A stretch of DNA of 64,000 bases from an uncultured Verrucomicrobiota bacterium (GTDB lineage: Bacteria; Verrucomicrobiota; Verrucomicrobiia; Opitutales; Seribacteraceae), in contig CACFTI010000002.1 of the NCBI GenBank assembly GCA_902569115.1, positions 1 through 64,000 of the forward strand. The letters run 5' to 3'. The notes beneath the pieces are model-generated. The model searched no databases, was not told where the DNA came from, and saw only the letters and a list, made by a program, of their open reading frames with translations. The first letter of the stretch is position 1. Each line of letters opens with the position of its first letter. Below, piece after piece: positions 1-64,000 of this stretch. The position numbers and the translations under genes are program-made.

Positions 1-2
1 GC

Positions 3-221
3 AAGCGAGGTCCCGGGAAAACTTTCTGCCCGTCCGAAATCGCCCGCCAGGTTGAGCCACAGAACTGGCGTGCCTGGATGGAAGAAATTAGATCAGTCGG
101 CCAAGAACTGGTTGCTGATGATTTTTTACTTTGCAGCCAAAAAGGAAGCCCCGTCGATCCGGAACGGGCAATTGGACCCATTCGCTTTAGGCTTTCCCCT
201 ACCAATCCTACGGAAGTATAA
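3..221 (+). CDS. DUF3253 domain protein, C-terminal part (cut by window start)
   Basis: Frame 3 is open from the window edge to TAA at 219-221 and gives 72 residues. It begins KRGPGKTFCPSE, continues with a WRAW segment and ends with KGSPVDPERAIGPIRFR. From memory these match the DUF3253 family: an R-G-P-G-K-T-x-C-P-S-E start, a central W-R-x-x-M segment and a Q-K-G-x-P-V-D-P...G-P-I-R end. The family is small, has a winged-helix-like character and no established role. The gene ends 7 bases before the Nudix start, so the two may be cotranscribed. The other forward frames are interrupted or show no family signal. The true start lies outside the window. Confidence 0.72.
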   Translation, partial: KRGPGKTFCPSEIARQVEPQNWRAWMEEIRSVGQELVADDFLLCSQKGSPVDPERAIGPIRFRLSPTNPTEV

Positions 222-228
222 GTAAGTC

Positions 229-681
229 ATGAGCCTGCCGCCATCATCCCCCCCCGCATCATCAAATAAGAAAATTCGTCCGGTCATCAGTTGCCTCCTC
301 AAGCATGGGGAGGAAGTACTCATCCTGAAAAGGTCGAAACATGTGGGTAGCTTTCAAGGCTATTGGTCCTGCATTTCAGGATATTTGGAAGCAGGAGAAG
401 ACCCTCAGCATACGGCATACCGGGAAGTTTTCGAAGAAACTCAACTTCAAGAAAGTACCATTTTGGAAACCATTTACGCCGGCCCCTTCTACCCCGAAGC
501 CGATGATGTAATTTTTGAAACTCACTGGTTTCTCCTCGAAACCAATACAAAAGAGATCACCTTGGACTGGGAACACGATGAGTGCCGATGGGTTATACCG
601 GAAAAATTTTCTGACTATCAGGTCGTGCCCTGGCTACCTACCCTGACTGACCACTTGTTTGCCAAGCGGTCAGCCGGATAA
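229..681 (+). CDS. Nudix hydrolase
   Basis: A 150-residue cytosolic Nudix protein. The Nudix box spans residues 51-73: it starts GYLEAGE and contains REVFEE at 65-70, fitting Gx5Ex7REUxEExxU, where the glutamates bind the catalytic magnesium. Nudix enzymes hydrolyse nucleoside-diphosphate-linked compounds such as oxidised dNTPs, ADP-ribose or NADH; nothing here fixes the substrate. The first 13 residues are low-complexity Pro/Ser, so translation could start slightly later. It lies 7 bases after the DUF3253 gene and converges on hflC with a 10-base gap, and I see no terminator hairpin between them. Confidence 0.88.
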   Translation: MSLPPSSPPASSNKKIRPVISCLLKHGEEVLILKRSKHVGSFQGYWSCISGYLEAGEDPQHTAYREVFEETQLQESTILETIYAGPFYPEADDVIFETHWFLLETNTKEITLDWEHDECRWVIPEKFSDYQVVPWLPTLTDHLFAKRSAG

Positions 682-691
682 ATTCTTCAGA

Positions 692-1705
692 CTACTCTGC
701 ATCCGGTGCAGATGTCTTGTCAGCCTTATCCTTACTCGTTACCGGAGATAAAACCGGCTTGGCGGTAAAGGATTTGAAAAGCTGAAATAAAGGAGAATCG
801 GTCGATAAGATCAAAGAAGTGTCTTTGCTGAGGACTTGCTGATAGCTTTCCAAAGTCTTGAGAAAACCATAGAATTCGGAGGTTTCGGGCCCCTGATCAT
901 ACGCTTCTGCATAGATGGCAGATGCCTTGGCATCCGCCTCACCGTAGATTTCCTGAACCGTCTTGTAAGACACAGACTCAATCTCCTGTAAATCACGCTC
1001 TTTCTTACCGATAATCTTGGCTGCTTCTCCAGCACCCTCGGAACGGAAACGGGCCGCAATCTGCTGACGCTCACTGACCATCCGTTCGTAAATCCGGCGA
1101 CGAACGGTTTCGTTATAATTGATCCGCTTGAATCGTACATCCAACAGTTCGATCCCAAAATCAGCCAATTTGGCCGCCGCATTCTCGAAGATTTGTGCTT
1201 CCACTTTTTCCCGGCCCACTTTGATGGGATAGAGAGTACTTACCTGATCGGAGGCCTCGCCCAAGGTTTGATCAGTCTGAGCCACCCGGTCCTTGGTCGT
1301 GCGGACAATCTCGGTCAATTCATGCTTAGCCACCGCATTCCTTGTCTCACTTCCCAAAATATCATCGAGACGGGTCAAGGCACTACGCTCATCGCGCAGA
1401 CGCAGAAAGTATTGCATGGGATCACTGATGCGCCAGCGGGCAAAAGTATCGATAATAATATAGGTCTTATCCTTGGTGGACATCTCATTGGAAGGTCCAT
1501 CCCAGGGAAGAAATCGTTTTTCAATCCGATTGACTTCCTGGATGAAAGGAACTTTGAAATGCAGACCCGCCTCGATTACAGGCTCACCCACAGGTTTACC
1601 AAATTGAGTAATGATCACCTGGTCGGTCTCCTCCACCACATACGTGCAGAGGTAAAAACCGATAAAGGCTAAAATAATGGGTATCGCTGATAATTGTGCC
1701 TTCAT
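692..1705 (-). CDS. hflC: HflC-like SPFH/prohibitin membrane protein
   Basis: This 337-residue protein has one N-terminal membrane segment (about residues 5-25) followed by a periplasm-facing SPFH/Band 7 domain. It starts with the typical HflC segment VVEETDQVIITQFGKPVG, with GLHFKVPF soon after. The middle is helical and charged (coiled coil, about 150-260). In other bacteria HflC and HflK form a large cage around the membrane protease FtsH and modulate its activity; ftsH is not in this window. The start overlaps the hflK stop by 4 bases (ATGA), so translation is probably coupled. The C-terminal tail of about 35 residues is rich in Lys, Ser and Asp and looks disordered. Confidence 0.9.
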   Translation of the reverse strand: MKAQLSAIPIILAFIGFYLCTYVVEETDQVIITQFGKPVGEPVIEAGLHFKVPFIQEVNRIEKRFLPWDGPSNEMSTKDKTYIIIDTFARWRISDPMQYFLRLRDERSALTRLDDILGSETRNAVAKHELTEIVRTTKDRVAQTDQTLGEASDQVSTLYPIKVGREKVEAQIFENAAAKLADFGIELLDVRFKRINYNETVRRRIYERMVSERQQIAARFRSEGAGEAAKIIGKKERDLQEIESVSYKTVQEIYGEADAKASAIYAEAYDQGPETSEFYGFLKTLESYQQVLSKDTSLILSTDSPLFQLFKSFTAKPVLSPVTSKDKADKTSAPDAE

Positions 1706-2682
1706 CTAACACCTCCATTTCCGTCCTGGTTCAATTGAAGAAATGGCAGAATCTGGCTGGCATCCTCGTCTAAAATTATCTTTTTTCCCATCTTGGGAAC
1801 CACTTCCTTCATCGATTCCCAATAAAGCCGGGTTTTGGTGACCTCCGGGGCTTTTTTATACTCACCAAACATGGCGTTGAATCGTGCCACATCACCAAGT
1901 GCCTCATTTACCCGTTTGAGGGCATACCCTTCCGCGGCTTGGATCTTCTGGTCGGCGACACCCCGGGAACGGGGAACTTCCTGGTTATATTCACCATTAG
2001 CCTCATTGATCATCCGTTCACGCTCCTGTTGAGCCTGATTCACTTCATTGAAAGATGCCTGGACGGGCGGTGGCGGGTTCACATTTTGCAGTTGGATTTG
2101 GTCAATACCAATCCCGAGCTCATATTTTTTAACCGCTGCTTCGAGACGCTCACGAGCCTCCTCTTCAATTTCCTGACGGCCGATGGTGATGACTTCATCC
2201 ACCGTGCGGTCTCCCACGACTGTACGCATCACCGCCTCGGAAACGTGACGCAAGGTGCTCTCCGGGTTCATTACCTTAAAAAGAAAGAGCCTGGGGTCAT
2301 TGATACGATACTGGACGATCCATTCGACTTCAGCCGCATTGAGATCTCCGGTCATCATGCTCTTTTCCCGACTACGGGTTCGGCTCTCCGCAAATTGACT
2401 GTTATTGTTACCACCTGGTGTGCCAAATCCATACTCCTGTTTGAGCTGTCTGCGAACCGGAAGCACATACACATTGTCCACCCCGAAAGGTAACTTGAAG
2501 CGCAAACCTGGCTCCACTGTCTTTAAATACTTACCGAATCTCAAAACCACGCCCTGAGATTCCGCCTGTACGGTATACATAGAGGTGATGAAACCAACCA
2601 CCACCAATAACCCGACCAATATCCAGAGGACAAAACCCTTTCGAAAAAGGTCAGGAATGTTTACTTCAATCTGTTGACTCAT
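1702..2682 (-). CDS. hflK: HflK-like SPFH/prohibitin membrane protein
   Basis: A 326-residue partner of HflC. One transmembrane helix (about residues 17-38) precedes an SPFH domain that includes GVVLRFGKYLKTVEPGLRFK, followed by an Ala/Glu-rich helical region ending near residue 290. The LQNVNPPPPVQASFNEVN stretch is typical of HflK. It lacks the long Gly-rich N-terminal tail of the E. coli protein and starts only 16 residues before the helix. On the minus strand hflK precedes hflC with a 4-base overlap. A short purine-rich AAAGAG lies about 8 bases before the ATG as a plausible ribosome site. Confidence 0.9.
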   Translation of the reverse strand: MSQQIEVNIPDLFRKGFVLWILVGLLVVVGFITSMYTVQAESQGVVLRFGKYLKTVEPGLRFKLPFGVDNVYVLPVRRQLKQEYGFGTPGGNNNSQFAESRTRSREKSMMTGDLNAAEVEWIVQYRINDPRLFLFKVMNPESTLRHVSEAVMRTVVGDRTVDEVITIGRQEIEEEARERLEAAVKKYELGIGIDQIQLQNVNPPPPVQASFNEVNQAQQERERMINEANGEYNQEVPRSRGVADQKIQAAEGYALKRVNEALGDVARFNAMFGEYKKAPEVTKTRLYWESMKEVVPKMGKKIILDEDASQILPFLQLNQDGNGGVR

Positions 2683-2731
2683 ATAATCTCTTTAAACCCG
2701 AAACCGATAATAAGGTCAACAAGGAGCGACC

Positions 2732-3157
2732 TTACTTGATTTCATATTTCCTCCGCATCAATCTTTCCACCTCCACGGCATCATAAGCGAAATCAGCCTC
2801 GGTTTTTTCTTTGAGCATGCGAATCGTCTTCGTAACAAATGGGATATCATCCACAAAAGGCTCATCCAAATGGTAATGACGATGAAAAGGGTATGCTCCT
2901 CCGGTGTGCCTCAAGGTGCTCCCAGACTCCGAATCGACGACCTCAAAATAAGTAAATCCCGCTTGCCTGGTCACTTCCGCACAACGCAGCAAACATAAAT
3001 CCCCCGTCGCCGGATGATCCCCCCCCTTAAATGTTACCCTCTCCAAACCGTCCCCGAGGCTTGTCTCATCATAATAGGATGGCCCGTATAAGCTCCCCAT
3101 CCCACAACCAGAAAAGAGTAGAAAAGCAAAAGAAAGAGTGGCTGCAAAGGAATTCAT
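2732..3157 (-). CDS. Small lipoprotein resembling the CC0125/CC1285 family
   Basis: A 141-residue protein with an N-terminal hydrophobic signal and a lipobox-like FSGC ending at Cys18, so probably a lipoprotein. The mature part begins YGPSYYDETSLGDG and later has LLRCAEVTRQAGFTYFEV. This resembles small proteobacterial CC0125/CC1285-type lipoproteins, where a 'YGP...' start and an 'R-x-A-E-x-x...G-F-x-Y-F' helix-strand pair recur. The function of that family is not known. It sits 49 bases upstream of hflK and 50 bases downstream of typA on the same strand, so it could belong to either transcript. The similarity is from memory of the pattern. Confidence 0.6.
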   Translation of the reverse strand: MNSFAATLSFAFLLFSGCGMGSLYGPSYYDETSLGDGLERVTFKGGDHPATGDLCLLRCAEVTRQAGFTYFEVVDSESGSTLRHTGGAYPFHRHYHLDEPFVDDIPFVTKTIRMLKEKTEADFAYDAVEVERLMRRKYEIK

Positions 3158-3207
3158 CTTATCGAAAATCTATTTACCACCCGGTCAACGGGCAAGTTGG
3201 AATCGGT

Positions 3208-5034
3208 TCAGGATACCAGCTTTTTGGCTTCCCGCTTACGGATTGTGAAATCAAGAATCCTTTTTCGCAGACGAATACTTTTCGGCGTCACCTCGACCAA
3301 TTCATCCGGTGCAATGTATTCAATCGCCCGTTCGAGGGAAAATTTAATAGCTGGGGTTAGAGCCTCACTTTTATCGCTCCCTGCTGCCCGGTGATTGGTC
3401 ACATGCTTCGCCTTGGTCGGGTTAACCGGTAAATCTTCGGTGCGTGGATTTTCTCCCACGATCATCCCTTCATATACTTCCTCGCCCGGACCCACGAATA
3501 ATTTTCCGCGCGTTTCAATATTTCGCAGGGCATAGGTCATGGACTCTCCCTTTTCCATCGATACCAGGGTACCACTCCGTCGGGTACGAATATCTCCGGA
3601 GTCGGGACGGTATTCCTTAAACAGGTGGGACATGATTCCTTCCCCACTGGTCAGGTTGAGTAGCTCAAATTCAAAACCAATCAGACCACGGGTAGGGATG
3701 GTTGCTTCCAACTGGGTCCTTCCCCGATTTGCGGAAATGGACTCCACTATGCCTTTCCGGTTGGCCAATGATTGCATACAACCACCCACGGCCTCGTCAG
3801 GAACTTCGAGATAAACCGTTTCAAAAGGCTCGTGTGAACGACCATCAATATCCTTCTTAATCACCGTCGGGCGACTGACCAGAATCTCAAAACCCTCCCT
3901 TCTCATCTCTTCCACCACCACAGCCACCTGCATGGCTCCACGGGCATTCACCTTAAATTCGGTCGATTCACCGGTATCCTCAAACTTGATCGAAATATTG
4001 GTACGAGCTTCCCGAATTAAACGCTCACGAATTTCGCGCGATGTTACCCGGTCCCCTTCCCTTCCGGCCATCGGCCCATCATTTACTGAAAAAGTCATCG
4101 AAACTGTCGGTGGATCGATTTCCACAAAGGGTAAAGTTTCCGCCTCCTCGTTACTGGCCAGGGTTTCACCAATATCCAGTTCTTCGAGCCCCGCAATACC
4201 AACGATATTACCAGCAACTGCTTCGGTGGCATCCTGTGTGGCCAGAGCAGAATATTCAAAGACTTTGGAAACTTTTCCACGAATCGGATTTTGTTCCTTA
4301 TGTAATCGCCAGATGGGATCGCCCACCTTTACCCGGCCGGACAACACCTTACCGATTCCGATTCTTCCGACATAGTCAGACCAGTCGACATTGGAAACCA
4401 GCATCCGAAAATTTTCTGACTCTTCAATCTTGGGTGGAGGCACCGAATCCACAATTGCCTGAAACAAGGGCTGCATATCGGTATTTTCATCTTCGAGTGC
4501 GAAACGGGCATACCCATCCTTGGCACTGCCATAAAGAAAAGGGGCATCAAACTGATCTTCCTTGGCCTCAAGTTCCAGGAAAAGTTCCAAAACGGAGTCC
4601 TGCATCTCCTCAGGTCGGGCATTGGGACGATCAATCTTGTTTACAAAAACCACCGGGTTCAATCCGGCAGCCAGGGCTTTTTGCAGTACAAACCGGGTCT
4701 GTGCCTGTGGGCCCTCGTAGGCATCCACCACCAACATCACCCCGTCCACCATTTTCATCACCCGCTCGACCTCACCACCGAAATCGGCGTGCCCCGGAGT
4801 ATCCACAATATTAATCAGATACTCTCCCCACCGGACGGATGTGTTTTTCGCCTTGATGGTAATTCCGCGCTCTCTTTCCTGAGCCATAGAATCCATGGCC
4901 CGTTCATCCAGAGCCTGATTTTCGCGAAAGGAACCGGATTGCCTGAGCAATTGGTCCACAAGGGTGGTCTTGCCATGATCAACATGTGCGATGATTGCCA
5001 AGTTACGAATGCGGTCTGGTGTAAGAGAATTCAT
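3208..5034 (-). CDS. typA: GTP-binding ribosome-associated protein TypA/BipA
   Basis: The 608 residues match the normal TypA length. G-motifs are clear: AHVDHGKTT (residues 16-24), [12 protein letters not shown] (switch I), [14 protein letters not shown] and NKIDRP. Elongation-factor-like domains follow, with the TypA-typical [20 protein letters not shown] and [10 protein letters not shown] segments. TypA/BipA is a translational GTPase that binds 70S ribosomes and helps 50S assembly, notably at low temperature or under stress. The gene is on the minus strand, with the lipoprotein gene 50 bases downstream. No strong Shine-Dalgarno sequence precedes the ATG. Confidence 0.96.
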
Positions 5035-5094
5035 GAAATCGAAGCCCGCGAAACTATCGACCCTTTGCCCTTCTTACAAGACTAGCTTTTGTAA

Positions 5095-5649
5095 TTAAGC
5101 TACGAAATAAGATAGAAAAGTGAGCACAAGCAAAATAAAGCCAATAAGTGCATACCTGTAGGCATGGCTTAATTTGCGATATTTGTCTGATAAAACCATA
5201 CCGCCCTGATAAATATCTTTTGCTAAAAAACGCCTTGCCGAGTCATTGCAGGCAATATTTTTTTCTACATAGTCCAAGTATTTATCTTCTTCGAACTCGG
5301 CAAATGCACCAAAGAAAAGTGGATTACTAATGCCGTCAATGCTTTGATCTATCTTTTGGGATTTGGGTAATTTCGGCATGACAACCAAAATTCCCAGTGA
5401 AATGGCAATTACTTCTGAAACAAAAAAAAGAGAAAGAAAAACCACTGTTACAGAATTTAGGGATTCAAGAAATCCATCTGTATTCATGTAAATCAAACGG
5501 GTTCCCAATAATGTTAAGACAACAAGAACTAATCCGGAAAGGATTTGGGCTTTTTGGTCGGCAAGTAAAATGAGTTGTGCTTGTTTTTGATGTGCACAAC
5601 GTAATGTGTAAATAACATCCTTGTCGGGTTTCTTATTTGAAACTTCCAT
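5095..5649 (-). CDS. Pycsar-effector-type transmembrane protein (DUF5706/PycTM-like), orphan
   Basis: A 184-residue membrane protein. Helices are predicted at about 37-55, 67-91 and 163-183, with a soluble region of about 70 residues between the second and third. The first helix is preceded by LLADQKAQIL, the 'A-D-x-K-A' hallmark I associate with DUF5706 (PF18967, Pycsar effector). The middle has PLFFGAFAEF and the end has AKDIYQGGMVLSDKYRKL, also typical. In Pycsar anti-phage systems a cyclase makes cCMP or cUMP and PycTM-type effectors damage the membrane. No cyclase gene lies nearby: typA and rdgB flank it. Sampled lines are about 33-38% GC, against about 42% for rdgB and about 50% for typA. 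Defence function is inferred from family only. Confidence 0.78.
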   Translation of the reverse strand: MEVSNKKPDKDVIYTLRCAHQKQAQLILLADQKAQILSGLVLVVLTLLGTRLIYMNTDGFLESLNSVTVVFLSLFFVSEVIAISLGILVVMPKLPKSQKIDQSIDGISNPLFFGAFAEFEEDKYLDYVEKNIACNDSARRFLAKDIYQGGMVLSDKYRKLSHAYRYALIGFILLVLTFLSYFVA

Positions 5650-5779
5650 AAATTAACTAATCATTTTGGATCATAATTTTAGCAATGAGAGTGCAATAAT
5701 TATGTAAAGATTCAGGATAGTTATTTTCTTATCATTAAAAAAAGAATCCTCATTAATATCAATAATTTCACGACTAAGA

Positions 5780-6379
5780 CTATTGCATGGATATCCAATC
5801 AATTAATTTAGACAAAGCCTTAGCCCGATGACTCATTTTAGCTTTTTCATCCAGCGAAATTTCCGCAAATGTGGATTCACTTTTCTCTGGTAGAAAGAAA
5901 GGGTCATAGCCAAATCCGCCTTTTCCCTTTGGTTCAAATAAAAATTTTCCTTCACAGACTCCGGCAAAAGTCTTCTCCAAATCAACACCAACCAAGGCGA
6001 GCACGCATCGAAAGCGGCAAGTCCGATCTGGCTCTGGTATATTTTTCATCTCCGCTACGACCTTTTGATTATTTGCCTCATCATCGCAATCTAGTCCTGC
6101 ATAGCGTGCGGAAATGACACCAGGGCGGCCATTGAGGGCATCAATTTCAATTCCGCTATCATCAGCCAGGAACCATCCATCGATTGGACCAACATCTTTT
6201 AATCCATTCGCTTTGAGCAAAGCATTACTTTCAAAAGTAGAACCAGTCTCTTCTACTTCAGGCATTCCTCCGATCGCCTCTGGTCCTGATACCTTGATAG
6301 GTAAAGCCGCCTGATTAAGCGCTGACTGTAATTCATGTAGTTTATGGGTATTGCCGGAGGCTAAGTAGATTGTTTTCAT
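5780..6379 (-). CDS. rdgB: Non-canonical purine NTP pyrophosphatase (RdgB/HAM1)
   Basis: A 199-residue Maf/HAM1-fold enzyme that hydrolyses dITP, XTP and related deaminated purine nucleotides to monophosphates, keeping them out of DNA and RNA. Family motifs are intact: ASGNTHKLHEL at the start, ADDSGIEIDALNGRPGV in the middle, then GFGYDPFF and KAKMSHRAKAL near the end. The stop of the upstream ribD overlaps this start by 4 bases (6376-6379), so the two are translationally coupled. A 130-base AT-rich gap separates it from the PycTM-like gene. Confidence 0.95.
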   Translation of the reverse strand: MKTIYLASGNTHKLHELQSALNQAALPIKVSGPEAIGGMPEVEETGSTFESNALLKANGLKDVGPIDGWFLADDSGIEIDALNGRPGVISARYAGLDCDDEANNQKVVAEMKNIPEPDRTCRFRCVLALVGVDLEKTFAGVCEGKFLFEPKGKGGFGYDPFFLPEKSESTFAEISLDEKAKMSHRAKALSKLIDWISMQ

Positions 6380-7482
6380 AAAAATCCGTGAATAATGCGG
6401 TCTTCCCCCAATTGTGCTTCAATAGGCTCTCTCAAAGGAAAAGAATCTAAATCAGGACCGGGTAAGGCATTGGGTCCCGAAAAGATTTTGGGAGATTGGT
6501 AACGAAATAAATAATCAACTAAACCTTCCTTGAGAAGAGAATTCGCTACCCTTGATCCGCCCTCAAAATAAACAGCGTTAAGATTAAGTTTTTTTAAAAA
6601 ATCAGGTATTTCGTTCAATTGAATCTGACCATTTTCCTGCTGCCCCAATTCAATCAAATTGATACCGGACTCATGAGCTTTTTTAACCGCTTTTAAGTTA
6701 TTCATTCCTGAGGCGGTAGTTAAGATTATGGTTTTAGAAGTAAATGCATCCCGGTAAAGGTTGCGCGGTGAAACTGTTTCATGAAGTGTACGAAGAGAAG
6801 AATCCAGCACTAAACGAACAGGGCAAAAAGTTCCTTTTGTTTGTCGTGATGTTAAACTGGGATTATCTGCCAAGACAGTCCCCGAACCAACACAAATAGC
6901 AGGAAACAACCGTCGCCAATGCATTACATCTAGACGAGCATCTTCCTCCGTCACACGACTTTTTTCTCCTGCAACTTCAGAAAGCTTACCATTAGATGAC
7001 TCAGCGAGTTTTAAGGCAAGCAATGGTCTTTTTTTTGTTATATTAAGATTGAAAATAAAATTTAATCGTGAGGCTTGCTTTCCAAATTCATCGCTTGCCA
7101 TCTCGACTGTAACCCCCGCCTTCCGTAAAATTTCCAAACCCCTTCCGGCATGAGCGGGATTAGGATCCAAAGTACCCACATAAACTCTTTTAATTCCTGA
7201 CTCGATAATAGCGTCCACGCAGGGAGGTGTACGGCCAGTTGTTGAGCATGGCTCCAGCGAAATAAAAATCGACGCACCTGGTGCTGGCTTGCGACCCAGA
7301 TTTTTAAATGCTTCGACCTCCGCGTGCGGACCTCCAGTTTTACGGTGATATCCTTCTGCAACCGACTTTTCCTCTTCAACAATGATTGCCCCGACCATAG
7401 GATTGGGATGCGTGTCGCCCCAACCTTTCATGGCGAGCCCAAGCGTTTTTTCAAAAAAAAATTCCTTCGAAGAATCCTGCAC
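6376..7482 (-). CDS. ribD: Bifunctional riboflavin biosynthesis deaminase/reductase RibD
   Basis: The 368-residue protein has an N-terminal cytidine-deaminase-like domain (about 1-145) with zinc ligands His53 (HAEVEA, Glu55 as proton shuttle), Cys79 and Cys88 (EPCSTTGRTPPC). A DHFR-like reductase domain (about 150-368) includes LKLAESSNGK and EGGSRVANSLL. It catalyses deamination of the diamino-pyrimidinone phosphate and NADPH reduction of the ribosyl chain in riboflavin synthesis. Other rib genes are not in the window. The pairing with rdgB by a 4-base overlap is not an obvious functional link. Confidence 0.95.
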   Translation of the reverse strand: MQDSSKEFFFEKTLGLAMKGWGDTHPNPMVGAIIVEEEKSVAEGYHRKTGGPHAEVEAFKNLGRKPAPGASIFISLEPCSTTGRTPPCVDAIIESGIKRVYVGTLDPNPAHAGRGLEILRKAGVTVEMASDEFGKQASRLNFIFNLNITKKRPLLALKLAESSNGKLSEVAGEKSRVTEEDARLDVMHWRRLFPAICVGSGTVLADNPSLTSRQTKGTFCPVRLVLDSSLRTLHETVSPRNLYRDAFTSKTIILTTASGMNNLKAVKKAHESGINLIELGQQENGQIQLNEIPDFLKKLNLNAVYFEGGSRVANSLLKEGLVDYLFRYQSPKIFSGPNALPGPDLDSFPLREPIEAQLGEDRIIHGFL

Positions 7483-7501
7483 TTTTATTTTAAAGCGATG
7501 A

Positions 7502-8287
7502 TTACCCTAAAGACAGAGAAAGTCCAACGGGACAATGGTCTGAACCTTCAACCTGTGAATGAATCGTTGCTTCACGAACGGATGTGGCAAGATCATCGGA
7601 AGCAATAAAATAATCTATTCTCCATCCCACATTTCTTTTTCGTGCTCCGGCTCGATAGGACCACCATGAATACGCTCCTGTTTTTTCTGGATACAAGTGC
7701 CTGAAGGTATCAAGAAATCCTTCTGCTAAAAGATTGGATAAACCTTCCCTTTCCTGATCCGTAAAACCAGCATTCCTTCGATTGGTCTTCGGATTGGCTA
7801 AATCAATTTCTCGATGAGCCACATTTAAATCTCCGCAAAGTAAAACAGGTTTTTTTTCACGAAGAGAGATGATGTAGTCTTTAAGATCAGGATCCCATGA
7901 ATCATAGCGATAACTTAATCGGGATAGATCATTTTTGGAATTAGGCACATAAACATTTACCAAGTGGAATCCGTCATATTCACATGTTATCATTCTTCCT
8001 TCTCCAGCGTGATCACCATTTGGAAAACCCTCGGCTATTCGCAAGGGTTCTTCTTTGGAAAATATCGCCGTACCTGAATACCCTTTTTTATCAGCTAAGT
8101 GATAGTGCTTAAAGGCATAACCAAAATCATCTTTCGGAATTACCTCCTGATTCAGTTTCACTTCTTGAAGACACAAAAAATCAGGAAAATTTTCACCTAC
8201 AAATGTATCAAAGGTTTTTTTCCTGCAGGCACGGAGGCCGTTCACATTCCATGATACAAATTCCAAGGTCGACTTTTGAGATGTCAT
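7502..8287 (-). CDS. xth: Exodeoxyribonuclease III / AP endonuclease
   Basis: A 261-residue EEP-superfamily nuclease of the ExoIII type, acting in base-excision repair at abasic sites and 3' blocked ends. The motifs are complete: WNVNGLRA (Asn15), LQEVKL (metal-binding Glu42), CGDLNVAHREIDLANP, GWRIDYF and the terminal SDHCPVG (Asp250-His251). The NPKTNRRNAGFTDQER stretch is characteristic of ExoA/ExoIII rather than APE1-like branches. The gene lies 19 bases upstream of ribD on the same strand and diverges from efp across an 89-base gap. Confidence 0.95.
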   Translation of the reverse strand: MTSQKSTLEFVSWNVNGLRACRKKTFDTFVGENFPDFLCLQEVKLNQEVIPKDDFGYAFKHYHLADKKGYSGTAIFSKEEPLRIAEGFPNGDHAGEGRMITCEYDGFHLVNVYVPNSKNDLSRLSYRYDSWDPDLKDYIISLREKKPVLLCGDLNVAHREIDLANPKTNRRNAGFTDQEREGLSNLLAEGFLDTFRHLYPEKTGAYSWWSYRAGARKRNVGWRIDYFIASDDLATSVREATIHSQVEGSDHCPVGLSLSLG

Positions 8288-8376
8288 AAGTAATTAGTAT
8301 TCCCATTCATTTAATTGCCTAAAAGCAAAATTTACTTTGTCCAAATCCTTTTAATCCACAAGAAAAAGTAGTCAAC

Positions 8377-8943
8377 ATGGCTTCACCTACAGACATTCGT
8401 AAGGGACGTGTTATCGTCTATCAAGGCTCACCCCATCTCGTTTTGGAAATGTTACACCGAACACAAGGCCGACAAGCTGGGTTCGTTCAAACAACCCTTC
8501 GAAACTTACAAAGCGGATCCACGACGACAACCAAATTTCGGTCGACTGACAATGTCGATTTTATGCACACAACTACGCAAAAACTAGAGTACAGTTATAA
8601 AGATAATGATGGATTTCACTTTATGGATGTGGAGACTTTTGAAGATACGATTCTCACCGAAGAGATGATTGGAGATGATGAAATTTTCCTCGTCGAAGGA
8701 AATGGCTATGATATTCTCTTGGTCGACGGAGAAGCGGTGAGACTGGAACTACCAGCATCAGTAGAAGCAACGGTAGTTGAAGCTCCCGATGCCATTCGTG
8801 GAGATACCGCAGGAAATGTACTAAAGCCCGTCACCATTTCATCGGGAATTACTGTTCAGGTTCCTTTATTTATCAAAAAGGACGAAATCATAAGAATCAG
8901 CACTTCAGACAGGTCTTACCTCGGAAGAGCGGATAAAAAATAA
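8377..8943 (+). CDS. efp: Elongation factor P, arginine-32 variant
   Basis: The 188-residue protein has the three beta-barrel domains of EF-P, which binds between the P and E sites and relieves stalling at polyproline stretches. The tip loop reads HRTQGRQAGFVQTTLRNL. Aligned with E. coli EF-P (PGKGQAFARVKLR), the modified lysine position is Arg32. Arginine here is typical of EF-P that is rhamnosylated by EarP rather than lysylated by EpmA/B. The final part contains SGITVQVPLFIKKDE and ISTSDRSYLGR, standard for the C-terminal OB domain. No modifying enzyme is encoded nearby. Whether this lineage modifies the residue is unknown from sequence. Confidence 0.95.
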   Translation: MASPTDIRKGRVIVYQGSPHLVLEMLHRTQGRQAGFVQTTLRNLQSGSTTTTKFRSTDNVDFMHTTTQKLEYSYKDNDGFHFMDVETFEDTILTEEMIGDDEIFLVEGNGYDILLVDGEAVRLELPASVEATVVEAPDAIRGDTAGNVLKPVTISSGITVQVPLFIKKDEIIRISTSDRSYLGRADKK

Positions 8944-9012
8944 TTAATCTGAAACAATTCCTACTTTAAGGTCGAACAGACCTGTTCTGGAATTTGCAAA
9001 GAAAAAAATAAA

Positions 9013-10344
9013 TTAAGCAACTCTTTCGACAACGAGAGGAACTGGGTTAGGCCTTTTAGGTGCCAAACGATAAGCAGCTTTGAAATAATCCATTGCAACT
9101 TTTAAACGCTTCTCATCGTTATAATGTATAACCATGAGTGGTTCTCCCTGTTTCATTTGAGTTCCAACTTTGCATAATTCCGCAACTCCACAAGCTGGAT
9201 CAAACTTTTTACTATCCTCACCGTGAACAAGAATTTGCACTCCCCTAGCAAGTTGGCCGGCATCTATGGTGTGGACATAACCTCGCTTGGGTGCAGTAAG
9301 CTTTTTGGTGTGCTTTGCCGTTGGTAATTTTTCTGGGTTATCCAAAAGCTTTGGGTCTCCTCCTTGATATTCAACAATATCTTTAAGCTTCTGTAGTGCG
9401 GTGCCCTCATCTATTGCCTTACGAACAGTTTGCTTTGCTGAAAGTGTGGAACCAGCAACTCCAGCCAACCGAACAATTTCCATACCTAACTTAAGAACTA
9501 AATCCTGAAGATCTTCTGGGCCTTCCCCTTTGAGAAGATCTAATGCTTCCTTCAATTCAAGGGATGGTCCCACACAGGAACCCAGAGGTTGATTATTATC
9601 TGTAACTAAAGCAACACATCTGCGTTTTAAAGCTCTTCCGACACGAGTTAGCGAACGGGCCAGTTGTTTTGCATCTTCGGCATTTGTAATGAAAGAGCCT
9701 TTCCCCCATTTAATGTCTACCACAACGCCTTCTGCACCAGCAGCCAACTTACGACTTAGTGTTCCTGCAGTTATGAAAGGAATGGATGGAATCGCACCAA
9801 TTTTTTGGCGAAGATCGTACAAGATAGATTCAACTGGAGAAATTTCTGCATGACGCTCGGCGAATGCACATCCGAGCTTGCGTACTTGATCGGTAAAATC
9901 ATCTAGGTCAATGTCTGTATTAACTTTTGGGATAGCCTTAAGTTTTTCAGTTGTAGAAGTAAGATGTTCTTCATCGTCGCCGTTCATCATAGGCATAGCT
10001 ACCCCTGAAGCGGCCGCCAGTGGACCTAATACTAAAGTTGTCTTATCACCAACACCACCAGTTGAATATTTCTCAATTTTAGGGCGGGAAACGTCCATCA
10101 TTTCGATGACCTCACCTGATAGCATCATTTCTTCGGTAAAATTAGCAATTTCTTGAGCTGACATTCCTTGGAAAAAAGTCGTCATAACCCATGCAGCTTG
10201 TTGATACTCTGGCATTTCTTCGTCTAAAATGGCGTCAACTATTGAACGAATTTCCTCGTCTGTGTATTCGTTTCCTTCCCTCTTCTTCTCAATTAATCGG
10301 GTAAAAGAAGCGATTGTTGGTTTTTCAGTTTTGGCCTTGGGCAT
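9013..10344 (-). CDS. Thymidine phosphorylase-like protein with substituted active site
   Basis: A 443-residue member of the thymidine/pyrimidine-nucleoside phosphorylase family: an alpha domain, a glycosyltransferase-like domain with KYSTGGVGDKT (92-102), and a PYNP C-terminal domain starting near GYVHTIDAG. Compared from memory with E. coli DeoA, His85 is Tyr93, Ser186 is Gly194 and Lys190 is Arg198. Arg171 is kept as Arg179. The canonical loop from SGRGLGHTGGT to LDKLE is replaced, without a gap, by NGDDEEHLTST and TEKLK (121-135). Base and phosphate contacts are therefore changed, and classical thymidine phosphorolysis should not be assumed. A TTG at 10383 would add 13 residues, but the ATG at 10344 has a good AAAGGAG site. 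Confidence 0.85.
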   Translation of the reverse strand: MPKAKTEKPTIASFTRLIEKKREGNEYTDEEIRSIVDAILDEEMPEYQQAAWVMTTFFQGMSAQEIANFTEEMMLSGEVIEMMDVSRPKIEKYSTGGVGDKTTLVLGPLAAASGVAMPMMNGDDEEHLTSTTEKLKAIPKVNTDIDLDDFTDQVRKLGCAFAERHAEISPVESILYDLRQKIGAIPSIPFITAGTLSRKLAAGAEGVVVDIKWGKGSFITNAEDAKQLARSLTRVGRALKRRCVALVTDNNQPLGSCVGPSLELKEALDLLKGEGPEDLQDLVLKLGMEIVRLAGVAGSTLSAKQTVRKAIDEGTALQKLKDIVEYQGGDPKLLDNPEKLPTAKHTKKLTAPKRGYVHTIDAGQLARGVQILVHGEDSKKFDPACGVAELCKVGTQMKQGEPLMVIHYNDEKRLKVAMDYFKAAYRLAPKRPNPVPLVVERVA

Positions 10345-10352
10345 AATATAGA

Positions 10353-10359
10353 CTCCTTT
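10353..10359 (-). promoter_or_regulatory. Ribosome binding site fixing the start of the thymidine-phosphorylase-like gene
   Basis: On the minus strand AAAGGAG lies 8 bases before the ATG at 10344. It supports this ATG over the upstream in-frame TTG at 10383, which has no comparable site. Confidence 0.7.
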
Positions 10360-10481
10360 TCTTGGGGGTGAGGGTAAGATCAATGCAAACTATTTTACCT
10401 ATATTATTCAATAATGTAAGTCGAGCCTTTTATTTACGCTCATTCTTGACGAAGTCATGGGTTCAGGATGTTTTGGAATAA

Positions 10482-12227
10482 ATGGAATTCTCCTTAAATC
10501 TTTTACAATATTTCGAAAAAGTAGTCAGCCATGCAGCTGAAAAGCTCGAATCGGTCGACGATTCGTTTGAGCCTCAAATGAGAATGGCGGACGAACGGTT
10601 TGGGGACTTCCAGGCAAATGGTGCGTTGCCTTTCGCAAAGCGAAATGGACTTAATCCGCGGGAGCTCGCCCAATCCCTCGTTGAAAAAATTAAACCAAGC
10701 GATTCGTGGGAAACAAGTATCGCGGGGCCGGGATTTATTAATTTCAAACTAAAACCTGAATTTTTTCTTTCATGGCTAAAAGAGTTGGGTAACTTGGATA
10801 AAACCAAAAAACATCTTTTATCTGAATCACCCCGGCAGATCGTTCTTGATTTTTCCGGACCTAATACGGCCAAACAAATGCATGTGGGCCATATCCGCTC
10901 GACCATCATTGGTGAGTCCCTTGCCCGGTTGCTGTCCCTCCAAGGGCATACCGTTGTCAGGGACAATCATCTTGGAGACTGGGGAACACAATTTGGTATT
11001 CTGCTCTATGCCATTAAGCGGGCGGAGGTTTCCCTGGATAAATTAGGTGAAGAGCCAGTTGCAATTCTTGAAGATCTTTACCGACAGGGAAACAGTTGGG
11101 TAAAAGAGTCTCCCCAATCGTTGGAAGAAGCAAGGCAGGAACTCGTAAAATTGCAGAGTGGAGACGAGCAGAATTTTTCCCTTTGGCAGAAAATTCGGGA
11201 TCTTAGTCTCGGATCTTTTGAACAGGTCTACAAACTCCTTGGCGTACGCTTTGATTATGCCCATGGAGAAAGCTTTTACCGTGACCAAGTCGAACAAGTT
11301 TACTCTGTTTTACAAAAACACGGAATTTGCACCGAGGATCAGGGGGCACTCGTCGTATTTCATCCGGAACATAAACGTTTTGCCAAACAACCTTTTATTA
11401 TTCGTAAATCCGATGGGGCCAGCAACTACGCGACCACGGATTTGGCTACCATCGCTTATCGAAGGAAGGAATGGAATGCGGAGCATATCATCTATGTGAC
11501 AGATGGTCGGCAACGGGATCATTTCGATCAACTTTTTATGACCGTCAAAAAGTGGTTTGCTCAAGAAAATATTGATTGCCCCACCCTCTCGCATGTTTGG
11601 TTCGGTACGATTTTAGGAGAGGATAATAAAGCCATCAAAACACGGGATGGACAGCCCTTGAAATTGATGGATTTGCTGCAGGAATCTATCAACCGTGCAA
11701 AGAAAATGGTAGAAGAAAAGAATCCCGAACTAGAAGAGGAGGAGATTGAAAGAAGGGCCAAAATTATTGGGTTGGGTGCCGTGCGCTATGCGGACCTCTC
11801 ACAAGACAGGACTCTTGATTATGTTTTTTCATGGGACAAAATGCTCGCCCTTCAAGGCAACACCGCACCTTATCTGCAATATGCAGTTGCCCGAATCCAT
11901 AGCATTTTTCGTAAAGTTGGAAAAACCCGTTCGGAGCTTCCTGAAGTCATGATCAGTCCAAAATCGGATACTGAAAAGAAACTTGCCCGTAAAATCTCTT
12001 TTTTCCCCTTAGCTATTGAACAAACAACCAAAGAGTTAAAGCCGCATACCCTTTGTGTTTACCTTTATGAATTGGCCACGGAATTTAGCTCCTTTTACAA
12101 TCAGGAAAAAGTAATGGTCGATGATCAGAATGTTCAAAACCTTCGTTTATTCCTTTGTGCCAAAACACAAATTGTACTTGAGCTTGGACTGAGTGTCTTA
12201 GGGATCGATACTTTGGAAGAAATGTAG
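10482..12227 (+). CDS. argS: Arginyl-tRNA synthetase
   Basis: A 581-residue class Ia synthetase that charges tRNA-Arg. It has the N-terminal Add-1 tRNA-binding domain, the catalytic HIGH-like motif HVGH at 134-137 within KQMHVGHIRSTIIGE, the ArgRS-specific HLGDWGTQFG segment, and an anticodon-binding DALR domain (about 460-581). A canonical KMSK is not seen. The equivalent segment reads ILGEDNKAIKTRDG, as is common in ArgRS, where another lysine can substitute. It is divergently transcribed from the thymidine-phosphorylase-like gene and converges on the DsbD-alpha-like gene with a 20-base gap. Confidence 0.95.
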   Translation: MEFSLNLLQYFEKVVSHAAEKLESVDDSFEPQMRMADERFGDFQANGALPFAKRNGLNPRELAQSLVEKIKPSDSWETSIAGPGFINFKLKPEFFLSWLKELGNLDKTKKHLLSESPRQIVLDFSGPNTAKQMHVGHIRSTIIGESLARLLSLQGHTVVRDNHLGDWGTQFGILLYAIKRAEVSLDKLGEEPVAILEDLYRQGNSWVKESPQSLEEARQELVKLQSGDEQNFSLWQKIRDLSLGSFEQVYKLLGVRFDYAHGESFYRDQVEQVYSVLQKHGICTEDQGALVVFHPEHKRFAKQPFIIRKSDGASNYATTDLATIAYRRKEWNAEHIIYVTDGRQRDHFDQLFMTVKKWFAQENIDCPTLSHVWFGTILGEDNKAIKTRDGQPLKLMDLLQESINRAKKMVEEKNPELEEEEIERRAKIIGLGAVRYADLSQDRTLDYVFSWDKMLALQGNTAPYLQYAVARIHSIFRKVGKTRSELPEVMISPKSDTEKKLARKISFFPLAIEQTTKELKPHTLCVYLYELATEFSSFYNQEKVMVDDQNVQNLRLFLCAKTQIVLELGLSVLGIDTLEEM

Positions 12228-12247
12228 GGATAACGATTTATAATTTT

Positions 12248-13126
12248 CTATTGGAGAGGTACAGTGACTTTATAGAATCTAGTCCCTGTAGATGGCCATC
12301 CATCTGCTCGGTAAAGCAGCCCTTTCAATTCCTTTTGGTCAGGGTCCCGCCAGTAGGATAATTCCATTGAAACTTCAACCATCTGCTTGCCGTTTTGCTC
12401 GAAAATTTTCTTGGGAATCTGAAAGATGTTTGAGCGGATAAAACGCCCGTCTCCAAAAAAGCGAAAGAGTGGAAGAGGACCATTTTCATCCCACGGAAAA
12501 CGAAAATTTACGAATTCCTTTTCTCCCTTTTTCTCTTTGATTATCTCCGCATTGCACAGAGATAACCAACCAGACGGAGGACTAACGGGTTGCTTCTCAC
12601 GGAAATCCCGAAAATAAGGGTGCCAGCGATTGTCAATCTCAGCGTCTTTCTGAACCGGAATTGTTATTTCAAGGTTGTCATATGAAGGAAGGCAGGTCGT
12701 AAAACAGGCTAGCCAAGAGGCTTTTGCATCAAAGGAAAGTTCATCCCCATGCTGCAACTTTCTTTTGACATCAAAACGAAAGATAAAAAGGGATTCATCT
12801 TTATGCCCATGAGCAAAAACCTTAAACATCTTCACGAGTTGTGGTGGGGCGTAATGCATTTCACGCAGAATAATACCTTCTGGCAGATTCCATTTGAGAG
12901 TGGGTGGCACACCGACATCACCAGGTGATTCCCAATACGTATGCCAACCATTTTCCCTCTTAATCCACCAACCGATTTCAAAGGAACTAGATTCTGGTTT
13001 AACATTAGATTCAGTCACCAGACGAGTAGTGACAGGTCCGTTTTTTACCTCAGGACCCTGCCCCGAATGAAGAAAACAAGGAAGCAATCCAAATATTGCT
13101 AGACTTTTTACTAAAAGTTTTCTCAA
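12248..13126 (-). CDS. Periplasmic DsbD N-terminal (alpha)-domain-like protein
   Basis: A 292-residue exported protein with a signal peptide (about 1-22, LAIFGLLPCFLHSG). The body matches the immunoglobulin-like DsbD-alpha domain: GWHTYWESPGDVGVPP near residue 60 and WLACFTTCLPSYD with Cys141 and Cys145. In DsbD this domain receives electrons from the membrane domain and passes them to periplasmic partners such as DsbC. Here the polypeptide ends without the membrane beta and thioredoxin gamma domains. It must therefore act with a separate reductase or have another role, such as in cytochrome maturation. The start overlaps the upstream IscA-like gene by 4 bases. Confidence 0.8.
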   Translation of the reverse strand: MRKLLVKSLAIFGLLPCFLHSGQGPEVKNGPVTTRLVTESNVKPESSSFEIGWWIKRENGWHTYWESPGDVGVPPTLKWNLPEGIILREMHYAPPQLVKMFKVFAHGHKDESLFIFRFDVKRKLQHGDELSFDAKASWLACFTTCLPSYDNLEITIPVQKDAEIDNRWHPYFRDFREKQPVSPPSGWLSLCNAEIIKEKKGEKEFVNFRFPWDENGPLPLFRFFGDGRFIRSNIFQIPKKIFEQNGKQMVEVSMELSYWRDPDQKELKGLLYRADGWPSTGTRFYKVTVPLQ

Positions 13127-13437
13127 CGAAAAGATTTACCACATCCGCATGTGGATTCAGCATTTGGATTTCTAATTTCAAATCCCTTACCAGACAGTCC
13201 GTCATCAAAATGAATCTCAGATCCTTTGAGGTAATCATAACTGTCGGGGCATACGGCGATGGGAAGACCGGAAGAATTATCAAAATGATCTTCAGTTTTT
13301 GGTGTATCAATAGACATTCCATATTCGAACCCTGAACATCCACCTGGTTCGATAAAAATCCGCAAAGCTTTATTATCATCGGCACCTGCTAACATCGAAG
13401 ATACTTTATTTTGTGCTTCTTGTGTTAATGTAATCAT
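13123..13437 (-). CDS. HesB/IscA-family iron-sulfur cluster assembly protein
   Basis: A 104-residue A-type carrier. The three conserved cysteines are present: Cys34 in PGGCSGFEYG and Cys97/Cys99 in STCGCGKSF. These proteins bind a [2Fe-2S] or [4Fe-4S] cluster and hand it to target enzymes. The family (IscA, ErpA, SufA) cannot be resolved from this sequence alone. No isc or suf genes are nearby. It is the first gene of a two-gene unit with the DsbD-alpha-like protein and diverges from the kinase gene across 140 bases. Confidence 0.92.
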   Translation of the reverse strand: MITLTQEAQNKVSSMLAGADDNKALRIFIEPGGCSGFEYGMSIDTPKTEDHFDNSSGLPIAVCPDSYDYLKGSEIHFDDGLSGKGFEIRNPNAESTCGCGKSFR

Positions 13438-13577
13438 ACATAGAGTATTTACAGAATTATAAAGAAGTCAATTTCACCAAATGTAAGCTAAATTTATGCC
13501 AAACAGCTAAAATATCCCAATTTAATAAAAGATTTTCTTGCTGATTCGTGATTTGTTATCATCATACGAAGGACTGA

Positions 13578-14558
13578 ATGAAACATATTTTCAACGAAGT
13601 TCATTATGAGTTAACACGAAAGATCGCAGAGGGTGGAATGGGGATGGTTTATGAAGCTGTTCAGCGAGGGATCGGGGGATTCAGAAAAAAAGTCGCGATT
13701 AAACTCATTCGCGAAGAATATTCTGCAATAGATGAATTTCGAAACAATTTCATCGGGGAAGCAAAGCTCGTCGCTGACCTTATTCACACGAATATCGTAC
13801 AAACATACCACTTAGGCAAAACGGGTGAACAATATTTTATGACTATGGAATATGTTTCTGGTTGTAATCTAGAAGAATTCCTCGAAAGGCATGTTGAAAC
13901 CGATCAGTATATTCCCGCTGACCTCGCAGTATTTATTGCATCTAGAATTTGTCGTGGATTAGCTTATGCTCATCGTAAAAAAGACGCACAGGATCGTCTT
14001 TTAGGTATCGTTCACCGCGATGTGAATCCAAAGAATATCATGATTGCAATGGAAGGTGATGTGAAGCTCACAGACTTCGGCATAGCAAAAGCTCTTGATC
14101 TTATGTATAATCAAGAAGGTGAAGTAATTGCAGGCAAAGATGAATATCTATCTCCAGAACAAGCCCGCTGTGAAGTAACAGACCACCGGGCGGACTTGTT
14201 TTGCTGTGGCATTGTCATGTCTGAGTTAATGCTCGGTTACAATATATTTGAAACTCCCCAACCGGAAAAAACTATTGAAAATATTCTCGAAATGCCCCTT
14301 CCAAACTTTTCGGATATTAGACCAGATATTGATGATAGATTAAACCTTATCATGCATACCGCACTTCGCAGACCTCGTGACGAACGCTACCAATCGGCTG
14401 AGGAGATGTTGACTGAATTGGAAAGCTTCATATATGGCGAGGGTTATGGTCCGACCAATGAAAAACTTGCTGCATATATTTACGATGTTTTTAGCCAGGA
14501 TGGAGAAAATGCTGCACTTCGCTGGCATAGGGGAGAAACTCAGTTTGCACCTCAATAA
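13578..14558 (+). CDS. Serine/threonine protein kinase (Hanks type), soluble
   Basis: A 326-residue protein with a complete kinase domain from about residue 10 to 290. It has a glycine loop [14 protein letters not shown]-anchoring Lys42 (VAIKLI), catalytic [10 protein letters not shown] (Asp147), DFG at 165-167 and LSPEQA for the APE motif. The catalytic-loop lysine is Asn, much as in myxobacterial HRDVSPQN kinases, so activity is likely. No transmembrane or sensor domain follows; the last 35 residues are a short unrecognised tail. An AAGGA ribosome site lies just before the ATG. It ends 12 bases before rpoN, so the two are almost certainly cotranscribed. Confidence 0.92.
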
Positions 14559-14570
14559 ATTATAAAATAA

Positions 14571-16121
14571 ATGGCTGTTCAATCTCAAGGACTCCGGCAA
14601 GTACAGAAGCAGACTCAAAATCTAGTACTTGCACCTCAATTAAGGCAGTCCCTCAAAATACTACAAGTACCTACTCTTGAATTGCGGAGTGCAATTTTGG
14701 AAGAGCTACAAACTAACCCATTACTTGAAGAAATAGGGTCCAATGATGAAAGCTTGGACTCAAATGAAGTAGAGCCATCTCCTGATGAACTTCAGGACCA
14801 AGATGGAGAAGAGTTTCCTGACGACATTGAAAGCTCCAAGGAATCTGAAAATTCTGAAGAAAGTGACTTTGATCTCGAATCAAATGAAGCTGAAGATATC
14901 GGAGACATGGATTTCTCCGATGAATTTGCCATTTTGAAAGAGATGCAGGAGGATCTTAAGGAACATTTTGAAAGAGAATATGAAGGAGAGGCTCAACTCG
15001 GGAACTCAGAGGCTGAAGAGAAAAGAAAGTTCTTTTTTGATTCTCTTGTATCGGAAACCTCTCTTCAGGAACATTTGCTTGATCAATTAAAATTGGTTGA
15101 TTGTGAAGATGGCATTAGGCAAGCATCCGAATACATCATCGGCAGTCTTAATGAGAATGGATTTCTATCGGGAAATCTTTCAGACATGGCCTTAGTTTCC
15201 GGCTTACCCCTTCTTGACTTACAAGATGCACTTTCCCTTTTACAATCCTTTGATCCTGTAGGCATCGCTGCACTTGATTTACAGGATAGCCTACTTAAGC
15301 AAATGCAATCAAGAGGTTGGGAGGATTCCGTTCATTATCAAATTGTGAGAGATCACTTCCAACTGCTCGTTAGAAGAAGAGTGCCAGAACTTGCTCGTAA
15401 ACTCTCCCAACCAACTGATGTAATCCACAAGTGCCTTCAAAAAATAGCTGAACTGGACCCGGCACCAGGCAGAAAATTCTCAGAAGATCATAATCAATCG
15501 ATTGCCCCAGATGCGATTGTGGAAAAAGTTTCGGAAGATTGGGTCATACACCTTAACAACGACTACATACCGAGACTCAAAATTAATAAAACTTACAAAG
15601 AATTGATCAGTAAGGGAACTCTTAGCTCTAAAGAGAAAGAATATGTTCGCAACCAAATGCGAGCGGGAAAATTCTTAATTAACTCGATTGACCAAAGACA
15701 GAATACAATTGAAAGAATAACCCGGAAATTGCTCAACAGACAAAGCGAATTTTTCGAGCATGGATCTTCCAAATTACGACCACTCACCATGGCGGAAGTG
15801 GCTGATTCCATCGATGTTCATGAAACGACTGTATCAAGAGCAATCGCAAACAAATACCTACAAACCCCTCACGGAACTTTTCCTTTCAAATATTTTTTTA
15901 CTCCTGGTTATTCCGGAAAAGATGGCGATACCGTTTCGAATACAAGTGTGAAAGAAATTATTGGTTCAATTATTGAAAAAGAGGATTCATCCAAGCCTCT
16001 TAGTGACCGAAAGATAGTCGACTTACTTGCGGAAAAAGACATCAAATTGGCCAGGCGCACAGTTGCCAAATATCGCGAAGAATTGGGTATTCCCCCGACA
16101 AATTTGCGCAGGCAGTATTGA
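14571..16121 (+). CDS. rpoN: RNA polymerase sigma-54 factor
   Basis: The 516-residue protein has all RpoN parts. Region I is Gln/Leu-rich and contacts activators (LAPQLRQSLKILQVP). An acidic linker follows (about 60-125, very rich in Glu, Asp and Ser). Then come the core-binding domain, an HTH region (LTMAEVADSIDVHETTVSRA) and the RpoN box ARRTVAKYRE at 494-503, which reads the -24 element. Sigma-54 transcription needs bacterial enhancer-binding AAA activators; none is encoded in the window. It follows the kinase by 12 bases and overlaps tsaB by 4. Confidence 0.96.
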   Translation: MAVQSQGLRQVQKQTQNLVLAPQLRQSLKILQVPTLELRSAILEELQTNPLLEEIGSNDESLDSNEVEPSPDELQDQDGEEFPDDIESSKESENSEESDFDLESNEAEDIGDMDFSDEFAILKEMQEDLKEHFEREYEGEAQLGNSEAEEKRKFFFDSLVSETSLQEHLLDQLKLVDCEDGIRQASEYIIGSLNENGFLSGNLSDMALVSGLPLLDLQDALSLLQSFDPVGIAALDLQDSLLKQMQSRGWEDSVHYQIVRDHFQLLVRRRVPELARKLSQPTDVIHKCLQKIAELDPAPGRKFSEDHNQSIAPDAIVEKVSEDWVIHLNNDYIPRLKINKTYKELISKGTLSSKEKEYVRNQMRAGKFLINSIDQRQNTIERITRKLLNRQSEFFEHGSSKLRPLTMAEVADSIDVHETTVSRAIANKYLQTPHGTFPFKYFFTPGYSGKDGDTVSNTSVKEIIGSIIEKEDSSKPLSDRKIVDLLAEKDIKLARRTVAKYREELGIPPTNLRRQY

Positions 16122-16816
16122 CTTTCATCCCAGCAAGCCAACGACAAGTGCACCCCATACCGGAGAAACAATCGAAGGAAATTACTTCGCTGGTGGTCGA
16201 CGCCTCCACAAATCCCGTACAAGTTGGGATTCCCGAAAAAAGGGGATGGCTTTGCCTGGCTCAAGTTGAAGAGCAAGCTTTGGAGGGATTATTTTTAGCC
16301 ACTGAAAACATTCTCCTTGATTCAAAAAAAGAAATTTCCCGGGTCAATTCCGTATACTATTGCGAAGGCCCCGGCTCGACCCTCGGGCTTCGATTGGCTG
16401 CTGCCTACGTCAAGACGCTAAGATGGTGCCATGCCCATGCTAGTTTTGAAGTATTTGCCTACAATGCCCTTGATCTGGCCTCTTTGCTTGTCCCGAAAGA
16501 AAACTCCATAATCCAAGCTCCTTTTCGCGTTGGGTTTCGTTTCGTGCGGCTACCCAATTCAAATCCTTTAGAAGCCGAAAAAAAGATTATTCCTCAGGAT
16601 GAAGCTTTTTCCGAATACCCGGATAGCTTCCACCTTCCCGATATCCGAAAACGGTCCATACCAGTAAGTCCTGAGAAAACTTTAAGTTATGATCTTTCCA
16701 AAATCAAAGGACTATCAGATCTCAACCTTGTTTCAAAGCCTAGCTCGGAAATTACTCCCTACAATCCGAGAGCTCCACAGTTCAAGAAATGGACACCTCG
16801 AACTTTGAACAAATAA
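16118..16816 (+). CDS. tsaB: TsaB-like protein (tRNA t6A biosynthesis), divergent
   Basis: This 232-residue protein fits the ASKHA-fold TsaB/YeaZ pattern: a first strand LVVDAST, then WLCLAQVEEQALEGLF and the hallmark loop EGPGSTLGLRLAAAYVKTL, where TsaB normally has GPGSFTGLRIG. TsaB is the scaffold partner of TsaD and TsaE in making N6-threonylcarbamoyladenosine on ANN-decoding tRNAs. The C-terminal half is weakly conserved. The only upstream start overlapping rpoN is a TTG (16118, TTGA overlap with the stop); a GTG at 16148 is an alternative. Coupled translation with rpoN is likely. Confidence 0.72.
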   Translation: MTFIPASQRQVHPIPEKQSKEITSLVVDASTNPVQVGIPEKRGWLCLAQVEEQALEGLFLATENILLDSKKEISRVNSVYYCEGPGSTLGLRLAAAYVKTLRWCHAHASFEVFAYNALDLASLLVPKENSIIQAPFRVGFRFVRLPNSNPLEAEKKIIPQDEAFSEYPDSFHLPDIRKRSIPVSPEKTLSYDLSKIKGLSDLNLVSKPSSEITPYNPRAPQFKKWTPRTLNK

Positions 16817-16834
16817 TTTTTCTCTTGAGAAAAA
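16817..16834. repeat. Inverted repeat between tsaB and alr
   Basis: TTTTTCTC, a 2-base centre and GAGAAAAA form a perfect 8-base inverted repeat directly after the tsaB stop and 10 bases before the alr ATG. It is AT-rich, and a folded loop would leave about 7 pairs. It could be a weak terminator, a translational hairpin or chance. Confidence 0.35.
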
Positions 16835-16844
16835 ACTGATCAAA

Positions 16845-17978
16845 ATGAAAGGGATGCGCTCATGGGCTGAAATTGATTTAGCCAAATTGGAAAGAAACTT
16901 AAGATTGATCAGAGAATCAATACCATCCCATTTTAAATATGTCTCCGTTGTCAAAGCAGATGCTTATGGTCATGGCATTCTTCCCACCGCATCACGGCTT
17001 ATGCAAAGTGGTGTGGACCTCTTTGCTGTCGCGAATGTGAAGGAAGCCAATGAAATTCGGGAGATGGGCTCAGGTTGGCCCATTCTTGTGCTTGGCCCAC
17101 TCTTGGAAGAAGAGGACGAAGCCCTGACCGATCTAGATTTAATTCCTTCTCTTTCCTGTCTGGAGGAGGTGAAGCGATTCGAGGCCCTTAGCCTAACTAA
17201 AAACAGGAAAATCAAGGTACACCTAAAAGTAGATACTGGTATGGGCAGAATGGGTGTATGGTGGGAAAAGGCCGCAGAACTTTTTCAGGCAATCAAATCC
17301 GCGGATGGCATCGAACTAAAAGGTATCCTCACTCATTTTGCGGAACCGGCCAATGAAGAATTCAGTCAAATGCAGAGAGATCGTTTTCATCAAATCATAC
17401 AGGCTAACCTACCTAAGCCCCTACCCTCTGACTTTATTATTCATGCAGACAATTCATCATCACTGAAAGTACTTGAGGAAAATTCGGTTTTTAATGCAGT
17501 AAGAATCGGTCTCCTTCAGTTCGGAGTTACTCCTCCAACTCATAGTGCTCTCGCACATCTTGAAGTGGAACCGGTGCTCTCCTTTCATGCAAAACTCGCC
17601 TTGGTAAAGGACTTGCCCGCCCAAACTTCAGTAAGCTATGGAAGACTTCACACATTGGCTCGAGACTCCAGAATTGGCATAATCAGTGCCGGATACGGAG
17701 ATGCCATTCCCTTACATTGTGGCAATCACGCTTCCGCTCTTATTCGAGGAACCAGTTACCCAATTGTTGGCCGCGTAACCATGGACCAAACACTGATTGA
17801 TCTGACCGATGCACCCCGAGACTTAGCAAATGGAGAAGTAGTTACCTTAATCGGCGAACAAAACGGCAACAGAATTCCACTGGAAACCTTGGCTCTCCAT
17901 GGAAAAACAATCCCATGGGAGTTACTTTGTTCAATTACAAAAAGAGTCCCTAGAATTTACCTGACAAAGCGCGAGTAG
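16845..17978 (+). CDS. alr: Alanine racemase
   Basis: A 377-residue PLP enzyme that interconverts L- and D-alanine for peptidoglycan. The PLP lysine is Lys37 in VVKADAYGHG, and the catalytic tyrosine Tyr265 is in SVSYGRLHTL. The family segments KVDTGMGRMG and GRVTMDQTLIDLT are also present. The N-terminal TIM barrel and C-terminal beta domain are full length. It follows tsaB by 28 bases and converges on the hypothetical gene at 17981 with 2 bases between stops. Confidence 0.95.
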   Translation: MKGMRSWAEIDLAKLERNLRLIRESIPSHFKYVSVVKADAYGHGILPTASRLMQSGVDLFAVANVKEANEIREMGSGWPILVLGPLLEEEDEALTDLDLIPSLSCLEEVKRFEALSLTKNRKIKVHLKVDTGMGRMGVWWEKAAELFQAIKSADGIELKGILTHFAEPANEEFSQMQRDRFHQIIQANLPKPLPSDFIIHADNSSSLKVLEENSVFNAVRIGLLQFGVTPPTHSALAHLEVEPVLSFHAKLALVKDLPAQTSVSYGRLHTLARDSRIGIISAGYGDAIPLHCGNHASALIRGTSYPIVGRVTMDQTLIDLTDAPRDLANGEVVTLIGEQNGNRIPLETLALHGKTIPWELLCSITKRVPRIYLTKRE

Positions 17979-17980
17979 GT

Positions 17981-18592
17981 TCAGGCGTCAAAGTTTGAAT
18001 TGATCGAGTCCACAATCCTGGAAAGCTTTTCCAAGCATTTTGCCCGATTATCATAAGCCTGTTGACCGTCTTCCGGACAACCATACGGGGAGACCCATCC
18101 CATCCCTTTTTCCTCGTGAATGTTGTGTACTTGCTTCATCCAGCTTTCAATTTTCTCCAGGTTTGAAAGTAAACGATTGCCTTCTCGGGGAGGATCAAGG
18201 GGGTTTCCGTAAGGGACCCGTTGAGTAACTTCACCGTTCTCATTCTTCGTCTCATCCCATGCAACCTCTGCGGTTTCACAGGCTTCCCAAAAACGAATTT
18301 TGGAAAAATCAACACATCCATCCACCACCGCTTGGGCCATGGCTTCGATCTCTGGCATAGCCACTTCAGCAAAACTTTCCTCCTCCTCCGGTTTAAAATT
18401 CTCTTCCGCATTGATCAATATAGAAGCTTTTTCATCGAAAGCTTTCGCCAAAGCTTTAACCATGGAATAATTAATCTGTGCCTGCAGGTTGCCTTCAAGC
18501 ATCAAATCTACCGCGTCAAACGGTAATTCATCTTCCTCATTCTTTTGATCAGGCTTTTCTTCCTCTTGGGTAGTTTCGCTCATGCAATTCAT
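17981..18592 (-). CDS. Hypothetical acidic protein
   Basis: I do not recognise this 203-residue protein. It is soluble and strongly acidic: the first 25 residues are mostly Glu, Asp, Gln and Lys. A helical middle contains LPFDAVDLMLEGNLQAQIN and a loop-rich segment GMGWVSPYGCPEDGQQAYDN. There is no signal peptide, membrane helix or recognised catalytic motif. The fourth residue is also Met (ATG at 18583) and may be the true start. Coding character is good: there is no competing long frame, and it fills the space between alr and the divergent region. Confidence 0.75.
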   Translation of the reverse strand: MNCMSETTQEEEKPDQKNEEDELPFDAVDLMLEGNLQAQINYSMVKALAKAFDEKASILINAEENFKPEEEESFAEVAMPEIEAMAQAVVDGCVDFSKIRFWEACETAEVAWDETKNENGEVTQRVPYGNPLDPPREGNRLLSNLEKIESWMKQVHNIHEEKGMGWVSPYGCPEDGQQAYDNRAKCLEKLSRIVDSINSNFDA

Positions 18593-18635
18593 TATGCCAT
18601 TTATGGGACTAAGGAATCAATGGGAATCCGTAACT

Positions 18636-18651
18636 ATTTGTAATTACAAAT
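18636..18651. promoter_or_regulatory. Perfect 16-base palindrome, operator-like
   Basis: ATTTGTAATTACAAAT reads identically on both strands. It lies 44 bases upstream of the minus-strand hypothetical gene and 215 bases upstream of the PSD1 gene, near a second repeat with the related core TTTACA/TGTAAA. A dimeric transcription factor site is plausible. The factor is not known. Confidence 0.5.
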
Positions 18652-18668
18652 TCAGGGTCTCCACTTTG

Positions 18669-18691
18669 AATTTACAAAAACAATGTAAATT
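18669..18691. promoter_or_regulatory. Inverted repeat AATTTAC-N9-GTAAATT, operator-like
   Basis: Perfect 7-base arms are separated by 9 bases, 17 bases from the neighbouring 16-base palindrome. Both contain GTAA/TTAC half-sites, so they may bind the same regulator. Confidence 0.45.
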
Positions 18692-18838
18692 AAAACTTCT
18701 TGTCCCAAAGAGTTGTTAAGGTACTATTGAATTATGATAATTAGCATGCAACTGCAGAAGCTTTTACAAATACACATTGATGGTAATATCATAACAAATC
18801 TCCCTTTTACAATCCAATCTTTATGAGGTTTTATGTGA

Positions 18839-18844
18839 TATAAT
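18839..18844 (+). promoter_or_regulatory. Possible -10 element for the PSD1 gene
   Basis: A perfect TATAAT lies 22 bases before the ATG at 18867. No good -35 hexamer is found 16-18 bases upstream. It would leave a very short leader, and there is no clear Shine-Dalgarno sequence before this start. Confidence 0.3.
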
Positions 18845-18866
18845 TCAGATCCAAAAGTAATCGCAC

Positions 18867-21800
18867 ATGAAAAATAAATCTTTTTATCTATCATCTTTTT
18901 TACTCGTTGTTTCCGTTACAACTGGATCAAGAGTAATGGCAGAGATTTCTTTTAACAAAGACATTCGTCCCATTCTTTCAAACAAGTGCTTTTTCTGCCA
19001 CGGGCCTTCCGAAAAGTCGCGGAAAGCCAAGTTACGATTGGATTTGGAGGAGGAAGCTTTCAGAGAAAAAGATGGATTTGCCGCTTTTGTTCGAAATAGC
19101 CTGGAAGATAGCGAAGCATGGCACCGCATTACATCTGATGACCCTGACGAGGTTATGCCTCCCCCAAAATTTAAAAAAGAACTGACCAAGGCCGAGATCA
19201 ACACCATCAAGTCGTGGATCGAACAAGGTGCAACATGGGAAGGCCATTGGGCATTCATGCCGGTCAGAGAAACCAAAGAACCAAAAACCAACCTTGCCCG
19301 ATGGGTACGTAATCCCATTGATTCTTTTGTAATGGAAACGCTTAGCAAGAAAGGTCTCCATCCATCTCCGGAAACAGACAGAAGGACACTCATACGGCGG
19401 GTTTATTTTGATCTTACCGGATTACCCCCAACTCCTGAGGAAATTAATGATTTTCTATTGGATCACAGTCCCAATGCCTATGAGAAAGTGGTGAACCGCC
19501 TGCTTGCTTCCGATGCCTATGCAGAAAGGATGACTTTGGTATGGATGGACGCAGCAAGGTACGGAGATACATCCGTTTTTCATGACGATGGCCCCAGGGA
19601 TATGTGGCCGTGGCGGGACTGGGTACTCAATGCGTACAAAAATAACATGCCTTTTGATCAGTTCTCCATCGAACAACTAGCCGGCGATCTTCTACCTAAT
19701 GCTACAGAAGATCAAAAGATTGCCTCCGGTTTTAACCGAAACCATGCAACCACCGATGAAGGCGGAGTCATAGCCGAGGAATTCCGGGTGGAATATGTGG
19801 TCGACCGCGTGAAGACCACGGGAAATGTTTGGATGGGCCTAACTATGGAATGTGCCCAGTGCCATGATCATAAATACGATCCAATTTCGCAGGAGGAATA
19901 TTTTCAATTCTATGCTTTCTACAACAACAATGCGGATCCCGGGATGCAAACCCGGAGGGGAAATACCGCACCGATGCTTGAAATCGTTACCCCCGAAAAG
20001 AAAAAGCAACTGGATGATTTAGTACATAAGCAGAAGGAGCTTTCCTCAAAAATGAATGCCAGAAAAAAAGAAGCAAACCCTCAGTTTGCCAAATGGCTTA
20101 AGGAAGCAACTTTGAACTTGGACGAAAATAGTAGCATATTGGAACCTTCCGGTTTGGTTGCCCATCTTCCATTGGACAACTTTACGGATAATAAAACCGT
20201 AGACCTGGTACGAGAAACCAACTCCTGCCAATTACAGGGAAATGCCAAAATTGTTGGACAGGCCAAATTTGGAGGAGGCATTAAAATCGAGGGAAATGGC
20301 TTCCTTGAGGTTAAAAATTTCGGAAACCTCGAACATAACAAACCCTTCAGTTATGGAGCTTGGGTTAAAATCCCCAGAGATAATTTCGGCGGGGCTATTT
20401 TTGCCAAAATGGATGAAGGGAATGATTTTCGCGGCTATGACCTCTGGATGGAAGGTGGTAAGGTAGGTCTGCATGTTATAAATAAATGGCCAAGCAATGC
20501 CTTGAAAGTTGTTAGTAAAGCCAAAGCACCCATCAAAAAATGGACTCACCTTTTTATCACTTACAATGGAAATGCCAAAGTCAATGGAGTTGAAATTTAT
20601 ATCGACGGGAAAAAACAGGAGAAAGCCACCCAGCAGGATTCACTCAGCCAGACGATCATAACCGATAAGCCATTACGTTTAGGCAGAAGATTCAATACTG
20701 CCCAGACAAACGGGGCAGAAATCGACGATGTTCGATTTTACTCGCGGGCACTCACCCAACAGGAAGTACAAGTTCTCTCCGAATCAGATCCTATTTCTCC
20801 TATTCTTGCTATTGAGGAAAAAAAACGTACCAAGGCACAGAAGGAAGTTCTGGTCACCCATTATTTCGAATCAAAAGACCAGCCGTACCAACAAATTTTC
20901 AAACAGAAAAAAAGCACCGACAAATCCCTGGCTGATTTACGCAGTAAGAAATTAACTTCCATGATCATGGGGGACAATCCACCAAACAAAATGCGTAAGA
21001 CCTATCTGCTGATGCGCGGACAATATGCTTCCCCGGATAAATCCAAGGAAATTCTACCCGATACTCCCGCCTTCCTTCCCCCGATGAAAGAGGATCTTCC
21101 CAAGAACCGTCTGGGCTTGGCTAAGTGGCTACTAGACGAAGAGCATCCTCTGACCGCACGGGTCACCGTAAATAGGTATTGGCAAACGATTTTTGGTCGT
21201 CCTTTGGTTGCCACCCCAGGAGATTTTGGGTCCCAGGGCAGTTGGCCTACGCATCCTGACCTGCTATCCTGGTTGGCCAAAGATTTTGTCGACCATGGAT
21301 GGAATGTTAAACGAACGATTAAACAAATGGTCATGAGTTCAACTTATCGCCAAGAATCTACCACCCGACCCGAGCACCTACAAAAAGACCCCACTAATCT
21401 TTATCATGCCCGTGCTCCAAGATTTCGTCTCATGGGTGAGTTTGTGCGCGACAATGCCTTGGCTGTAAGCGGCTTACTGAACCGTAAATTTGGAGGAGCA
21501 GGCGTTAAACCATACCAACCCGCTGGTCTCTGGGTGGAAGTGTCCCTCAGTGGTAACCGCCGGTTTGCACGTGATAAGGGCGAAAAGCTATATCGCCGAA
21601 GTTTATACACCTATTGGAAACGCTCGGCCCCCCACCCCGGTCTGATGGCCTTTGACACCCCAACCCGTGAAACCTGCACCCTGCAAAGGCAGCGAACCAA
21701 TACGCCGATGCAGGCCCTTGTCACGCTTAATGACGAACAATTCGTCGAGGCATCCCGCGCCTTTGCCCAACGAATCCTGAAAAGTTCGGCCAAAACTTTC

Positions 21801-22049
21801 CACGATCGAGTGAACTGGGCTTTCGAACTGGCCACAGGTCATCCTGCCGACAACTTGCGAAAAGAAGTTCTCGAAGATGCTTACAAATACCAGAAAGAAA
21901 AATTTGCGGCCGAACCCAACCGTGCGGAAGAATTACTTAAGATTGGAGAAGCACCCAGAGATGCCAGCATTGATGCCAACGAACATGCATCCTGGACAGT
22001 TCTCGCTTCGATGATCCTCAATTTAGATGAAACCTTGAACAGAGAATAA
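18867..22049 (+). CDS. Secreted PSCyt1-DUF1549-LamG-DUF1553 protein
   Basis: A 1060-residue protein typical of Planctomycetes and Verrucomicrobia. A signal peptide (about 1-25) is followed by a Planctomycete cytochrome C domain with haem motif CFFCH at 41-45, then DUF1549 (about 145-360), which includes a second CxxCH (CAQCH at 329-333). A LamG/concanavalin-like domain (about 420-640) and DUF1553 (about 745-1020, with WWPTHPDLL-like [16 protein letters not shown]) complete it. These proteins are abundant in polysaccharide-degrading PVC genomes and are thought to act in the periplasm with a DUF1501 partner, which follows 4 bases downstream. The biochemical role is not established. Confidence 0.93.
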
Positions 22050-22053
22050 TACT

Positions 22054-23514
22054 ATGAATCCATTCGACATCTATCAGGCACAGACCCGCAGACAAATGAT
22101 CGGCCTTGGAGCCCGGGGACTCGGAGCTCTTGGGGCGGCGAGCCTGTTAAACCCATCGATTCTTCAAGCCGCCACCAGCCAAACGAATAATGAATTTTCC
22201 GGAACTCTTCCTGGTCCGCACTTCAAACCTACGGCCAAAAGGGTAATCTATTTATTTCTTTCGGGAGGGCCATCTCACATCGATATGTATGATTATCATC
22301 CAAAGATGCGTGAGATTCACGGAACCGAACTTCCAGACAGCATTCGCAATGGCCAGCGCATTACGGGGATGACCTCAGGTCAGAAATCTTTTCCCTGTGT
22401 GGCTCCGATGTTTGAATTTTCAAGACATGGACAAAATGGTTCCTGGTTCAGTGAAATTATTCCCAACATCGCTTCCTTAGCGGATGATATCACCTTGGTT
22501 AAATCGGTTCATACGGAAGCGATTAACCACGACCCAGCGATCACCGCTATCAACACCGGCTCTCAACAGCCAGGTAAACCTTCCATGGGTGCCTGGTTGG
22601 ATTGGGGGATGGGAAGCCCCAACCAAAACCTGCCCGGCTATGTGGTTATGATTTCCAAGGGCAAAGGAAATGCACAGGCTCTTTACGACCGGCTTTGGGG
22701 AAGTGGCTTCCTTCCATCCAAGCACCAGGGAGTAAAATTTCGTTCAGCCGGCGATCCAGTTCTATATTTATCAAATCCCAATGGGATTTCACGCGATATG
22801 CGCCGCAATATGCTCGATGGAATTGCCAGGATCAACCGATCCAAAAAAATGGAATCCGGAGATCTCGAAATTGACGCCCGGATCGCACAATACGAGATGG
22901 CCTATCGCATGCAAACGAGCGTACCCGAGCTCGTCGACCTAAAAGACGAACCTCAGCATGTTCTCGACATGTACGGAAAGGATGCGATGAAAAAAGGTAC
23001 ATTTGCGCACAACTGCCTGATCGCTCGTAGACTTTCTGAGCGTGGTGTTCCTTTTGTGCAACTTTTCCACCGCGGATGGGACCAGCATGGGAATTTGCCC
23101 AAACAAATTCGCGGGCAAACTCAGGACATCGACCAACCGGCTGCGGCTTTGGTCAAGGACCTGAAACAACGCGGCTTACTCAAGGATACCATCGTCATTT
23201 GCGGAGGTGAATTCGGCCGAACCATTTACTCACAAGGAGAACTCACCAAAGATAATCACGGGCGCGACCACCATGGCCGTTGCTTCTCGATGTGGATGGC
23301 GGGGGGCGGTTTCAAAGCTGGTTTTGAATATGGCAAGACTGATGACTATGCCTACAACATCCTGGAAAATCCGGTTCATGTGAACGATTTGAATGCGACT
23401 GTTTTGCGTGCCCTGGGGATCGACCATGAACGATTTACTTACAAATACCTAGGGTTGGATCAGCGACTCACAGGAGTTGAGCACCCCAAGGTGATTCCGG
23501 AACTTCTTGCCTAA
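22054..23514 (+). CDS. Tat-exported DUF1501 protein
   Basis: A 486-residue protein with a twin-arginine signal: [20 protein letters not shown] within the first 35 residues. The body is the DUF1501 fold, related to alkaline-phosphatase/sulfatase proteins, with [16 protein letters not shown] near the start and the metal-site-like GGEFGR and NHGRDHHGR segments late. DUF1501 genes nearly always follow DUF1549/DUF1553 genes in PVC bacteria, as here with a 4-base spacer. No enzymatic activity has been firmly assigned. Confidence 0.93.
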
Positions 23515-23599
23515 AAGCACTTCCTTGTAAATTCGATTTATCCCCTCCCGAAGTCATTTTGATTTTGACCCCTAGTCCCGGGTCGAACAAAACCATAGT

Positions 23600-24574
23600 G
23601 TGATTTCGGTGGTGGACGAAAGAAAAGCCTTATTGGCGGAATGGTTGGATCAAGATACTCCTTTTGCAGGAGGATCTCTTGAAGTCGCCTCTGCAGATGC
23701 AAGTTTCAGACGCTACTTCCGAATTCATGAAAATGGGCAAAACTTTGTTGTCATGGATGCCCCTCCTGATTTGGAAGACTCCGGCCCCTTTGTAAAAGTT
23801 GCTGAGTGGATGAAAAGCAAAGATATTCAGGTGCCTGAAATTTTTGCCAAAGATCTCGAAAAAGGATTTATGGTTTTGTCAGATTTTGGAGATTTTCATT
23901 TTCAGGATGCATTGGAAAACCAGGATCGTGATTATTTGTACGATCTGGCCATAGAAGAGATTGGTAACATGCAATGTAATTTATTGGATGCTCAAAATAA
24001 ATTGCCCGAATTTGATCAATCCTGGCAAAATAAAGAACTCGATATTTTCCGGGAATGGTGTCTCCCGCATCTCTCTGTGGAAGAGTATCAAAAAAGTACG
24101 GAGGCGTTGATCAAAAGGGTGGATTTGATTCCCAAAGCGTTTATGCATCGAGATTTCCATTGTCGGAATCTACTTCTATGTTCCGAAAAAAAGCTCGGTA
24201 TTATTGATTTCCAGGGGGCGATGTTTGGACCGGTCACTTATGATTTGGTTTCCCTCCTCCGTGATTGTTATGTGGATAATGCACCGGCTTGGGTTGACCA
24301 GAAAGTAGGTGCATTCCAGCAAAAACTTCAGGCGGCAGGACTGACCTACGCCAGCGTAAGTGAAGATGAATTCCTAAGGTGGTTTGATCTCGCCGGTTTG
24401 CAAAGGCATTTAAAATGCGTGGGTATTTTTCATCGGCTCAAAATTAGAGACAATAAACCGGAATATTTAAAAGATGTACCACGGGTTCTTCGTTACTGCA
24501 TAGAGGTCCTGGATCGGCATTCCGATCTCAAGGACCTAAACCAATTGGTTAGCCAAGCCAGCATCTTGGATTAA
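23600..24574 (+). CDS. amgK: AmgK-type anomeric sugar kinase (aminoglycoside phosphotransferase fold)
   Basis: A 324-residue APH-fold kinase with GTG start. Motifs include SADASFRRYFRI near the start, the catalytic HRDFHCRNLL (about residue 185) and the metal-binding LGIIDFQGAMFGPVTYDL. In Pseudomonas, AmgK phosphorylates N-acetylmuramate and N-acetylglucosamine at C1, and MurU then adds UMP. The murU homologue follows after only 5 bases, strongly supporting this assignment over a generic aminoglycoside kinase. Together they recycle peptidoglycan sugars straight to UDP-MurNAc, bypassing de novo synthesis. Confidence 0.88.
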   Translation: MISVVDERKALLAEWLDQDTPFAGGSLEVASADASFRRYFRIHENGQNFVVMDAPPDLEDSGPFVKVAEWMKSKDIQVPEIFAKDLEKGFMVLSDFGDFHFQDALENQDRDYLYDLAIEEIGNMQCNLLDAQNKLPEFDQSWQNKELDIFREWCLPHLSVEEYQKSTEALIKRVDLIPKAFMHRDFHCRNLLLCSEKKLGIIDFQGAMFGPVTYDLVSLLRDCYVDNAPAWVDQKVGAFQQKLQAAGLTYASVSEDEFLRWFDLAGLQRHLKCVGIFHRLKIRDNKPEYLKDVPRVLRYCIEVLDRHSDLKDLNQLVSQASILD

Positions 24575-24579
24575 ATTTT

Positions 24580-25248
24580 ATGAAAGCAATGATTTTAGCA
24601 GCCGGTTATGGCAAGCGCCTTCGCCCCCTGACCGATCATACACCCAAGCCCTTACTGCCTATTGGGGGAAAACCGATGATTGTTCATCACCTGGAAAAAA
24701 TCGCGGATTCCGGAATTAAGGAAGTAGTGATTAACCTCGGACACCTTGGTTCGAAAATACCCCAGTCTCTGGGCAATGGGTCCAAATGGGGGTTATCAAT
24801 TGAATATTCGGATGAAGGACCTGATCCACTCGAAACGGGAGGAGGTATGACCAAGGCTCTTCCTCTCCTCGGGTCTGAAACTTTTCTTTTGGTCAATGGC
24901 GATGTCTGGACTGACCTTGATTTTTCTTCGATTCCATCCTCATTGAGTGGCAATGACCAAGCCATGCTTTTCCTAGTCGATCAACCCGGCTGGCGCGATA
25001 AAGGAGACTTTAAACTGGATGGCAATCGCGTACAGGAATCTGATAGCCCCGACCTTCTATACGCCGGCATCGCGTTGTATCACCCATCCATTCTAGATGG
25101 AGCTAAAGTCGAAAAATTTTCCATCGTACCTCGTTTGAAAAAGGCGATTCAGGAAGATCGGGTAGCAGGCAGAAAGATGGTTGGCGAATGGGATGATGTC
25201 GGCACGCCCGAGAGGTTATCGGCTCTACGCGAAAAACACGGAGAATAA
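24580..25248 (+). CDS. murU: MurU-type nucleotidyltransferase
   Basis: A 222-residue sugar-1-phosphate nucleotidyltransferase. The signature AMILAAGYGKRLRPLT is at the N-terminus, with KPLLPIGGKPMI, the metal-site LLVNGDVWTD and the late GEWDDVGTPERL. The short length (no left-handed helix domain) matches MurU, which makes UDP-MurNAc from MurNAc-1-phosphate. The adjacent amgK (5-base spacing) supports this. Generic mannose- or glucose-1-phosphate transferases are the alternative. Confidence 0.88.
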   Translation: MKAMILAAGYGKRLRPLTDHTPKPLLPIGGKPMIVHHLEKIADSGIKEVVINLGHLGSKIPQSLGNGSKWGLSIEYSDEGPDPLETGGGMTKALPLLGSETFLLVNGDVWTDLDFSSIPSSLSGNDQAMLFLVDQPGWRDKGDFKLDGNRVQESDSPDLLYAGIALYHPSILDGAKVEKFSIVPRLKKAIQEDRVAGRKMVGEWDDVGTPERLSALREKHGE

Positions 25249-25250
25249 AT

Positions 25251-25973
25251 TCAGAAAGGCTTGCGGGAACCTCCCGTAACAGGGTTTCCATTTATTGGTT
25301 GCGCTTCCGGTAATCCAAATTCGTCCACCACATAGGCGATCAGGTTTTTTAAGTCCCAATCAGCTAAGTCTTTGGAAGCAGTTGCCATCACTCTACCCCA
25401 TTCGTCTTTAGGATGATACCCCCTTTCTCCAGCCCGGAATTTACGCATTTGCTCAATAAAGTACCAACCTTCCAACTTGTCCAAGGCGGGTGATTTCAGC
25501 TTTCGATTCCCTTCTGCCCGGTCACCATGGCATTGGACACATCTTTGTTCATACAGTTTTTTTCCCAGATTCTTGTCACCTTGAATCGTACGAATGGCCG
25601 GCTTTGGGTCCTGCTTGGCAAACCAGTCTGCCAGGTATGCTATTTCCACCTGGTTTTCGATTTTCCGGGCTCCCACTCCCATAAGATATTCCGAACGGTT
25701 CTTTGGGTTCTGCCCCCGCACCCCGGAATGAAATTTCTGGAGTTGTTCATACAGGTACCAATATTCCATCCCATCCAAAATAGGACCACGCTGAGCCTCC
25801 TGCGTACCATGACATACCCTACATTCGTTAACCTTAGCCAACATTTCCGATTCAACCAAAACGGGAGGTGCCTCTTGCTTTACTTTGGAATGGGGTTCCT
25901 GCCTGTTCACGCAACCAAAAAAAACAAAGATGAACACAGTGTTCAGCAGAATTTGGGCTAGGCTTACCTTCAT
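25251..25973 (-). CDS. Diheme cytochrome c lipoprotein
   Basis: A 240-residue exported protein with a hydrophobic signal and lipobox-like FFGC at Cys21. Two cytochrome c domains follow, each with a haem motif: CRVCH at 51-55 and CVQCH at 145-149. Repeated YxxEQxxKFxxGxRGxxPK segments after each motif show internal duplication, as in cytochrome c4 and related c-type cytochromes. It probably transfers electrons in the periplasm, tethered to a membrane. The stop is 2 bases from the convergent murU stop. The electron partner is not in the window. Confidence 0.9.
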   Translation of the reverse strand: MKVSLAQILLNTVFIFVFFGCVNRQEPHSKVKQEAPPVLVESEMLAKVNECRVCHGTQEAQRGPILDGMEYWYLYEQLQKFHSGVRGQNPKNRSEYLMGVGARKIENQVEIAYLADWFAKQDPKPAIRTIQGDKNLGKKLYEQRCVQCHGDRAEGNRKLKSPALDKLEGWYFIEQMRKFRAGERGYHPKDEWGRVMATASKDLADWDLKNLIAYVVDEFGLPEAQPINGNPVTGGSRKPF

Positions 25974-26069
25974 TCATCCCTTTCTAATGGCTTAGAAATA
26001 AGGGACAAGCGAATAGCATGGCTAGTATCTATTCTTTACGACTGCGAATGTCTATTGCATCATAGTTCT

Positions 26070-27161
26070 ATGCCCAGAATCAGAACGCAATCGATCAGCA
26101 AAACATTCCCGGATGGTACGCAGGCTCTCAATTCCGTGAACCTGGAAGTCCATGATGGTGAACTCTTGGCACTGGTTGGCCCATCCGGTTGCGGGAAGAC
26201 CACATTACTTCGTATTTTTGCAGGTTTGGATAGAGCCACTGATGGGGAAATATTCTTCGATGAGCGGGAGATTTCAAAACTTCCCCCGGATCAAAGAGAT
26301 TTAGGTATGGTCTTTCAAAATTACGCCCTCTTTCCGCACCTTTCTGTTTTCAAAAATATATTGTTGGGTCTGGAAAAACATAATTTGTCAAAATTCGACA
26401 AAGAAGAACAGGTTCAAAAGGTTGCCCATAGCCTCGGCCTTGCCGACCTACTGATGCGTAAACCATCCGAGATCTCGGGTGGACAAAGACAAAGGGTCGC
26501 ACTGGCCCGGTTGCTCGCCCGCAATCCATCCATTCACCTACTCGACGAACCCTTAAGCAACCTGGACGCCAACCTCCGCTTACAAATGCGCCAGGAATTG
26601 GCGGAGCTTCACCGAAAGCATCAAAAGACCACCCTCTTTGTGACGCATGATCAAGTGGAAGCCATGACCTTGGGTCAACGAATTTGCCTGCTCAATCAAG
26701 GATCAGTTGAGCAAATGGGCACCCCACAGGAACTTTATGATTCACCCAAGAATTTATTCGTGGCCGGTTTCTTTGGCATGCCTTCGATCAACTTAATTCA
26801 TGGAAGCATCGAATTTAAACCCAATGGAGAACAGGCGATTTTCAACTCCAAAGACGCAAACTTAAGTCTTCCGTTACCTCCGAATATCCAGCCTGCACAG
26901 CAAAATACCATTCTCGGCATCCGGCCTGAAAGTTTCCAACTGGTCGAACATTCCCCTAAAAATTCATTTGTGATTCAGCGGACGGAGTATCTTGGCGATT
27001 CGCTGGTTTGTTATCTTACGGCAGATGAATTGCAGATCACATGCAAGCAGCCTTCCTTTGAAATCAACCCGGCTGATAAAGTGGGAATCGAAGTCAACTG
27101 GAACCATGTTCATTGCTTTGACCCCGAAAGTGGGGAGCGAATTCAACTGAGTGAAAGCTGA
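26070..27161 (+). CDS. ABC transporter ATPase, sugar-importer (MalK/UgpC) type
   Basis: A 363-residue ATPase. Walker A is GPSGCGKTT (37-45), the Q-loop is in VFQNYALFPHLSVF, the signature is ISGGQRQR, Walker B is LLDEPLSNLD, and the H-loop is FVTHDQ. A C-terminal TOBE/OB regulatory domain (about 240-363, GIRPESFQLV) marks the carbohydrate-uptake group that includes MalK and UgpC. The ATG at 26070 gives the usual N-terminus; an upstream ATG at 26055 adds five residues. Its 3' end overlaps the convergent permease gene by 19 bases. It most likely energises the permeases and binding protein encoded opposite. Confidence 0.92.
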   Translation: MPRIRTQSISKTFPDGTQALNSVNLEVHDGELLALVGPSGCGKTTLLRIFAGLDRATDGEIFFDEREISKLPPDQRDLGMVFQNYALFPHLSVFKNILLGLEKHNLSKFDKEEQVQKVAHSLGLADLLMRKPSEISGGQRQRVALARLLARNPSIHLLDEPLSNLDANLRLQMRQELAELHRKHQKTTLFVTHDQVEAMTLGQRICLLNQGSVEQMGTPQELYDSPKNLFVAGFFGMPSINLIHGSIEFKPNGEQAIFNSKDANLSLPLPPNIQPAQQNTILGIRPESFQLVEHSPKNSFVIQRTEYLGDSLVCYLTADELQITCKQPSFEINPADKVGIEVNWNHVHCFDPESGERIQLSES

Positions 27162-27949
27162 GAAAGGGCTGTCCGCATCTTTCTAAAAAAGAGGGCAAAA
27201 AGAAATACAATAGGAAGAAAAGAAAGGGTGGCCGCGGCCATACCAATCGATTCGGGTGCCCGGTGACTGACATCACTCAATTTGGCCAAAGCCAAAGGTA
27301 AGGTTAGCGAACTATCATCCAGAAGCAGAAGAGCCAATAAGTGTTCCTGCCAGCACAAAGCAAAATGAAGCAGAAAATAAGTTACCATGCTTGGTGCAAA
27401 AAGTGGGGTTACCAGCAAGAATGACCGCAACGGACTAAAGCCTTCCAATCTTGATACTTCCATTAATTCGACCGGGAGCTGCCTGAATGACTGAGAAAAG
27501 AAGACCACCCCCAACCCACTGGCGATTCCACATAGGACTAAGGAAAAGGAATTACCCGTCCAACCAAGCCAATGGAACCATTCAAAAACAGGCACTACCA
27601 AGGCTTGTCTGGGGATAAGAATGATTAAAAGGGCAGCTCCTATCAAAAATGCTTTCGAACGAAAAGAATACCTGGCTAAGACAAAACCGGCCAAAGCAGA
27701 AACCAAGGTAGCCAAGAGAGCTTGCGTTGTGGCTATCAAAACCGACTGCCACAGACTTCCAGTAAAATCCACAAACTTTCCATCCAGCAACATTCCATAG
27801 GCCTGTGCGTCAAATTCCTCTGGAAGCAACTGGGAAGGTTGATAAATTTCTTTATTGGTCTTAAACGAGGAAAAAAACATCCATGTGAACGGATACAGGC
27901 TCAGAAGAACAAAACCGAAAAGCATAAGGATAGAAAGGAGACGACTCAT
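27143..27949 (-). CDS. ABC transporter permease, MalG-like
   Basis: A 268-residue inner-membrane protein with about six helices. The EAA loop, which docks into the ATPase, is EVSRLEGFSPLRSFLLVTPL. Such permeases pair with a MalF-like subunit for carbohydrate import. The start overlaps the upstream permease stop by 4 bases. Its 3' end overlaps the convergent ATPase gene by 19 bases. Confidence 0.92.
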   Translation of the reverse strand: MSRLLSILMLFGFVLLSLYPFTWMFFSSFKTNKEIYQPSQLLPEEFDAQAYGMLLDGKFVDFTGSLWQSVLIATTQALLATLVSALAGFVLARYSFRSKAFLIGAALLIILIPRQALVVPVFEWFHWLGWTGNSFSLVLCGIASGLGVVFFSQSFRQLPVELMEVSRLEGFSPLRSFLLVTPLFAPSMVTYFLLHFALCWQEHLLALLLLDDSSLTLPLALAKLSDVSHRAPESIGMAAATLSFLPIVFLFALFFRKMRTALSQLSLS

Positions 27950-28863
27950 ACCTTTGCCTGAGGTAATCGGACCCGTAAAACCAGAAATAAGAAACCAGCG
28001 ACGAAGGGTGCCACCAACAGACTCATCGCGGCAGCTCCTGGAAGATCAAATCGACCGGACCCTCCGGGAAATGCAACCTGGTAGACATAGGTGACGAGGA
28101 GTAAACCGGCATCCATCATACCCCCTGATCCCCCCAGCAGGGTATATGCACCAGAAAAGGAAGCTACCCCATCGACCACCAGAAAAACTCCAACAAACAG
28201 CGCAAGATTACGAACTCCTGGTACAAGAATTAAACGAATACGGGACAAAGATTTCATGCCCTCGAGCTTGGCCACCTCAAAATGCCAGGATGGGATACCT
28301 TCCAGTGCACACAGAAAAAACAAGGCAACCACACCCGTCCATCGCCAAACGGATTGTATGACCAAAGAAGGCATGATGAAATCCGGATCCATCATCCAAT
28401 TAATCGGATCCATACCAAAAGGGATGATTATGTACTGATTCAAGGCACCCTCTCTTCCGTGAAAAAAGAGATAGAATAATTTCGACATAGCACCTGGTAA
28501 GGCAAGACCTGGGATAAGTAAGCAAAAAGCGAGAATTCCCCTGTAGAGTCTTGGCAGTTCAAAAAGAGCAACCGCCAAAACAAAAGCCAACGGGATAATA
28601 CAAATCAATGAACCAAAAACATACTTTAAGGTATTTGACAAAGCCTTATGGAATTTTGGGTCACCTATAGTTCTTTGAAAATTTTCGAGACCCACATATT
28701 CAATCTCACGATTCTCAGAAGTTGCGAATCCTGAATCTGGGTTTTGCAAGGCAAGATCTACGCCCCAAAACAAAGGTACTACCCAACACAACACCCAAAG
28801 GGCTAAAAAAGGGAGCAACAGGGGAAGTAGGCGACGGAAACTTTCTTGAGGAAGTCCGTTCAT
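27946..28863 (-). CDS. ABC transporter permease, MalF-like
   Basis: A 305-residue inner-membrane permease with about six helices and a small periplasmic stretch after the first (about 40-75). The EAA-loop motif is EVAKLEGMKSLSRIRLILVP. It is encoded 18 bases downstream of the solute-binding protein gene and overlaps the second permease by 4 bases. The typical MalF large periplasmic P2 loop is absent, as in most sugar permeases of this class. Confidence 0.92.
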   Translation of the reverse strand: MNGLPQESFRRLLPLLLPFLALWVLCWVVPLFWGVDLALQNPDSGFATSENREIEYVGLENFQRTIGDPKFHKALSNTLKYVFGSLICIIPLAFVLAVALFELPRLYRGILAFCLLIPGLALPGAMSKLFYLFFHGREGALNQYIIIPFGMDPINWMMDPDFIMPSLVIQSVWRWTGVVALFFLCALEGIPSWHFEVAKLEGMKSLSRIRLILVPGVRNLALFVGVFLVVDGVASFSGAYTLLGGSGGMMDAGLLLVTYVYQVAFPGGSGRFDLPGAAAMSLLVAPFVAGFLFLVLRVRLPQAKV

Positions 28864-28881
28864 GGAAAAAGATTAAATAAT

Positions 28882-30144
28882 CTACCTTTTCCCCCAGGAT
28901 TGCTTCATAGCCTCGCGGTACTGTGAAATTGCTTCCTTCGGGGAAAGTGCTCCAAACATCACGGAACCAAAGTAATTTTCCTGCATCAAAAAGATAGCCT
29001 GCGGACGCCGCGGATCAACCACCACAGGTGGTATCTCATCGGCCAACTCCACAAGCAGATTTCCCATGGACTGCTTAAAGTAAGGATGTTCTTTAAGTAA
29101 ATCTTCATTTTTCCAAGCAGGCAGATAGGCGGGAAAACTGTTACCCTGTAGAAATCTCTCTGCATTTGCCTCCTTATTCTTCATCACAAATTCAAGGAAT
29201 TCCCAGGCCAGGTCTTTGTCTTTTGTCGCCTTACATATCATTAATCCCTGTCCTGCGAAAGTGGCTGTACGCGGACCCAACTTACCATCTTCTCCACGCC
29301 ATGTGGGCAGGGGCATCATCCCCCAAAGTCCCTCCATTCCCGGGGCAAACTGCTGAAAGAGATCCAATCCATACCAATCCGCACCGGCAACGCAAAGAAC
29401 TTCTCCCGCCTCCAGGTCCCCACTAAAAAATACCGGATCAAAGATGGACCCACGATCCGGCATCACCGCAATTTGTGCCTGGGACATTTCCGCAAACTCC
29501 TGAAGAACATCAATTGCCACTTTTTCATCAGGCAGAAAATTGCCTTTTTCGTCAAAAAGATCACTCCCTTTTTGCCTGAGCAGCACATCAAATAAAGTAC
29601 CATCGAGTGCAAGCATCCTTTGCCCCTGGGAATCCTGCAACTCCTCGCCAATGATCGCCATGTCTTCCCAAGTTTGCAATTCTTCCGGTTTGATCCCGTA
29701 TTCTTCAAATAAATCTTTGCGGTAGTAGAGCATCATCGCACTCAAAGATTGAGGCAGACCGAGCAGTTGTTTTTTGTAAGTAAAAACATCTAATCTTCTG
29801 GGATGTAATGTTTTATCCAATTTAGATTTCTTTGCTAACTGAGTCAGATCTAAAAATGGGCTTGGTCCGTTAAGAAAAACTCCAAAGAAGGTCTCATCCA
29901 ATTGCACCATATCCGGAAGCCCCTCACCAGTACGCAAAGCAACTCCTAATTTATCAGGCATTTCCCGAAACCCATAGGCTTTTACTTCCAATTCAAAACC
30001 CTTATTCTTCTTGGCAAAAATCTCCGCCATCTTTTCGTAATATACCTGATCCTGAAACGAACTGATCCACAAAGAAAGTTGTTCAGAAAACAAAGATTGC
30101 TGAAAGCAGATTAGAATGCATGCGTAAAAAAAATTTTTAATCAT
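28882..30144 (-). CDS. ABC transporter solute-binding protein (carbohydrate type)
   Basis: A 420-residue periplasmic binding protein with signal peptide (about 1-21, cleaved near FSEQ). The SBP family-1 fold includes WEDMAIIGEELQ, FYFSGDLEAGE-like segments and a final WEFLEFVMKNKEANAERF helix. The substrate is likely a sugar or oligosaccharide, judged by family and by the MalF/MalG/MalK-type partners, but no residues settle it. It is first in the minus-strand transporter operon, and the 140 bases upstream face the secreted repeat protein. Confidence 0.9.
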   Translation of the reverse strand: MIKNFFYACILICFQQSLFSEQLSLWISSFQDQVYYEKMAEIFAKKNKGFELEVKAYGFREMPDKLGVALRTGEGLPDMVQLDETFFGVFLNGPSPFLDLTQLAKKSKLDKTLHPRRLDVFTYKKQLLGLPQSLSAMMLYYRKDLFEEYGIKPEELQTWEDMAIIGEELQDSQGQRMLALDGTLFDVLLRQKGSDLFDEKGNFLPDEKVAIDVLQEFAEMSQAQIAVMPDRGSIFDPVFFSGDLEAGEVLCVAGADWYGLDLFQQFAPGMEGLWGMMPLPTWRGEDGKLGPRTATFAGQGLMICKATKDKDLAWEFLEFVMKNKEANAERFLQGNSFPAYLPAWKNEDLLKEHPYFKQSMGNLLVELADEIPPVVVDPRRPQAIFLMQENYFGSVMFGALSPKEAISQYREAMKQSWGKR

Positions 30145-30332
30145 TGTATAAAACTATATTTATCAGGGGCTTAAATTTTAAAAAATTAAAGATCTATACT
30201 GCTGATCTTCTATCCTTACCCATTCATAATCGCAAACATTTATGTTGTATTAGGATGGGAAAAAAAATTAACATAATCTGTTAAATGGTGTGCCCTAATT
30301 TTATTGGAAAAATACTCCTCCCAAAAATAACT

Positions 30333-32741
30333 ATGACAGAATTACTAACACAATGTAATAAATCATTTGTCTTTATTTTTACACTCTTGGCAATAACTCC
30401 AAATGTGGAAGCTCAAAATGGAGATACCAATACGCAGCAAGGATTGCCAGTGTACCTTATCTCGCACTTTGTCTCACCACTTACTGGTGGAGTCATTTCC
30501 GCTACCGGAAATTATGCATTCGAAATCTGGACTGATAGTTCAGGCACTGAAAACAAGAAACTCGTCAGTGCTGTCAAAAACGCAAATGACGAATGGCAGA
30601 GGGCAACGAATTCAAATAACAATGTAATTCAGTATGATCTTGCTGCTGACTACGATACAATCGAAGAAATTAATACTCTATTGAACGAATTCAATGTTCA
30701 ACCAATAGGTGTAATTATCGATGAGGAGGAAGACGCGGAAGGCAGTGAAACAACATTATCAAGTAACGGGACGCCGATTCAATGGGCCCGCACTAACGGT
30801 GACTCACAATCGGGTGTAATTTATGATCTAGCTCAGCCTATCAAGGTAATTGCTCCCACTGGATACACTGTAGTACTAAAAAATGTTGGAGAGAATGAAG
30901 AGTATGACACTCAACAAACTGTAGTTGATGATTTACATGCAGTATTGGCTGCAACGGGTAACCTTGATGGCAAAGGGTATGGGGGTATCTTTTACAAATC
31001 TGATAATAATACGGATTGGGATCATTGGACGACGACTTATGTTGCTTATGCAAAGCCACAGACCACCGATACAGAAGACCAAGATTCAGAGGAGATCATC
31101 ACCCCGCAGGGATTACCGGTGTACACTCTTTCCCAAACTCAGGTCGATACACTTGTCGGGGTAAATGCGGCCAATGCCGGGACCTATGCTGTGGAAATTT
31201 GGACTGACAGTTCAGGCACTGAAAACAAGAAACTGGTCAGTGCCCAACAAATTAACGAAGATTGGTTCAGGAAAGAAAATTCCAACGGTGATATCGAACA
31301 ATATGATCTGGTTCCCTCTTACGACTCTTTCGATGAGGTCATTTCTTACATCAGTTCTCAAAACCTAACACCCACAGGTCACATTATTGATGAGGAGGAG
31401 GAACACCATGGTCCTTTTAATTTCACGATTACAGATGAAATTGATCTTAATAATCCGCAAGAACTGATCGATCTTTCCTCTGACCATAACGATATTTGGT
31501 TCCAGCAAGTGAATCTTGAAGACGGAATATATATTTGGGCACTTTCAGTGGAAAACGACGATGAATACGGTGATACTAGTGAATCAAGTAACCTGATGGT
31601 CGAAATGAACGGTTCAGTATATGAGGGAGATTTTCATGCATATTGGCGTGATAAATTTGAAATTGATGTGGAAAATAATTCATCAAGTAACTGGAGAGAA
31701 AACCGCTTTGATACAAATGAAAGCGGTATCAGCGAGCTTTATCTTCATTATCCTGAAATCAGAGGTGCGAATGCTCACTTCGACTTTTCAATTATAGATG
31801 AAATTGATCTTAATAATCAGCAGGAACTTATCGATCTTTCCGCTGACCATGACGATGTTTGGTTTCAACGGGTGAACCTTGAGGATGGCAGGTATATTTG
31901 GGCTCTTTCCGTGGAAAACGATGATGAAAACGGTTCTACTAGTGAATCAAGTAACCTGATGGTCGAAATGAACGGTTCAGTGTATGAGGGAGATTTTCAT
32001 GACTATTGGAGGGATGCATTCGATATTATGATTGATAATAACTCAACCAATTGGAGAGAAGACCGTTTTGATGCCAATCCTGAAGGTATCAAAAATCTAC
32101 TTTTTCAGTTTCCTGAAATCCGCGGACCCAACGCCCCAGTCTCCCCTATGGTGAAAACTGATCCGCCTAAGTCATCTTTTGGAAATAAAGCCACATTTGT
32201 TGGCAAACTCATTACCGATGGTAACAATCGAAATCTCTCTCTGGGTTTTCAATTTAGTGAAGACCTTAGGTTTAATGATGTCATCGAAGTTCTCATTCGT
32301 GGTGATAATTTTGAAGCTGAATATGATTTCTCCAAGTATGAATCTAAATATCTCTACTATCGGGCATTTGCTCGAAACGAGGAATTCGAATCATTCGGAG
32401 CAAGAAAAAGGTTAAAAATAGAAGTTCTAGCCACAACGAAAATTAATGGAGCCAAGATCGTGGAAGGTGGTTGGGAATCTTCCGATTGGTTTGGTCACTA
32501 TTATATTCAAGAAAATGGATGGATTTACCATGAGGATTTGGGATGGTGTTTTCTCGTAATTCAAAAAAATAATCATTGGCTTTGGATGGAGAAATACGGT
32601 TGGCTATGGACTAAACCTAGCGTTTGGCCCTACTTGTATGTTAATGAGAACGCTAACTGGCTATATTTACTGAAAAGAAAATCCGGACCGAGCCTTTTCT
32701 TTGACCGTAAAATAGAGCAATTCCTGCCTGTTCATAACTAA
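30333..32741 (+). CDS. Secreted repeat protein with Trp/Tyr-rich C-terminal module
   Basis: An exported protein of about 802 residues with a signal peptide (NKSFVFIFTLLAITPNVEA); an in-frame ATG at 30285 would add 16 residues before it. It contains two homologous units of about 95 residues (IWTDSSGTENKKLVS in each) and then two tandem 121-residue units (WALSVENDDE and VEMNGSVYEGDFH in each). The final 100 residues are aromatic: WIYHEDLGWCF, WLWMEKYGWLWT, YLYVNENANWLYLL. I associate such endings with extracellular proteins of marine Verrucomicrobia, from memory. It is acidic and Asp/Asn-rich. Function is unknown; surface adhesion or matrix is a guess. Confidence 0.75.
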   Translation: MTELLTQCNKSFVFIFTLLAITPNVEAQNGDTNTQQGLPVYLISHFVSPLTGGVISATGNYAFEIWTDSSGTENKKLVSAVKNANDEWQRATNSNNNVIQYDLAADYDTIEEINTLLNEFNVQPIGVIIDEEEDAEGSETTLSSNGTPIQWARTNGDSQSGVIYDLAQPIKVIAPTGYTVVLKNVGENEEYDTQQTVVDDLHAVLAATGNLDGKGYGGIFYKSDNNTDWDHWTTTYVAYAKPQTTDTEDQDSEEIITPQGLPVYTLSQTQVDTLVGVNAANAGTYAVEIWTDSSGTENKKLVSAQQINEDWFRKENSNGDIEQYDLVPSYDSFDEVISYISSQNLTPTGHIIDEEEEHHGPFNFTITDEIDLNNPQELIDLSSDHNDIWFQQVNLEDGIYIWALSVENDDEYGDTSESSNLMVEMNGSVYEGDFHAYWRDKFEIDVENNSSSNWRENRFDTNESGISELYLHYPEIRGANAHFDFSIIDEIDLNNQQELIDLSADHDDVWFQRVNLEDGRYIWALSVENDDENGSTSESSNLMVEMNGSVYEGDFHDYWRDAFDIMIDNNSTNWREDRFDANPEGIKNLLFQFPEIRGPNAPVSPMVKTDPPKSSFGNKATFVGKLITDGNNRNLSLGFQFSEDLRFNDVIEVLIRGDNFEAEYDFSKYESKYLYYRAFARNEEFESFGARKRLKIEVLATTKINGAKIVEGGWESSDWFGHYYIQENGWIYHEDLGWCFLVIQKNNHWLWMEKYGWLWTKPSVWPYLYVNENANWLYLLKRKSGPSLFFDRKIEQFLPVHN
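30441..31402 (+). repeat. Two diverged copies of a ~95-codon unit inside the secreted protein gene
   Basis: Copy 1 starts near 30441 and copy 2 near 31110, 669 bases apart. Each begins GLPVY, contains EIWTDSSGTENKKLVSA and ends IDEEE. Around the central segment the DNA itself is nearly identical, implying recent duplication or selection. The stretch between copies encodes a distinct Ser/Thr/Asn-rich linker of about 125 residues. Confidence 0.75.
31414..32139 (+). repeat. Tandem duplication of a 363-base unit inside the secreted protein gene
   Basis: Units 31414-31776 and 31777-32139 each encode 121 residues. A run of about 64 bases within them (31575-31638 and 31938-32001) is nearly identical, starting ACTAGTGAATCAAGTAACCT. 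This exact in-frame 363-base period shows a recent internal duplication that can expand or contract by recombination. Confidence 0.85.
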
Positions 32742-32777
32742 CCAAAAATCATAAAGAAGCATGTTACAGGATCTGCT

Positions 32778-33662
32778 TTGGTAACTGTGCTCTTTTGCAT
32801 TGGAATATTTGGCTGTAGGCCAATAAACAATTCACTCGTCAGAAAAGAGCAAGATACCAAGCATCCCGAAGTAGAAAAAAGGAATAATATTCTTGATAAA
32901 AACTTCTCCAATATTCCAGAAATACGAATTATTTCAAAGAAATGGGGAACAGGTAATCATCAGGATATTTTGGCAGTTCTTCGCAGCGTCGCTGAGATCA
33001 TGTTTCCTCTCGGAGGAAAACCACCGTATAATTCCATCTGGGTAAGTCGTTCAGAACAGGGGCCCATCGTTCTCTACCAACGTGGCAAGCAAGGGGAGTA
33101 TATTGTCAAGTTGAACACGCAAGACCGCTTCTGGTGCCAGTATGCTTTCCAGTTTAGTCACGAGATCGGGCACATCCTCTGTGGTTACATGGATGGCGAT
33201 CCCTCCAACTTGTGGTTTGAGGAAACCCTCGGTGAAGTAGCGTCTTTATATGCTCTCTTACGATTGGAAGAAGCATGGAAAAAATCTCCCCCCTACCCTC
33301 ACTGGAAAGACTACGCACCAGAATTCACGAAGTACGCCGAGGAAAGAATAAAAAAATACGAAAATGAAATTCCTGCAGATCTGAAGGCCTGGTTCCAAGC
33401 AAATAAACAATCACTTCGTAATGATCCGGTGGATCGTCCGAGGAATGTATCCCTGGCGATTCGACTACTCCCGCTTTTTGATAAATTCCCGGAAGGATGG
33501 TCGGCCTCTGCTTTCCTTAACACAAAGAAATCAAAAACTCCCCGTAGTTATACCTCCTATATGAACGACTGGTATCAAGCTTGTCCTCTACCAGAACAAA
33601 AAAGCTTCGTAAAAAAAATAGCCGGTCATTTCGGAATCAAGCTTTCCTTACAAAAAGATTGA
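32778..33662 (+). CDS. Lipoprotein with HEXXH zinc-protease-like motif
   Basis: A 294-residue protein with a hydrophobic N-terminus ending in IFGC (Cys13 from the TTG start), so probably a lipoprotein. The central FSHEIGHILCGY gives His128, Glu129 and His132. NLWFEETLGEVASLYAL follows, whose glutamate could be the third zinc ligand of a gluzincin-type peptidase. No larger family is recognised. The only canonical starts are TTG 32778 or GTG 32787. Reading upstream in frame gives IIKKHVTGSALV before it, a more natural positively charged signal start, but without ATG, GTG or TTG. It follows the secreted repeat protein by 36 bases. Confidence 0.7.
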   Translation: MVTVLFCIGIFGCRPINNSLVRKEQDTKHPEVEKRNNILDKNFSNIPEIRIISKKWGTGNHQDILAVLRSVAEIMFPLGGKPPYNSIWVSRSEQGPIVLYQRGKQGEYIVKLNTQDRFWCQYAFQFSHEIGHILCGYMDGDPSNLWFEETLGEVASLYALLRLEEAWKKSPPYPHWKDYAPEFTKYAEERIKKYENEIPADLKAWFQANKQSLRNDPVDRPRNVSLAIRLLPLFDKFPEGWSASAFLNTKKSKTPRSYTSYMNDWYQACPLPEQKSFVKKIAGHFGIKLSLQKD

Positions 33663-33701
33663 GTCAATACTTAATGATTCTTTAACCCACAGCCCAAAAA
33701 A

Positions 33702-35024
33702 ATGATAACAAGAAGAAACTCACTCAAGGCCCTTGCTGGCTCCGTTACCTTTCCCTATCTCGCCCAAACTTCGTGGGCAAAATCTCCCCCGAGCGAAGTG
33801 GTCAACCACGCAAGTTTTGGGGGTGCCGGTATGGCTGGATCCGATTTAGGTCAAATTAAGAACCATCCAAAGGTAAAGATTCGGGCTATTGCCGAAATTG
33901 ACCCGGGGCGTAGAAGGCAGGCAGAACAGCGATTCAAGGGTACGAATGTATATGCTGATTGGCGCGAAATGCTGGAAAAGGAAGGTAAGAATCTTGATTG
34001 TGTGAATGTTTCCACACCGGATCACTTACATGCCTGCATGGGCATGAGTGCCATGCAACATGGACTTCATGTCTATGGACAAAAACCACTTACTCATCAA
34101 ATTGCTGAATCACGGGCTCTTACAGAATACGCCAAAGAGAAAAATCTGATGACCCAGATGGGAATTCAAATCCACTCTTACAGCGAATATAGAACCGCAG
34201 TAAAAATTGTTCATGATGGGGTAATTGGTAAGATCGTGCATGCCCATTCATTCAGTGGTAAACGATGGGGAGATTCTAATCCGCGACCCGATCGAAAAGA
34301 CCCTGTCCCCAAGGGTTTGGATTGGGATGGATGGATTGGACCTGCACCATTTGAGGATTATATCAAGGGATACTACCATCCCGGACAATGGAGAAAGCGT
34401 TTAGCTTATGGAACGGGTACATTCGGAGATATGGGTTGTCATATTTATGATCCCACATTCAAAGCCTTAGGTTTGACTTATCCAATATCTGTCCGATCAG
34501 AAGGACCGGAACCCAATCAAGACAACTGGGGCTTTGATGCAAAAATTCATTACATCTTTCCCAAGACTCCATTTTCAAAGGGAGAGAATCTTCCGGTGAC
34601 ATGGTACGATGGCGGCAATCGACCTCCTAAGGAGGTCACCGATCTTTTGGAAGGACAGAAACTACCCAGTCAAGGTTCTGTCATTATTGGAACCAAGGGC
34701 GTGATGTTAATTCCACATGTGGGCAAGCCTTCTTTGTATCCTAAAAAGAAATTTGCGGATCATAAAATTGAAGTGGTACCGGGAGGAAACCATTGGCATG
34801 AATTTATTGATGCAGTTCGGGGGGCAGGACCAAAACCGTCGGCCAATTTCGAATACGCAGGCCCCCTATCCGAAACCGTTCTGCTTGGCGGGATTGCCAC
34901 CCGTTTCAAAAACGAAACCCTGGTATGGGATGCACCGTCACTCTCTTTCAAAGGTAATAAGGAAGCCACTGCACTGGTTAATCGAAAATACAGAAAAGGG
35001 TGGGAAGTCAAGGGACTGGGCTAA
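33702..35024 (+). CDS. Tat-exported Gfo/Idh/MocA-family oxidoreductase
   Basis: A 440-residue protein with twin-arginine signal (ITRRNSLKALAGSVTF) and a Rossmann domain typical of Gfo/Idh/MocA (GGAGMAGSDLGQIKNHPK, then AIAEIDPGRRRQAEQRF). The family hinge segments DCVNVSTPDHLH and VYGQKPLTHQIAE are present; the usual EKP lysine is in QKP here. A C-terminal sheet domain follows. Exported members are numerous in PVC bacteria and handle sugars or sugar acids with bound NAD(P), but the substrate is unknown. Its stop is 1 base from the convergent EEP-family gene. Confidence 0.9.
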   Translation: MITRRNSLKALAGSVTFPYLAQTSWAKSPPSEVVNHASFGGAGMAGSDLGQIKNHPKVKIRAIAEIDPGRRRQAEQRFKGTNVYADWREMLEKEGKNLDCVNVSTPDHLHACMGMSAMQHGLHVYGQKPLTHQIAESRALTEYAKEKNLMTQMGIQIHSYSEYRTAVKIVHDGVIGKIVHAHSFSGKRWGDSNPRPDRKDPVPKGLDWDGWIGPAPFEDYIKGYYHPGQWRKRLAYGTGTFGDMGCHIYDPTFKALGLTYPISVRSEGPEPNQDNWGFDAKIHYIFPKTPFSKGENLPVTWYDGGNRPPKEVTDLLEGQKLPSQGSVIIGTKGVMLIPHVGKPSLYPKKKFADHKIEVVPGGNHWHEFIDAVRGAGPKPSANFEYAGPLSETVLLGGIATRFKNETLVWDAPSLSFKGNKEATALVNRKYRKGWEVKGLG

Positions 35025-35025
35025 A

Positions 35026-35904
35026 TTATTCGATCTCAAATTCGGCAATCGCCGGGTAATGATCCGATAGGATATCAGTCTTTGAATTGATCAAATACCG
35101 GGCCTTGATGCATTTATCCGCCAGGACTTTATTGGCGAAAATATAATCCAATCTTCGGGATGGTCCATTATCCTCACCAAGTCTCAGCTTTGTGGGAAAT
35201 GTACCGAGAAACCTCTCCCGTCTATCGGCGATTACATCCTGATAACCTGCCCGCTCTATTTTTTGTAGGTGTGAATAATCAAGCCGGTCATTTCGTAAAT
35301 TACGGTTACTCTTCCAGCGGATATCGAGGCGTCGGAAAAAGGGTATCATATCGGGGGTTTGCTCATAGTGAGCCTGATCTTTCTCCGAAAAAGTATTAAA
35401 GTCACCAATCAAAAGAACAGGCTCACTGGCTTGATGGGATTCGACCGTCTTGAGGAGCAGATCTATTTCCTGATGTCGAATTTCCCAATGTCCGGGGTGA
35501 AGATGAATCACATAAACTTGGATTCCAACGGTTTTACAGGAAAGCATACCATGATGATAGCCTTCGGTGACTCTCCTAATGTTTTCTATGGGATATCTGG
35601 AAGTAATACCAGTGGGAAAACCATCTCTCTTCAACAAGGCTGAATGCTTATGCCCCCAGAACTTACCATCTACGGCCAGTTTTTCCTCCGTATATCCATT
35701 CAATTCCTGCAGGACTACAATATCTGATTCCAAGGAGTGAACATATCCCAACCAATCCGATTTTCGATCCGCTTTCTTGGTAAAACCATACCACGCATTG
35801 TAGGTTAAGACCCGGACACTTTTTCTTTCATTTGCGACCAAAAACAAAGAGGTGACCGAGAAAACGCCCAAGAAAAACAAACGGGAAAAAGAAAAAGGAT
35901 TCAT
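35026..35904 (-). CDS. Secreted endonuclease/exonuclease/phosphatase (EEP) family protein
   Basis: A 292-residue protein with signal peptide (about 1-25, LFFLGVFSVTSLFLVANE). EEP motifs are LTYNAWYGF (Asn), VVLQELNGY (metal Glu), LIGDFNTFSE (Asp/Asn), RLDYIFANK and the final SDHYPAIAEF. These proteins are magnesium-dependent phosphodiesterases or phosphatases acting on DNA, phosphoinositides or sphingomyelin. Export suggests an extracellular phosphate-scavenging or DNA-degrading role, but the substrate is not determined. Confidence 0.88.
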   Translation of the reverse strand: MNPFSFSRLFFLGVFSVTSLFLVANERKSVRVLTYNAWYGFTKKADRKSDWLGYVHSLESDIVVLQELNGYTEEKLAVDGKFWGHKHSALLKRDGFPTGITSRYPIENIRRVTEGYHHGMLSCKTVGIQVYVIHLHPGHWEIRHQEIDLLLKTVESHQASEPVLLIGDFNTFSEKDQAHYEQTPDMIPFFRRLDIRWKSNRNLRNDRLDYSHLQKIERAGYQDVIADRRERFLGTFPTKLRLGEDNGPSRRLDYIFANKVLADKCIKARYLINSKTDILSDHYPAIAEFEIE

Positions 35905-35993
35905 TCTTATGAATATGAAGTCTAGGTTGAGCGAAGCAAATAACTTTTAGAATCCCTTTCTCCTTTTTACGATTACGAAGAGAATCAAAACTC

Positions 35994-36374
35994 ATGAACC
36001 CCGAGTACGACAATACCATCTTCCTACTTCCTGAATTTCCTGCAGTTTGGCCCAATAATTTTGCCATTATTACCGCACATAACCCGATGGATCAAAAGCT
36101 TACTGATTCTGAGAATATCAAACGAAACCAACAATTAGCAGAATGGGCTGAGCCGAAAATATTCATTAAACTTATTGGGAGTTCCCCCGACCGGACCCAT
36201 CAAGAAGCAAGCTTCGCGGGGGAATACTCTCTGAAAGAAGCGATTGAAATTGGCGAACAATTCAACCAACGGGCAATCTTTTATATCAGGGGAGAAAATT
36301 TGGAACTGGTTGAATGTAGTTCAGGAAAAAGTAAGATATTGGGAAAATTTTCTGAACGACTTGAAAAACTGTAA
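35994..36374 (+). CDS. DUF3293 protein
   Basis: A 126-residue soluble protein. It has FAIITAHNPMDQKLTDSENIKRNQQL, split here as FAIITAHNPMD and ENIKRNQQL, which recalls the DUF3293 core (an 'I-T-A-x-N-P' strand and 'N..R...L' helix). The FAGEYSLKEAIEIGEQFNQ region and IFYI strand also fit. No function is known for this domain. It lies 89 bases from the divergent EEP gene and its stop is 6 bases from the convergent DGK1-like gene. Confidence 0.78.
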   Translation: MNPEYDNTIFLLPEFPAVWPNNFAIITAHNPMDQKLTDSENIKRNQQLAEWAEPKIFIKLIGSSPDRTHQEASFAGEYSLKEAIEIGEQFNQRAIFYIRGENLELVECSSGKSKILGKFSERLEKL

Positions 36375-36380
36375 TTATGC

Positions 36381-37028
36381 TCAGATTAACACGAGTAAGG
36401 AGATCGCTGCCGGCACATAGAGATTATCATTGAGCGTAAGTCTTCCGAACTTGATGGGAAACAATTCCAGCAGGGAGATCCCAAGTGGAAATAAAATCAT
36501 ATGCATCCAGGTAAATTCTCCACCCCATTTGGAAAGAAAAGACGGTAAATAAGGAAACAGGAAGGTCAGTAAAAAGCACAGAAGAAAACATCCGATCGCT
36601 CCCTCGAGAGTTTTATCCCCCACTTTTACCCTCCCGAAGCCTTTCCCGCAAAGAGCGGCAGCGGCATCGCCGAGAATAAATAGGGTGAGGCTGATAAAAG
36701 CAGATGTGGCAAATGCATCACTCGACAAGGAAATCCAACTGCAAATAAAGGAACCAGCAATGATGTAGGTGGCTCCTGTTAATTGGGTCTCTTCCTGAGT
36801 TCTCATCATGGATCCAAAAAGATTGAAGAACCATGACCTAAAGGAACCCCAATAAAGCCTGCAAATGTCTATCACCAGGGACAGCAGTAAAAAGGCAAAA
36901 ACGATCCACAACACCTGCTCTTTACTCAGTGAAAACCATTCTGGCCCATAAAAGATAAAAACCGGATACCCCACGGCCAAAATGTGCAGCAACTTACGAT
37001 TGATTTCCTCTTTTCCGATCCTTCCCAT
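36381..37028 (-). CDS. DGK1/SEC59/VTE5-family membrane kinase-like protein
   Basis: A 215-residue integral membrane protein with about six helices. Family motifs are RKLLHILAVGYPV at the N-terminus, LGDAAAALCGKGFGRVKVGD then KTLEGAIGCF in the middle, and DNLYVPAA near the end. Eukaryotic relatives phosphorylate diacylglycerol, dolichol or phytol with CTP. Bacterial members are usually called phosphatidate cytidylyltransferase-like or phytol kinase-like. The lipid alcohol used here cannot be read from sequence. It lies 48 bases downstream of the topoisomerase pair on the same strand. Confidence 0.85.
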   Translation of the reverse strand: MGRIGKEEINRKLLHILAVGYPVFIFYGPEWFSLSKEQVLWIVFAFLLLSLVIDICRLYWGSFRSWFFNLFGSMMRTQEETQLTGATYIIAGSFICSWISLSSDAFATSAFISLTLFILGDAAAALCGKGFGRVKVGDKTLEGAIGCFLLCFLLTFLFPYLPSFLSKWGGEFTWMHMILFPLGISLLELFPIKFGRLTLNDNLYVPAAISLLVLI

Positions 37029-37075
37029 ACTTTACATTACTGGAAGAAGTAGTAGTCGCTTGAATCTAAGCAGGG

Positions 37076-39373
37076 CTAATTTCCCTCAAAATCAAAAGTC
37101 ACCTGATCTTTCCCCTGTTTGGGGTTCGGTTCTTCGGACTCCGCTTTGTTGACTGGTTCTTTAGCGGCTACCGGCTCAGGCTCTATCTTAGACGTTTCTG
37201 CTTTCTTTCCAGCAGGCTTGGGTGGTTCGGGCTTTTCTGACTTTGCATCTTCTTGTTCCTCTCCTTCTGGAGAATCATCACCATTTTCCCTGGGTGCGTT
37301 GACCACACGATCGACTTTATGTGCCGTGAGTGTACTTCCCTTAACCCCGCGTCCCTGTATTTCCAACCAGGCAAAATCAAATTCAATTACCTTTTCACGG
37401 ACTCTTTTTAATTCGGGATCCAAATGAACCAGAATGTTGCTGTTCTTTTTCTCAGAATCATGAACTGCAAAGAAGAAAATACGGGATTTTGAATGGGTCT
37501 TAAAAAGAGGATACTCTTTGTCCCTGGTGACGCCCCCGATCTTAAATTTTTTAGCATATAGTCGTCCGCTCTTTCCATCGCGATATACCATATTGTAAAC
37601 CTTTGAATCATCTCTGCGAAAGACAGATACACGGAGAGGAGATTTTCCGACAAACATTTTGTCAGCAATTTTCATCACCTTCATGACCCCGTCTTTACCA
37701 AAAACAATCACATCATCGAGGGTGGAGCATTTTTCAATCGCTTCATCCTTCTTCAAACTATAGCCGGCAAAGCCATCCTTACGGTTCAGATAGAGGGTTT
37801 CATTCGCAACCACTACCTGAGATGCTACAATTTTATCAAAAGGCACCAGCTCGCCATCTTCGGACCGGCTTATTTCGGTCTTTCGTTCCTTACCTTTTCC
37901 GTATTTTTTCTTAAGCTCCTTGAGGTAGCGAACCGCATACCTTGTCATTTGGGCTAAATGGCCTTCCACTTCCTCAATCTCGTCCTCGAATCCTTTGATA
38001 AGTTCGTCTGCGCGGAATGAGTCAAATTTGGAAATTCTTTTTATTCTAATTTCCAGCAGGCGGAGGATGTCATCCTGTGTGATAGCCCGTTTAAAAATTT
38101 TCACATAGGGCTTAAGCCCTTTATCAACCGCAGAAATCACCCCTTCCCAAGTCTCTTCTTTTTCGATGTCCCGATAAATTCTTTTTTCGATAAAGATTTT
38201 TTCAAGGGAGGCGAAATGCCATTTTTCCTGTAATTCCCCAAGTTTTATTTCAAGTTCCTGACGAAGAAGCTCCCGGGTCAACTCAGCGGAAGATTTCACC
38301 AAATCATTGACCGACAGGAATTGAGGGTGATTATGTTGAATCACACAGGCATTGGGAGCGAGGCTGACTTCACAGTCAGTGAAGGCATAAAGTGCAGGCA
38401 AGGCATCCTCGGCAGAGACCGTCGATGGCAGATGCACCATGATCTCGACGAACTCAGCAGTATTATCCTCTATTTTGGCAATTTTGATTTTGTTCTTATC
38501 ATTGGCTGACAAGATGGAATCGATCAAACTGGTGGTAGTCGTGCCAAAAGGAATCTCCGTTACTTTTAGTAAATGCTTCTTTACCTTTTCGATACGGGCA
38601 CGGACGCGTACCCGCCCTCCCCTGGCACCCCCATTATAATCCGTGCAGTCAGCAATCCCACCCTGTGGAAAATCGGGAAGCAAACTGATTGAATTTTTCC
38701 GGAGGCCATCAATCATGGCGTCAAGAATTTCGATAAAATTGTGAGGTAAAATCTTTGTGGATAGACCGACTGCAATTCCTTCTGCACCCTGGGCGAGCAA
38801 AACAGGGAATTTGACTGGAAAAGTGACGGGCTCCTTGTTCCTTCCATCATAGGAGGATGCCCAGGTTGTGACTTTGGGACTAAAAATAACTTCAAGGGCA
38901 AACGGCGTCAGGCGTGCCTCAATATATCGTGGAGCCGCAGCAGAATCGCCGGTTAATACATTTCCCCAATTTCCTTGGGTATCAATCAAAAGATCTTTTT
39001 GGCCAAGTTGAATCATCGCATCCCCAATCGAGGCATCCCCGTGCGGGTGATACTTCATGGTATTACCGATCACATTCGCGACCTTATTGTAACGACCATC
39101 CTCCAATTCTTTCATGGAGTGAAGGATCCGTCGCTGAACCGGCTTCAACCCATCGTCCGCATGCGGAACGGCTCTTTCAAGGATTACATAGGATGCATAG
39201 TCGAGAAACCAATCTCCATACATATCATCCACATAGATGGCATCATTGTCTCCATTTTTTTCGGCCAAACCTTGTCCCAAAGTTTCCGGATCGAACCTCG
39301 GTGTGGGTTCAGCAGGCTGCTGTTCAGCATCCTGCTCGTTTTCTTCTTCCGTGGTACTCTCGTCCTCCGACAT
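37076..39373 (-). CDS. parC: DNA topoisomerase IV-type subunit A (ParC/GyrA family)
   Basis: A 765-residue type IIA topoisomerase breakage-reunion subunit. The winged helix and catalytic tyrosine are in APRYIEARL, near HPHGDASIGDAMIQLGQ. A coiled-coil tower and C-terminal blades follow, then a low-complexity tail (about 690-765) rich in Glu, Lys and Pro. No GyrA-box QRRGGKG is visible, which argues for a decatenating topoisomerase IV-type rather than a gyrase. The parE-type gene is 10 bases upstream on the same strand. I cannot exclude that this pair is the only type IIA enzyme of the cell. Confidence 0.9.
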   Translation of the reverse strand: MSEDESTTEEENEQDAEQQPAEPTPRFDPETLGQGLAEKNGDNDAIYVDDMYGDWFLDYASYVILERAVPHADDGLKPVQRRILHSMKELEDGRYNKVANVIGNTMKYHPHGDASIGDAMIQLGQKDLLIDTQGNWGNVLTGDSAAAPRYIEARLTPFALEVIFSPKVTTWASSYDGRNKEPVTFPVKFPVLLAQGAEGIAVGLSTKILPHNFIEILDAMIDGLRKNSISLLPDFPQGGIADCTDYNGGARGGRVRVRARIEKVKKHLLKVTEIPFGTTTTSLIDSILSANDKNKIKIAKIEDNTAEFVEIMVHLPSTVSAEDALPALYAFTDCEVSLAPNACVIQHNHPQFLSVNDLVKSSAELTRELLRQELEIKLGELQEKWHFASLEKIFIEKRIYRDIEKEETWEGVISAVDKGLKPYVKIFKRAITQDDILRLLEIRIKRISKFDSFRADELIKGFEDEIEEVEGHLAQMTRYAVRYLKELKKKYGKGKERKTEISRSEDGELVPFDKIVASQVVVANETLYLNRKDGFAGYSLKKDEAIEKCSTLDDVIVFGKDGVMKVMKIADKMFVGKSPLRVSVFRRDDSKVYNMVYRDGKSGRLYAKKFKIGGVTRDKEYPLFKTHSKSRIFFFAVHDSEKKNSNILVHLDPELKRVREKVIEFDFAWLEIQGRGVKGSTLTAHKVDRVVNAPRENGDDSPEGEEQEDAKSEKPEPPKPAGKKAETSKIEPEPVAAKEPVNKAESEEPNPKQGKDQVTFDFEGN

Positions 39374-39383
39374 TGGCTTACGA

Positions 39384-41321
39384 TTAGGCAGCTTCGCTTT
39401 TTACAGCGGTGCTCTCCTCCTTGGTTTGGGAAATCTTTTTCTCGGGTTCCTCTTCTGCTTTCTCAGACTTCTCATCTACTATATCAAGTTCGAAGCGTAG
39501 ATTACGAATAATATACTCCTGTCGTTCAGGCGTGTTTTTACCCATAAAGAATTTGAGCATCTCTTTGATCGACTCATGTGCGTCAATCTTCACCGGATCC
39601 AAGCGGATATCCTCACTGATAAAATGTTTGAATTCATCAGGTGAAATTTCTCCCAAACCTTTAAAACGGGTAATTTCGGGATTCTTGCCCAAAGTTTTGA
39701 TTGCCGCTTCCCGTTCCGTATCGTCGTAGCAGTAAAGAGTCGATTTTTTATTCCTCACCCGAAAGAGTGGGGTTTGCAAAACAAACAAATGACCCTGGCG
39801 GATAAGTTCAGGAAAAAATTGCAGGAAAAAAGTGATCAGTAAAAGACGGATGTGCATACCATCGACATCAGCATCGGTGGCAATGACCACTTGGTTATAA
39901 CGCAAATCCTCCAGATCCTCCTCAATTCCGAGGGCGGCTTGGATAAGGTTAAATTCCTCATTTTCATAGACAACCTTCCGGGTAAGACCAAAAGAATTGA
40001 GGGGTTTACCCTTTAAACTAAAAACCGCCTGAAACTGAACATCCCTTGCTTTTGTGATCGATCCACTCGCTGAATCTCCCTCAGTAATGAAGAGTGTGCT
40101 CTTGAACTTATTCTTATCCTTGGTGTTTAAATGTACCCGGCAGTCACGAAGCTTTCGGTTATGCACCTTACTTTTCTTGGCCCGCTCACGGGCTATTTTC
40201 TGAATTCCTTTCAGTTCCTTTCTTTCGCGCTCACTGCGCTGAATTTTTGCCTGCAAGGCATCCGCTGTTTCCGGATGCTTATGCAGAAAATTATCCAGTT
40301 TTTCCTTAAGAAAATTCCCGACAAATGTGCGAATGGTTTCGCCTTCAGGGGACACGGTTAACGAACCTAGTTTTGTCTTGGTCTGAGATTCAAAAACGGG
40401 TTCCTGCACCTTCACACTAATTGCAGCAACCAGCCCGCCACGAATATCAGTCGCTTCGAAATTCTTTTTCGTAAAGTCCCGGATCGTTTTAACCAAGGCT
40501 TCCCTAAACGCAGCTTGGTGCGTGCCTCCCTGAGTGGTGTGCTGACCATTCACGAAAGAAAAGTAATCTTCCCCGTACTGTTCAACATGAGTGAAAGCCA
40601 CTTCGATGTCATTTCCCTCAATATGAATAATGGGATAAAGTGTATCTTCAGAAAGGTTTTCGTTTAATAAATCTTTCAACCCCTCTTTGGAGCGAAAGCG
40701 TTTTCCATTATAACGGATTGTCAGTCCTTTATTGAGGTAGGTATAGTAGCGAAGCATTCGTTCCACATACTCGTTCCGATACCGGAACTTCTTAAACATG
40801 GCCTCGTCAGGCAGGTAGGAAATCACCGTACCATTTTCTTCAGTTGTCTTCTTATTCTTTTTGTCCTGTGACTGAGGATCTCCCTGGGAATACTCAATCC
40901 TACGGGTTTCTCCTTCCCTGAAAGATTGAATATCAAACTTGGTGGACAGGGCATTAACCGCCTTGATACCCACACCATTCAATCCCACTGATTTCTTAAA
41001 GGCTTCAGAATCGTATTTAGCTCCGGTATTAATTTTGGAAGAACAATCGAGGAGTTTTTCCAAAGGGATGCCCCGACCAAAATCTCGTACGACCACATGC
41101 TGGCCATCACATTCCACATCGATTTGTTTTCCGAAACCCATCACGAATTCATCGATGCAATTATCGAGCACTTCCTTCAGTAGAACATAGATTCCATCGT
41201 CCTCCGATGAACCATCACCCAACTTCCCAATGTACATACCCGGACGCAAACGGATGTGCTCTTTCCAATCGAGCGACTTTATGCTGTCCGCCGTATAATT
41301 ATGATCAGCCATTGATCCCAC
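39384..41321 (-). CDS. parE: DNA topoisomerase IV-type subunit B (ParE/GyrB family)
   Basis: A 645-residue ATPase subunit. The GHKL domain starts [19 protein letters not shown] and has [13 protein letters not shown]. The TOPRIM metal-binding motifs are [17 protein letters not shown] and [13 protein letters not shown]. The end includes [13 protein letters not shown] and the conserved [11 protein letters not shown]. The C-terminal Glu/Lys-rich tail mirrors the tail of the A subunit. The ATG at 41312 (fourth codon) is an alternative start. It diverges from the EI24-like gene across 116 bases that carry a small TGAAAA/TTTTCA inverted repeat (41374-41390). Confidence 0.92.
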
Positions 41322-41373
41322 CTATCCTGTCCACACTACAATCTATAAGGAATAAGAATCAATTTTGTCCACT

Positions 41374-41390
41374 TGAAAACTCGATTTTCA
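41374..41390. repeat. Small inverted repeat in the parE/EI24 divergent region
   Basis: TGAAAA, 5 bases and TTTTCA form a perfect 6-base inverted repeat between two divergent genes. It could be an operator or chance. It is not followed by a T-run on the plus strand. Confidence 0.25.
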
Positions 41391-41437
41391 GGAAAAAACT
41401 TGCATTTAATTCATGATGACATCTTGTTTTTCGATTT

Positions 41438-42127
41438 ATGATTTCCAATTTCTTGAAAACATTTCAGCAAATTAATGATCCGAAAATCCTTAAGGCTCTC
41501 GTCTTGGCGACCCTGCTAACCCTGCTGTCGATCGTTTTGGCGGTAACTCTTGGAGTAGCTCTGCTTGACAGCATCCTCGATATCTTCTCCAACACTCTTC
41601 AAACCTGGTTCGGAAGGGGAGAGGGTTGGTTTCGAGGTATTGCCCAATTTATGGGTGGTACTATAATTTTAATAATATCTTATTTCTTTTTCGCGGGCAT
41701 TCATGGAGCATTCGTGGGGATTTTCATTGATGATATTCTAGACTCGATTCAACAGAAATACTACCCGACTATACCCTGGGAAAAGGCCCCCTCTTTTCTG
41801 ACTTCTCTATCCTTTTCTCTACGCATCCTTATCCATACCATCTTATTGAATCTTATCGCTTCTCCCTTACTCATCCTTGGTTGGTTTATCCCCCCCGTAG
41901 GCCTTACTTTGCAAATCCTTTTAAATGGCTATCTCTTGGGTAAGGAATATGGACAACTTGTGGAATTTCGCATTTCCCCATCAGCATCCCTTAAACCAAC
42001 TCCCAAATATTTCAGCAATGGTATCATTGCTTCCAGTATATGGATTATTCCGATCCTGAACTTGGTAGCCCCCATTCTCCTGATAGGGTCGGTTCTTCAC
42101 TCACGGGCAAAACTGCTAGAGGAATAA
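41438..42127 (+). CDS. EI24/CysZ-like membrane protein
   Basis: A 229-residue integral membrane protein with about five hydrophobic segments. The NGYLLGKEYGQLVEFR stretch resembles the EI24 (PF07264) family end motif. EI24-type proteins include CysZ, a sulfate permease, but many members have no known function. There are no cysteine or sulfate genes nearby, so I do not call it cysZ. The stop is 6 bases from the convergent TPR gene. Confidence 0.72.
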   Translation: MISNFLKTFQQINDPKILKALVLATLLTLLSIVLAVTLGVALLDSILDIFSNTLQTWFGRGEGWFRGIAQFMGGTIILIISYFFFAGIHGAFVGIFIDDILDSIQQKYYPTIPWEKAPSFLTSLSFSLRILIHTILLNLIASPLLILGWFIPPVGLTLQILLNGYLLGKEYGQLVEFRISPSASLKPTPKYFSNGIIASSIWIIPILNLVAPILLIGSVLHSRAKLLEE

Positions 42128-42133
42128 GTAAAC

Positions 42134-42916
42134 CTATTTTTCCTGAGAGTCCTTCCCCGCGGAATCATCCACCTTCCGGGAAAGGAATTGGAAATAGTGT
42201 AACCTGGCGACCTGCCACATATAAGTTCCGGTAGACTGCCCGTATTCGTTCTCAAACGCTTTTCTCAGGAGTTTCTTAGCCATCTCCTTATTTTGTGCAA
42301 CCAGTTCTGCATAGATTCCAACATAAAGGTTTGCATGAAAGAGAACCCTGGTCCGATAATTTTCAGGATAATCAACTTCTTCGATCTTTCTAAATACCTG
42401 ATCTGGGCTTAGGCGACCGGCAAACATTTCATATAATAATGGATATGGCGGACGATCATCCTTTTCGTATTTTAGAAGTCCTTCACGAGCGCTTTGTAAT
42501 CCCTTGCTTTTGAATTGGGACATGAACCGCCAAATTCCGTTTTCACGGTCAACTGCGTCGTAATTGTGATAAATTTCAAACTGTCTCGCAGCGTTTTCGT
42601 ACTCTTTCAGATAAAAATATGCGATACCAAGACGCCAATGTGAGACCTCAAGCGAGGGGTCTAATTGGATCATTTTTTCGTAATCTGATTTGGCTCCCTC
42701 AAAATCACCCAGGAAAAGTCTCATATCTCCGCGCCCGGACCAGCCGCTGATAGACCGGGGATTGTTTTGGATTATTTTCAGGAAATTCTTTTCTTTTACC
42801 TGAAATGAATTTTCTAAACGGACAAGGTCCGAAGATTTCTCAGTTTCAACTGAGAATAATTTTACAATGGTTAATGGTACAAAAAGAAATGATTTAAAGA
42901 CATTGCTGGAAATCAT
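42134..42916 (-). CDS. TPR-repeat protein, last gene of the moxR operon
   Basis: A 260-residue protein with a hydrophobic N-terminus that may be a signal or anchor (about 1-24). Two to three tetratricopeptide-like helical pairs (about 45-150) include WSGRGDMRLFLGDFEGAKSDY and WRLGIAYFYLKEYENAARQF. TPRs mediate protein contacts. It overlaps the preceding gene by 4 bases, so it is a tail member of the nine-gene operon that begins with moxR. BatE of the Bacteroides aerotolerance operon also has TPRs, a functional parallel rather than proven homology. Confidence 0.8.
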   Translation of the reverse strand: MISSNVFKSFLFVPLTIVKLFSVETEKSSDLVRLENSFQVKEKNFLKIIQNNPRSISGWSGRGDMRLFLGDFEGAKSDYEKMIQLDPSLEVSHWRLGIAYFYLKEYENAARQFEIYHNYDAVDRENGIWRFMSQFKSKGLQSAREGLLKYEKDDRPPYPLLYEMFAGRLSPDQVFRKIEEVDYPENYRTRVLFHANLYVGIYAELVAQNKEMAKKLLRKAFENEYGQSTGTYMWQVARLHYFQFLSRKVDDSAGKDSQEK

Positions 42917-43335
42917 TGGCTTCGTTCGAATTCATCTTTAAATTTGGCCCCTTTTTTTGTGCCGTTTTCATCCCATTCCTCAATCAAACCGTATGCCTCC
43001 CCCTCTTTTATTTTGGTCTGGGAACGGATTTCTCCATTTTCATGATAAGATAAAGCCAATCCAGTGAAAGGCAGCTCAGCACCAATCTTATACCACATTT
43101 GATCTTCCCTAAACTCCAAGTCTTCATCCTGGTTAAGTTTTTCAAATCCATCTAATTCACTCTGTCCCCGCTGAGGAAAATTTAGTGCATCCATACTGCA
43201 CTGAGAAGGAAGCCAAATAAAAGCTATCGCTAATAAAAAAATTGAGGCCAACCACCAGTAATACATCGTGGGTATTCGCTTCCACCATGGTAGGTCTTTA
43301 GGATCCGGCGGATCCGGAAAAGTAAAATCTTCCAT
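42913..43335 (-). CDS. Single-helix membrane protein with YwqK/MORN-like segment
   Basis: A 140-residue protein with one transmembrane helix (about 30-48, WLASIFLLAIAFIWLPS). The C-terminal LSYHENGEIRSQTKIKEG and GLIEEWDENGTKKG resemble YwqK-type repeats: short beta hairpins of the form 'Y-x-x-N-G-x-x-x', seen in MORN-variant proteins. No enzymatic motif is visible. It sits between the DUF4159 and TPR genes with a 23-base gap on one side and a 4-base overlap on the other, inside the moxR operon. Confidence 0.7.
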   Translation of the reverse strand: MEDFTFPDPPDPKDLPWWKRIPTMYYWWLASIFLLAIAFIWLPSQCSMDALNFPQRGQSELDGFEKLNQDEDLEFREDQMWYKIGAELPFTGLALSYHENGEIRSQTKIKEGEAYGLIEEWDENGTKKGAKFKDEFERSQ

Positions 43336-43358
43336 AAATCAGAAACTAATTATGGCTT

Positions 43359-44366
43359 TTAGTTGAGCAAGGCATAAAGGAAAACATTCATCCCTAAACG
43401 TGCATAGAACGAATGAGCATAGTTACTAATCTCTTCACCCTGATAGTACTTAAATATTCGCCAACGACCAGTGGGTTCCTGCACCCATGCGGGGCGCTGG
43501 CCGGGTTCCGAATAAATTATATCCTTCAGTCCATCTTCCCGAATCACTTCAAAAGTTTTTCCTGCAAAAGAAGCCAGCTTTAGGTTTTCATCAAAGTTTT
43601 CAGCTGATTCTCTTATTCTAAAAGAAATTGGCGGTATCCAATTCCCAAATTCATCTCTTCCCCATCCCATCGCGCAAATGGGAGAGGCCACACAGGCAAG
43701 CCTTCCCTTAACTTTTATGCCAACAAAGGAGTATGTTCCCTGAGGCCATTTTTCCTGTTCCACAAATGTTAGAACCGTCTCAGGCAGACTTTTCTGGGAA
43801 GCTTCAATTTTAAGATCAGAATTTTGAGGGAGTCCCTTAAAGAAGACCCGAAATAGATCATGACTCCGGTCCAGGGGAATGAAGGCCTTTTCGGGAAAAA
43901 CATCCTTAAACCATTCTCTAACTTCGGGACGCTCTTCCCAGGCCGCATAACTATGGCCCAAGTCAGCACCCAAAAAGGAAGCTTTAATGCCAGCATCCAG
44001 ATAAACAAACCCTCCCAGTTCCATATATCTACGCAAAGCCTGATTCTCTTCCGCGGAAAACTCTAAGTTGGTTTGGTCGTCACAGTTGATGTAAAGTATG
44101 GGGTTTTCAAAAATTCGCTCATCGGTGAGTTCTGAAATAAAAAGCGGATCGGTGTCGAATTTTGCCCAAGTCTGCTCATTCATCATAGTTAGAAGACTGG
44201 GCAGGGCGTCCGGATAACGTCGAACCCCACTGGGGTTTTTCATTAGTTGCATGACTCGTAAACCATCTTCCGGCACCAGTGGTTGGGAGTCCTGGGCAAG
44301 GATGTCATTTTTGAACAAGCCAAAAACAAACAAAAAAAAGAAAAAGATAGAAAAATTTTTACTCAT
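43359..44366 (-). CDS. DUF4159 protein, exported
   Basis: A 335-residue protein with a strongly hydrophobic signal peptide (about 1-24). It carries a flavodoxin/glutamine-amidotransferase-like DUF4159 fold: PILYINCDD near residue 93, then ENQALRRYMELGGFVYLDAG. The segment LGHSYAAWEERPEVREWFKDVFPE is family-like. DUF4159 genes are often found next to moxR/VWA operons in PVC bacteria; the role is unknown. It overlaps the HEAT gene start-to-stop by 4 bases. Confidence 0.82.
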   Translation of the reverse strand: MSKNFSIFFFFLFVFGLFKNDILAQDSQPLVPEDGLRVMQLMKNPSGVRRYPDALPSLLTMMNEQTWAKFDTDPLFISELTDERIFENPILYINCDDQTNLEFSAEENQALRRYMELGGFVYLDAGIKASFLGADLGHSYAAWEERPEVREWFKDVFPEKAFIPLDRSHDLFRVFFKGLPQNSDLKIEASQKSLPETVLTFVEQEKWPQGTYSFVGIKVKGRLACVASPICAMGWGRDEFGNWIPPISFRIRESAENFDENLKLASFAGKTFEVIREDGLKDIIYSEPGQRPAWVQEPTGRWRIFKYYQGEEISNYAHSFYARLGMNVFLYALLN

Positions 44367-45961
44367 GGTTGCACACCATTTCTTTGCAATTCAATCCGGA
44401 TCATGGAACTGATTCGGGATTCCGGGTTTAGGGAAAGATAAGTTTTGAGAATATTCATTCCCTGTGCAGGTTCTGCAAGCAAGGCATCCATCGCGGCCCG
44501 TTGGATTACATATTCATCATCCAATAAGGATCGTTCCATTATTTTGACCCAGCCAGGCTCTTTACGTGCCGCAAACGCACGAATAGTGACAGCACGAACA
44601 TTGGGATTTTCATCAATTAATAAATCGAAGCCGTATTCATCAACAGCCTCCTGTTCTGCATTAATTAAGGATTCGGCCAAGAATTTCCTGACATCATCGT
44701 GGGAGCTTTCAACCAAAGAACCTAGTGTTCCTAGATCCAATCCTTTGATTCGACCACGCAAAGTGTTGACCACAGCAGTCCTTACTCCTTCATCGCGATC
44801 CTTGAGTGCGGGGATCCACTCCTGAGATTTCGCCCATCCATTCGATAGGCTGATATATCTTTGCCACGCAACCGTACGCATTCTTGAACTACCGTGCTGG
44901 GTAAGGGACTTATACACCCCGACCCCGTCAGCACCCATGGCAGAAACCGCGTAAAGAATCGTCGTTACCTGAGAACTCATTCCCTTGGCGGAAAGTAAAT
45001 ATTTCTTAATCCGTTCGATAACCGAGGGATTAATTTTCTCACCAAACCTGGCCAATTCAACAGCAGCCATCGAAGTGACTTCTGCGTCGGAGTCTTCGGT
45101 CATGGATCGTAAGATTGAGCGGTATTTGGTATGATAACGATTACAATCCCTGGCAACATCCACGATTTTTAGCCGTACCCCACGATCCTCATGTTTGGAA
45201 AGTTTTTCAATTTCTGCAATAATCCGTGGTTGGCTTGCATTGATAGATATTCGGTCGAGAGCCGTGAGTAAGACCCCTCGATCTTGGTCCTGCAAAAGTT
45301 TCTCCAGCGTCAAGGGTGGCAAGGGAACACGAAGGTAAGAATGATACTTCAATATATTCTGCCTAACAATGGCATCCTCATCCAAGAAGGCCCGCTGAGT
45401 TAAGGAGTATAAATCGGGACGTAAACTGGCGGAGACAGACCGATAAACTGGACGCCCATTCACTACCACCCGCTCGACACCACCCCGCATCATGGGAGTT
45501 ACAAGGCGAGGAATCAAAGTGGATACCTCTCTTCTCACTTCCACATCGGGATCCCCAATTTTTGAAAATATTTTTTCCACCAAAGATTTATCATACACCG
45601 GGTATCCATTCAGGAAATGCTCCGACAGAGAAACCATAGCTGCTCTCCTGACCAGGGGACTCTGGTCATCTAAAGCTCCAATCAGAAAACTCGAGCTTAG
45701 GCTACCAGGATACTTACCCAATAACTTAGCCGCACCTACCCTCTCTCCCTGCTGACCATGCCTTAAATCGATCTCCGCCTTTTGGATGGTTTCCAACTGC
45801 GAAGACCTTTTCGGCGGTTGTGGAACTGATTGATTGTAATCAGTGGCGTTTGTTTCAGCAGACTCTAAAGGATTGAACAAAGGCGGGGGTGCCAATGGTA
45901 CTTGGCCAAATATGAGTTTTATCCATGACCCCAAAAGAAAGATGTAAAAAATTCTTTTCAT
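44363..45961 (-). CDS. HEAT-repeat protein, exported
   Basis: A 532-residue protein with a signal peptide (IFYIFLLGSWIKLIFG). The rest is a series of about 30-residue helical repeats: DQSPLVRRAAMVSLSEHFL, DPDVEVRREVSTLIP, DRGVRLKIVDVARDC, DEGVRTAVVNTLRGR and ENPNVRAVTIRAFAAR. HEAT repeats provide curved protein-binding surfaces, here in the periplasm. It overlaps both operon neighbours by 4 bases, so it is tightly linked to the VWA protein and the DUF4159 protein. A scaffold role is inferred. Confidence 0.85.
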   Translation of the reverse strand: MKRIFYIFLLGSWIKLIFGQVPLAPPPLFNPLESAETNATDYNQSVPQPPKRSSQLETIQKAEIDLRHGQQGERVGAAKLLGKYPGSLSSSFLIGALDDQSPLVRRAAMVSLSEHFLNGYPVYDKSLVEKIFSKIGDPDVEVRREVSTLIPRLVTPMMRGGVERVVVNGRPVYRSVSASLRPDLYSLTQRAFLDEDAIVRQNILKYHSYLRVPLPPLTLEKLLQDQDRGVLLTALDRISINASQPRIIAEIEKLSKHEDRGVRLKIVDVARDCNRYHTKYRSILRSMTEDSDAEVTSMAAVELARFGEKINPSVIERIKKYLLSAKGMSSQVTTILYAVSAMGADGVGVYKSLTQHGSSRMRTVAWQRYISLSNGWAKSQEWIPALKDRDEGVRTAVVNTLRGRIKGLDLGTLGSLVESSHDDVRKFLAESLINAEQEAVDEYGFDLLIDENPNVRAVTIRAFAARKEPGWVKIMERSLLDDEYVIQRAAMDALLAEPAQGMNILKTYLSLNPESRISSMIRIELQRNGVQP

Positions 45962-48123
45962 CGCAGGCCCACCTGTCTACGCATGACCCATTCGATTCCG
46001 GCTGCCAGAAAAAGAGCAATAAAGATGGGCCAGGCATTCGCCAGGTTTTTTCTCTTTTTCAAGGTAGGTAAATTCTCCGCAAACTTGGGTTCCCAGGAAT
46101 GATCAAAATCAGAAATGTGCAGGTACTCTCCCCCGGTTATTTTCGCAAGCATCTGAAGGTCACGCTCAGCAAATGTGGTATCCTTAGACTCCAAGCCCGA
46201 TTCGCCCACTCGAACAAACCCGCTCTGTTCCAATTTCTCCCCATCAGGGAAAGACAGTTGGTAGGAAACTTCGTAGGCTCCAGACTCTTCAGGGCGAAAA
46301 TTTCCGGCATACTGACCCGCCACCGCTCCCCTCGGATAAAGTTGAACCTTTTCAGAAAATCCCCCGGGTCCTGAAATTTCGGCCACGACCAGTGCGTCCA
46401 CTGCGGGCTCAAAGTCTGACCCCAACGCCTCCACTTGAAGAGATACCTCCGCTCCTTTTACCAGAACATTTGATTCCTCTGCCACTTTCATTCTCTCCTC
46501 CCCTCCCGTTCCCAACCACTGAGCCAAGGCTTGCCAGAAGCGTTCAAATTCACGATTTCCATCCTCATCCCGTAATGAGCGTCTCCAGTCATGCGGAGAT
46601 CCCCAATAAGCAACTTTACCCGCTCCGTAAGCCTGCACGGCGAGGATTGATTCACCGCTGGCCCGAACCACGACCACGCCACGGGATGCCGGATTTTTTT
46701 GGGTCACCAGATAGCCCGGCAGACGTCCGGGCAAAAAGGGCTTCATCTCATCAACATCATCTTCCGGTCCAAACAACGGTTCTTCCAATGTCCTCAGGGA
46801 AACATCCTGTTTGAGAACCACGCGTTCCGCCGCTTTTACAGGAACTAAGCCTCCGAGGATTTCACGGGCCTCGTCCAATGGACCAAACAAAAGCAGACCA
46901 CCGCCTTTTTTCTGAACAAATGATTTCAAGGAAGCGGCGACCGTAGCGTTTAGTTCATCGAGGGCGTCAGTATCCGCCAAGACCGCATCGTAAGACATCC
47001 AAAAATCTTGTTCTTCAGGATATTTTAAATCCAAACCTTCTCCAAGAGAATGGAAAGCATTTTCACCCAATCGAATAAGAGCCTGAAAATCAAACTGCTC
47101 CTCTTTCGAAAGAGATCTTTTGATAAATGGATATAGAGGGCGTGGCTGATTGGATAGGTAGAGGATTGAGAATGCCAGGGGTGGTTTTACTTCAACAAGC
47201 AGGGTATCCAGATCGTTGGCAGGGTCGACATCTCCATCCGGAGATTCGATTACCACGCGGTACCGGCGAGCACCTGCCGTTTGCGGGATAATTGGATCAA
47301 ATAATATTTCCTGCGTGACACCGGGTTTAAGATTCACGGATGATTCCCTCAGCTTTTCATCGCCCATAAACAGACTTACACGCGTCGACACCTCTTTAGA
47401 AAATCCATTGGTAACCTTGGCTTTCAGCAAGAGATCCTCCTTGGCCACGGCCCGTGGTTTACGATCAGAAAAGGTAACCTTCAGATCCCCCTGAGGACGG
47501 TCTTTACCTACACCGATCACATTAATCGGTATGCCCCGTGCCCGAAATTCATTTCCGACCTCCAAAAGGTTGCGACCCGTATTGTTGCGGCCATCCGAGA
47601 AAACGACCAAAGATCCCAGCGGGGAATCCGGCTGATCTTCTGCCTGGGCAAGCGAGCGGGACAGAGCGTCACCCAACGCGGTTTGCGAACCCACTTGAGG
47701 GATATTCCAGTCATCCCCGAGCAAGCGTTCCCTTTCTTCGGAAAATGCAAACATCTCGACTTTTCCGTAGCGTTGCCTTTGCTTGGCAATCCAGGACTCC
47801 GAAGATAAAGATGCCAGATACGGACGGATCTGTTCATTTCGCTTCTCCCCCCCGCGATCATCCCGTACTTCCATACTTCCTGAAAAATCAACCAGGGTTA
47901 ATAAACGAAATTTGCTTTGATCTAATTCCTCCTGCTCCAGAAAGGGTCTTGCCAATAGTGCCAATAAAAGAGCCAGGGAAAAAATACGAAGCAGAACCAA
48001 CCGGGTCGCGATTTTTGCAGGAGCACTTTTCAACAAGTTTCGGGCATGTACCCAAAGCACCCCGATCAAGACGAGGGAAATAACACCAAAAAAAAGAGGA
48101 GATGCAGGCCAATCAAAACCCAT
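45958..48123 (-). CDS. Membrane VWA-domain protein with glutamine-amidotransferase-like region
   Basis: A 721-residue membrane protein. Two N-terminal helices (about 12-30 and 45-62) precede a von Willebrand A domain with MIDAS motif DFSGSM and DGRNNTG. A middle beta region (about 230-330), a class-I glutamine-amidotransferase-like domain (about 335-540, GGLLLFGPLDEAREILGG) and a C-terminal helix (about 697-715) follow. The usual amidotransferase cysteine is not obvious, so this is probably a binding fold. It is the second VWA protein of the operon, separated by 3 bases from the DUF4175-like gene and overlapping the HEAT gene by 4. Confidence 0.88.
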   Translation of the reverse strand: MGFDWPASPLFFGVISLVLIGVLWVHARNLLKSAPAKIATRLVLLRIFSLALLLALLARPFLEQEELDQSKFRLLTLVDFSGSMEVRDDRGGEKRNEQIRPYLASLSSESWIAKQRQRYGKVEMFAFSEERERLLGDDWNIPQVGSQTALGDALSRSLAQAEDQPDSPLGSLVVFSDGRNNTGRNLLEVGNEFRARGIPINVIGVGKDRPQGDLKVTFSDRKPRAVAKEDLLLKAKVTNGFSKEVSTRVSLFMGDEKLRESSVNLKPGVTQEILFDPIIPQTAGARRYRVVIESPDGDVDPANDLDTLLVEVKPPLAFSILYLSNQPRPLYPFIKRSLSKEEQFDFQALIRLGENAFHSLGEGLDLKYPEEQDFWMSYDAVLADTDALDELNATVAASLKSFVQKKGGGLLLFGPLDEAREILGGLVPVKAAERVVLKQDVSLRTLEEPLFGPEDDVDEMKPFLPGRLPGYLVTQKNPASRGVVVVRASGESILAVQAYGAGKVAYWGSPHDWRRSLRDEDGNREFERFWQALAQWLGTGGEERMKVAEESNVLVKGAEVSLQVEALGSDFEPAVDALVVAEISGPGGFSEKVQLYPRGAVAGQYAGNFRPEESGAYEVSYQLSFPDGEKLEQSGFVRVGESGLESKDTTFAERDLQMLAKITGGEYLHISDFDHSWEPKFAENLPTLKKRKNLANAWPIFIALFLAAGIEWVMRRQVGLR

Positions 48124-48126
48124 CTT

Positions 48127-51100
48127 TTACTCACCCTCCGCAATCCTGCGAAAATATTCCTCAACCTGTCTCTTGTAGCGATTGGGGGCAGAGGAGGTTT
48201 CGAGATTTCTCTTTAGTAAATCCTGTTTGGCATTTTGCCAGAAAAATTGTTCCACAAGTTCCAAAGCTTCGGTCATGGCTGCGGCCGCCATTGATTTGGA
48301 ATTGGAAGGGTCCTCACTGAATCCCATCTGCTCAAAAAATTGGGTCAGGTTTTGTACGCGTTCATCATTCGAAGCATTCGGCATAGACCCAATCGATTTA
48401 GCAAGTTCTTCCGATTCTTTCTTTAATTCCTCCCCACTCATACCGGGCAATTCTTCCAGATTACGTTGGAGACGCTCAGCCAATTCCTGCAAAGCTCCAT
48501 TGCCAAGATTACGAAGTTTGTTTTCTATGCCCTCCAGTCCTTCCTGTAATTGTTCGAGGTTTTCCGCCACTTTATCCTCTTCTTTTTTGGCTTGAGGAAA
48601 AGCTTCATAAAGGAGCGAGTTTTCAGCCCGCTTCCCGGATCTCTCGATTCCATCCTCCCTTGATTCCCGGGCCTCCTTCAGTAAATCTTCTGTGGCATTT
48701 TCATTAAAACCACCCATCGAACGGGCAGTTTGGTCGATATCCTCAAGCAGATCCTCGATTAAATCATTAAGCTGTTCCTGCCTCTCCTTTAAATTTTCGC
48801 CATCACCGGGCTTCGCTTGTTCAGTCGATTCACCTAATAACCTTTGCCCCCTGGCCAACCCGCCCGCTTGTTCTCCGAGCTGCTCAACCATCGCGGCTGC
48901 GATTCCAGCCATTTTACCCTCAACCTCGGAAATTGCATTCCCCAGAGCTTCAGCTGCCAATTCGCCCTGCGGTTGGGCGGTCCGGGGTTGATCCCTCCGT
49001 AAGTCACCAGCTGCCCCCTTCATTTCTCCGCCCGCTTGGTCGAGACTTGCCACATCCCCAAGTTTTCCAGATTTTTTATACCATTGGTCCCGTAATTCTT
49101 CCAGATCTCGACGAAGTTCTTCCTGCTCCTGGGCAGTCTCCTTGTTCTTTTCTCCCTCCACGCCCGCTTCGGCAGACCTACCCATTTCCCGATTGAGACC
49201 CTTTTGGCGATTCTTCATCTCTTTTAGCTTGTCCAAATCTTTAGCCAGATCCCTAAGCTCTTCCGCAGGATCTTTTCCCGATTCCTGTTCCTCGGGTTCC
49301 TGATCATCATCGGCGGTTTCTTCACTTTCGCCCTCACCCTTACCTTTACCTTTGGATTTTTGTTTCTGCATTTTTTGCATCAAGGCGTACAGCTGGACTA
49401 ACTTTCTCAGCGTCTTGCCAGAAGGTTCAAGCGATTCCTCAAGCATTTGATCTCCGGCATAAATCTCAGTCTGTTCAATGTGGTAAGTCGCCTCGTTTAA
49501 AAGTTCTCCGAGATCGATCCCATCGACAATGGGGAAAGCCCCCTCATTCTCATCGTAGACTTTGGTCATCTCATGTTTCAACCCGAGTGCATCGGAAGAA
49601 AGTGCCACGGCTAACCGATCTCTTTTGATTTCTTCCGTCTCCAGCATGGCATCATAAGTGGAACGAATGATTTTCTTGGTTTTATTGATAAAATCACGAA
49701 CCGGAATCTCTTTGGATTCCCCCTCCATATCACCCCCATCCGCGTCGGTGGAATTTCCTTCAGGTGGTAAAACTTCAATGAAGTAAATTTCGGACCGGGC
49801 CAACTGGGACTCCGGTTCCTTATTATCGGAGGCTAATGCCATGTAGGTTAAGACATCCCCCACAGCCAGCGGACGGTCATTTAAATCGAACACATAAGTC
49901 AGCCGCTTTTCTTTCTCCATGGGTTCAACAAAGATGGTCTCCTCCTCATTGTCTCCCGCATGCTCTATACGCATCCGGACATCGGATATTCCATGATCGT
50001 CTGCGGCAAACACCTCCACTAAAAAAGTTGCATCTGCCGGTAACTGAAGATCCTTGGCTGGTTCCGTAATCTCAACAAGGGGAGGCTCGTCGGGAATCGG
50101 AGCCAATACCAAATCATCATAAGTAACGGGTGCCCGTTCGGGCTTATCAAGATCGAGCAACTCGATGTGTCCCTTCCATTCCTCCTCAAGATTAAATCCA
50201 TGAGCGAAAACTGTTCCATTTCCTTCGAGGGTATTGTTCCCATCGATTACTACAAGGCGGGCCTGTACATTTTTTGGCAAAGCCTCAATTTCCATGCTCA
50301 ATTGTACTTCACTTCCTTCCGGAGCTTTGACATACCCAAAGCCTTCATGTTCAAAAGCATCAAGTTTTGTGTACCCGGGAGGTATGATCGTCCATTTTGC
50401 AGACCGTAAAGCAGGGGGATCGTATGGATTGACCTTATGCCAGTTCGAGGCCAGCGATGGAGTTACGACCCGATACTCGAAAGTATCCTTAAGGGCAGGC
50501 ACCACAAATTCGAAACGTCCAAGAACGCGGGTCTCCAACATTTCAACGGATTCAACCTGATCTCCATTAACATATTCGATGGTGGCTTGCTTCTGCCCAC
50601 GATGACCGCGAAGAACATCGGCGAAGATAGAGACATCTGACCCGCGGGTAAACTCATGGCTGGGTGGACCTTCTTCTCCGTTGAGTGAGCCGGTTAAGTT
50701 GGTAGATAGGGTAAGCCCTGCTTCTTCAGATAGAGAATCAAAGGCTTTTTGTACAGGACTTTTCCCTGAGCCCCATACCGCCAATCCGGCACCCACTCCG
50801 ATACCAAGTAGAACCGATACCCAATATAAGGATCCTGGACGGGTTCCTTTGGCCCATGCGATCGAATGAATTTCTTTTGCAGTGGTCTCCAAGACCCTTT
50901 TTTCCATGTAAGACAGATTCTCCTTCTTGGATTTTTGGCTTATTTCAACCGCGCAGTTGAGTAGGTCACGCAACTGTGGATTCCCTTTCTCAACTTCTTC
51001 AGCTATTTCCGAAGGATTTGGTTTCCGCAGGCAGGCCCGAATAACTAAAATTATAAAAAACAAAAGGGAAACTGAACTGGCCAAAATCAACCACCGCAGG

Positions 51101-51255
51101 GAATCTTCTTCAAGGATTGGAGAATACAAATCATAAAGATCAACAAGCCAAATGGTCACCGGCCAGCTAAGCAGACCTAAAACCAAGGCGAGTGCACATC
51201 GAGAAATAACGAAGACCCATGATTCCTTGTTTAAAATTCGGATAAATTCAGGCAT
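48127..51255 (-). CDS. DUF4175-like large membrane protein with coiled-coil C-terminus
   Basis: A 1042-residue protein. Three N-terminal hydrophobic segments (about 15-40, 55-75 and 146-165) are followed by periplasmic beta-rich modules (about 200-530). A long, highly charged helical region rich in Glu, Lys and Gln (about 560-1020) follows, with runs such as EQEELRRDLEELRDQW. This layout matches DUF4175 proteins of moxR operons. The coiled coil may span the periplasm. It overlaps the BatA gene by 8 bases. Function unknown. Confidence 0.8.
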   Translation of the reverse strand: MPEFIRILNKESWVFVISRCALALVLGLLSWPVTIWLVDLYDLYSPILEEDSLRWLILASSVSLLFFIILVIRACLRKPNPSEIAEEVEKGNPQLRDLLNCAVEISQKSKKENLSYMEKRVLETTAKEIHSIAWAKGTRPGSLYWVSVLLGIGVGAGLAVWGSGKSPVQKAFDSLSEEAGLTLSTNLTGSLNGEEGPPSHEFTRGSDVSIFADVLRGHRGQKQATIEYVNGDQVESVEMLETRVLGRFEFVVPALKDTFEYRVVTPSLASNWHKVNPYDPPALRSAKWTIIPPGYTKLDAFEHEGFGYVKAPEGSEVQLSMEIEALPKNVQARLVVIDGNNTLEGNGTVFAHGFNLEEEWKGHIELLDLDKPERAPVTYDDLVLAPIPDEPPLVEITEPAKDLQLPADATFLVEVFAADDHGISDVRMRIEHAGDNEEETIFVEPMEKEKRLTYVFDLNDRPLAVGDVLTYMALASDNKEPESQLARSEIYFIEVLPPEGNSTDADGGDMEGESKEIPVRDFINKTKKIIRSTYDAMLETEEIKRDRLAVALSSDALGLKHEMTKVYDENEGAFPIVDGIDLGELLNEATYHIEQTEIYAGDQMLEESLEPSGKTLRKLVQLYALMQKMQKQKSKGKGKGEGESEETADDDQEPEEQESGKDPAEELRDLAKDLDKLKEMKNRQKGLNREMGRSAEAGVEGEKNKETAQEQEELRRDLEELRDQWYKKSGKLGDVASLDQAGGEMKGAAGDLRRDQPRTAQPQGELAAEALGNAISEVEGKMAGIAAAMVEQLGEQAGGLARGQRLLGESTEQAKPGDGENLKERQEQLNDLIEDLLEDIDQTARSMGGFNENATEDLLKEARESREDGIERSGKRAENSLLYEAFPQAKKEEDKVAENLEQLQEGLEGIENKLRNLGNGALQELAERLQRNLEELPGMSGEELKKESEELAKSIGSMPNASNDERVQNLTQFFEQMGFSEDPSNSKSMAAAAMTEALELVEQFFWQNAKQDLLKRNLETSSAPNRYKRQVEEYFRRIAEGE

Positions 51256-53245
51256 GTGAAACTCCTTCCTTATTTTTTGTTGAGGGGTGCGGTCGTGACC
51301 AAATCATCTCAATAGTCAACAAGCTAGCCACTAGGATTGCAAACCACAACCATAGGGAATTGCGATCTTCATTGACGGAAGAACTGACCTTTTCTCGAGA
51401 ATCATTTGAGGGATTTTCCAGAACTCCGGTCATCATTTTAATTTCATCTTCAAATAGAGTGTCAGGTGTTGACTCAGCGGTAGGGAAAACGACCTCCAGC
51501 CATTTGCCCGCATGACGAAAAACACCAGGTTTCTCTGCGAGAAATTGATTCTCGCCTACTCCCAACTGCTCGCCCGGTTCTAATATTGGCCAGGCCTTAT
51601 CTTCGGTCTTATTTTTTTTCGTCAATTCCATAAGCAGTGGAAGAAAGGAGGTGCGTAACGGTAAATCAGACCAGGAAGTGTTCATCCGAAAAGGAAAAAA
51701 GACCAGTTTTCCCCCTGAAGAAAATGATTTAACCAAGGCAAGTGGCCGACCTTCCCGGTCTTTCATGGGGATCGCCGTGGCTTCATCAACCTGTTTTAAA
51801 ATTCCAAATTTCCTAAAAGAAGTCAGGTAGAGATCTCTTCCTGCCTTGCCGGAAAAAACATCGGCTAATTTCGAGTTTTCCTCCAAGGCACCAATCCTAA
51901 AAGGGTCACGTACTCTGGACGCTCCTCCCTCCACCCGTACAAATGAGAAATCGAGCCATTCATAGTTACGAATAATCGAAGCAGTCTCACTAAAAATTTC
52001 AGCGGGGGTCACAACGGCCACTCCACCCCCGTTAAGATAGGATGTAAGAGATTTGGCCAAACCCTCTTCTTCAAACCAGTTACCCAGGCCCAGCACCAAC
52101 AGAAGCTCAAGCTTGGAATCATCGTTGGCCATTCTTAGCTCATTGGCATTGTCTTCACTCTCTTCCCACCGGTTCCATCCGCTATCACCTGCACTTTCAA
52201 CCGCAGTACGCAAAAAGTTTTTTTCGTTGTCGGTAGATTCATCCGTTGTTGTGTTATGCCAGAACCCGAAATGTTTGGGAGGCGGAGCTTTCAACCAGAC
52301 GGTTCGCTGATTATCCAACTGCATCGGGTCCTCATTTACCAGACGAATAAGTGCTTGAGACACTTCGGAAGATGGCACAATAAATTGGGCCTGTTTTGAG
52401 CTAAGTGCAGCAATCGTTATGTTTTGCTCCTCCTGCACTTCTCCACCAACAACCAGTTGAAGAAGATCCGTTGCCTTGTTTTCAGACCAATTCCGGACAA
52501 CAGCCCAAATTCGTACTTTCCCTGGTCCGGCCGGGACTACCTTTGACTCGACTATACTCCGGTTATCAAAACGGCTCATAGTCTCGTTTCCTGCACCAAC
52601 TCGGATCATTTCCACCTCCACGCCCTGTGCTTGAAGATTAAAATTCACACTTTGCCAGTCGCTTCTCTGAAAATCACTGATCACCGCCAGCTTTTTCTGC
52701 GAACTATTTTCTCCAAATAGTCTGGCTACCTGTGTTGCTAAAACCTGTGCATCACCCCTTCTCCAACCAGGGCTCAGCCCCGAAACTGCATCCAGCAGAG
52801 CTTCCGGCTTACCCCCCACTGACCATACTTCCAATGAACTTTTACCGAAACTGATGAGACCTGCTTTGCCTTCAGCCTGCTGAATCATAGCAGAGGCAAT
52901 TTCTTTTGCCTGGTTCATTCCATTCCAACCACCCATACTTGGACTGGTATCAACTGCGATTAAAAGCTCTTTCCCATTGACTCCCTGATCCGGTAATTTT
53001 GTCCCGGACCAATATGGGTCAGCTAAAAGCAGCATAATCGCCAGGAAAAGAAGGATTCGTAGCAACAGAAGAGCTAGGTCCGTTGGAGTCTTTCTACCGG
53101 TACGGGGAATCTGCGAGGCCGTAATAAATCGAAGAGACGGGAAAGCATGCCTTTCCGTTATGCGACGATAAGCCATGTGAGCCAAAATGGGAAGGCCGAT
53201 AGCAAGCCCAGTCCAGAGGGCGGCAGGCTGCCCAAACTCAATCAT
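51248..53245 (-). CDS. BatA-type VWA-domain membrane protein
   Basis: A 665-residue protein. The N-terminal BatA domain has two helices (PAALWTGLAIGLPILAHMAY and LALLLLRILLFLAIMLLLAD). A VWA domain follows with MIDAS DTSPSMGG (about 92-99), then beta-rich periplasmic modules and a C-terminal helix (about 630-650). BatA-like proteins pair with MoxR ATPases and DUF58 proteins, with proposed roles in protein complex maturation or stress tolerance. It lies 12 bases after the DUF58 gene and overlaps the DUF4175-like gene by 8. Confidence 0.88.
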   Translation of the reverse strand: MIEFGQPAALWTGLAIGLPILAHMAYRRITERHAFPSLRFITASQIPRTGRKTPTDLALLLLRILLFLAIMLLLADPYWSGTKLPDQGVNGKELLIAVDTSPSMGGWNGMNQAKEIASAMIQQAEGKAGLISFGKSSLEVWSVGGKPEALLDAVSGLSPGWRRGDAQVLATQVARLFGENSSQKKLAVISDFQRSDWQSVNFNLQAQGVEVEMIRVGAGNETMSRFDNRSIVESKVVPAGPGKVRIWAVVRNWSENKATDLLQLVVGGEVQEEQNITIAALSSKQAQFIVPSSEVSQALIRLVNEDPMQLDNQRTVWLKAPPPKHFGFWHNTTTDESTDNEKNFLRTAVESAGDSGWNRWEESEDNANELRMANDDSKLELLLVLGLGNWFEEEGLAKSLTSYLNGGGVAVVTPAEIFSETASIIRNYEWLDFSFVRVEGGASRVRDPFRIGALEENSKLADVFSGKAGRDLYLTSFRKFGILKQVDEATAIPMKDREGRPLALVKSFSSGGKLVFFPFRMNTSWSDLPLRTSFLPLLMELTKKNKTEDKAWPILEPGEQLGVGENQFLAEKPGVFRHAGKWLEVVFPTAESTPDTLFEDEIKMMTGVLENPSNDSREKVSSSVNEDRNSLWLWFAILVASLLTIEMIWSRPHPSTKNKEGVSHA

Positions 53246-53257
53246 GGCTACGGGTAA

Positions 53258-54166
53258 TCATCCCACATTTCGGTTGCGCACGCCCAAAAATCTTCGCAAC
53301 GCATGACCTAGATCCTGATCCGTGTACAAACTTTCAAATTCCGCAGATACACTTGAAAGATTTCGTTCCAAGGTATCCTTAAATTCATCCATACGATTAC
53401 TAAATTCATCTCGAATAACTTCCGGGGAAGTCGATACTTCCCGAGTTCCTTCCATTTCCACAAAACGCAAGGCATCCCCGGAAGGGAGTTTTTCTTCCTC
53501 ACGGTCCAGAACCTGAAGACAAAGGGCTTCGTACCTCGATGAAAGAGCAAAACGAAGTCTTTCCGGAAGAATATCCTCAGCCTCCAAAAAGTCAGACAAA
53601 AAAACCACTGTTGAACGGCCCGGCATATTTCCCACCAGTTGATCCCACATCGCCTCATGCTTGTTCACCCCACCTGCCTTCAATTGAGCCAGTGCATTCA
53701 CCACCCGGCCAAAATGGGCATGTCCACTCTTTGGCCTGATCCACTGCTGCACTTCCTGACCGTAGGCAAAAAGCCCAACACGGTCTCCCTGCCGGTACGC
53801 AAGATACGCGAAGCAAGCAGCCAACATCGAAGCGTAATGTAGTTTTGTACAACTTGCTGCCTCCCCCTGGTAGGCCATCGAAGCACTGGTATCCAAAACC
53901 AGAAATAAATTAAAATTAGTGTCCTCCTGAAAGGTTTTGGCAACCAACTCTTCCCTCTTCGCGTACACTTTCCAGTCGACCACTTTCAAGTCTTCACCCG
54001 GGTCATAGGGCCGGTACTGGAAAAACTCGGTCCCCCTGCCCTGCCTCAGACTTCGGTGAATCCCAGGCATTGCTCCATCCACCACTACTTTTGCGAGTAA
54101 GCTAAAATCTTCAATCCGGCTCAGATGAGCCGGGTCCAATAATTCCGTGTTTGTCGTAGCAACCAC
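53258..54166 (-). CDS. DUF58 protein
   Basis: A 302-residue protein with GTG start. The DUF58 signature FQYRPYDPGEDLKVVDWKVY lies at about 49-68, followed by a VWA-like region with MIDAS-type DTSASM. DUF58 proteins are adaptors between MoxR ATPases and the VWA membrane proteins. It is 9 bases downstream of moxR and 12 upstream of batA on the minus strand, which fits the standard order. Confidence 0.92.
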   Translation of the reverse strand: MVATTNTELLDPAHLSRIEDFSLLAKVVVDGAMPGIHRSLRQGRGTEFFQYRPYDPGEDLKVVDWKVYAKREELVAKTFQEDTNFNLFLVLDTSASMAYQGEAASCTKLHYASMLAACFAYLAYRQGDRVGLFAYGQEVQQWIRPKSGHAHFGRVVNALAQLKAGGVNKHEAMWDQLVGNMPGRSTVVFLSDFLEAEDILPERLRFALSSRYEALCLQVLDREEEKLPSGDALRFVEMEGTREVSTSPEVIRDEFSNRMDEFKDTLERNLSSVSAEFESLYTDQDLGHALRRFLGVRNRNVG

Positions 54167-54175
54167 CTGGACGGC

Positions 54176-55171
54176 TTACGAAGCTACATTTTCCAAAATA
54201 TGGTCAATGATACCGTCCGAATTCAATCCTTCCGATTCAGCAAAAAAACTGGGCAGTATCCGGTGACGAAGGCCGCTTTTGGCCATCGCTTTTACATCCT
54301 CGCGGGATGCGTTCGGACGACCATCCAACATGGCTCTTGCCTTCGATGCCAGAATTAGGGCCTGCGATCCACGGGAACCCGCACCCCACTTAACCCGCTT
54401 TTGCGTCCACTCATCACAGGATTCCGATTGAGGACGGGAAGCCGAAGCAATCGCAACCGCATATGATACGACCGTTTCAGGGGCAGGCACTTGTCGGGTT
54501 AAGGACTGTAATTGCAGAATGTCTTCCCCGGTCAAAACAGCCTGGGATTCTTCGCCCTGTACTCCGGTGGTTTCCCCAACCATTTTGATTTCGTCTTCCT
54601 CGGAGAGATAATCAATCACTGGATTGAGTAGGAAACGGTCAAGTTGAGCCTCGGGCAAAGGATAGGTGCCCTCCAATTCAATTGGGTTTTGCGTGGCCAG
54701 GACAAAAAATGGAGCGTCTAAAGGGCGGGTCTCTCCAGAGACCGTAACCTGTCTCTCTTCCATGGCTTCAAGGAGCGAGGCCTGCGTCTTGGGAGGTGTT
54801 CGGTTTATTTCATCCGCCAAAACCACATTGGAGAAAATAGGACCGGCCGAGAATCGGAAGGATTTCTTGCCAGTCGCTGGATCTTCATCCACCACTTCCG
54901 AACCGACCACATCCGCAGGCATCAGATCGGGTGTAAATTGAATCCTTTTAAAACCAAGACTTAAACATTTTGCCAACGTTTTAACCAACAAAGTTTTACC
55001 TAAACCCGGAATTCCAGTGAGCAGGCAGTGCCCGCGGGCAAGCAGTGTGATAAGTAATTGCTCGATCACCTCATCCTGTCCGATGATACCTTTGCGAATT
55101 TCGGCCATCAGGCGGTCGCGCGTTTCATTCAGTCGGCTCAGGGCGTCTTGGGTTTGTTCTTCGTCGGTCAT
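54176..55171 (-). CDS. MoxR-family AAA+ ATPase
   Basis: The 331 residues from the ATG at 55171 form a MoxR ATPase: Walker A GIPGLGKTLLVKTLA, Walker B VVLADEINRTPPKTQASLLEAMEERQV, sensor residues in FVLATQNPIELEGTYPLPEAQLDRF and a lid domain. A TTG at 55222 would add 17 residues (MQTLVCLQDI...) but lacks a good ribosome site. MoxR proteins act as chaperone-like ATPases that insert metals or assemble complexes with VWA partners. This gene starts the nine-gene operon ending at 42134. Confidence 0.93.
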   Translation of the reverse strand: MTDEEQTQDALSRLNETRDRLMAEIRKGIIGQDEVIEQLLITLLARGHCLLTGIPGLGKTLLVKTLAKCLSLGFKRIQFTPDLMPADVVGSEVVDEDPATGKKSFRFSAGPIFSNVVLADEINRTPPKTQASLLEAMEERQVTVSGETRPLDAPFFVLATQNPIELEGTYPLPEAQLDRFLLNPVIDYLSEEDEIKMVGETTGVQGEESQAVLTGEDILQLQSLTRQVPAPETVVSYAVAIASASRPQSESCDEWTQKRVKWGAGSRGSQALILASKARAMLDGRPNASREDVKAMAKSGLRHRILPSFFAESEGLNSDGIIDHILENVAS

Positions 55172-55268
55172 GTGTAAATTAGTATGTTGTATGATATCTT
55201 GGAGACAAACTAATGTTTGCAACAGGTTATAGTTCTCGGGACAATGATAAAGAAAGCGTCACCGGCAA

Positions 55269-56138
55269 TTAGTCTTGTCCAGTCACAGAGAGTAATCGGT
55301 CCCACTCTTCGACGAATCGGACTAAATGCTCCTTACCGTTTGCGATTTCCGCTTCCAGTAAATTCCTTACCAGTACCTGTTCTCGTTCATAGTCACGAGT
55401 TTCAAGCAAACCGGAAAAATGGGCCATTCTTGCCCAAAGCAAATGAGTGGTAAAGGCATCAAACTCATTGTAAGCAAGGATTTCAGGAAGCTGTTTATCC
55501 AGCCACATTTGAGCGACAGAATCCCCGCTCACATCAATCTTTCCGGGAATTCCACTGAGGCTCGCTGCCTGATGAAGGGAAGGCCGGTCGCGGAACTGTC
55601 CCAGACCCTCTGCCAGATCTATATTATAATCTGAATTTCTTGCGTCGAAATAATCCACTCCTTCCCAAGGCTTGGCCGGACGATCCGAAAAGCCAAAACC
55701 GGGCAACCCATGAACGATCGATCTTTGAATAATAATTGGCACATCAGCCTGAGATGAATTGTATCCGACAAGCTGGGGCTTTCTTCTTCCCACCGATTTC
55801 AAAAAACTGGCAAGAAGGACTTTTTCGTCTGACTTTTGCTCATCCAATGCATCCGTAGGCAGCGAAACCAATTTCAAAACCGGCTCTCCGCCCCGTGGAC
55901 AATCACGAAGAATTCCGCAAATTGAAACAATCCGGCAGAGAATTGTTTTCAGGTAGGGTTGGAAGTCTTCGGGATCATCGGCTTTTCGGGCATCTGCCCA
56001 TAGAGCTTCAAAGGATGTGGCCGCCTCGTCATCGGGTCCCGAGGAAGGGGGAGATTTCAGGAGAATTTCCGCAGACTTCGGATCAGGGATCCACTCGATA
56101 TCAAAACTAAATACGCTTTCCGCAATCTTTTTAAGCAT
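55269..56138 (-). CDS. Predicted 3'-5' exonuclease of the PolB-like DEDD type
   Basis: A 289-residue protein resembling the stand-alone DNA polymerase B-like exonuclease family (PF10108). DEDD residues are visible: FDIEW (Asp13, Glu15), GYNSSQADVPIII (second Asp) and YNEFDAFTTHLLW (third Asp). It lacks polymerase domains, so a proofreading-like or RNA/DNA trimming role is inferred. It lies 9 bases downstream of map on the same strand and 98 bases upstream of moxR. Confidence 0.85.
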   Translation of the reverse strand: MLKKIAESVFSFDIEWIPDPKSAEILLKSPPSSGPDDEAATSFEALWADARKADDPEDFQPYLKTILCRIVSICGILRDCPRGGEPVLKLVSLPTDALDEQKSDEKVLLASFLKSVGRRKPQLVGYNSSQADVPIIIQRSIVHGLPGFGFSDRPAKPWEGVDYFDARNSDYNIDLAEGLGQFRDRPSLHQAASLSGIPGKIDVSGDSVAQMWLDKQLPEILAYNEFDAFTTHLLWARMAHFSGLLETRDYEREQVLVRNLLEAEIANGKEHLVRFVEEWDRLLSVTGQD

Positions 56139-56147
56139 ACCAAATAT

Positions 56148-56963
56148 TCAGGCCGCTAACCCGGACAACTTAGATACAAAATACTCTTCCGCATTCCCGG
56201 CACCTTCCGGGATGGTCAAAATCTCAGGCTGCCCCTCATCCACCAGAAGGGTGTGTTCAAAATGAGCAGACGGCATGCCGTCCACAGCCAGGGCGGTCCA
56301 TCCATCCTTAGCCATCCGAATCTGCGGGCTTTTCATATTAACCATCGGTTCAATACATATGGCCATACCCTTGCGAAACTGAGGTCCCGTTCCCGCTTTA
56401 CCAAAATTCGGGATCTGAGGTTCTTCGTGCAAGGTGCGTCCGACCCCGTGGCCCACAAAATTCGTAATCACCGCAAAGCCGGCTTTTTCCACATATTGCT
56501 GAACGGCCTGCGATACATCTCCCACCCGTTTCTTGTGCAAAGCCATACTCAGTCCAACATAGAGGGACTCCTCCGTTACTTTGAGTAAGCGATCAATTTC
56601 GGGACTCACTTGCCCGACCGGAATTGTACGGCAATTATCTCCAATAACTCCATTTTCACGAATACAGACATCCACCGAAAGCACATCCCCCTCTTTGAGC
56701 ACACGATCTTTCAATCCAATTCCATGCACCACTTCATCATTGACCGAAAGACAGGTGTAAGAAGGAAAGATCCGGTTTCCCGAACGGTAACCTTTACAGG
56801 CACTTTTTACCCCAAAATCACGCATCATGCTTCCTCCCTCTTCATCAATCTCCCAGGTATTCATGCCGGGCCTGACGAAGGAGCAAAGACGATCGAGAAT
56901 CGTGGCTGCAGTGCAACCGGCTGCACGCATTTTCTCTTTATCTTTAAAATTCTTACAAATCAC
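56148..56963 (-). CDS. map: Methionine aminopeptidase, type I
   Basis: A 271-residue metalloprotease that removes initiator methionine. All five metal ligands align with E. coli MetAP: Asp98, Asp109 (GDNCRT), His172 (VGHGVGR), Glu205 (CIEPMVN) and Glu236 (AHFEHT). The substrate-positioning His80 (NDEVVHGIG) is also present. There is no N-terminal SEC-C or SH3 extension. It is followed by the exonuclease gene after 9 bases. Confidence 0.96.
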   Translation of the reverse strand: MICKNFKDKEKMRAAGCTAATILDRLCSFVRPGMNTWEIDEEGGSMMRDFGVKSACKGYRSGNRIFPSYTCLSVNDEVVHGIGLKDRVLKEGDVLSVDVCIRENGVIGDNCRTIPVGQVSPEIDRLLKVTEESLYVGLSMALHKKRVGDVSQAVQQYVEKAGFAVITNFVGHGVGRTLHEEPQIPNFGKAGTGPQFRKGMAICIEPMVNMKSPQIRMAKDGWTALAVDGMPSAHFEHTLLVDEGQPEILTIPEGAGNAEEYFVSKLSGLAA

Positions 56964-57009
56964 CCTTTGTTCTTCATCGAAAATTCAGCAGGTATCAACA
57001 TCAAATCTT

Positions 57010-57990
57010 TCAATTCGCTTTCTCCCCTGCCTCGACCCTGCTCTTGCATGGCTTCAAAAAAAGGGTCCCGATCAGCAGTTGTAAAAAATGAATGCAAAAA
57101 AGAGGCAGAGTAATCGAAAACAATTCTTGCTGGGATTCTGAAAATATAACCGATGCAATTGGCAGTCCCATGGCCAATGATTTTTGAGATAAACAAAAAA
57201 ACTGGGAAACTTGGATCTCCCTATTTTTCGACCACCTCGTGGAAAACACCCAACCCGACAAATGAAGAAGTACGACGAAGGATAAACAAAAGGGAAAAAC
57301 CTCTACAAGCATACGCAAAAATATTTCTTTATCAGTTGAGTATAATCCATCACACATCGAAAGATAGACCAGAAAAGCGATGCATAACATCGGTACCTGA
57401 CCATACCACTCCTTGCATGTAATTTCTTTTAGAACCGGAAAAATACGAGCCAGAACCCAACCCACAAAACAGGGAGCCATCACAAGGGCAAAAATCTTCA
57501 GGAAAAGAAATCCAAAAGCGCCCCCGTTGGCAAAAGATCCGAACCACAAAAAGGGTACCAGTAAAATTCCTAGTAAATTGGATAAAGTCGCGTGACCCAA
57601 GGCATAATCCCCATTTCCGCCTGCGTTCCTCGAAAAAACCACACAACTTGCAATCGTAGTTGGTAAAATCGCTGAAAAAAACAGGGGGCCATACAAAGCT
57701 TGCGGAACCAAGCCCACAGCCCAACCAATTTTCAACCAGAGAACCGGTATAAAAATCACCCCTGCCTGCAACACCAAACTGCCAACCGGCCTTTGCAAAA
57801 GAAGCGATAAATTCTCAATCTTCAACCGGGAGCCCTGAAATAAAAAGATCATAACCACAAGTAGTTCAGAGATATATTTGATATTTAGATTTCCCTCACT
57901 TGCTCCGATGGCAGGTTGCCAATAGGCAAACAACATCATGATAACCAAAACGCACACAAATCCTGGCCCACTTGTTAAAACTCGCATCAT
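57010..57990 (-). CDS. Bile acid:sodium symporter-like (YfeH/PF13593) membrane protein
   Basis: A 326-residue membrane protein with about ten helices. The family segments SAILPTTIASCVVFSRNAGGN and ATLSNLLGILLVPFLW match the SBF-like group, where they form the sodium/ligand-binding crossover. The substrate is unknown; bacterial members carry diverse organic anions. It ends 46 bases before map on the same strand and diverges from the HAD gene across 88 bases. Confidence 0.85.
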   Translation of the reverse strand: MMRVLTSGPGFVCVLVIMMLFAYWQPAIGASEGNLNIKYISELLVVMIFLFQGSRLKIENLSLLLQRPVGSLVLQAGVIFIPVLWLKIGWAVGLVPQALYGPLFFSAILPTTIASCVVFSRNAGGNGDYALGHATLSNLLGILLVPFLWFGSFANGGAFGFLFLKIFALVMAPCFVGWVLARIFPVLKEITCKEWYGQVPMLCIAFLVYLSMCDGLYSTDKEIFLRMLVEVFPFCLSFVVLLHLSGWVFSTRWSKNREIQVSQFFCLSQKSLAMGLPIASVIFSESQQELFSITLPLFCIHFLQLLIGTLFLKPCKSRVEAGEKAN

Positions 57991-58078
57991 CGGGTGACAT
58001 TCATAGGTTGCTTACCTAGAAGTCACAAGCTTTCGCTTTCACCCAATTTTAAATTTCTTTAACCTTCATCGCTAATAC

Positions 58079-58750
58079 ATGAAAAAAATTTCTCTGCTCA
58101 CCGTGGATGCAGCGGGCACCCTGCTTAAGCCCTGGCCTTCCGTCGGGACCTTGTACGGGAAAGCAGCCCGAAAAAAAGGGATTCAAGTCGACGACACCGA
58201 TCTGGATACCCAATTCGGAAAAGCGTTTAACGAGGTCCAAAAAATAGCTCATAAACATCAGGGTGAGGAAAAAGAATTCTGGAGAAAAGTCGTAAACCTC
58301 ACCTTTCAACCTTCCTACTCCGGCGATTTAATGGATGAATTATTTGAAGAGCTCTGGGAGTTTTTTGCCAGGGGTGAGCCATGGAAACTTGCGGAACAGG
58401 CTGAGCAAACCCTGACTACGCTCAAGGATCAAAATTATCGACTGGCGGTCCTTTCGAATAATGATTCGAGGCTCAGGTCTGTCTTACGCGAATTACAGGT
58501 TGATCATCTATTTGAACATCTTTTCATTTCTTCCGAGTTGGGATTTGAAAAACCGCAAAGAGAAATTTTTCAGGCGGTGGAAGATACCCTCGAGGTGACA
58601 CCCCAGGAAATCATGCATTTGGGTGATAGTTATTCCCGTGATTATCTTGGAGCTCAGGAATCCGGTTGGAATCCAGTTCTTTATGGCTCGGACACCCAGG
58701 CAAAAGTACGTATTCAAAAATTCCCTGAACTTTTAAACCTTCTTTCATGA
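58079..58750 (+). CDS. HAD-superfamily hydrolase (HDHD3-like), first gene of the folate operon
   Basis: A 223-residue HAD subfamily IA protein. The nucleophile is Asp10 in VDAAGTLL; the position two residues on is Ala12, not the general-acid Asp of classic HAD phosphatases. Motif II is LSNND, motif III Lys is in GFEKPQREIF and motif IV is HLGDSYSRDYLGA. The Asp-x-Ala-Gly-Thr form occurs in HDHD3/REG-2-like and phosphonatase proteins, so plain phosphatase activity is uncertain. It overlaps pabB by 4 bases. Removal of the last phosphate from dihydroneopterin phosphate is a candidate role by context only. Confidence 0.85.
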   Translation: MKKISLLTVDAAGTLLKPWPSVGTLYGKAARKKGIQVDDTDLDTQFGKAFNEVQKIAHKHQGEEKEFWRKVVNLTFQPSYSGDLMDELFEELWEFFARGEPWKLAEQAEQTLTTLKDQNYRLAVLSNNDSRLRSVLRELQVDHLFEHLFISSELGFEKPQREIFQAVEDTLEVTPQEIMHLGDSYSRDYLGAQESGWNPVLYGSDTQAKVRIQKFPELLNLLS

Positions 58751-59994
58751 TCAAGCTGAGCCGGCATACTTCCCCTGCCCTGCTTGCAAATCTTGGTTGT
58801 GAAAATTTGGCCGTCCAAACAGTTGATTCTTGTCCGCAAAAACTGGTTGCCTATCTCGATTTTGAAGAAATCTTTCCGATTCATTCCATTTCCGACGATT
58901 CCATCTGGTCCAAACTTCAACCAATGCCCGCTGATGGGGTGTTATCGTTTTCCGGATGGGTCGGTTTTTTTGGTTACGAACTCCTTGCTTTTCAGTTCGG
59001 CATTCATACGAAGGCTAAGCGGGATTTACCGGTACCTGCTGGCTGGTTTGGTCGTCCAGCGACCATAGTACATTTCAATCAGGAACAGACGGTTATCGAA
59101 TCAAAGGATCCGCACAGGGAACAGGAAATTGAAAAAAGATTACTGGATTCACTTTCACTCGATTCCCCAACTCTCATCCATCAGAAACACAGCTGCAATC
59201 TAAGTTTCAAGCAATACAAAGATATTTTTCATCAGGCAAGGGAAGCAATCCTCGATGGCGAAACTTATCAGATCAAAATTTCTCAGCGCTTTGAGGCAGC
59301 AACGCAAATCGATCCTCTTTCAGCTTTCACTAAATTACAAAAAAGTAATCCCGCCCCGGAAGCCTTTTTGTTAAAAACCAAAGAGTTTTCGATCGTCAGT
59401 TGTTCTCCGGAAGTGGTTATTCATAAGGAAGCGGACCGGATGATCACCCGACCAATCGGTGGCACCTATCGCCGGGATGATCCGGGCACCGAACACTCGC
59501 TGATCGAACGGTTTCTCAAGGATCCCAAGGAGGTCGCAGAGCACAATATGCTGGTGGATCTTGAACGCAATGATCTCTCCGCCCTCTGCCTGCCAGGTTC
59601 CGTACAGATTCAAAATTTTCGCGAAGTGGAAAGTTATGCCCACCTTCACCACCTCGTTTCCACCATCTCAGGAACGCTGAAAAAAAATATTTCTTTGAAA
59701 GAAATTATCCGGGCCATGCTTCCGGGTGGAAGCATAACGGGTTGCCCCAAAGCTCGAACGATGGAATGGATCGATCAGCTTGAACCCTGTTTCCGGGGAC
59801 CCTATACGGGGAGTTTTGGAACTTTGCATGACAACGGTGACCTCCATTTAAATCTGATTATTCGGGCCATGCTAATCCTGAATGGGCGGTGCTACACCCA
59901 GGCGGGAGGTGGCATCGTGGTAAATTCAACGCCGGAATATGAGTATCAGGAAAACCATACCAAGGCACAGGCACTCCTAGACTTGCTCAAATGA
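58747..59994 (+). CDS. pabB: Aminodeoxychorismate synthase component I (PabB), lysine-lacking
   Basis: A 415-residue chorismate-utilising enzyme that makes 4-amino-4-deoxychorismate from chorismate and ammonia supplied by PabA. The C-terminal family motifs are PGGSITGCPKARTMEWID, PYTGSFGTL and AGGGIVVNSTPEYEYQE. At the site where E. coli PabB has the nucleophilic lysine in PIKGT, this protein has PIGGT (Gly238); anthranilate synthases have PIAGT. Context (pabA, pabC and folP follow) and the GGSITG motif favour PabB. It overlaps the HAD gene and pabA by 4 bases each. Confidence 0.9.
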   Translation: MIKLSRHTSPALLANLGCENLAVQTVDSCPQKLVAYLDFEEIFPIHSISDDSIWSKLQPMPADGVLSFSGWVGFFGYELLAFQFGIHTKAKRDLPVPAGWFGRPATIVHFNQEQTVIESKDPHREQEIEKRLLDSLSLDSPTLIHQKHSCNLSFKQYKDIFHQAREAILDGETYQIKISQRFEAATQIDPLSAFTKLQKSNPAPEAFLLKTKEFSIVSCSPEVVIHKEADRMITRPIGGTYRRDDPGTEHSLIERFLKDPKEVAEHNMLVDLERNDLSALCLPGSVQIQNFREVESYAHLHHLVSTISGTLKKNISLKEIIRAMLPGGSITGCPKARTMEWIDQLEPCFRGPYTGSFGTLHDNGDLHLNLIIRAMLILNGRCYTQAGGGIVVNSTPEYEYQENHTKAQALLDLLK

Positions 59995-60575
59995 TCACAC
60001 TGATTGATCACCGCGACTCCTTTACTCGCAACCTCGAGCATATGCTCGCCCGGTTTGATAAAGTTAGGATTATCGACCGGAAATCATTTTCCGACTCTGA
60101 TCTTAAGGAATGCCAGATGCTGGTTTTTTCCCCAGGTCCCGGAACCCCTCAAGATTATCCGGAATCCTTAGCCATTCTTGAAAATGCAAAAGGGAAAATC
60201 CCTATTCTGGGTGTATGTTTGGGATTCCAAATGATTTTGCAACAGGAAGGAGCTGCGATTATTCGACAGAACCAAGTATTACATGGAGTAGAAACTGAAA
60301 TTCTTGCCGATCCTTCAAGTGTCACTTACCGAGAGATCTCAGGCCCCATTCATGTGGGGCGGTATCACTCTCTACAGGTCGATCCGGATAGCCTGGGAAA
60401 CCTTCCCCACTCCATCCAAATCACTTCCACTGATCCAATTCGGGAAACCCCGCTTTCCTTCGAGGATGTAGGAAGGAAACTCTTTGGCTTGCAGTATCAC
60501 CCTGAATCCTTTCTATCAAACCAAGGCACTCAGATTTTATCGAACATTCTTCATGAAAGCATGGAACAAAGATGA
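59991..60575 (+). CDS. pabA: Aminodeoxychorismate synthase component II, glutamine amidotransferase
   Basis: A 194-residue class-I amidotransferase. The catalytic triad is Cys76 (GVCLGFQ), His170 and Glu172 (YHPESF). It releases ammonia from glutamine for the PabB subunit. TrpG-like proteins are similar, but the operon context gives PABA synthesis. It overlaps pabB by 4 bases, and pabC starts inside its 3' end. Confidence 0.92.
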   Translation: MITLIDHRDSFTRNLEHMLARFDKVRIIDRKSFSDSDLKECQMLVFSPGPGTPQDYPESLAILENAKGKIPILGVCLGFQMILQQEGAAIIRQNQVLHGVETEILADPSSVTYREISGPIHVGRYHSLQVDPDSLGNLPHSIQITSTDPIRETPLSFEDVGRKLFGLQYHPESFLSNQGTQILSNILHESMEQR

Positions 60576-61302
60576 CGCACCTAGCGAACATCCTGAACCG
60601 TGGGGTTTACGCGGAGTTTTCTCTACCCTGAAGGTTCTGGATAATCGTGTAATTCCTTTTTGCGAATCTTACCTCAATAGACTTATTGAATCCGCGAAAA
60701 GACAAGCCATGCCATGGATTCCTGATATTTCTCTTTTAGAACAAAAGCTCGCCCAATTTTCATCCGAAACAAGTCCGGATCACGGATTAATCAGAATTTG
60801 TTTGTTTGAAGATTTGCTAGGATTCTCATCTCGCCCGGCCGTGAGTGACGGTAATCCGGTAGAAGGATGGCTTCTCCATTATCGAAGGAAAGATCCCATC
60901 ATAAAATCAACGGAGGACAAGGATCTCTATGGATCACTTGGGGAGTTGGAAATTGAAAAAGAAGACTGGGTGATCATTGACCCCAAGGATAATGACCTCC
61001 GCGAAACGGCCACCTCCAATCTTATCTTTGCCAAAGGAAATGAATTAATTATTCCCGAAAAGTGGGTTCTCAACGGGATTGTTCTGCAAAAACTTCTCCC
61101 TTTTTTGGAAGAGCGTTTTTCGGTTACCCGGGCCATCCCCCAAGATCAGGATATCTCTTCCTTCGATGAAATTATTCTTTGTGGAACAGGGCGCGGGGTG
61201 GCCCCCCTAACTACTCTGTCCGAACTTGGATGGTCATCCCAAGGTGATGAAATTTTCTCCGAAATCCGCACCCATTACGAAGAACTCCTTCGATCCGCTT
61301 AG
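60553..61302 (+). CDS. pabC: Aminodeoxychorismate lyase (PLP aminotransferase class IV)
   Basis: The 249 residues from ATG 60553 form a class-IV PLP fold. The Schiff-base lysine is probably Lys118 in DPIIKST; ETATSNLIF and the late GTGRGVAPL are family segments. It releases pyruvate from aminodeoxychorismate to give p-aminobenzoate. The start overlaps pabA by 23 bases. A longer in-frame start at 60484 would lie deep in pabA and is unlikely. The stop TAG overlaps the folP GTG by one base. Confidence 0.85.
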   Translation: MKAWNKDDAPSEHPEPWGLRGVFSTLKVLDNRVIPFCESYLNRLIESAKRQAMPWIPDISLLEQKLAQFSSETSPDHGLIRICLFEDLLGFSSRPAVSDGNPVEGWLLHYRRKDPIIKSTEDKDLYGSLGELEIEKEDWVIIDPKDNDLRETATSNLIFAKGNELIIPEKWVLNGIVLQKLLPFLEERFSVTRAIPQDQDISSFDEIILCGTGRGVAPLTTLSELGWSSQGDEIFSEIRTHYEELLRSA

Positions 61303-62135
61303 TGCCTGAATATATTTTTAACGGCCAACGCCTTTCCCTGCATTACCCGGCAGTCATGGGCATCCTCAATCTTACCCCAGATTCCTTCAGCGATGGAGGA
61401 GATTTAATGGACCCATCGGCAGCGGTTGAAAAAGCTATGGAGATGGCGGAACAGGGGGCTCAGATTATTGATTTGGGAGGCGAAAGTACCCGCCCGGGGA
61501 GTGATTTCATTTCCGAAGAGGAGGAAATCAGGAGAGTACTGCCGATTCTCGAAAAACTACCCACCGATCAATTCATTATCTCCATCGATACCACCAAAAC
61601 CAAAGTTGCACAACTTGCCCTCGAAGCCGGGGCGCATCTGATCAATGATGTCTCAGGAGGCCGCACTGAACTATTAAAGGCCGCTCATGCATATAATGCT
61701 GGATTCATCCTCATGCATTCACAGGGGAAGCCTAAATCGATGCAGGATCAACCATCCTACATGAATCCCGTTACTGAAATCAGAGAATTTTTCGATCAAA
61801 AAAAAGAACAAATCAAAGAGCTCGGCCTTCCCCGCTTGTGGGTCGATCCGGGAATTGGGTTTGGCAAAACCCTGACTCATAATCTCGAAATTATGAGAAA
61901 CATTCATGCCTTTATGGATGAGACTTGGGGAGTCTTACTCGGTTCATCCCGAAAATCATGGATTGATCATCTTTGTGATGCCCCAGATCCGGTAAAAAGA
62001 CTGGGGGGTTCCATCGCTTCCGCCATAGATGCCGTTGCAAAAGGGGTTGAAATTATCCGCGTTCACGATGTTTCAGAAACTGTGCAAGCCATTCAGGTCG
62101 CGAAGGAACTCGCAACTGATGCTGAAAGTAAGTAG
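61302..62135 (+). CDS. folP: Dihydropteroate synthase
   Basis: A 277-residue TIM-barrel enzyme that condenses hydroxymethyl-dihydropterin pyrophosphate with p-aminobenzoate; the sulfonamide target. Motifs are complete: GILNLTPDSFSDGG, DLGGESTRPGSD, SIDTTK, INDVSGG and WVDPGIGFGK. The GTG start at 61302 overlaps the pabC stop by one base, so translation is probably coupled. Confidence 0.95.
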   Translation: MPEYIFNGQRLSLHYPAVMGILNLTPDSFSDGGDLMDPSAAVEKAMEMAEQGAQIIDLGGESTRPGSDFISEEEEIRRVLPILEKLPTDQFIISIDTTKTKVAQLALEAGAHLINDVSGGRTELLKAAHAYNAGFILMHSQGKPKSMQDQPSYMNPVTEIREFFDQKKEQIKELGLPRLWVDPGIGFGKTLTHNLEIMRNIHAFMDETWGVLLGSSRKSWIDHLCDAPDPVKRLGGSIASAIDAVAKGVEIIRVHDVSETVQAIQVAKELATDAESK

Positions 62136-62146
62136 AAAGAAAACAT

Positions 62147-62497
62147 ATGGGCAAAATTTTACTCGAAGGCATTGAAGTCATGGTTAGAATTGGTCTTCTC
62201 GAAGAGGAACTCTATGCCCCGCAGGATCTTTTATTATCGGTCGAAATTGAACACGATTTTTCAAAAATCGCGAAAACTGATGAAGTTGAGGACGGAATTG
62301 ATTATCGTAACATTGTCGATCACACTCGAGATTTCTCACAAGCCTATGATGGTAAAACCCTTGAGAAGTATGCTTCTCTGCTTGCAGAAGATTTAAAGGG
62401 GAAATTTGGGGCTCAACGGGTTCGCTTATCCGTGGATAAACCTCGGTATGTCAAAAAACTGGGGCTTCGACAAATTCGAGTAGAAGTTGAGTGCTGA
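62147..62497 (+). CDS. folB: Dihydroneopterin aldolase
   Basis: A 116-residue tunnelling-fold protein. It has VMVRIGLLEEE near the start, YRNIVDHTRDF and a catalytic-site-like SLLAEDLKGKF region, with the final VRVEVEC-like strand. It cleaves dihydroneopterin to hydroxymethyl-dihydropterin. It follows folP by 11 bases, and the folK start overlaps its last codons. Confidence 0.9.
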   Translation: MGKILLEGIEVMVRIGLLEEELYAPQDLLLSVEIEHDFSKIAKTDEVEDGIDYRNIVDHTRDFSQAYDGKTLEKYASLLAEDLKGKFGAQRVRLSVDKPRYVKKLGLRQIRVEVEC

Positions 62498-62990
62498 TAT
62501 TTATTTGGGTCTGGGGGCAAACTTGGGAGACCCTTTGGCCACTTTTAACAAAAGCCTCTCATATATTCGAAAATATGCTGAACTGGTTTCCTACTCCAGG
62601 CTTTACCGGTCGGCTCCCTTTGGTCTCTCAAACCAACCTCCTTTTCTTAACGCTGCGGTAAGAATCTCAACCGACCACACTCCCCTGTCTCTACTTAGAA
62701 AATTACAGGAAACAGAAAAAAATCTCGGAAAAAAGGTTATCTGTGAAAATGGGCCGAGAATCATTGATCTGGACCTTCTACTTTACGATGACATCTCCAT
62801 GCAAAACAAGGAACTTGTGCTACCCCATCCAAGCATACTGGAGCGGGATTTTGTGCTACACCCTTTACTTGATTTAAATCCGAAAATTTCCCACCCAGAC
62901 TGGTCCCCAAAAACAGCGAAGTCCGCACTGAGCGGACTAACTGAAAAGTTTATCGAAGGAGAACCCGAACCATGGGTTCTACCAGGCTAG
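62487..62990 (+). CDS. folK: 2-amino-4-hydroxy-6-hydroxymethyldihydropteridine pyrophosphokinase
   Basis: A 167-residue HPPK that transfers pyrophosphate from ATP to the pterin substrate of FolP. Motifs are YLGLGANLGDP, FLNAAVRI, GPRIIDLDLLLYDD (metal Asp pair) and LPHPSILERDFVLHPL. The TTG start at 62487 overlaps folB by 11 bases and gives the canonical start SADIYLGLG. This completes the contiguous pab-folPBK block. Confidence 0.94.
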   Translation: MSADIYLGLGANLGDPLATFNKSLSYIRKYAELVSYSRLYRSAPFGLSNQPPFLNAAVRISTDHTPLSLLRKLQETEKNLGKKVICENGPRIIDLDLLLYDDISMQNKELVLPHPSILERDFVLHPLLDLNPKISHPDWSPKTAKSALSGLTEKFIEGEPEPWVLPG

Positions 62991-62991
62991 A

Positions 62992-63708
62992 TTAATCATC
63001 TCCTCCACCAGCAAAGCTCATCAGGAACTGGAGGATATAGAAAAATAAAAGAGCTACCGAAGCAAAAAGCGAAAGGGAAGCTGCTACATGTTGGTCGGTT
63101 CGATATTGATGCAGAACATTAGATGTGGAATAGAGTACCGAACCTCCTGCGAACAAGATCATCACTGCAGAAAAGATTAATCCCAGAGAAAAACCGAAAA
63201 TCATACTGCAAACAATAAAACCCAACGCTACAAAACCTCCCATCGAAAGTACACTGCCCATAAAGGAAAAATCTTTTTTGGTAATAAATACAGTGGCGGT
63301 GATACCTCCGACTAACAGCAAAGTCATTAAACCGGCAGTAGGAATAAGTCCTTCACCACCAAAATGGGTAGCGATAAAAAGCAGGGGGAGGAATACAATG
63401 GCTTCGGCAATAATAAACAAACCAAGTCCCAGATACTGCATCTGCTCAGAACCTCCCGAGATCGCCAATTTGTTAGCAATGTAACTCACTCCCATAAAAA
63501 GACCGAGAACGATCAACCAACTCATTCCACCGGTCATACTGGATGCGAGTTTGGCGGCAAAGGGAGCATGGACCAGATAGTACTCCAACCCGGTGAATAA
63601 TAACAGAGCCACCGCAAGGTGGGAATAAGTTCTCCGGATAAAGGCAGCGCGATCAGCAGGTATACTGTTTGCCGCAGAATCAGAAAGTGAAAAGGTTTGT
63701 TCTCTCAT
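62992..63708 (-). CDS. Bax inhibitor-1/YccA-family membrane protein
   Basis: A 238-residue protein with about seven transmembrane helices. It starts with the family-like AFIRRTYSHLAVALLLFTGL and ends YILQFLMSFAGGGDD, with no acidic pore-signature besides this C-terminal DD. Homologues (YbhL, YccA) act in membrane stress and may leak calcium or interact with FtsH; the role here is unknown. The stop is 2 bases from the convergent folK stop. The 169 bases upstream hold no open reading frame. Confidence 0.9.
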   Translation of the reverse strand: MREQTFSLSDSAANSIPADRAAFIRRTYSHLAVALLLFTGLEYYLVHAPFAAKLASSMTGGMSWLIVLGLFMGVSYIANKLAISGGSEQMQYLGLGLFIIAEAIVFLPLLFIATHFGGEGLIPTAGLMTLLLVGGITATVFITKKDFSFMGSVLSMGGFVALGFIVCSMIFGFSLGLIFSAVMILFAGGSVLYSTSNVLHQYRTDQHVAASLSLFASVALLFFYILQFLMSFAGGGDD

Positions 63709-63877
63709 AATATCTTTTTATTTCAATTTTAACTTAATATCAAGTAATTGTGATTAAACTTCAGATTTGCGACACATTTGCACTGAATCCAAATCATGAA
63801 ATTCTCCAGTATTTTTTATTTCGATTCAGATTCGCCTTAAATTCTAAAATTTAGAAAGAAGTTAAACTGGAAATCGT
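63709..63877. other. AT-rich intergenic region with small palindrome
   Basis: 169 bases upstream of the BI-1/YccA start and downstream of the edge gene. A near-perfect TTCTAAA-A-TTTAGAA palindrome lies at 63842-63856. No open reading frame or structured RNA is apparent. Confidence 0.4.
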
Positions 63878-64000
63878 TTAATTCTTAGAAAGTTGCTTTT
63901 TAATAATTTCAAAAAGCCTACGCCTGCTAACTCCAATAATATCGAGGAGTGCCCTATCAGGATATAAATCACTGAGAGAATTTCTTCCGTCCTTATGAAT
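63878..64000 (-). CDS. C-terminal 40 residues of an unidentified protein (cut by window end)
   Basis: The minus-strand frame from the window edge to TAA at 63878-63880 is open and encodes 40 residues including YPDRALLDIIGVSRRRLFEII and a basic tail. The end resembles a helix-turn-helix-like or helical tail, but I cannot assign a family. Too little is present to judge. Confidence 0.4.
   Translation of the reverse strand: MHKDGRNSLSDLYPDRALLDIIGVSRRRLFEIIKKQLSKN

Follow-up and report, generated by a model that had tools for sequence, protein, structure and literature searches.

The C-terminal domain (CTD) of the T9SS in Bacteroidetes is described as an all-beta domain that is common to many exported proteins and consists of seven strands in an Ig-like sandwich (PMC4804311). 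The GlyGly-CTERM/rhombosortase, MYXO-CTERM/myxosortase and PEP-CTERM/exosortase systems rely on a short motif followed by a transmembrane helix and a basic tail (PMC3237569, PMC11980579). The module reported here, which forms the Trp-rich end of a protein encoded in a window of 64,000 nucleotides (the whole stretch of DNA that was analysed), resembles the T9SS CTD in being all-beta, as predicted, C-terminal and common to many apparently exported proteins, but differs from it in having ten short predicted strands, in being sometimes N-terminal and in matching no sequence model. Like the CTERM systems it is a paralogous C-terminal region, in which many proteins of one genome are similar there alone, whereas its length is about 95 aa and no hydrophobic helix occurs in any of its C-terminal copies (89/89). 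Among known systems the T9SS CTD and the CTERM tails come closest to the module, but their sequence models are unmatched and the CTERM architecture is absent.

Choline-binding and GW-type repeats are hairpins of about 20 residues, with paired aromatic residues, that serve retention on an envelope polymer. The module can be compared with them only in the way it would work; it has a roughly fixed length, is usually present in one copy and matches no Pfam repeat, as none of the choline-binding or cell-wall-binding repeat models in Pfam matched any of 78 representative modules at E ≤ 0.1. The domain is not named in the literature covered by our searches (C-terminal sorting in Verrucomicrobia/Opitutales, Trp-rich repeats); most subscription papers lie outside this coverage, and the domain may already be published. 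We present the domain with its distribution, its position and near-strict single copy, the types of its carriers and a confident model of its fold.

The carrier gene and its repeat units

The features of the locus, with coordinates in the window, are the following:

30285–32741, + strand: carrier ORF, 818 aa from the upstream ATG (ORF calling)
30333–30413, + strand: signal-peptide-like N-terminus, MTELLTQCNKSFVFIFTLLAITPNVEA (hydrophobic 11-residue window, KD 2.69; cleavage site placed by eye)
30435–30740, + strand: unit A copy 1, aa 51–152 (52% aa identity to copy 2)
31107–31406, + strand: unit A copy 2, aa 275–374 (aa comparison with copy 1)
31416–31778, + strand: unit B copy 1, 121 aa (nucleotide self-comparison and aa alignment)
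31779–32138, + strand: unit B copy 2, 120 aa (aa alignment, 75% identical to the first copy)
32139–32429, + strand: putative fibronectin-III-like linker domain, ending YLYYRAFARN...ESFGARKRLK (assigned by eye; no library matches)
32451–32726, + strand: Trp-rich C-terminal module, aa 723–814, the main finding (profile matches; AlphaFold2 model of 32430–32738)
32778–33662, + strand: downstream HEIGH...WFEE gene with an apparently exported, possibly lipid-anchored product (neighbourhood gene; doubtful link to the mechanism)

An in-frame ATG at 30333 (Met17) directly precedes the hydrophobic, signal-peptide-like stretch, and for this reason is more likely to be the start than the ATG at 30285. Stretches resembling the fibronectin-III-like linker were also seen, by eye, before the module in some other carriers.

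The initial annotation described two units of about 95 codons with nearly identical cores, and an exact tandem repeat of 363 bases containing a near-identical stretch of about 64 bases. The cores of unit A are indeed close (67 nt, 87% identical, spacing 672) and both encode IWTDSSGTENKKLVS, but the whole units, of about 100 aa, share just 52% amino acid identity. In unit B the spacing of 363 is exact across a block of 275 nt, whereas the sequence of that block is 83% identical and the copies differ in length by one codon (121 versus 120 aa); the near-identical stretch is there, with 63 matches in the best 64-nt window and a longest exact run of 45 nt. Between the two copies 66 of the 120 aligned codons are identical, the differences comprising 24 synonymous and 30 nonsynonymous ones. 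Tandem Repeats Finder reported no array.

To date the duplications we compared the units with those of G003, a genome of the same genus; its carrier ORF runs off the end of a contig, which makes the comparison of ages provisional. The two unit B copies are 75% identical to each other at the amino acid level and 56–59% identical to the one unit B in the sequenced part of the G003 ORF, whereas unit A copy 2 is closer to a G003 unit A (76%) than to unit A copy 1 (52%). On this provisional basis, the duplication of unit B looks young and lineage-specific, while that of unit A, given the closer G003 relative, probably predates the split from the G003 lineage; the description of both duplications as recent thus suits unit B and not unit A.

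A search with the repeat region found relatives in nine of 57 genomes, the source genome included, and every one of these belongs to the same genus. The copy number of unit B varies among them, with three copies matched in the G013 carrier, two here and one in what is available of the G003 carrier. A fetched repeat-bearing ORF also bears the module in eight of these nine genomes; in G016 the fetched repeat locus is cut, and the module apparently lies further on in the same ORF, of 1155 aa. One further, weaker repeat match was seen in G014 (C70). Neither unit has a convincing match in Pfam, where the best hit was Big_13 (E 0.0038, below its cut-off and spanning the border between the two unit B copies), or in NCBIfam, where the best was an equivalog (E 0.0045, 22 residues). 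The structure predicted for unit B from its two copies (pLDDT 50.0) is too uncertain to be informative.

The Trp-rich module, its relatives and its predicted fold

The C-terminal ~95 residues are a real domain. A single-sequence query with the module found 23 other places in the source genome, or 24 with the window (E ≤ 10), 21 of the 23 with an E of 5e-5 or lower and the other two with 0.005–0.006; the abundance of Trp and Tyr pointed out earlier in the last 100 residues is present as stated and, given these matches, this type of ending recurs far beyond chance. With a 20-row profile the source genome, which is 70% complete, gave 25 matches at E ≤ 0.001. The 24 of these that were sorted comprise 20 full modules in 20 different ORFs, one fragment of 76 aa and three half modules (profile positions ~46–98), which terminate three proteins, one of them thioredoxin-like and two coiled-coil-like, the assignment of one of these two being by eye.

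Five near-invariant Trp and a conserved His characterize the module. Among the 78 representatives, and with position 1 at window position 32442, conservation is 100% for W27, 99% for W54 and W73, 97% for W46 and G18, 96% for W35, 91% for H30, 90% for G34, 88% for W16, 87% for P63 and 86% for W11. The composition is 11% Trp and 14% Tyr+Phe. The window module contains W-x-[YW]-x4-G-W-x-[YW] at two places with a spacing of 19 residues, as WIYHEDLGWCF and as WLWMEKYGWLW, and so seems to have an internal hairpin repeat.

The 78 modules were compared with all of Pfam and all of NCBIfam and gave no convincing match (best E 0.0034, for a single member, and 0.044, respectively); the same holds for the window protein's own ending, and agrees with the earlier suggestion of a new domain family. 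No Pfam carbohydrate-binding family matched at E ≤ 0.1, nor did any T9SS CTD model of the two libraries, both of which, we presume, contain such models. The aromatic-rich OCRE (PF17780), a eukaryotic nuclear domain, was matched by four of the 78 modules at E ≤ 0.1 (best 0.0069), too weakly for a claim of kinship. The sole PDB sequence match of a 78-row profile at E ≤ 10 was the PBSX prophage exoprotein XepA (PDB 6i56; E 0.0054, 57 profile positions), which had E 0.38 in the PDB search with the 20-row profile; as the match is weak, covers the profile only in part and requires some ten inserted residues, homology was not accepted.

The best AlphaFold2 model (mb02b3e54f134, window 32430–32738; mean pLDDT 91.6, pTM 0.80) is all-beta: it has the ten short strands, and no helix in it reaches four residues; it was built from 11 aligned sequences, and two of the five models reached a pLDDT of only 73.5 and 65.0. 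Foldseek gave 375 matches against the PDB and 390 against viral models at E ≤ 10, none of them at E ≤ 0.001, and the best VIA-align match was potempin E (Z 5.1, 59 residues aligned, rmsd 2.7), where the program warns of a merely common arrangement below Z 8. These results do not demonstrate that the fold is new. None of the 89 C-terminal copies has a transmembrane-like segment within its last 110 aa (19-residue window, KD ≥ 1.6; highest value 1.10), which makes it unlikely that these copies anchor proteins in the membrane by themselves.

In a search with the 20-row profile (E ≤ 0.001) the module was present in 41 of 57 genomes, the source genome included. These comprise all 37 members of the family searched (again with the source genome), which have 4 to 37 matches each, and four of the 20 order-mates outside the family. 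Across the order, the 78-row profile (E ≤ 1e-5) was positive in 79 of 273 genomes and 30 of 88 genera. The 20-row profile at the same threshold was positive in four of 286 genomes in an even draw of the class and in six of 288 in an even draw of the phylum, both counts including the source genome; two of the phylum positives, G351 and G411, lie outside the order and have one weak match each. In assembled genome contigs, eight of nine module loci are in records labelled Opitutia, Opitutae, Opitutales or Verrucomicrobia, and the ninth is in a record labelled Deltaproteobacteria, a label taken as given, whose genome has 16 matches. In viral contigs 11 stretches fitted the module patterns and none encoded a relative. 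The earlier statement that the ending recurs on extracellular proteins of marine Verrucomicrobia is supported by these counts and by the adhesin-like and enzyme-like carriers described below.

Placement of the module and types of carriers

The position of the module was determined for 109 distinct full copies fetched from five genomes (G000, G016, G026, G053 and G183). It ends within 25 residues of the stop in 89 of them (82%), against about 9.0 expected under uniform placement, a rough expectation since the ORFs were used as fetched and some are cut. Eight copies are near the N-terminus, starting no further than residue 150 of the ORF; the two of these that were printed in full directly follow a signal-peptide-like stretch. 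The other 12 are at neither end, and some are followed by InlB-like repeats or by a short helical tail. No protein among the 109 contains a second module. Outside these five genomes, a G019 ORF of 654 aa, cut at its 5′ end, has two (aa 52–149 and 556–650), and a rule of exactly one module per protein was rejected on account of this ORF, the sole such case among 252 module ORFs, a number that includes some repeats because the loci partly overlap.

The carriers are diverse. Besides the window protein the source genome has 19 full carriers, of which 18 were scanned (all but L084). They include two S8 subtilases, two M12 reprolysins and one trypsin, together with matches to beta-propeller, cadherin, Big, LamG, FG-GAP, CarboxypepD_reg and other families; three of the 18 match no family at all. 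In the other four genomes 68 of 89 carriers were scanned (250–1400 aa as fetched) and, among the matches listed (25 of 62 families), we found cadherin in 14, surface Ig-like domains in nine, InlB repeats in seven, trypsin in four, S8 subtilase in two, a carrageenase-type propeller in two and chondroitinase B in one. Short carriers also exist, of 311 aa in the source genome and of 234 to 287 aa among the profile matches.

A signal-peptide-like N-terminus was present in 53 of the 77 carriers with a closed 5′ end, as judged by a crude hydrophobicity test; among those that failed, some resemble truncated ORFs and some are just below the threshold. The identical test was passed by 22 of 48 long stop-to-stop ORFs of the window, so it gives the export of the carriers weak support.

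Possible roles of the module

A self-folding domain that stands at one end, almost always singly, of otherwise different and apparently exported proteins implies a common service function. The sorting or surface-anchoring role put forward in the initial annotation is an inferred one, and the eight copies near the N-terminus weaken the case for a strictly C-terminal signal. Our preferred reading, which is tentative, is that the module is a folded surface-retention domain of this lineage. The Trp-rich domain of ~95 residues, which would fold by itself from short beta hairpins, is attached, mostly once per protein and at the end, to diverse and apparently exported proteins of marine Opitutales-type bacteria. 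The carrier would leave the cytoplasm through a Sec signal peptide and cross the outer membrane by some general route, and the module would then keep it at the cell surface by binding, without a covalent bond, to some invariable part of the envelope, for which lipopolysaccharide, a wall or capsule glycan and a surface protein are candidates. The aromatic residues and the conserved His may form the binding face, a suggestion made independently of the model coordinates. What lies upstream of the module varies between carriers (Ig/cadherin-like repeats, lectin-like domains, proteases and polysaccharide lyases, and here units A and B) and would face outward. A module placed at either end would suit retention better than a signal that is read last. 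Two carriers elsewhere have peptidoglycan-hydrolase-like domains, one case each, Peptidase_M23 in one and CHAP in the other, the latter outside the order and with a weak module match (E 5.9e-6); such carriers would be expected of a module whose ligand is the envelope of the cell itself.

Just as well, the strong bias towards the C-terminus might show the module to be an export signal, i.e. a folded C-terminal tag for an outer-membrane secretion machine like the T9SS CTD in Bacteroidetes. This explanation, which we regard as possible but somewhat unlikely, also agrees with the single copy in all 109 proteins, with the 4 to 37 matches in each family genome and with carriers that include proteases and adhesins. 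Against it, and in favour of retention, stand the N-terminal copies, in particular the two that directly follow a signal-peptide-like stretch; the copies that are followed by further domains also count against it. Furthermore, no machine that tracks the module was found among exosortase, SprA and the downstream HExxH family. The SprA model TIGR04189 matched none of the 57 genomes, although 14 control genomes were equally silent. Exosortase is present in 30 of the 41 module-bearing and eight of the 16 module-free genomes (with none in the source genome, at its 70% completeness) and, as it occurs both with and without the module, was set aside as a partner. It seems unlikely that the module tags the cargo of an as yet undescribed system for export across the outer membrane and surface display, a functional T9SS equivalent outside Bacteroidetes with a new fold; if true, such a system would serve a large part of the exported proteome in a marine Opitutales lineage. 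The terminal bias favours the export signal and the N-terminal copies favour retention; of the two, we place a surface-retention domain first.

The aromatic-rich beta fold, and the polysaccharide-lyase-like proteins among the carriers listed, would also suit a carbohydrate-binding module that holds enzymes or adhesins on an external substrate, e.g. an algal polysaccharide. We consider this distinctly doubtful, as the module is carried alike by proteases, adhesins and, in its half form, a thioredoxin-like protein, is found in every family member searched, is not repeated within any of the 109 proteins (the G019 protein with two copies notwithstanding), and matches no carbohydrate-binding family of Pfam.

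A structural end-cap or multimerisation domain, which would protect long surface proteins and have no targeting role, would account for the position at one end, the usually single copy and the confident predicted fold. It is very unlikely, as the short carrier ORFs would need no cap and the conserved His has no obvious structural part.

The downstream gene begins 36 bases after the carrier and its apparently exported product has the HEIGH...WFEE signature, which is zinc-peptidase-like. Its family gave weak matches to M78 peptidases (five of six members, best E 0.0036). A weak likeness to pertussis toxin subunit S5 (best E 0.00024 in Pfam, for two of six members, and 0.00063 in the PDB) was dismissed as a chance match: S5 is not known to be a peptidase, and the family has nothing else in common with it. 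A homologue lies downstream of a module carrier, on the same strand and within ~1 kb or less, at 18 of 30 loci, and homologues occur in 28 of 41 module-bearing genomes against one of 16 module-free ones, an association which concerns mostly one family and for much of which shared ancestry accounts. That the module is the recognition site of this protein, in a one-to-many protease/substrate pair like rhombosortase/GlyGly-CTERM, is most improbable, and an obligate partnership was rejected, since 13 of the 41 module-bearing genomes have no homologue, including G056 (50 modules at 100% completeness), G037 and G038 (97%), G009 (95%) and G030 (92%), and G054 has a homologue and no module.

With the same end domain on about twenty otherwise different, apparently exported proteins of one genome, the module has the look of a common tag that either fastens proteins to the bacterial surface or exports them there. 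To our knowledge, little is known of the means by which marine Verrucomicrobiota bring their adhesins, proteases and polysaccharide-degrading enzymes to the outside of the cell. With up to tens of apparently exported proteins marked by it in a genome, the domain is a handle on this surface proteome; it would allow many uncharacterised ORFs to be annotated at once and, through phylogenetic profiling, may lead to a new export machine.

Genes flanking the window carrier

The gene immediately after the ORF bearing the Trp-rich module (the carrier) encodes a member of an apparently exported protein family with an HExxH...WFEE signature, which is also found at loci L192–L221. The family is single-copy in 28 of the 29 genomes possessing it, with three copies in G019, and its gene directly follows a module carrier at 18 of 30 loci; at L202 and L221 the sequence lies inside far longer ORFs. 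Library matches are weak, to M78 (E 0.0036) and pertussis S5 (E 0.00024), and the latter is regarded as chance. Directly upstream of the carrier lie genes that, judged from their translations only, probably encode a sugar-type ABC transporter.

Neighbours of the window carrier
26055–30144: putative ABC transporter genes; ATPase (+), two permeases and binding protein (−)
32778–33662 (+): HExxH...WFEE protein

Partial, double and extended modules

Half modules (profile positions about 42–98) form the C-terminus of thioredoxin-like and coiled-coil-like proteins, some of them encoded in gene clusters. A single ORF was seen to bear two full modules. Four carriers have a short helix-like tail downstream of the module, of the approximate pattern L/F-[ST]-x-x-[EQ]-[KR]...E-L-[LFY]...G, separated from it in some cases by an InlB-like repeat.

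Module variants by locus
Half modules: L075:2647-3747; L093:2124-3737; L093:3778-6234; L143:1130-11038
Two full modules: L252:653-2614 (G019:C404), aa 52–149 and 556–650 of 654
Helix-like tail: L082:6272-15730; L036:983-3133; L030:70-1008; L150:1097-9946

A Deltaproteobacteria-titled record and a possible second terminal element

The genome of L073 (JAJXYD010000011.1), a record titled Deltaproteobacteria, has 16 module matches, which may reflect a mislabelled bin or transfer into another phylum. The helix-like tail is perhaps a second recurrent C-terminal element.
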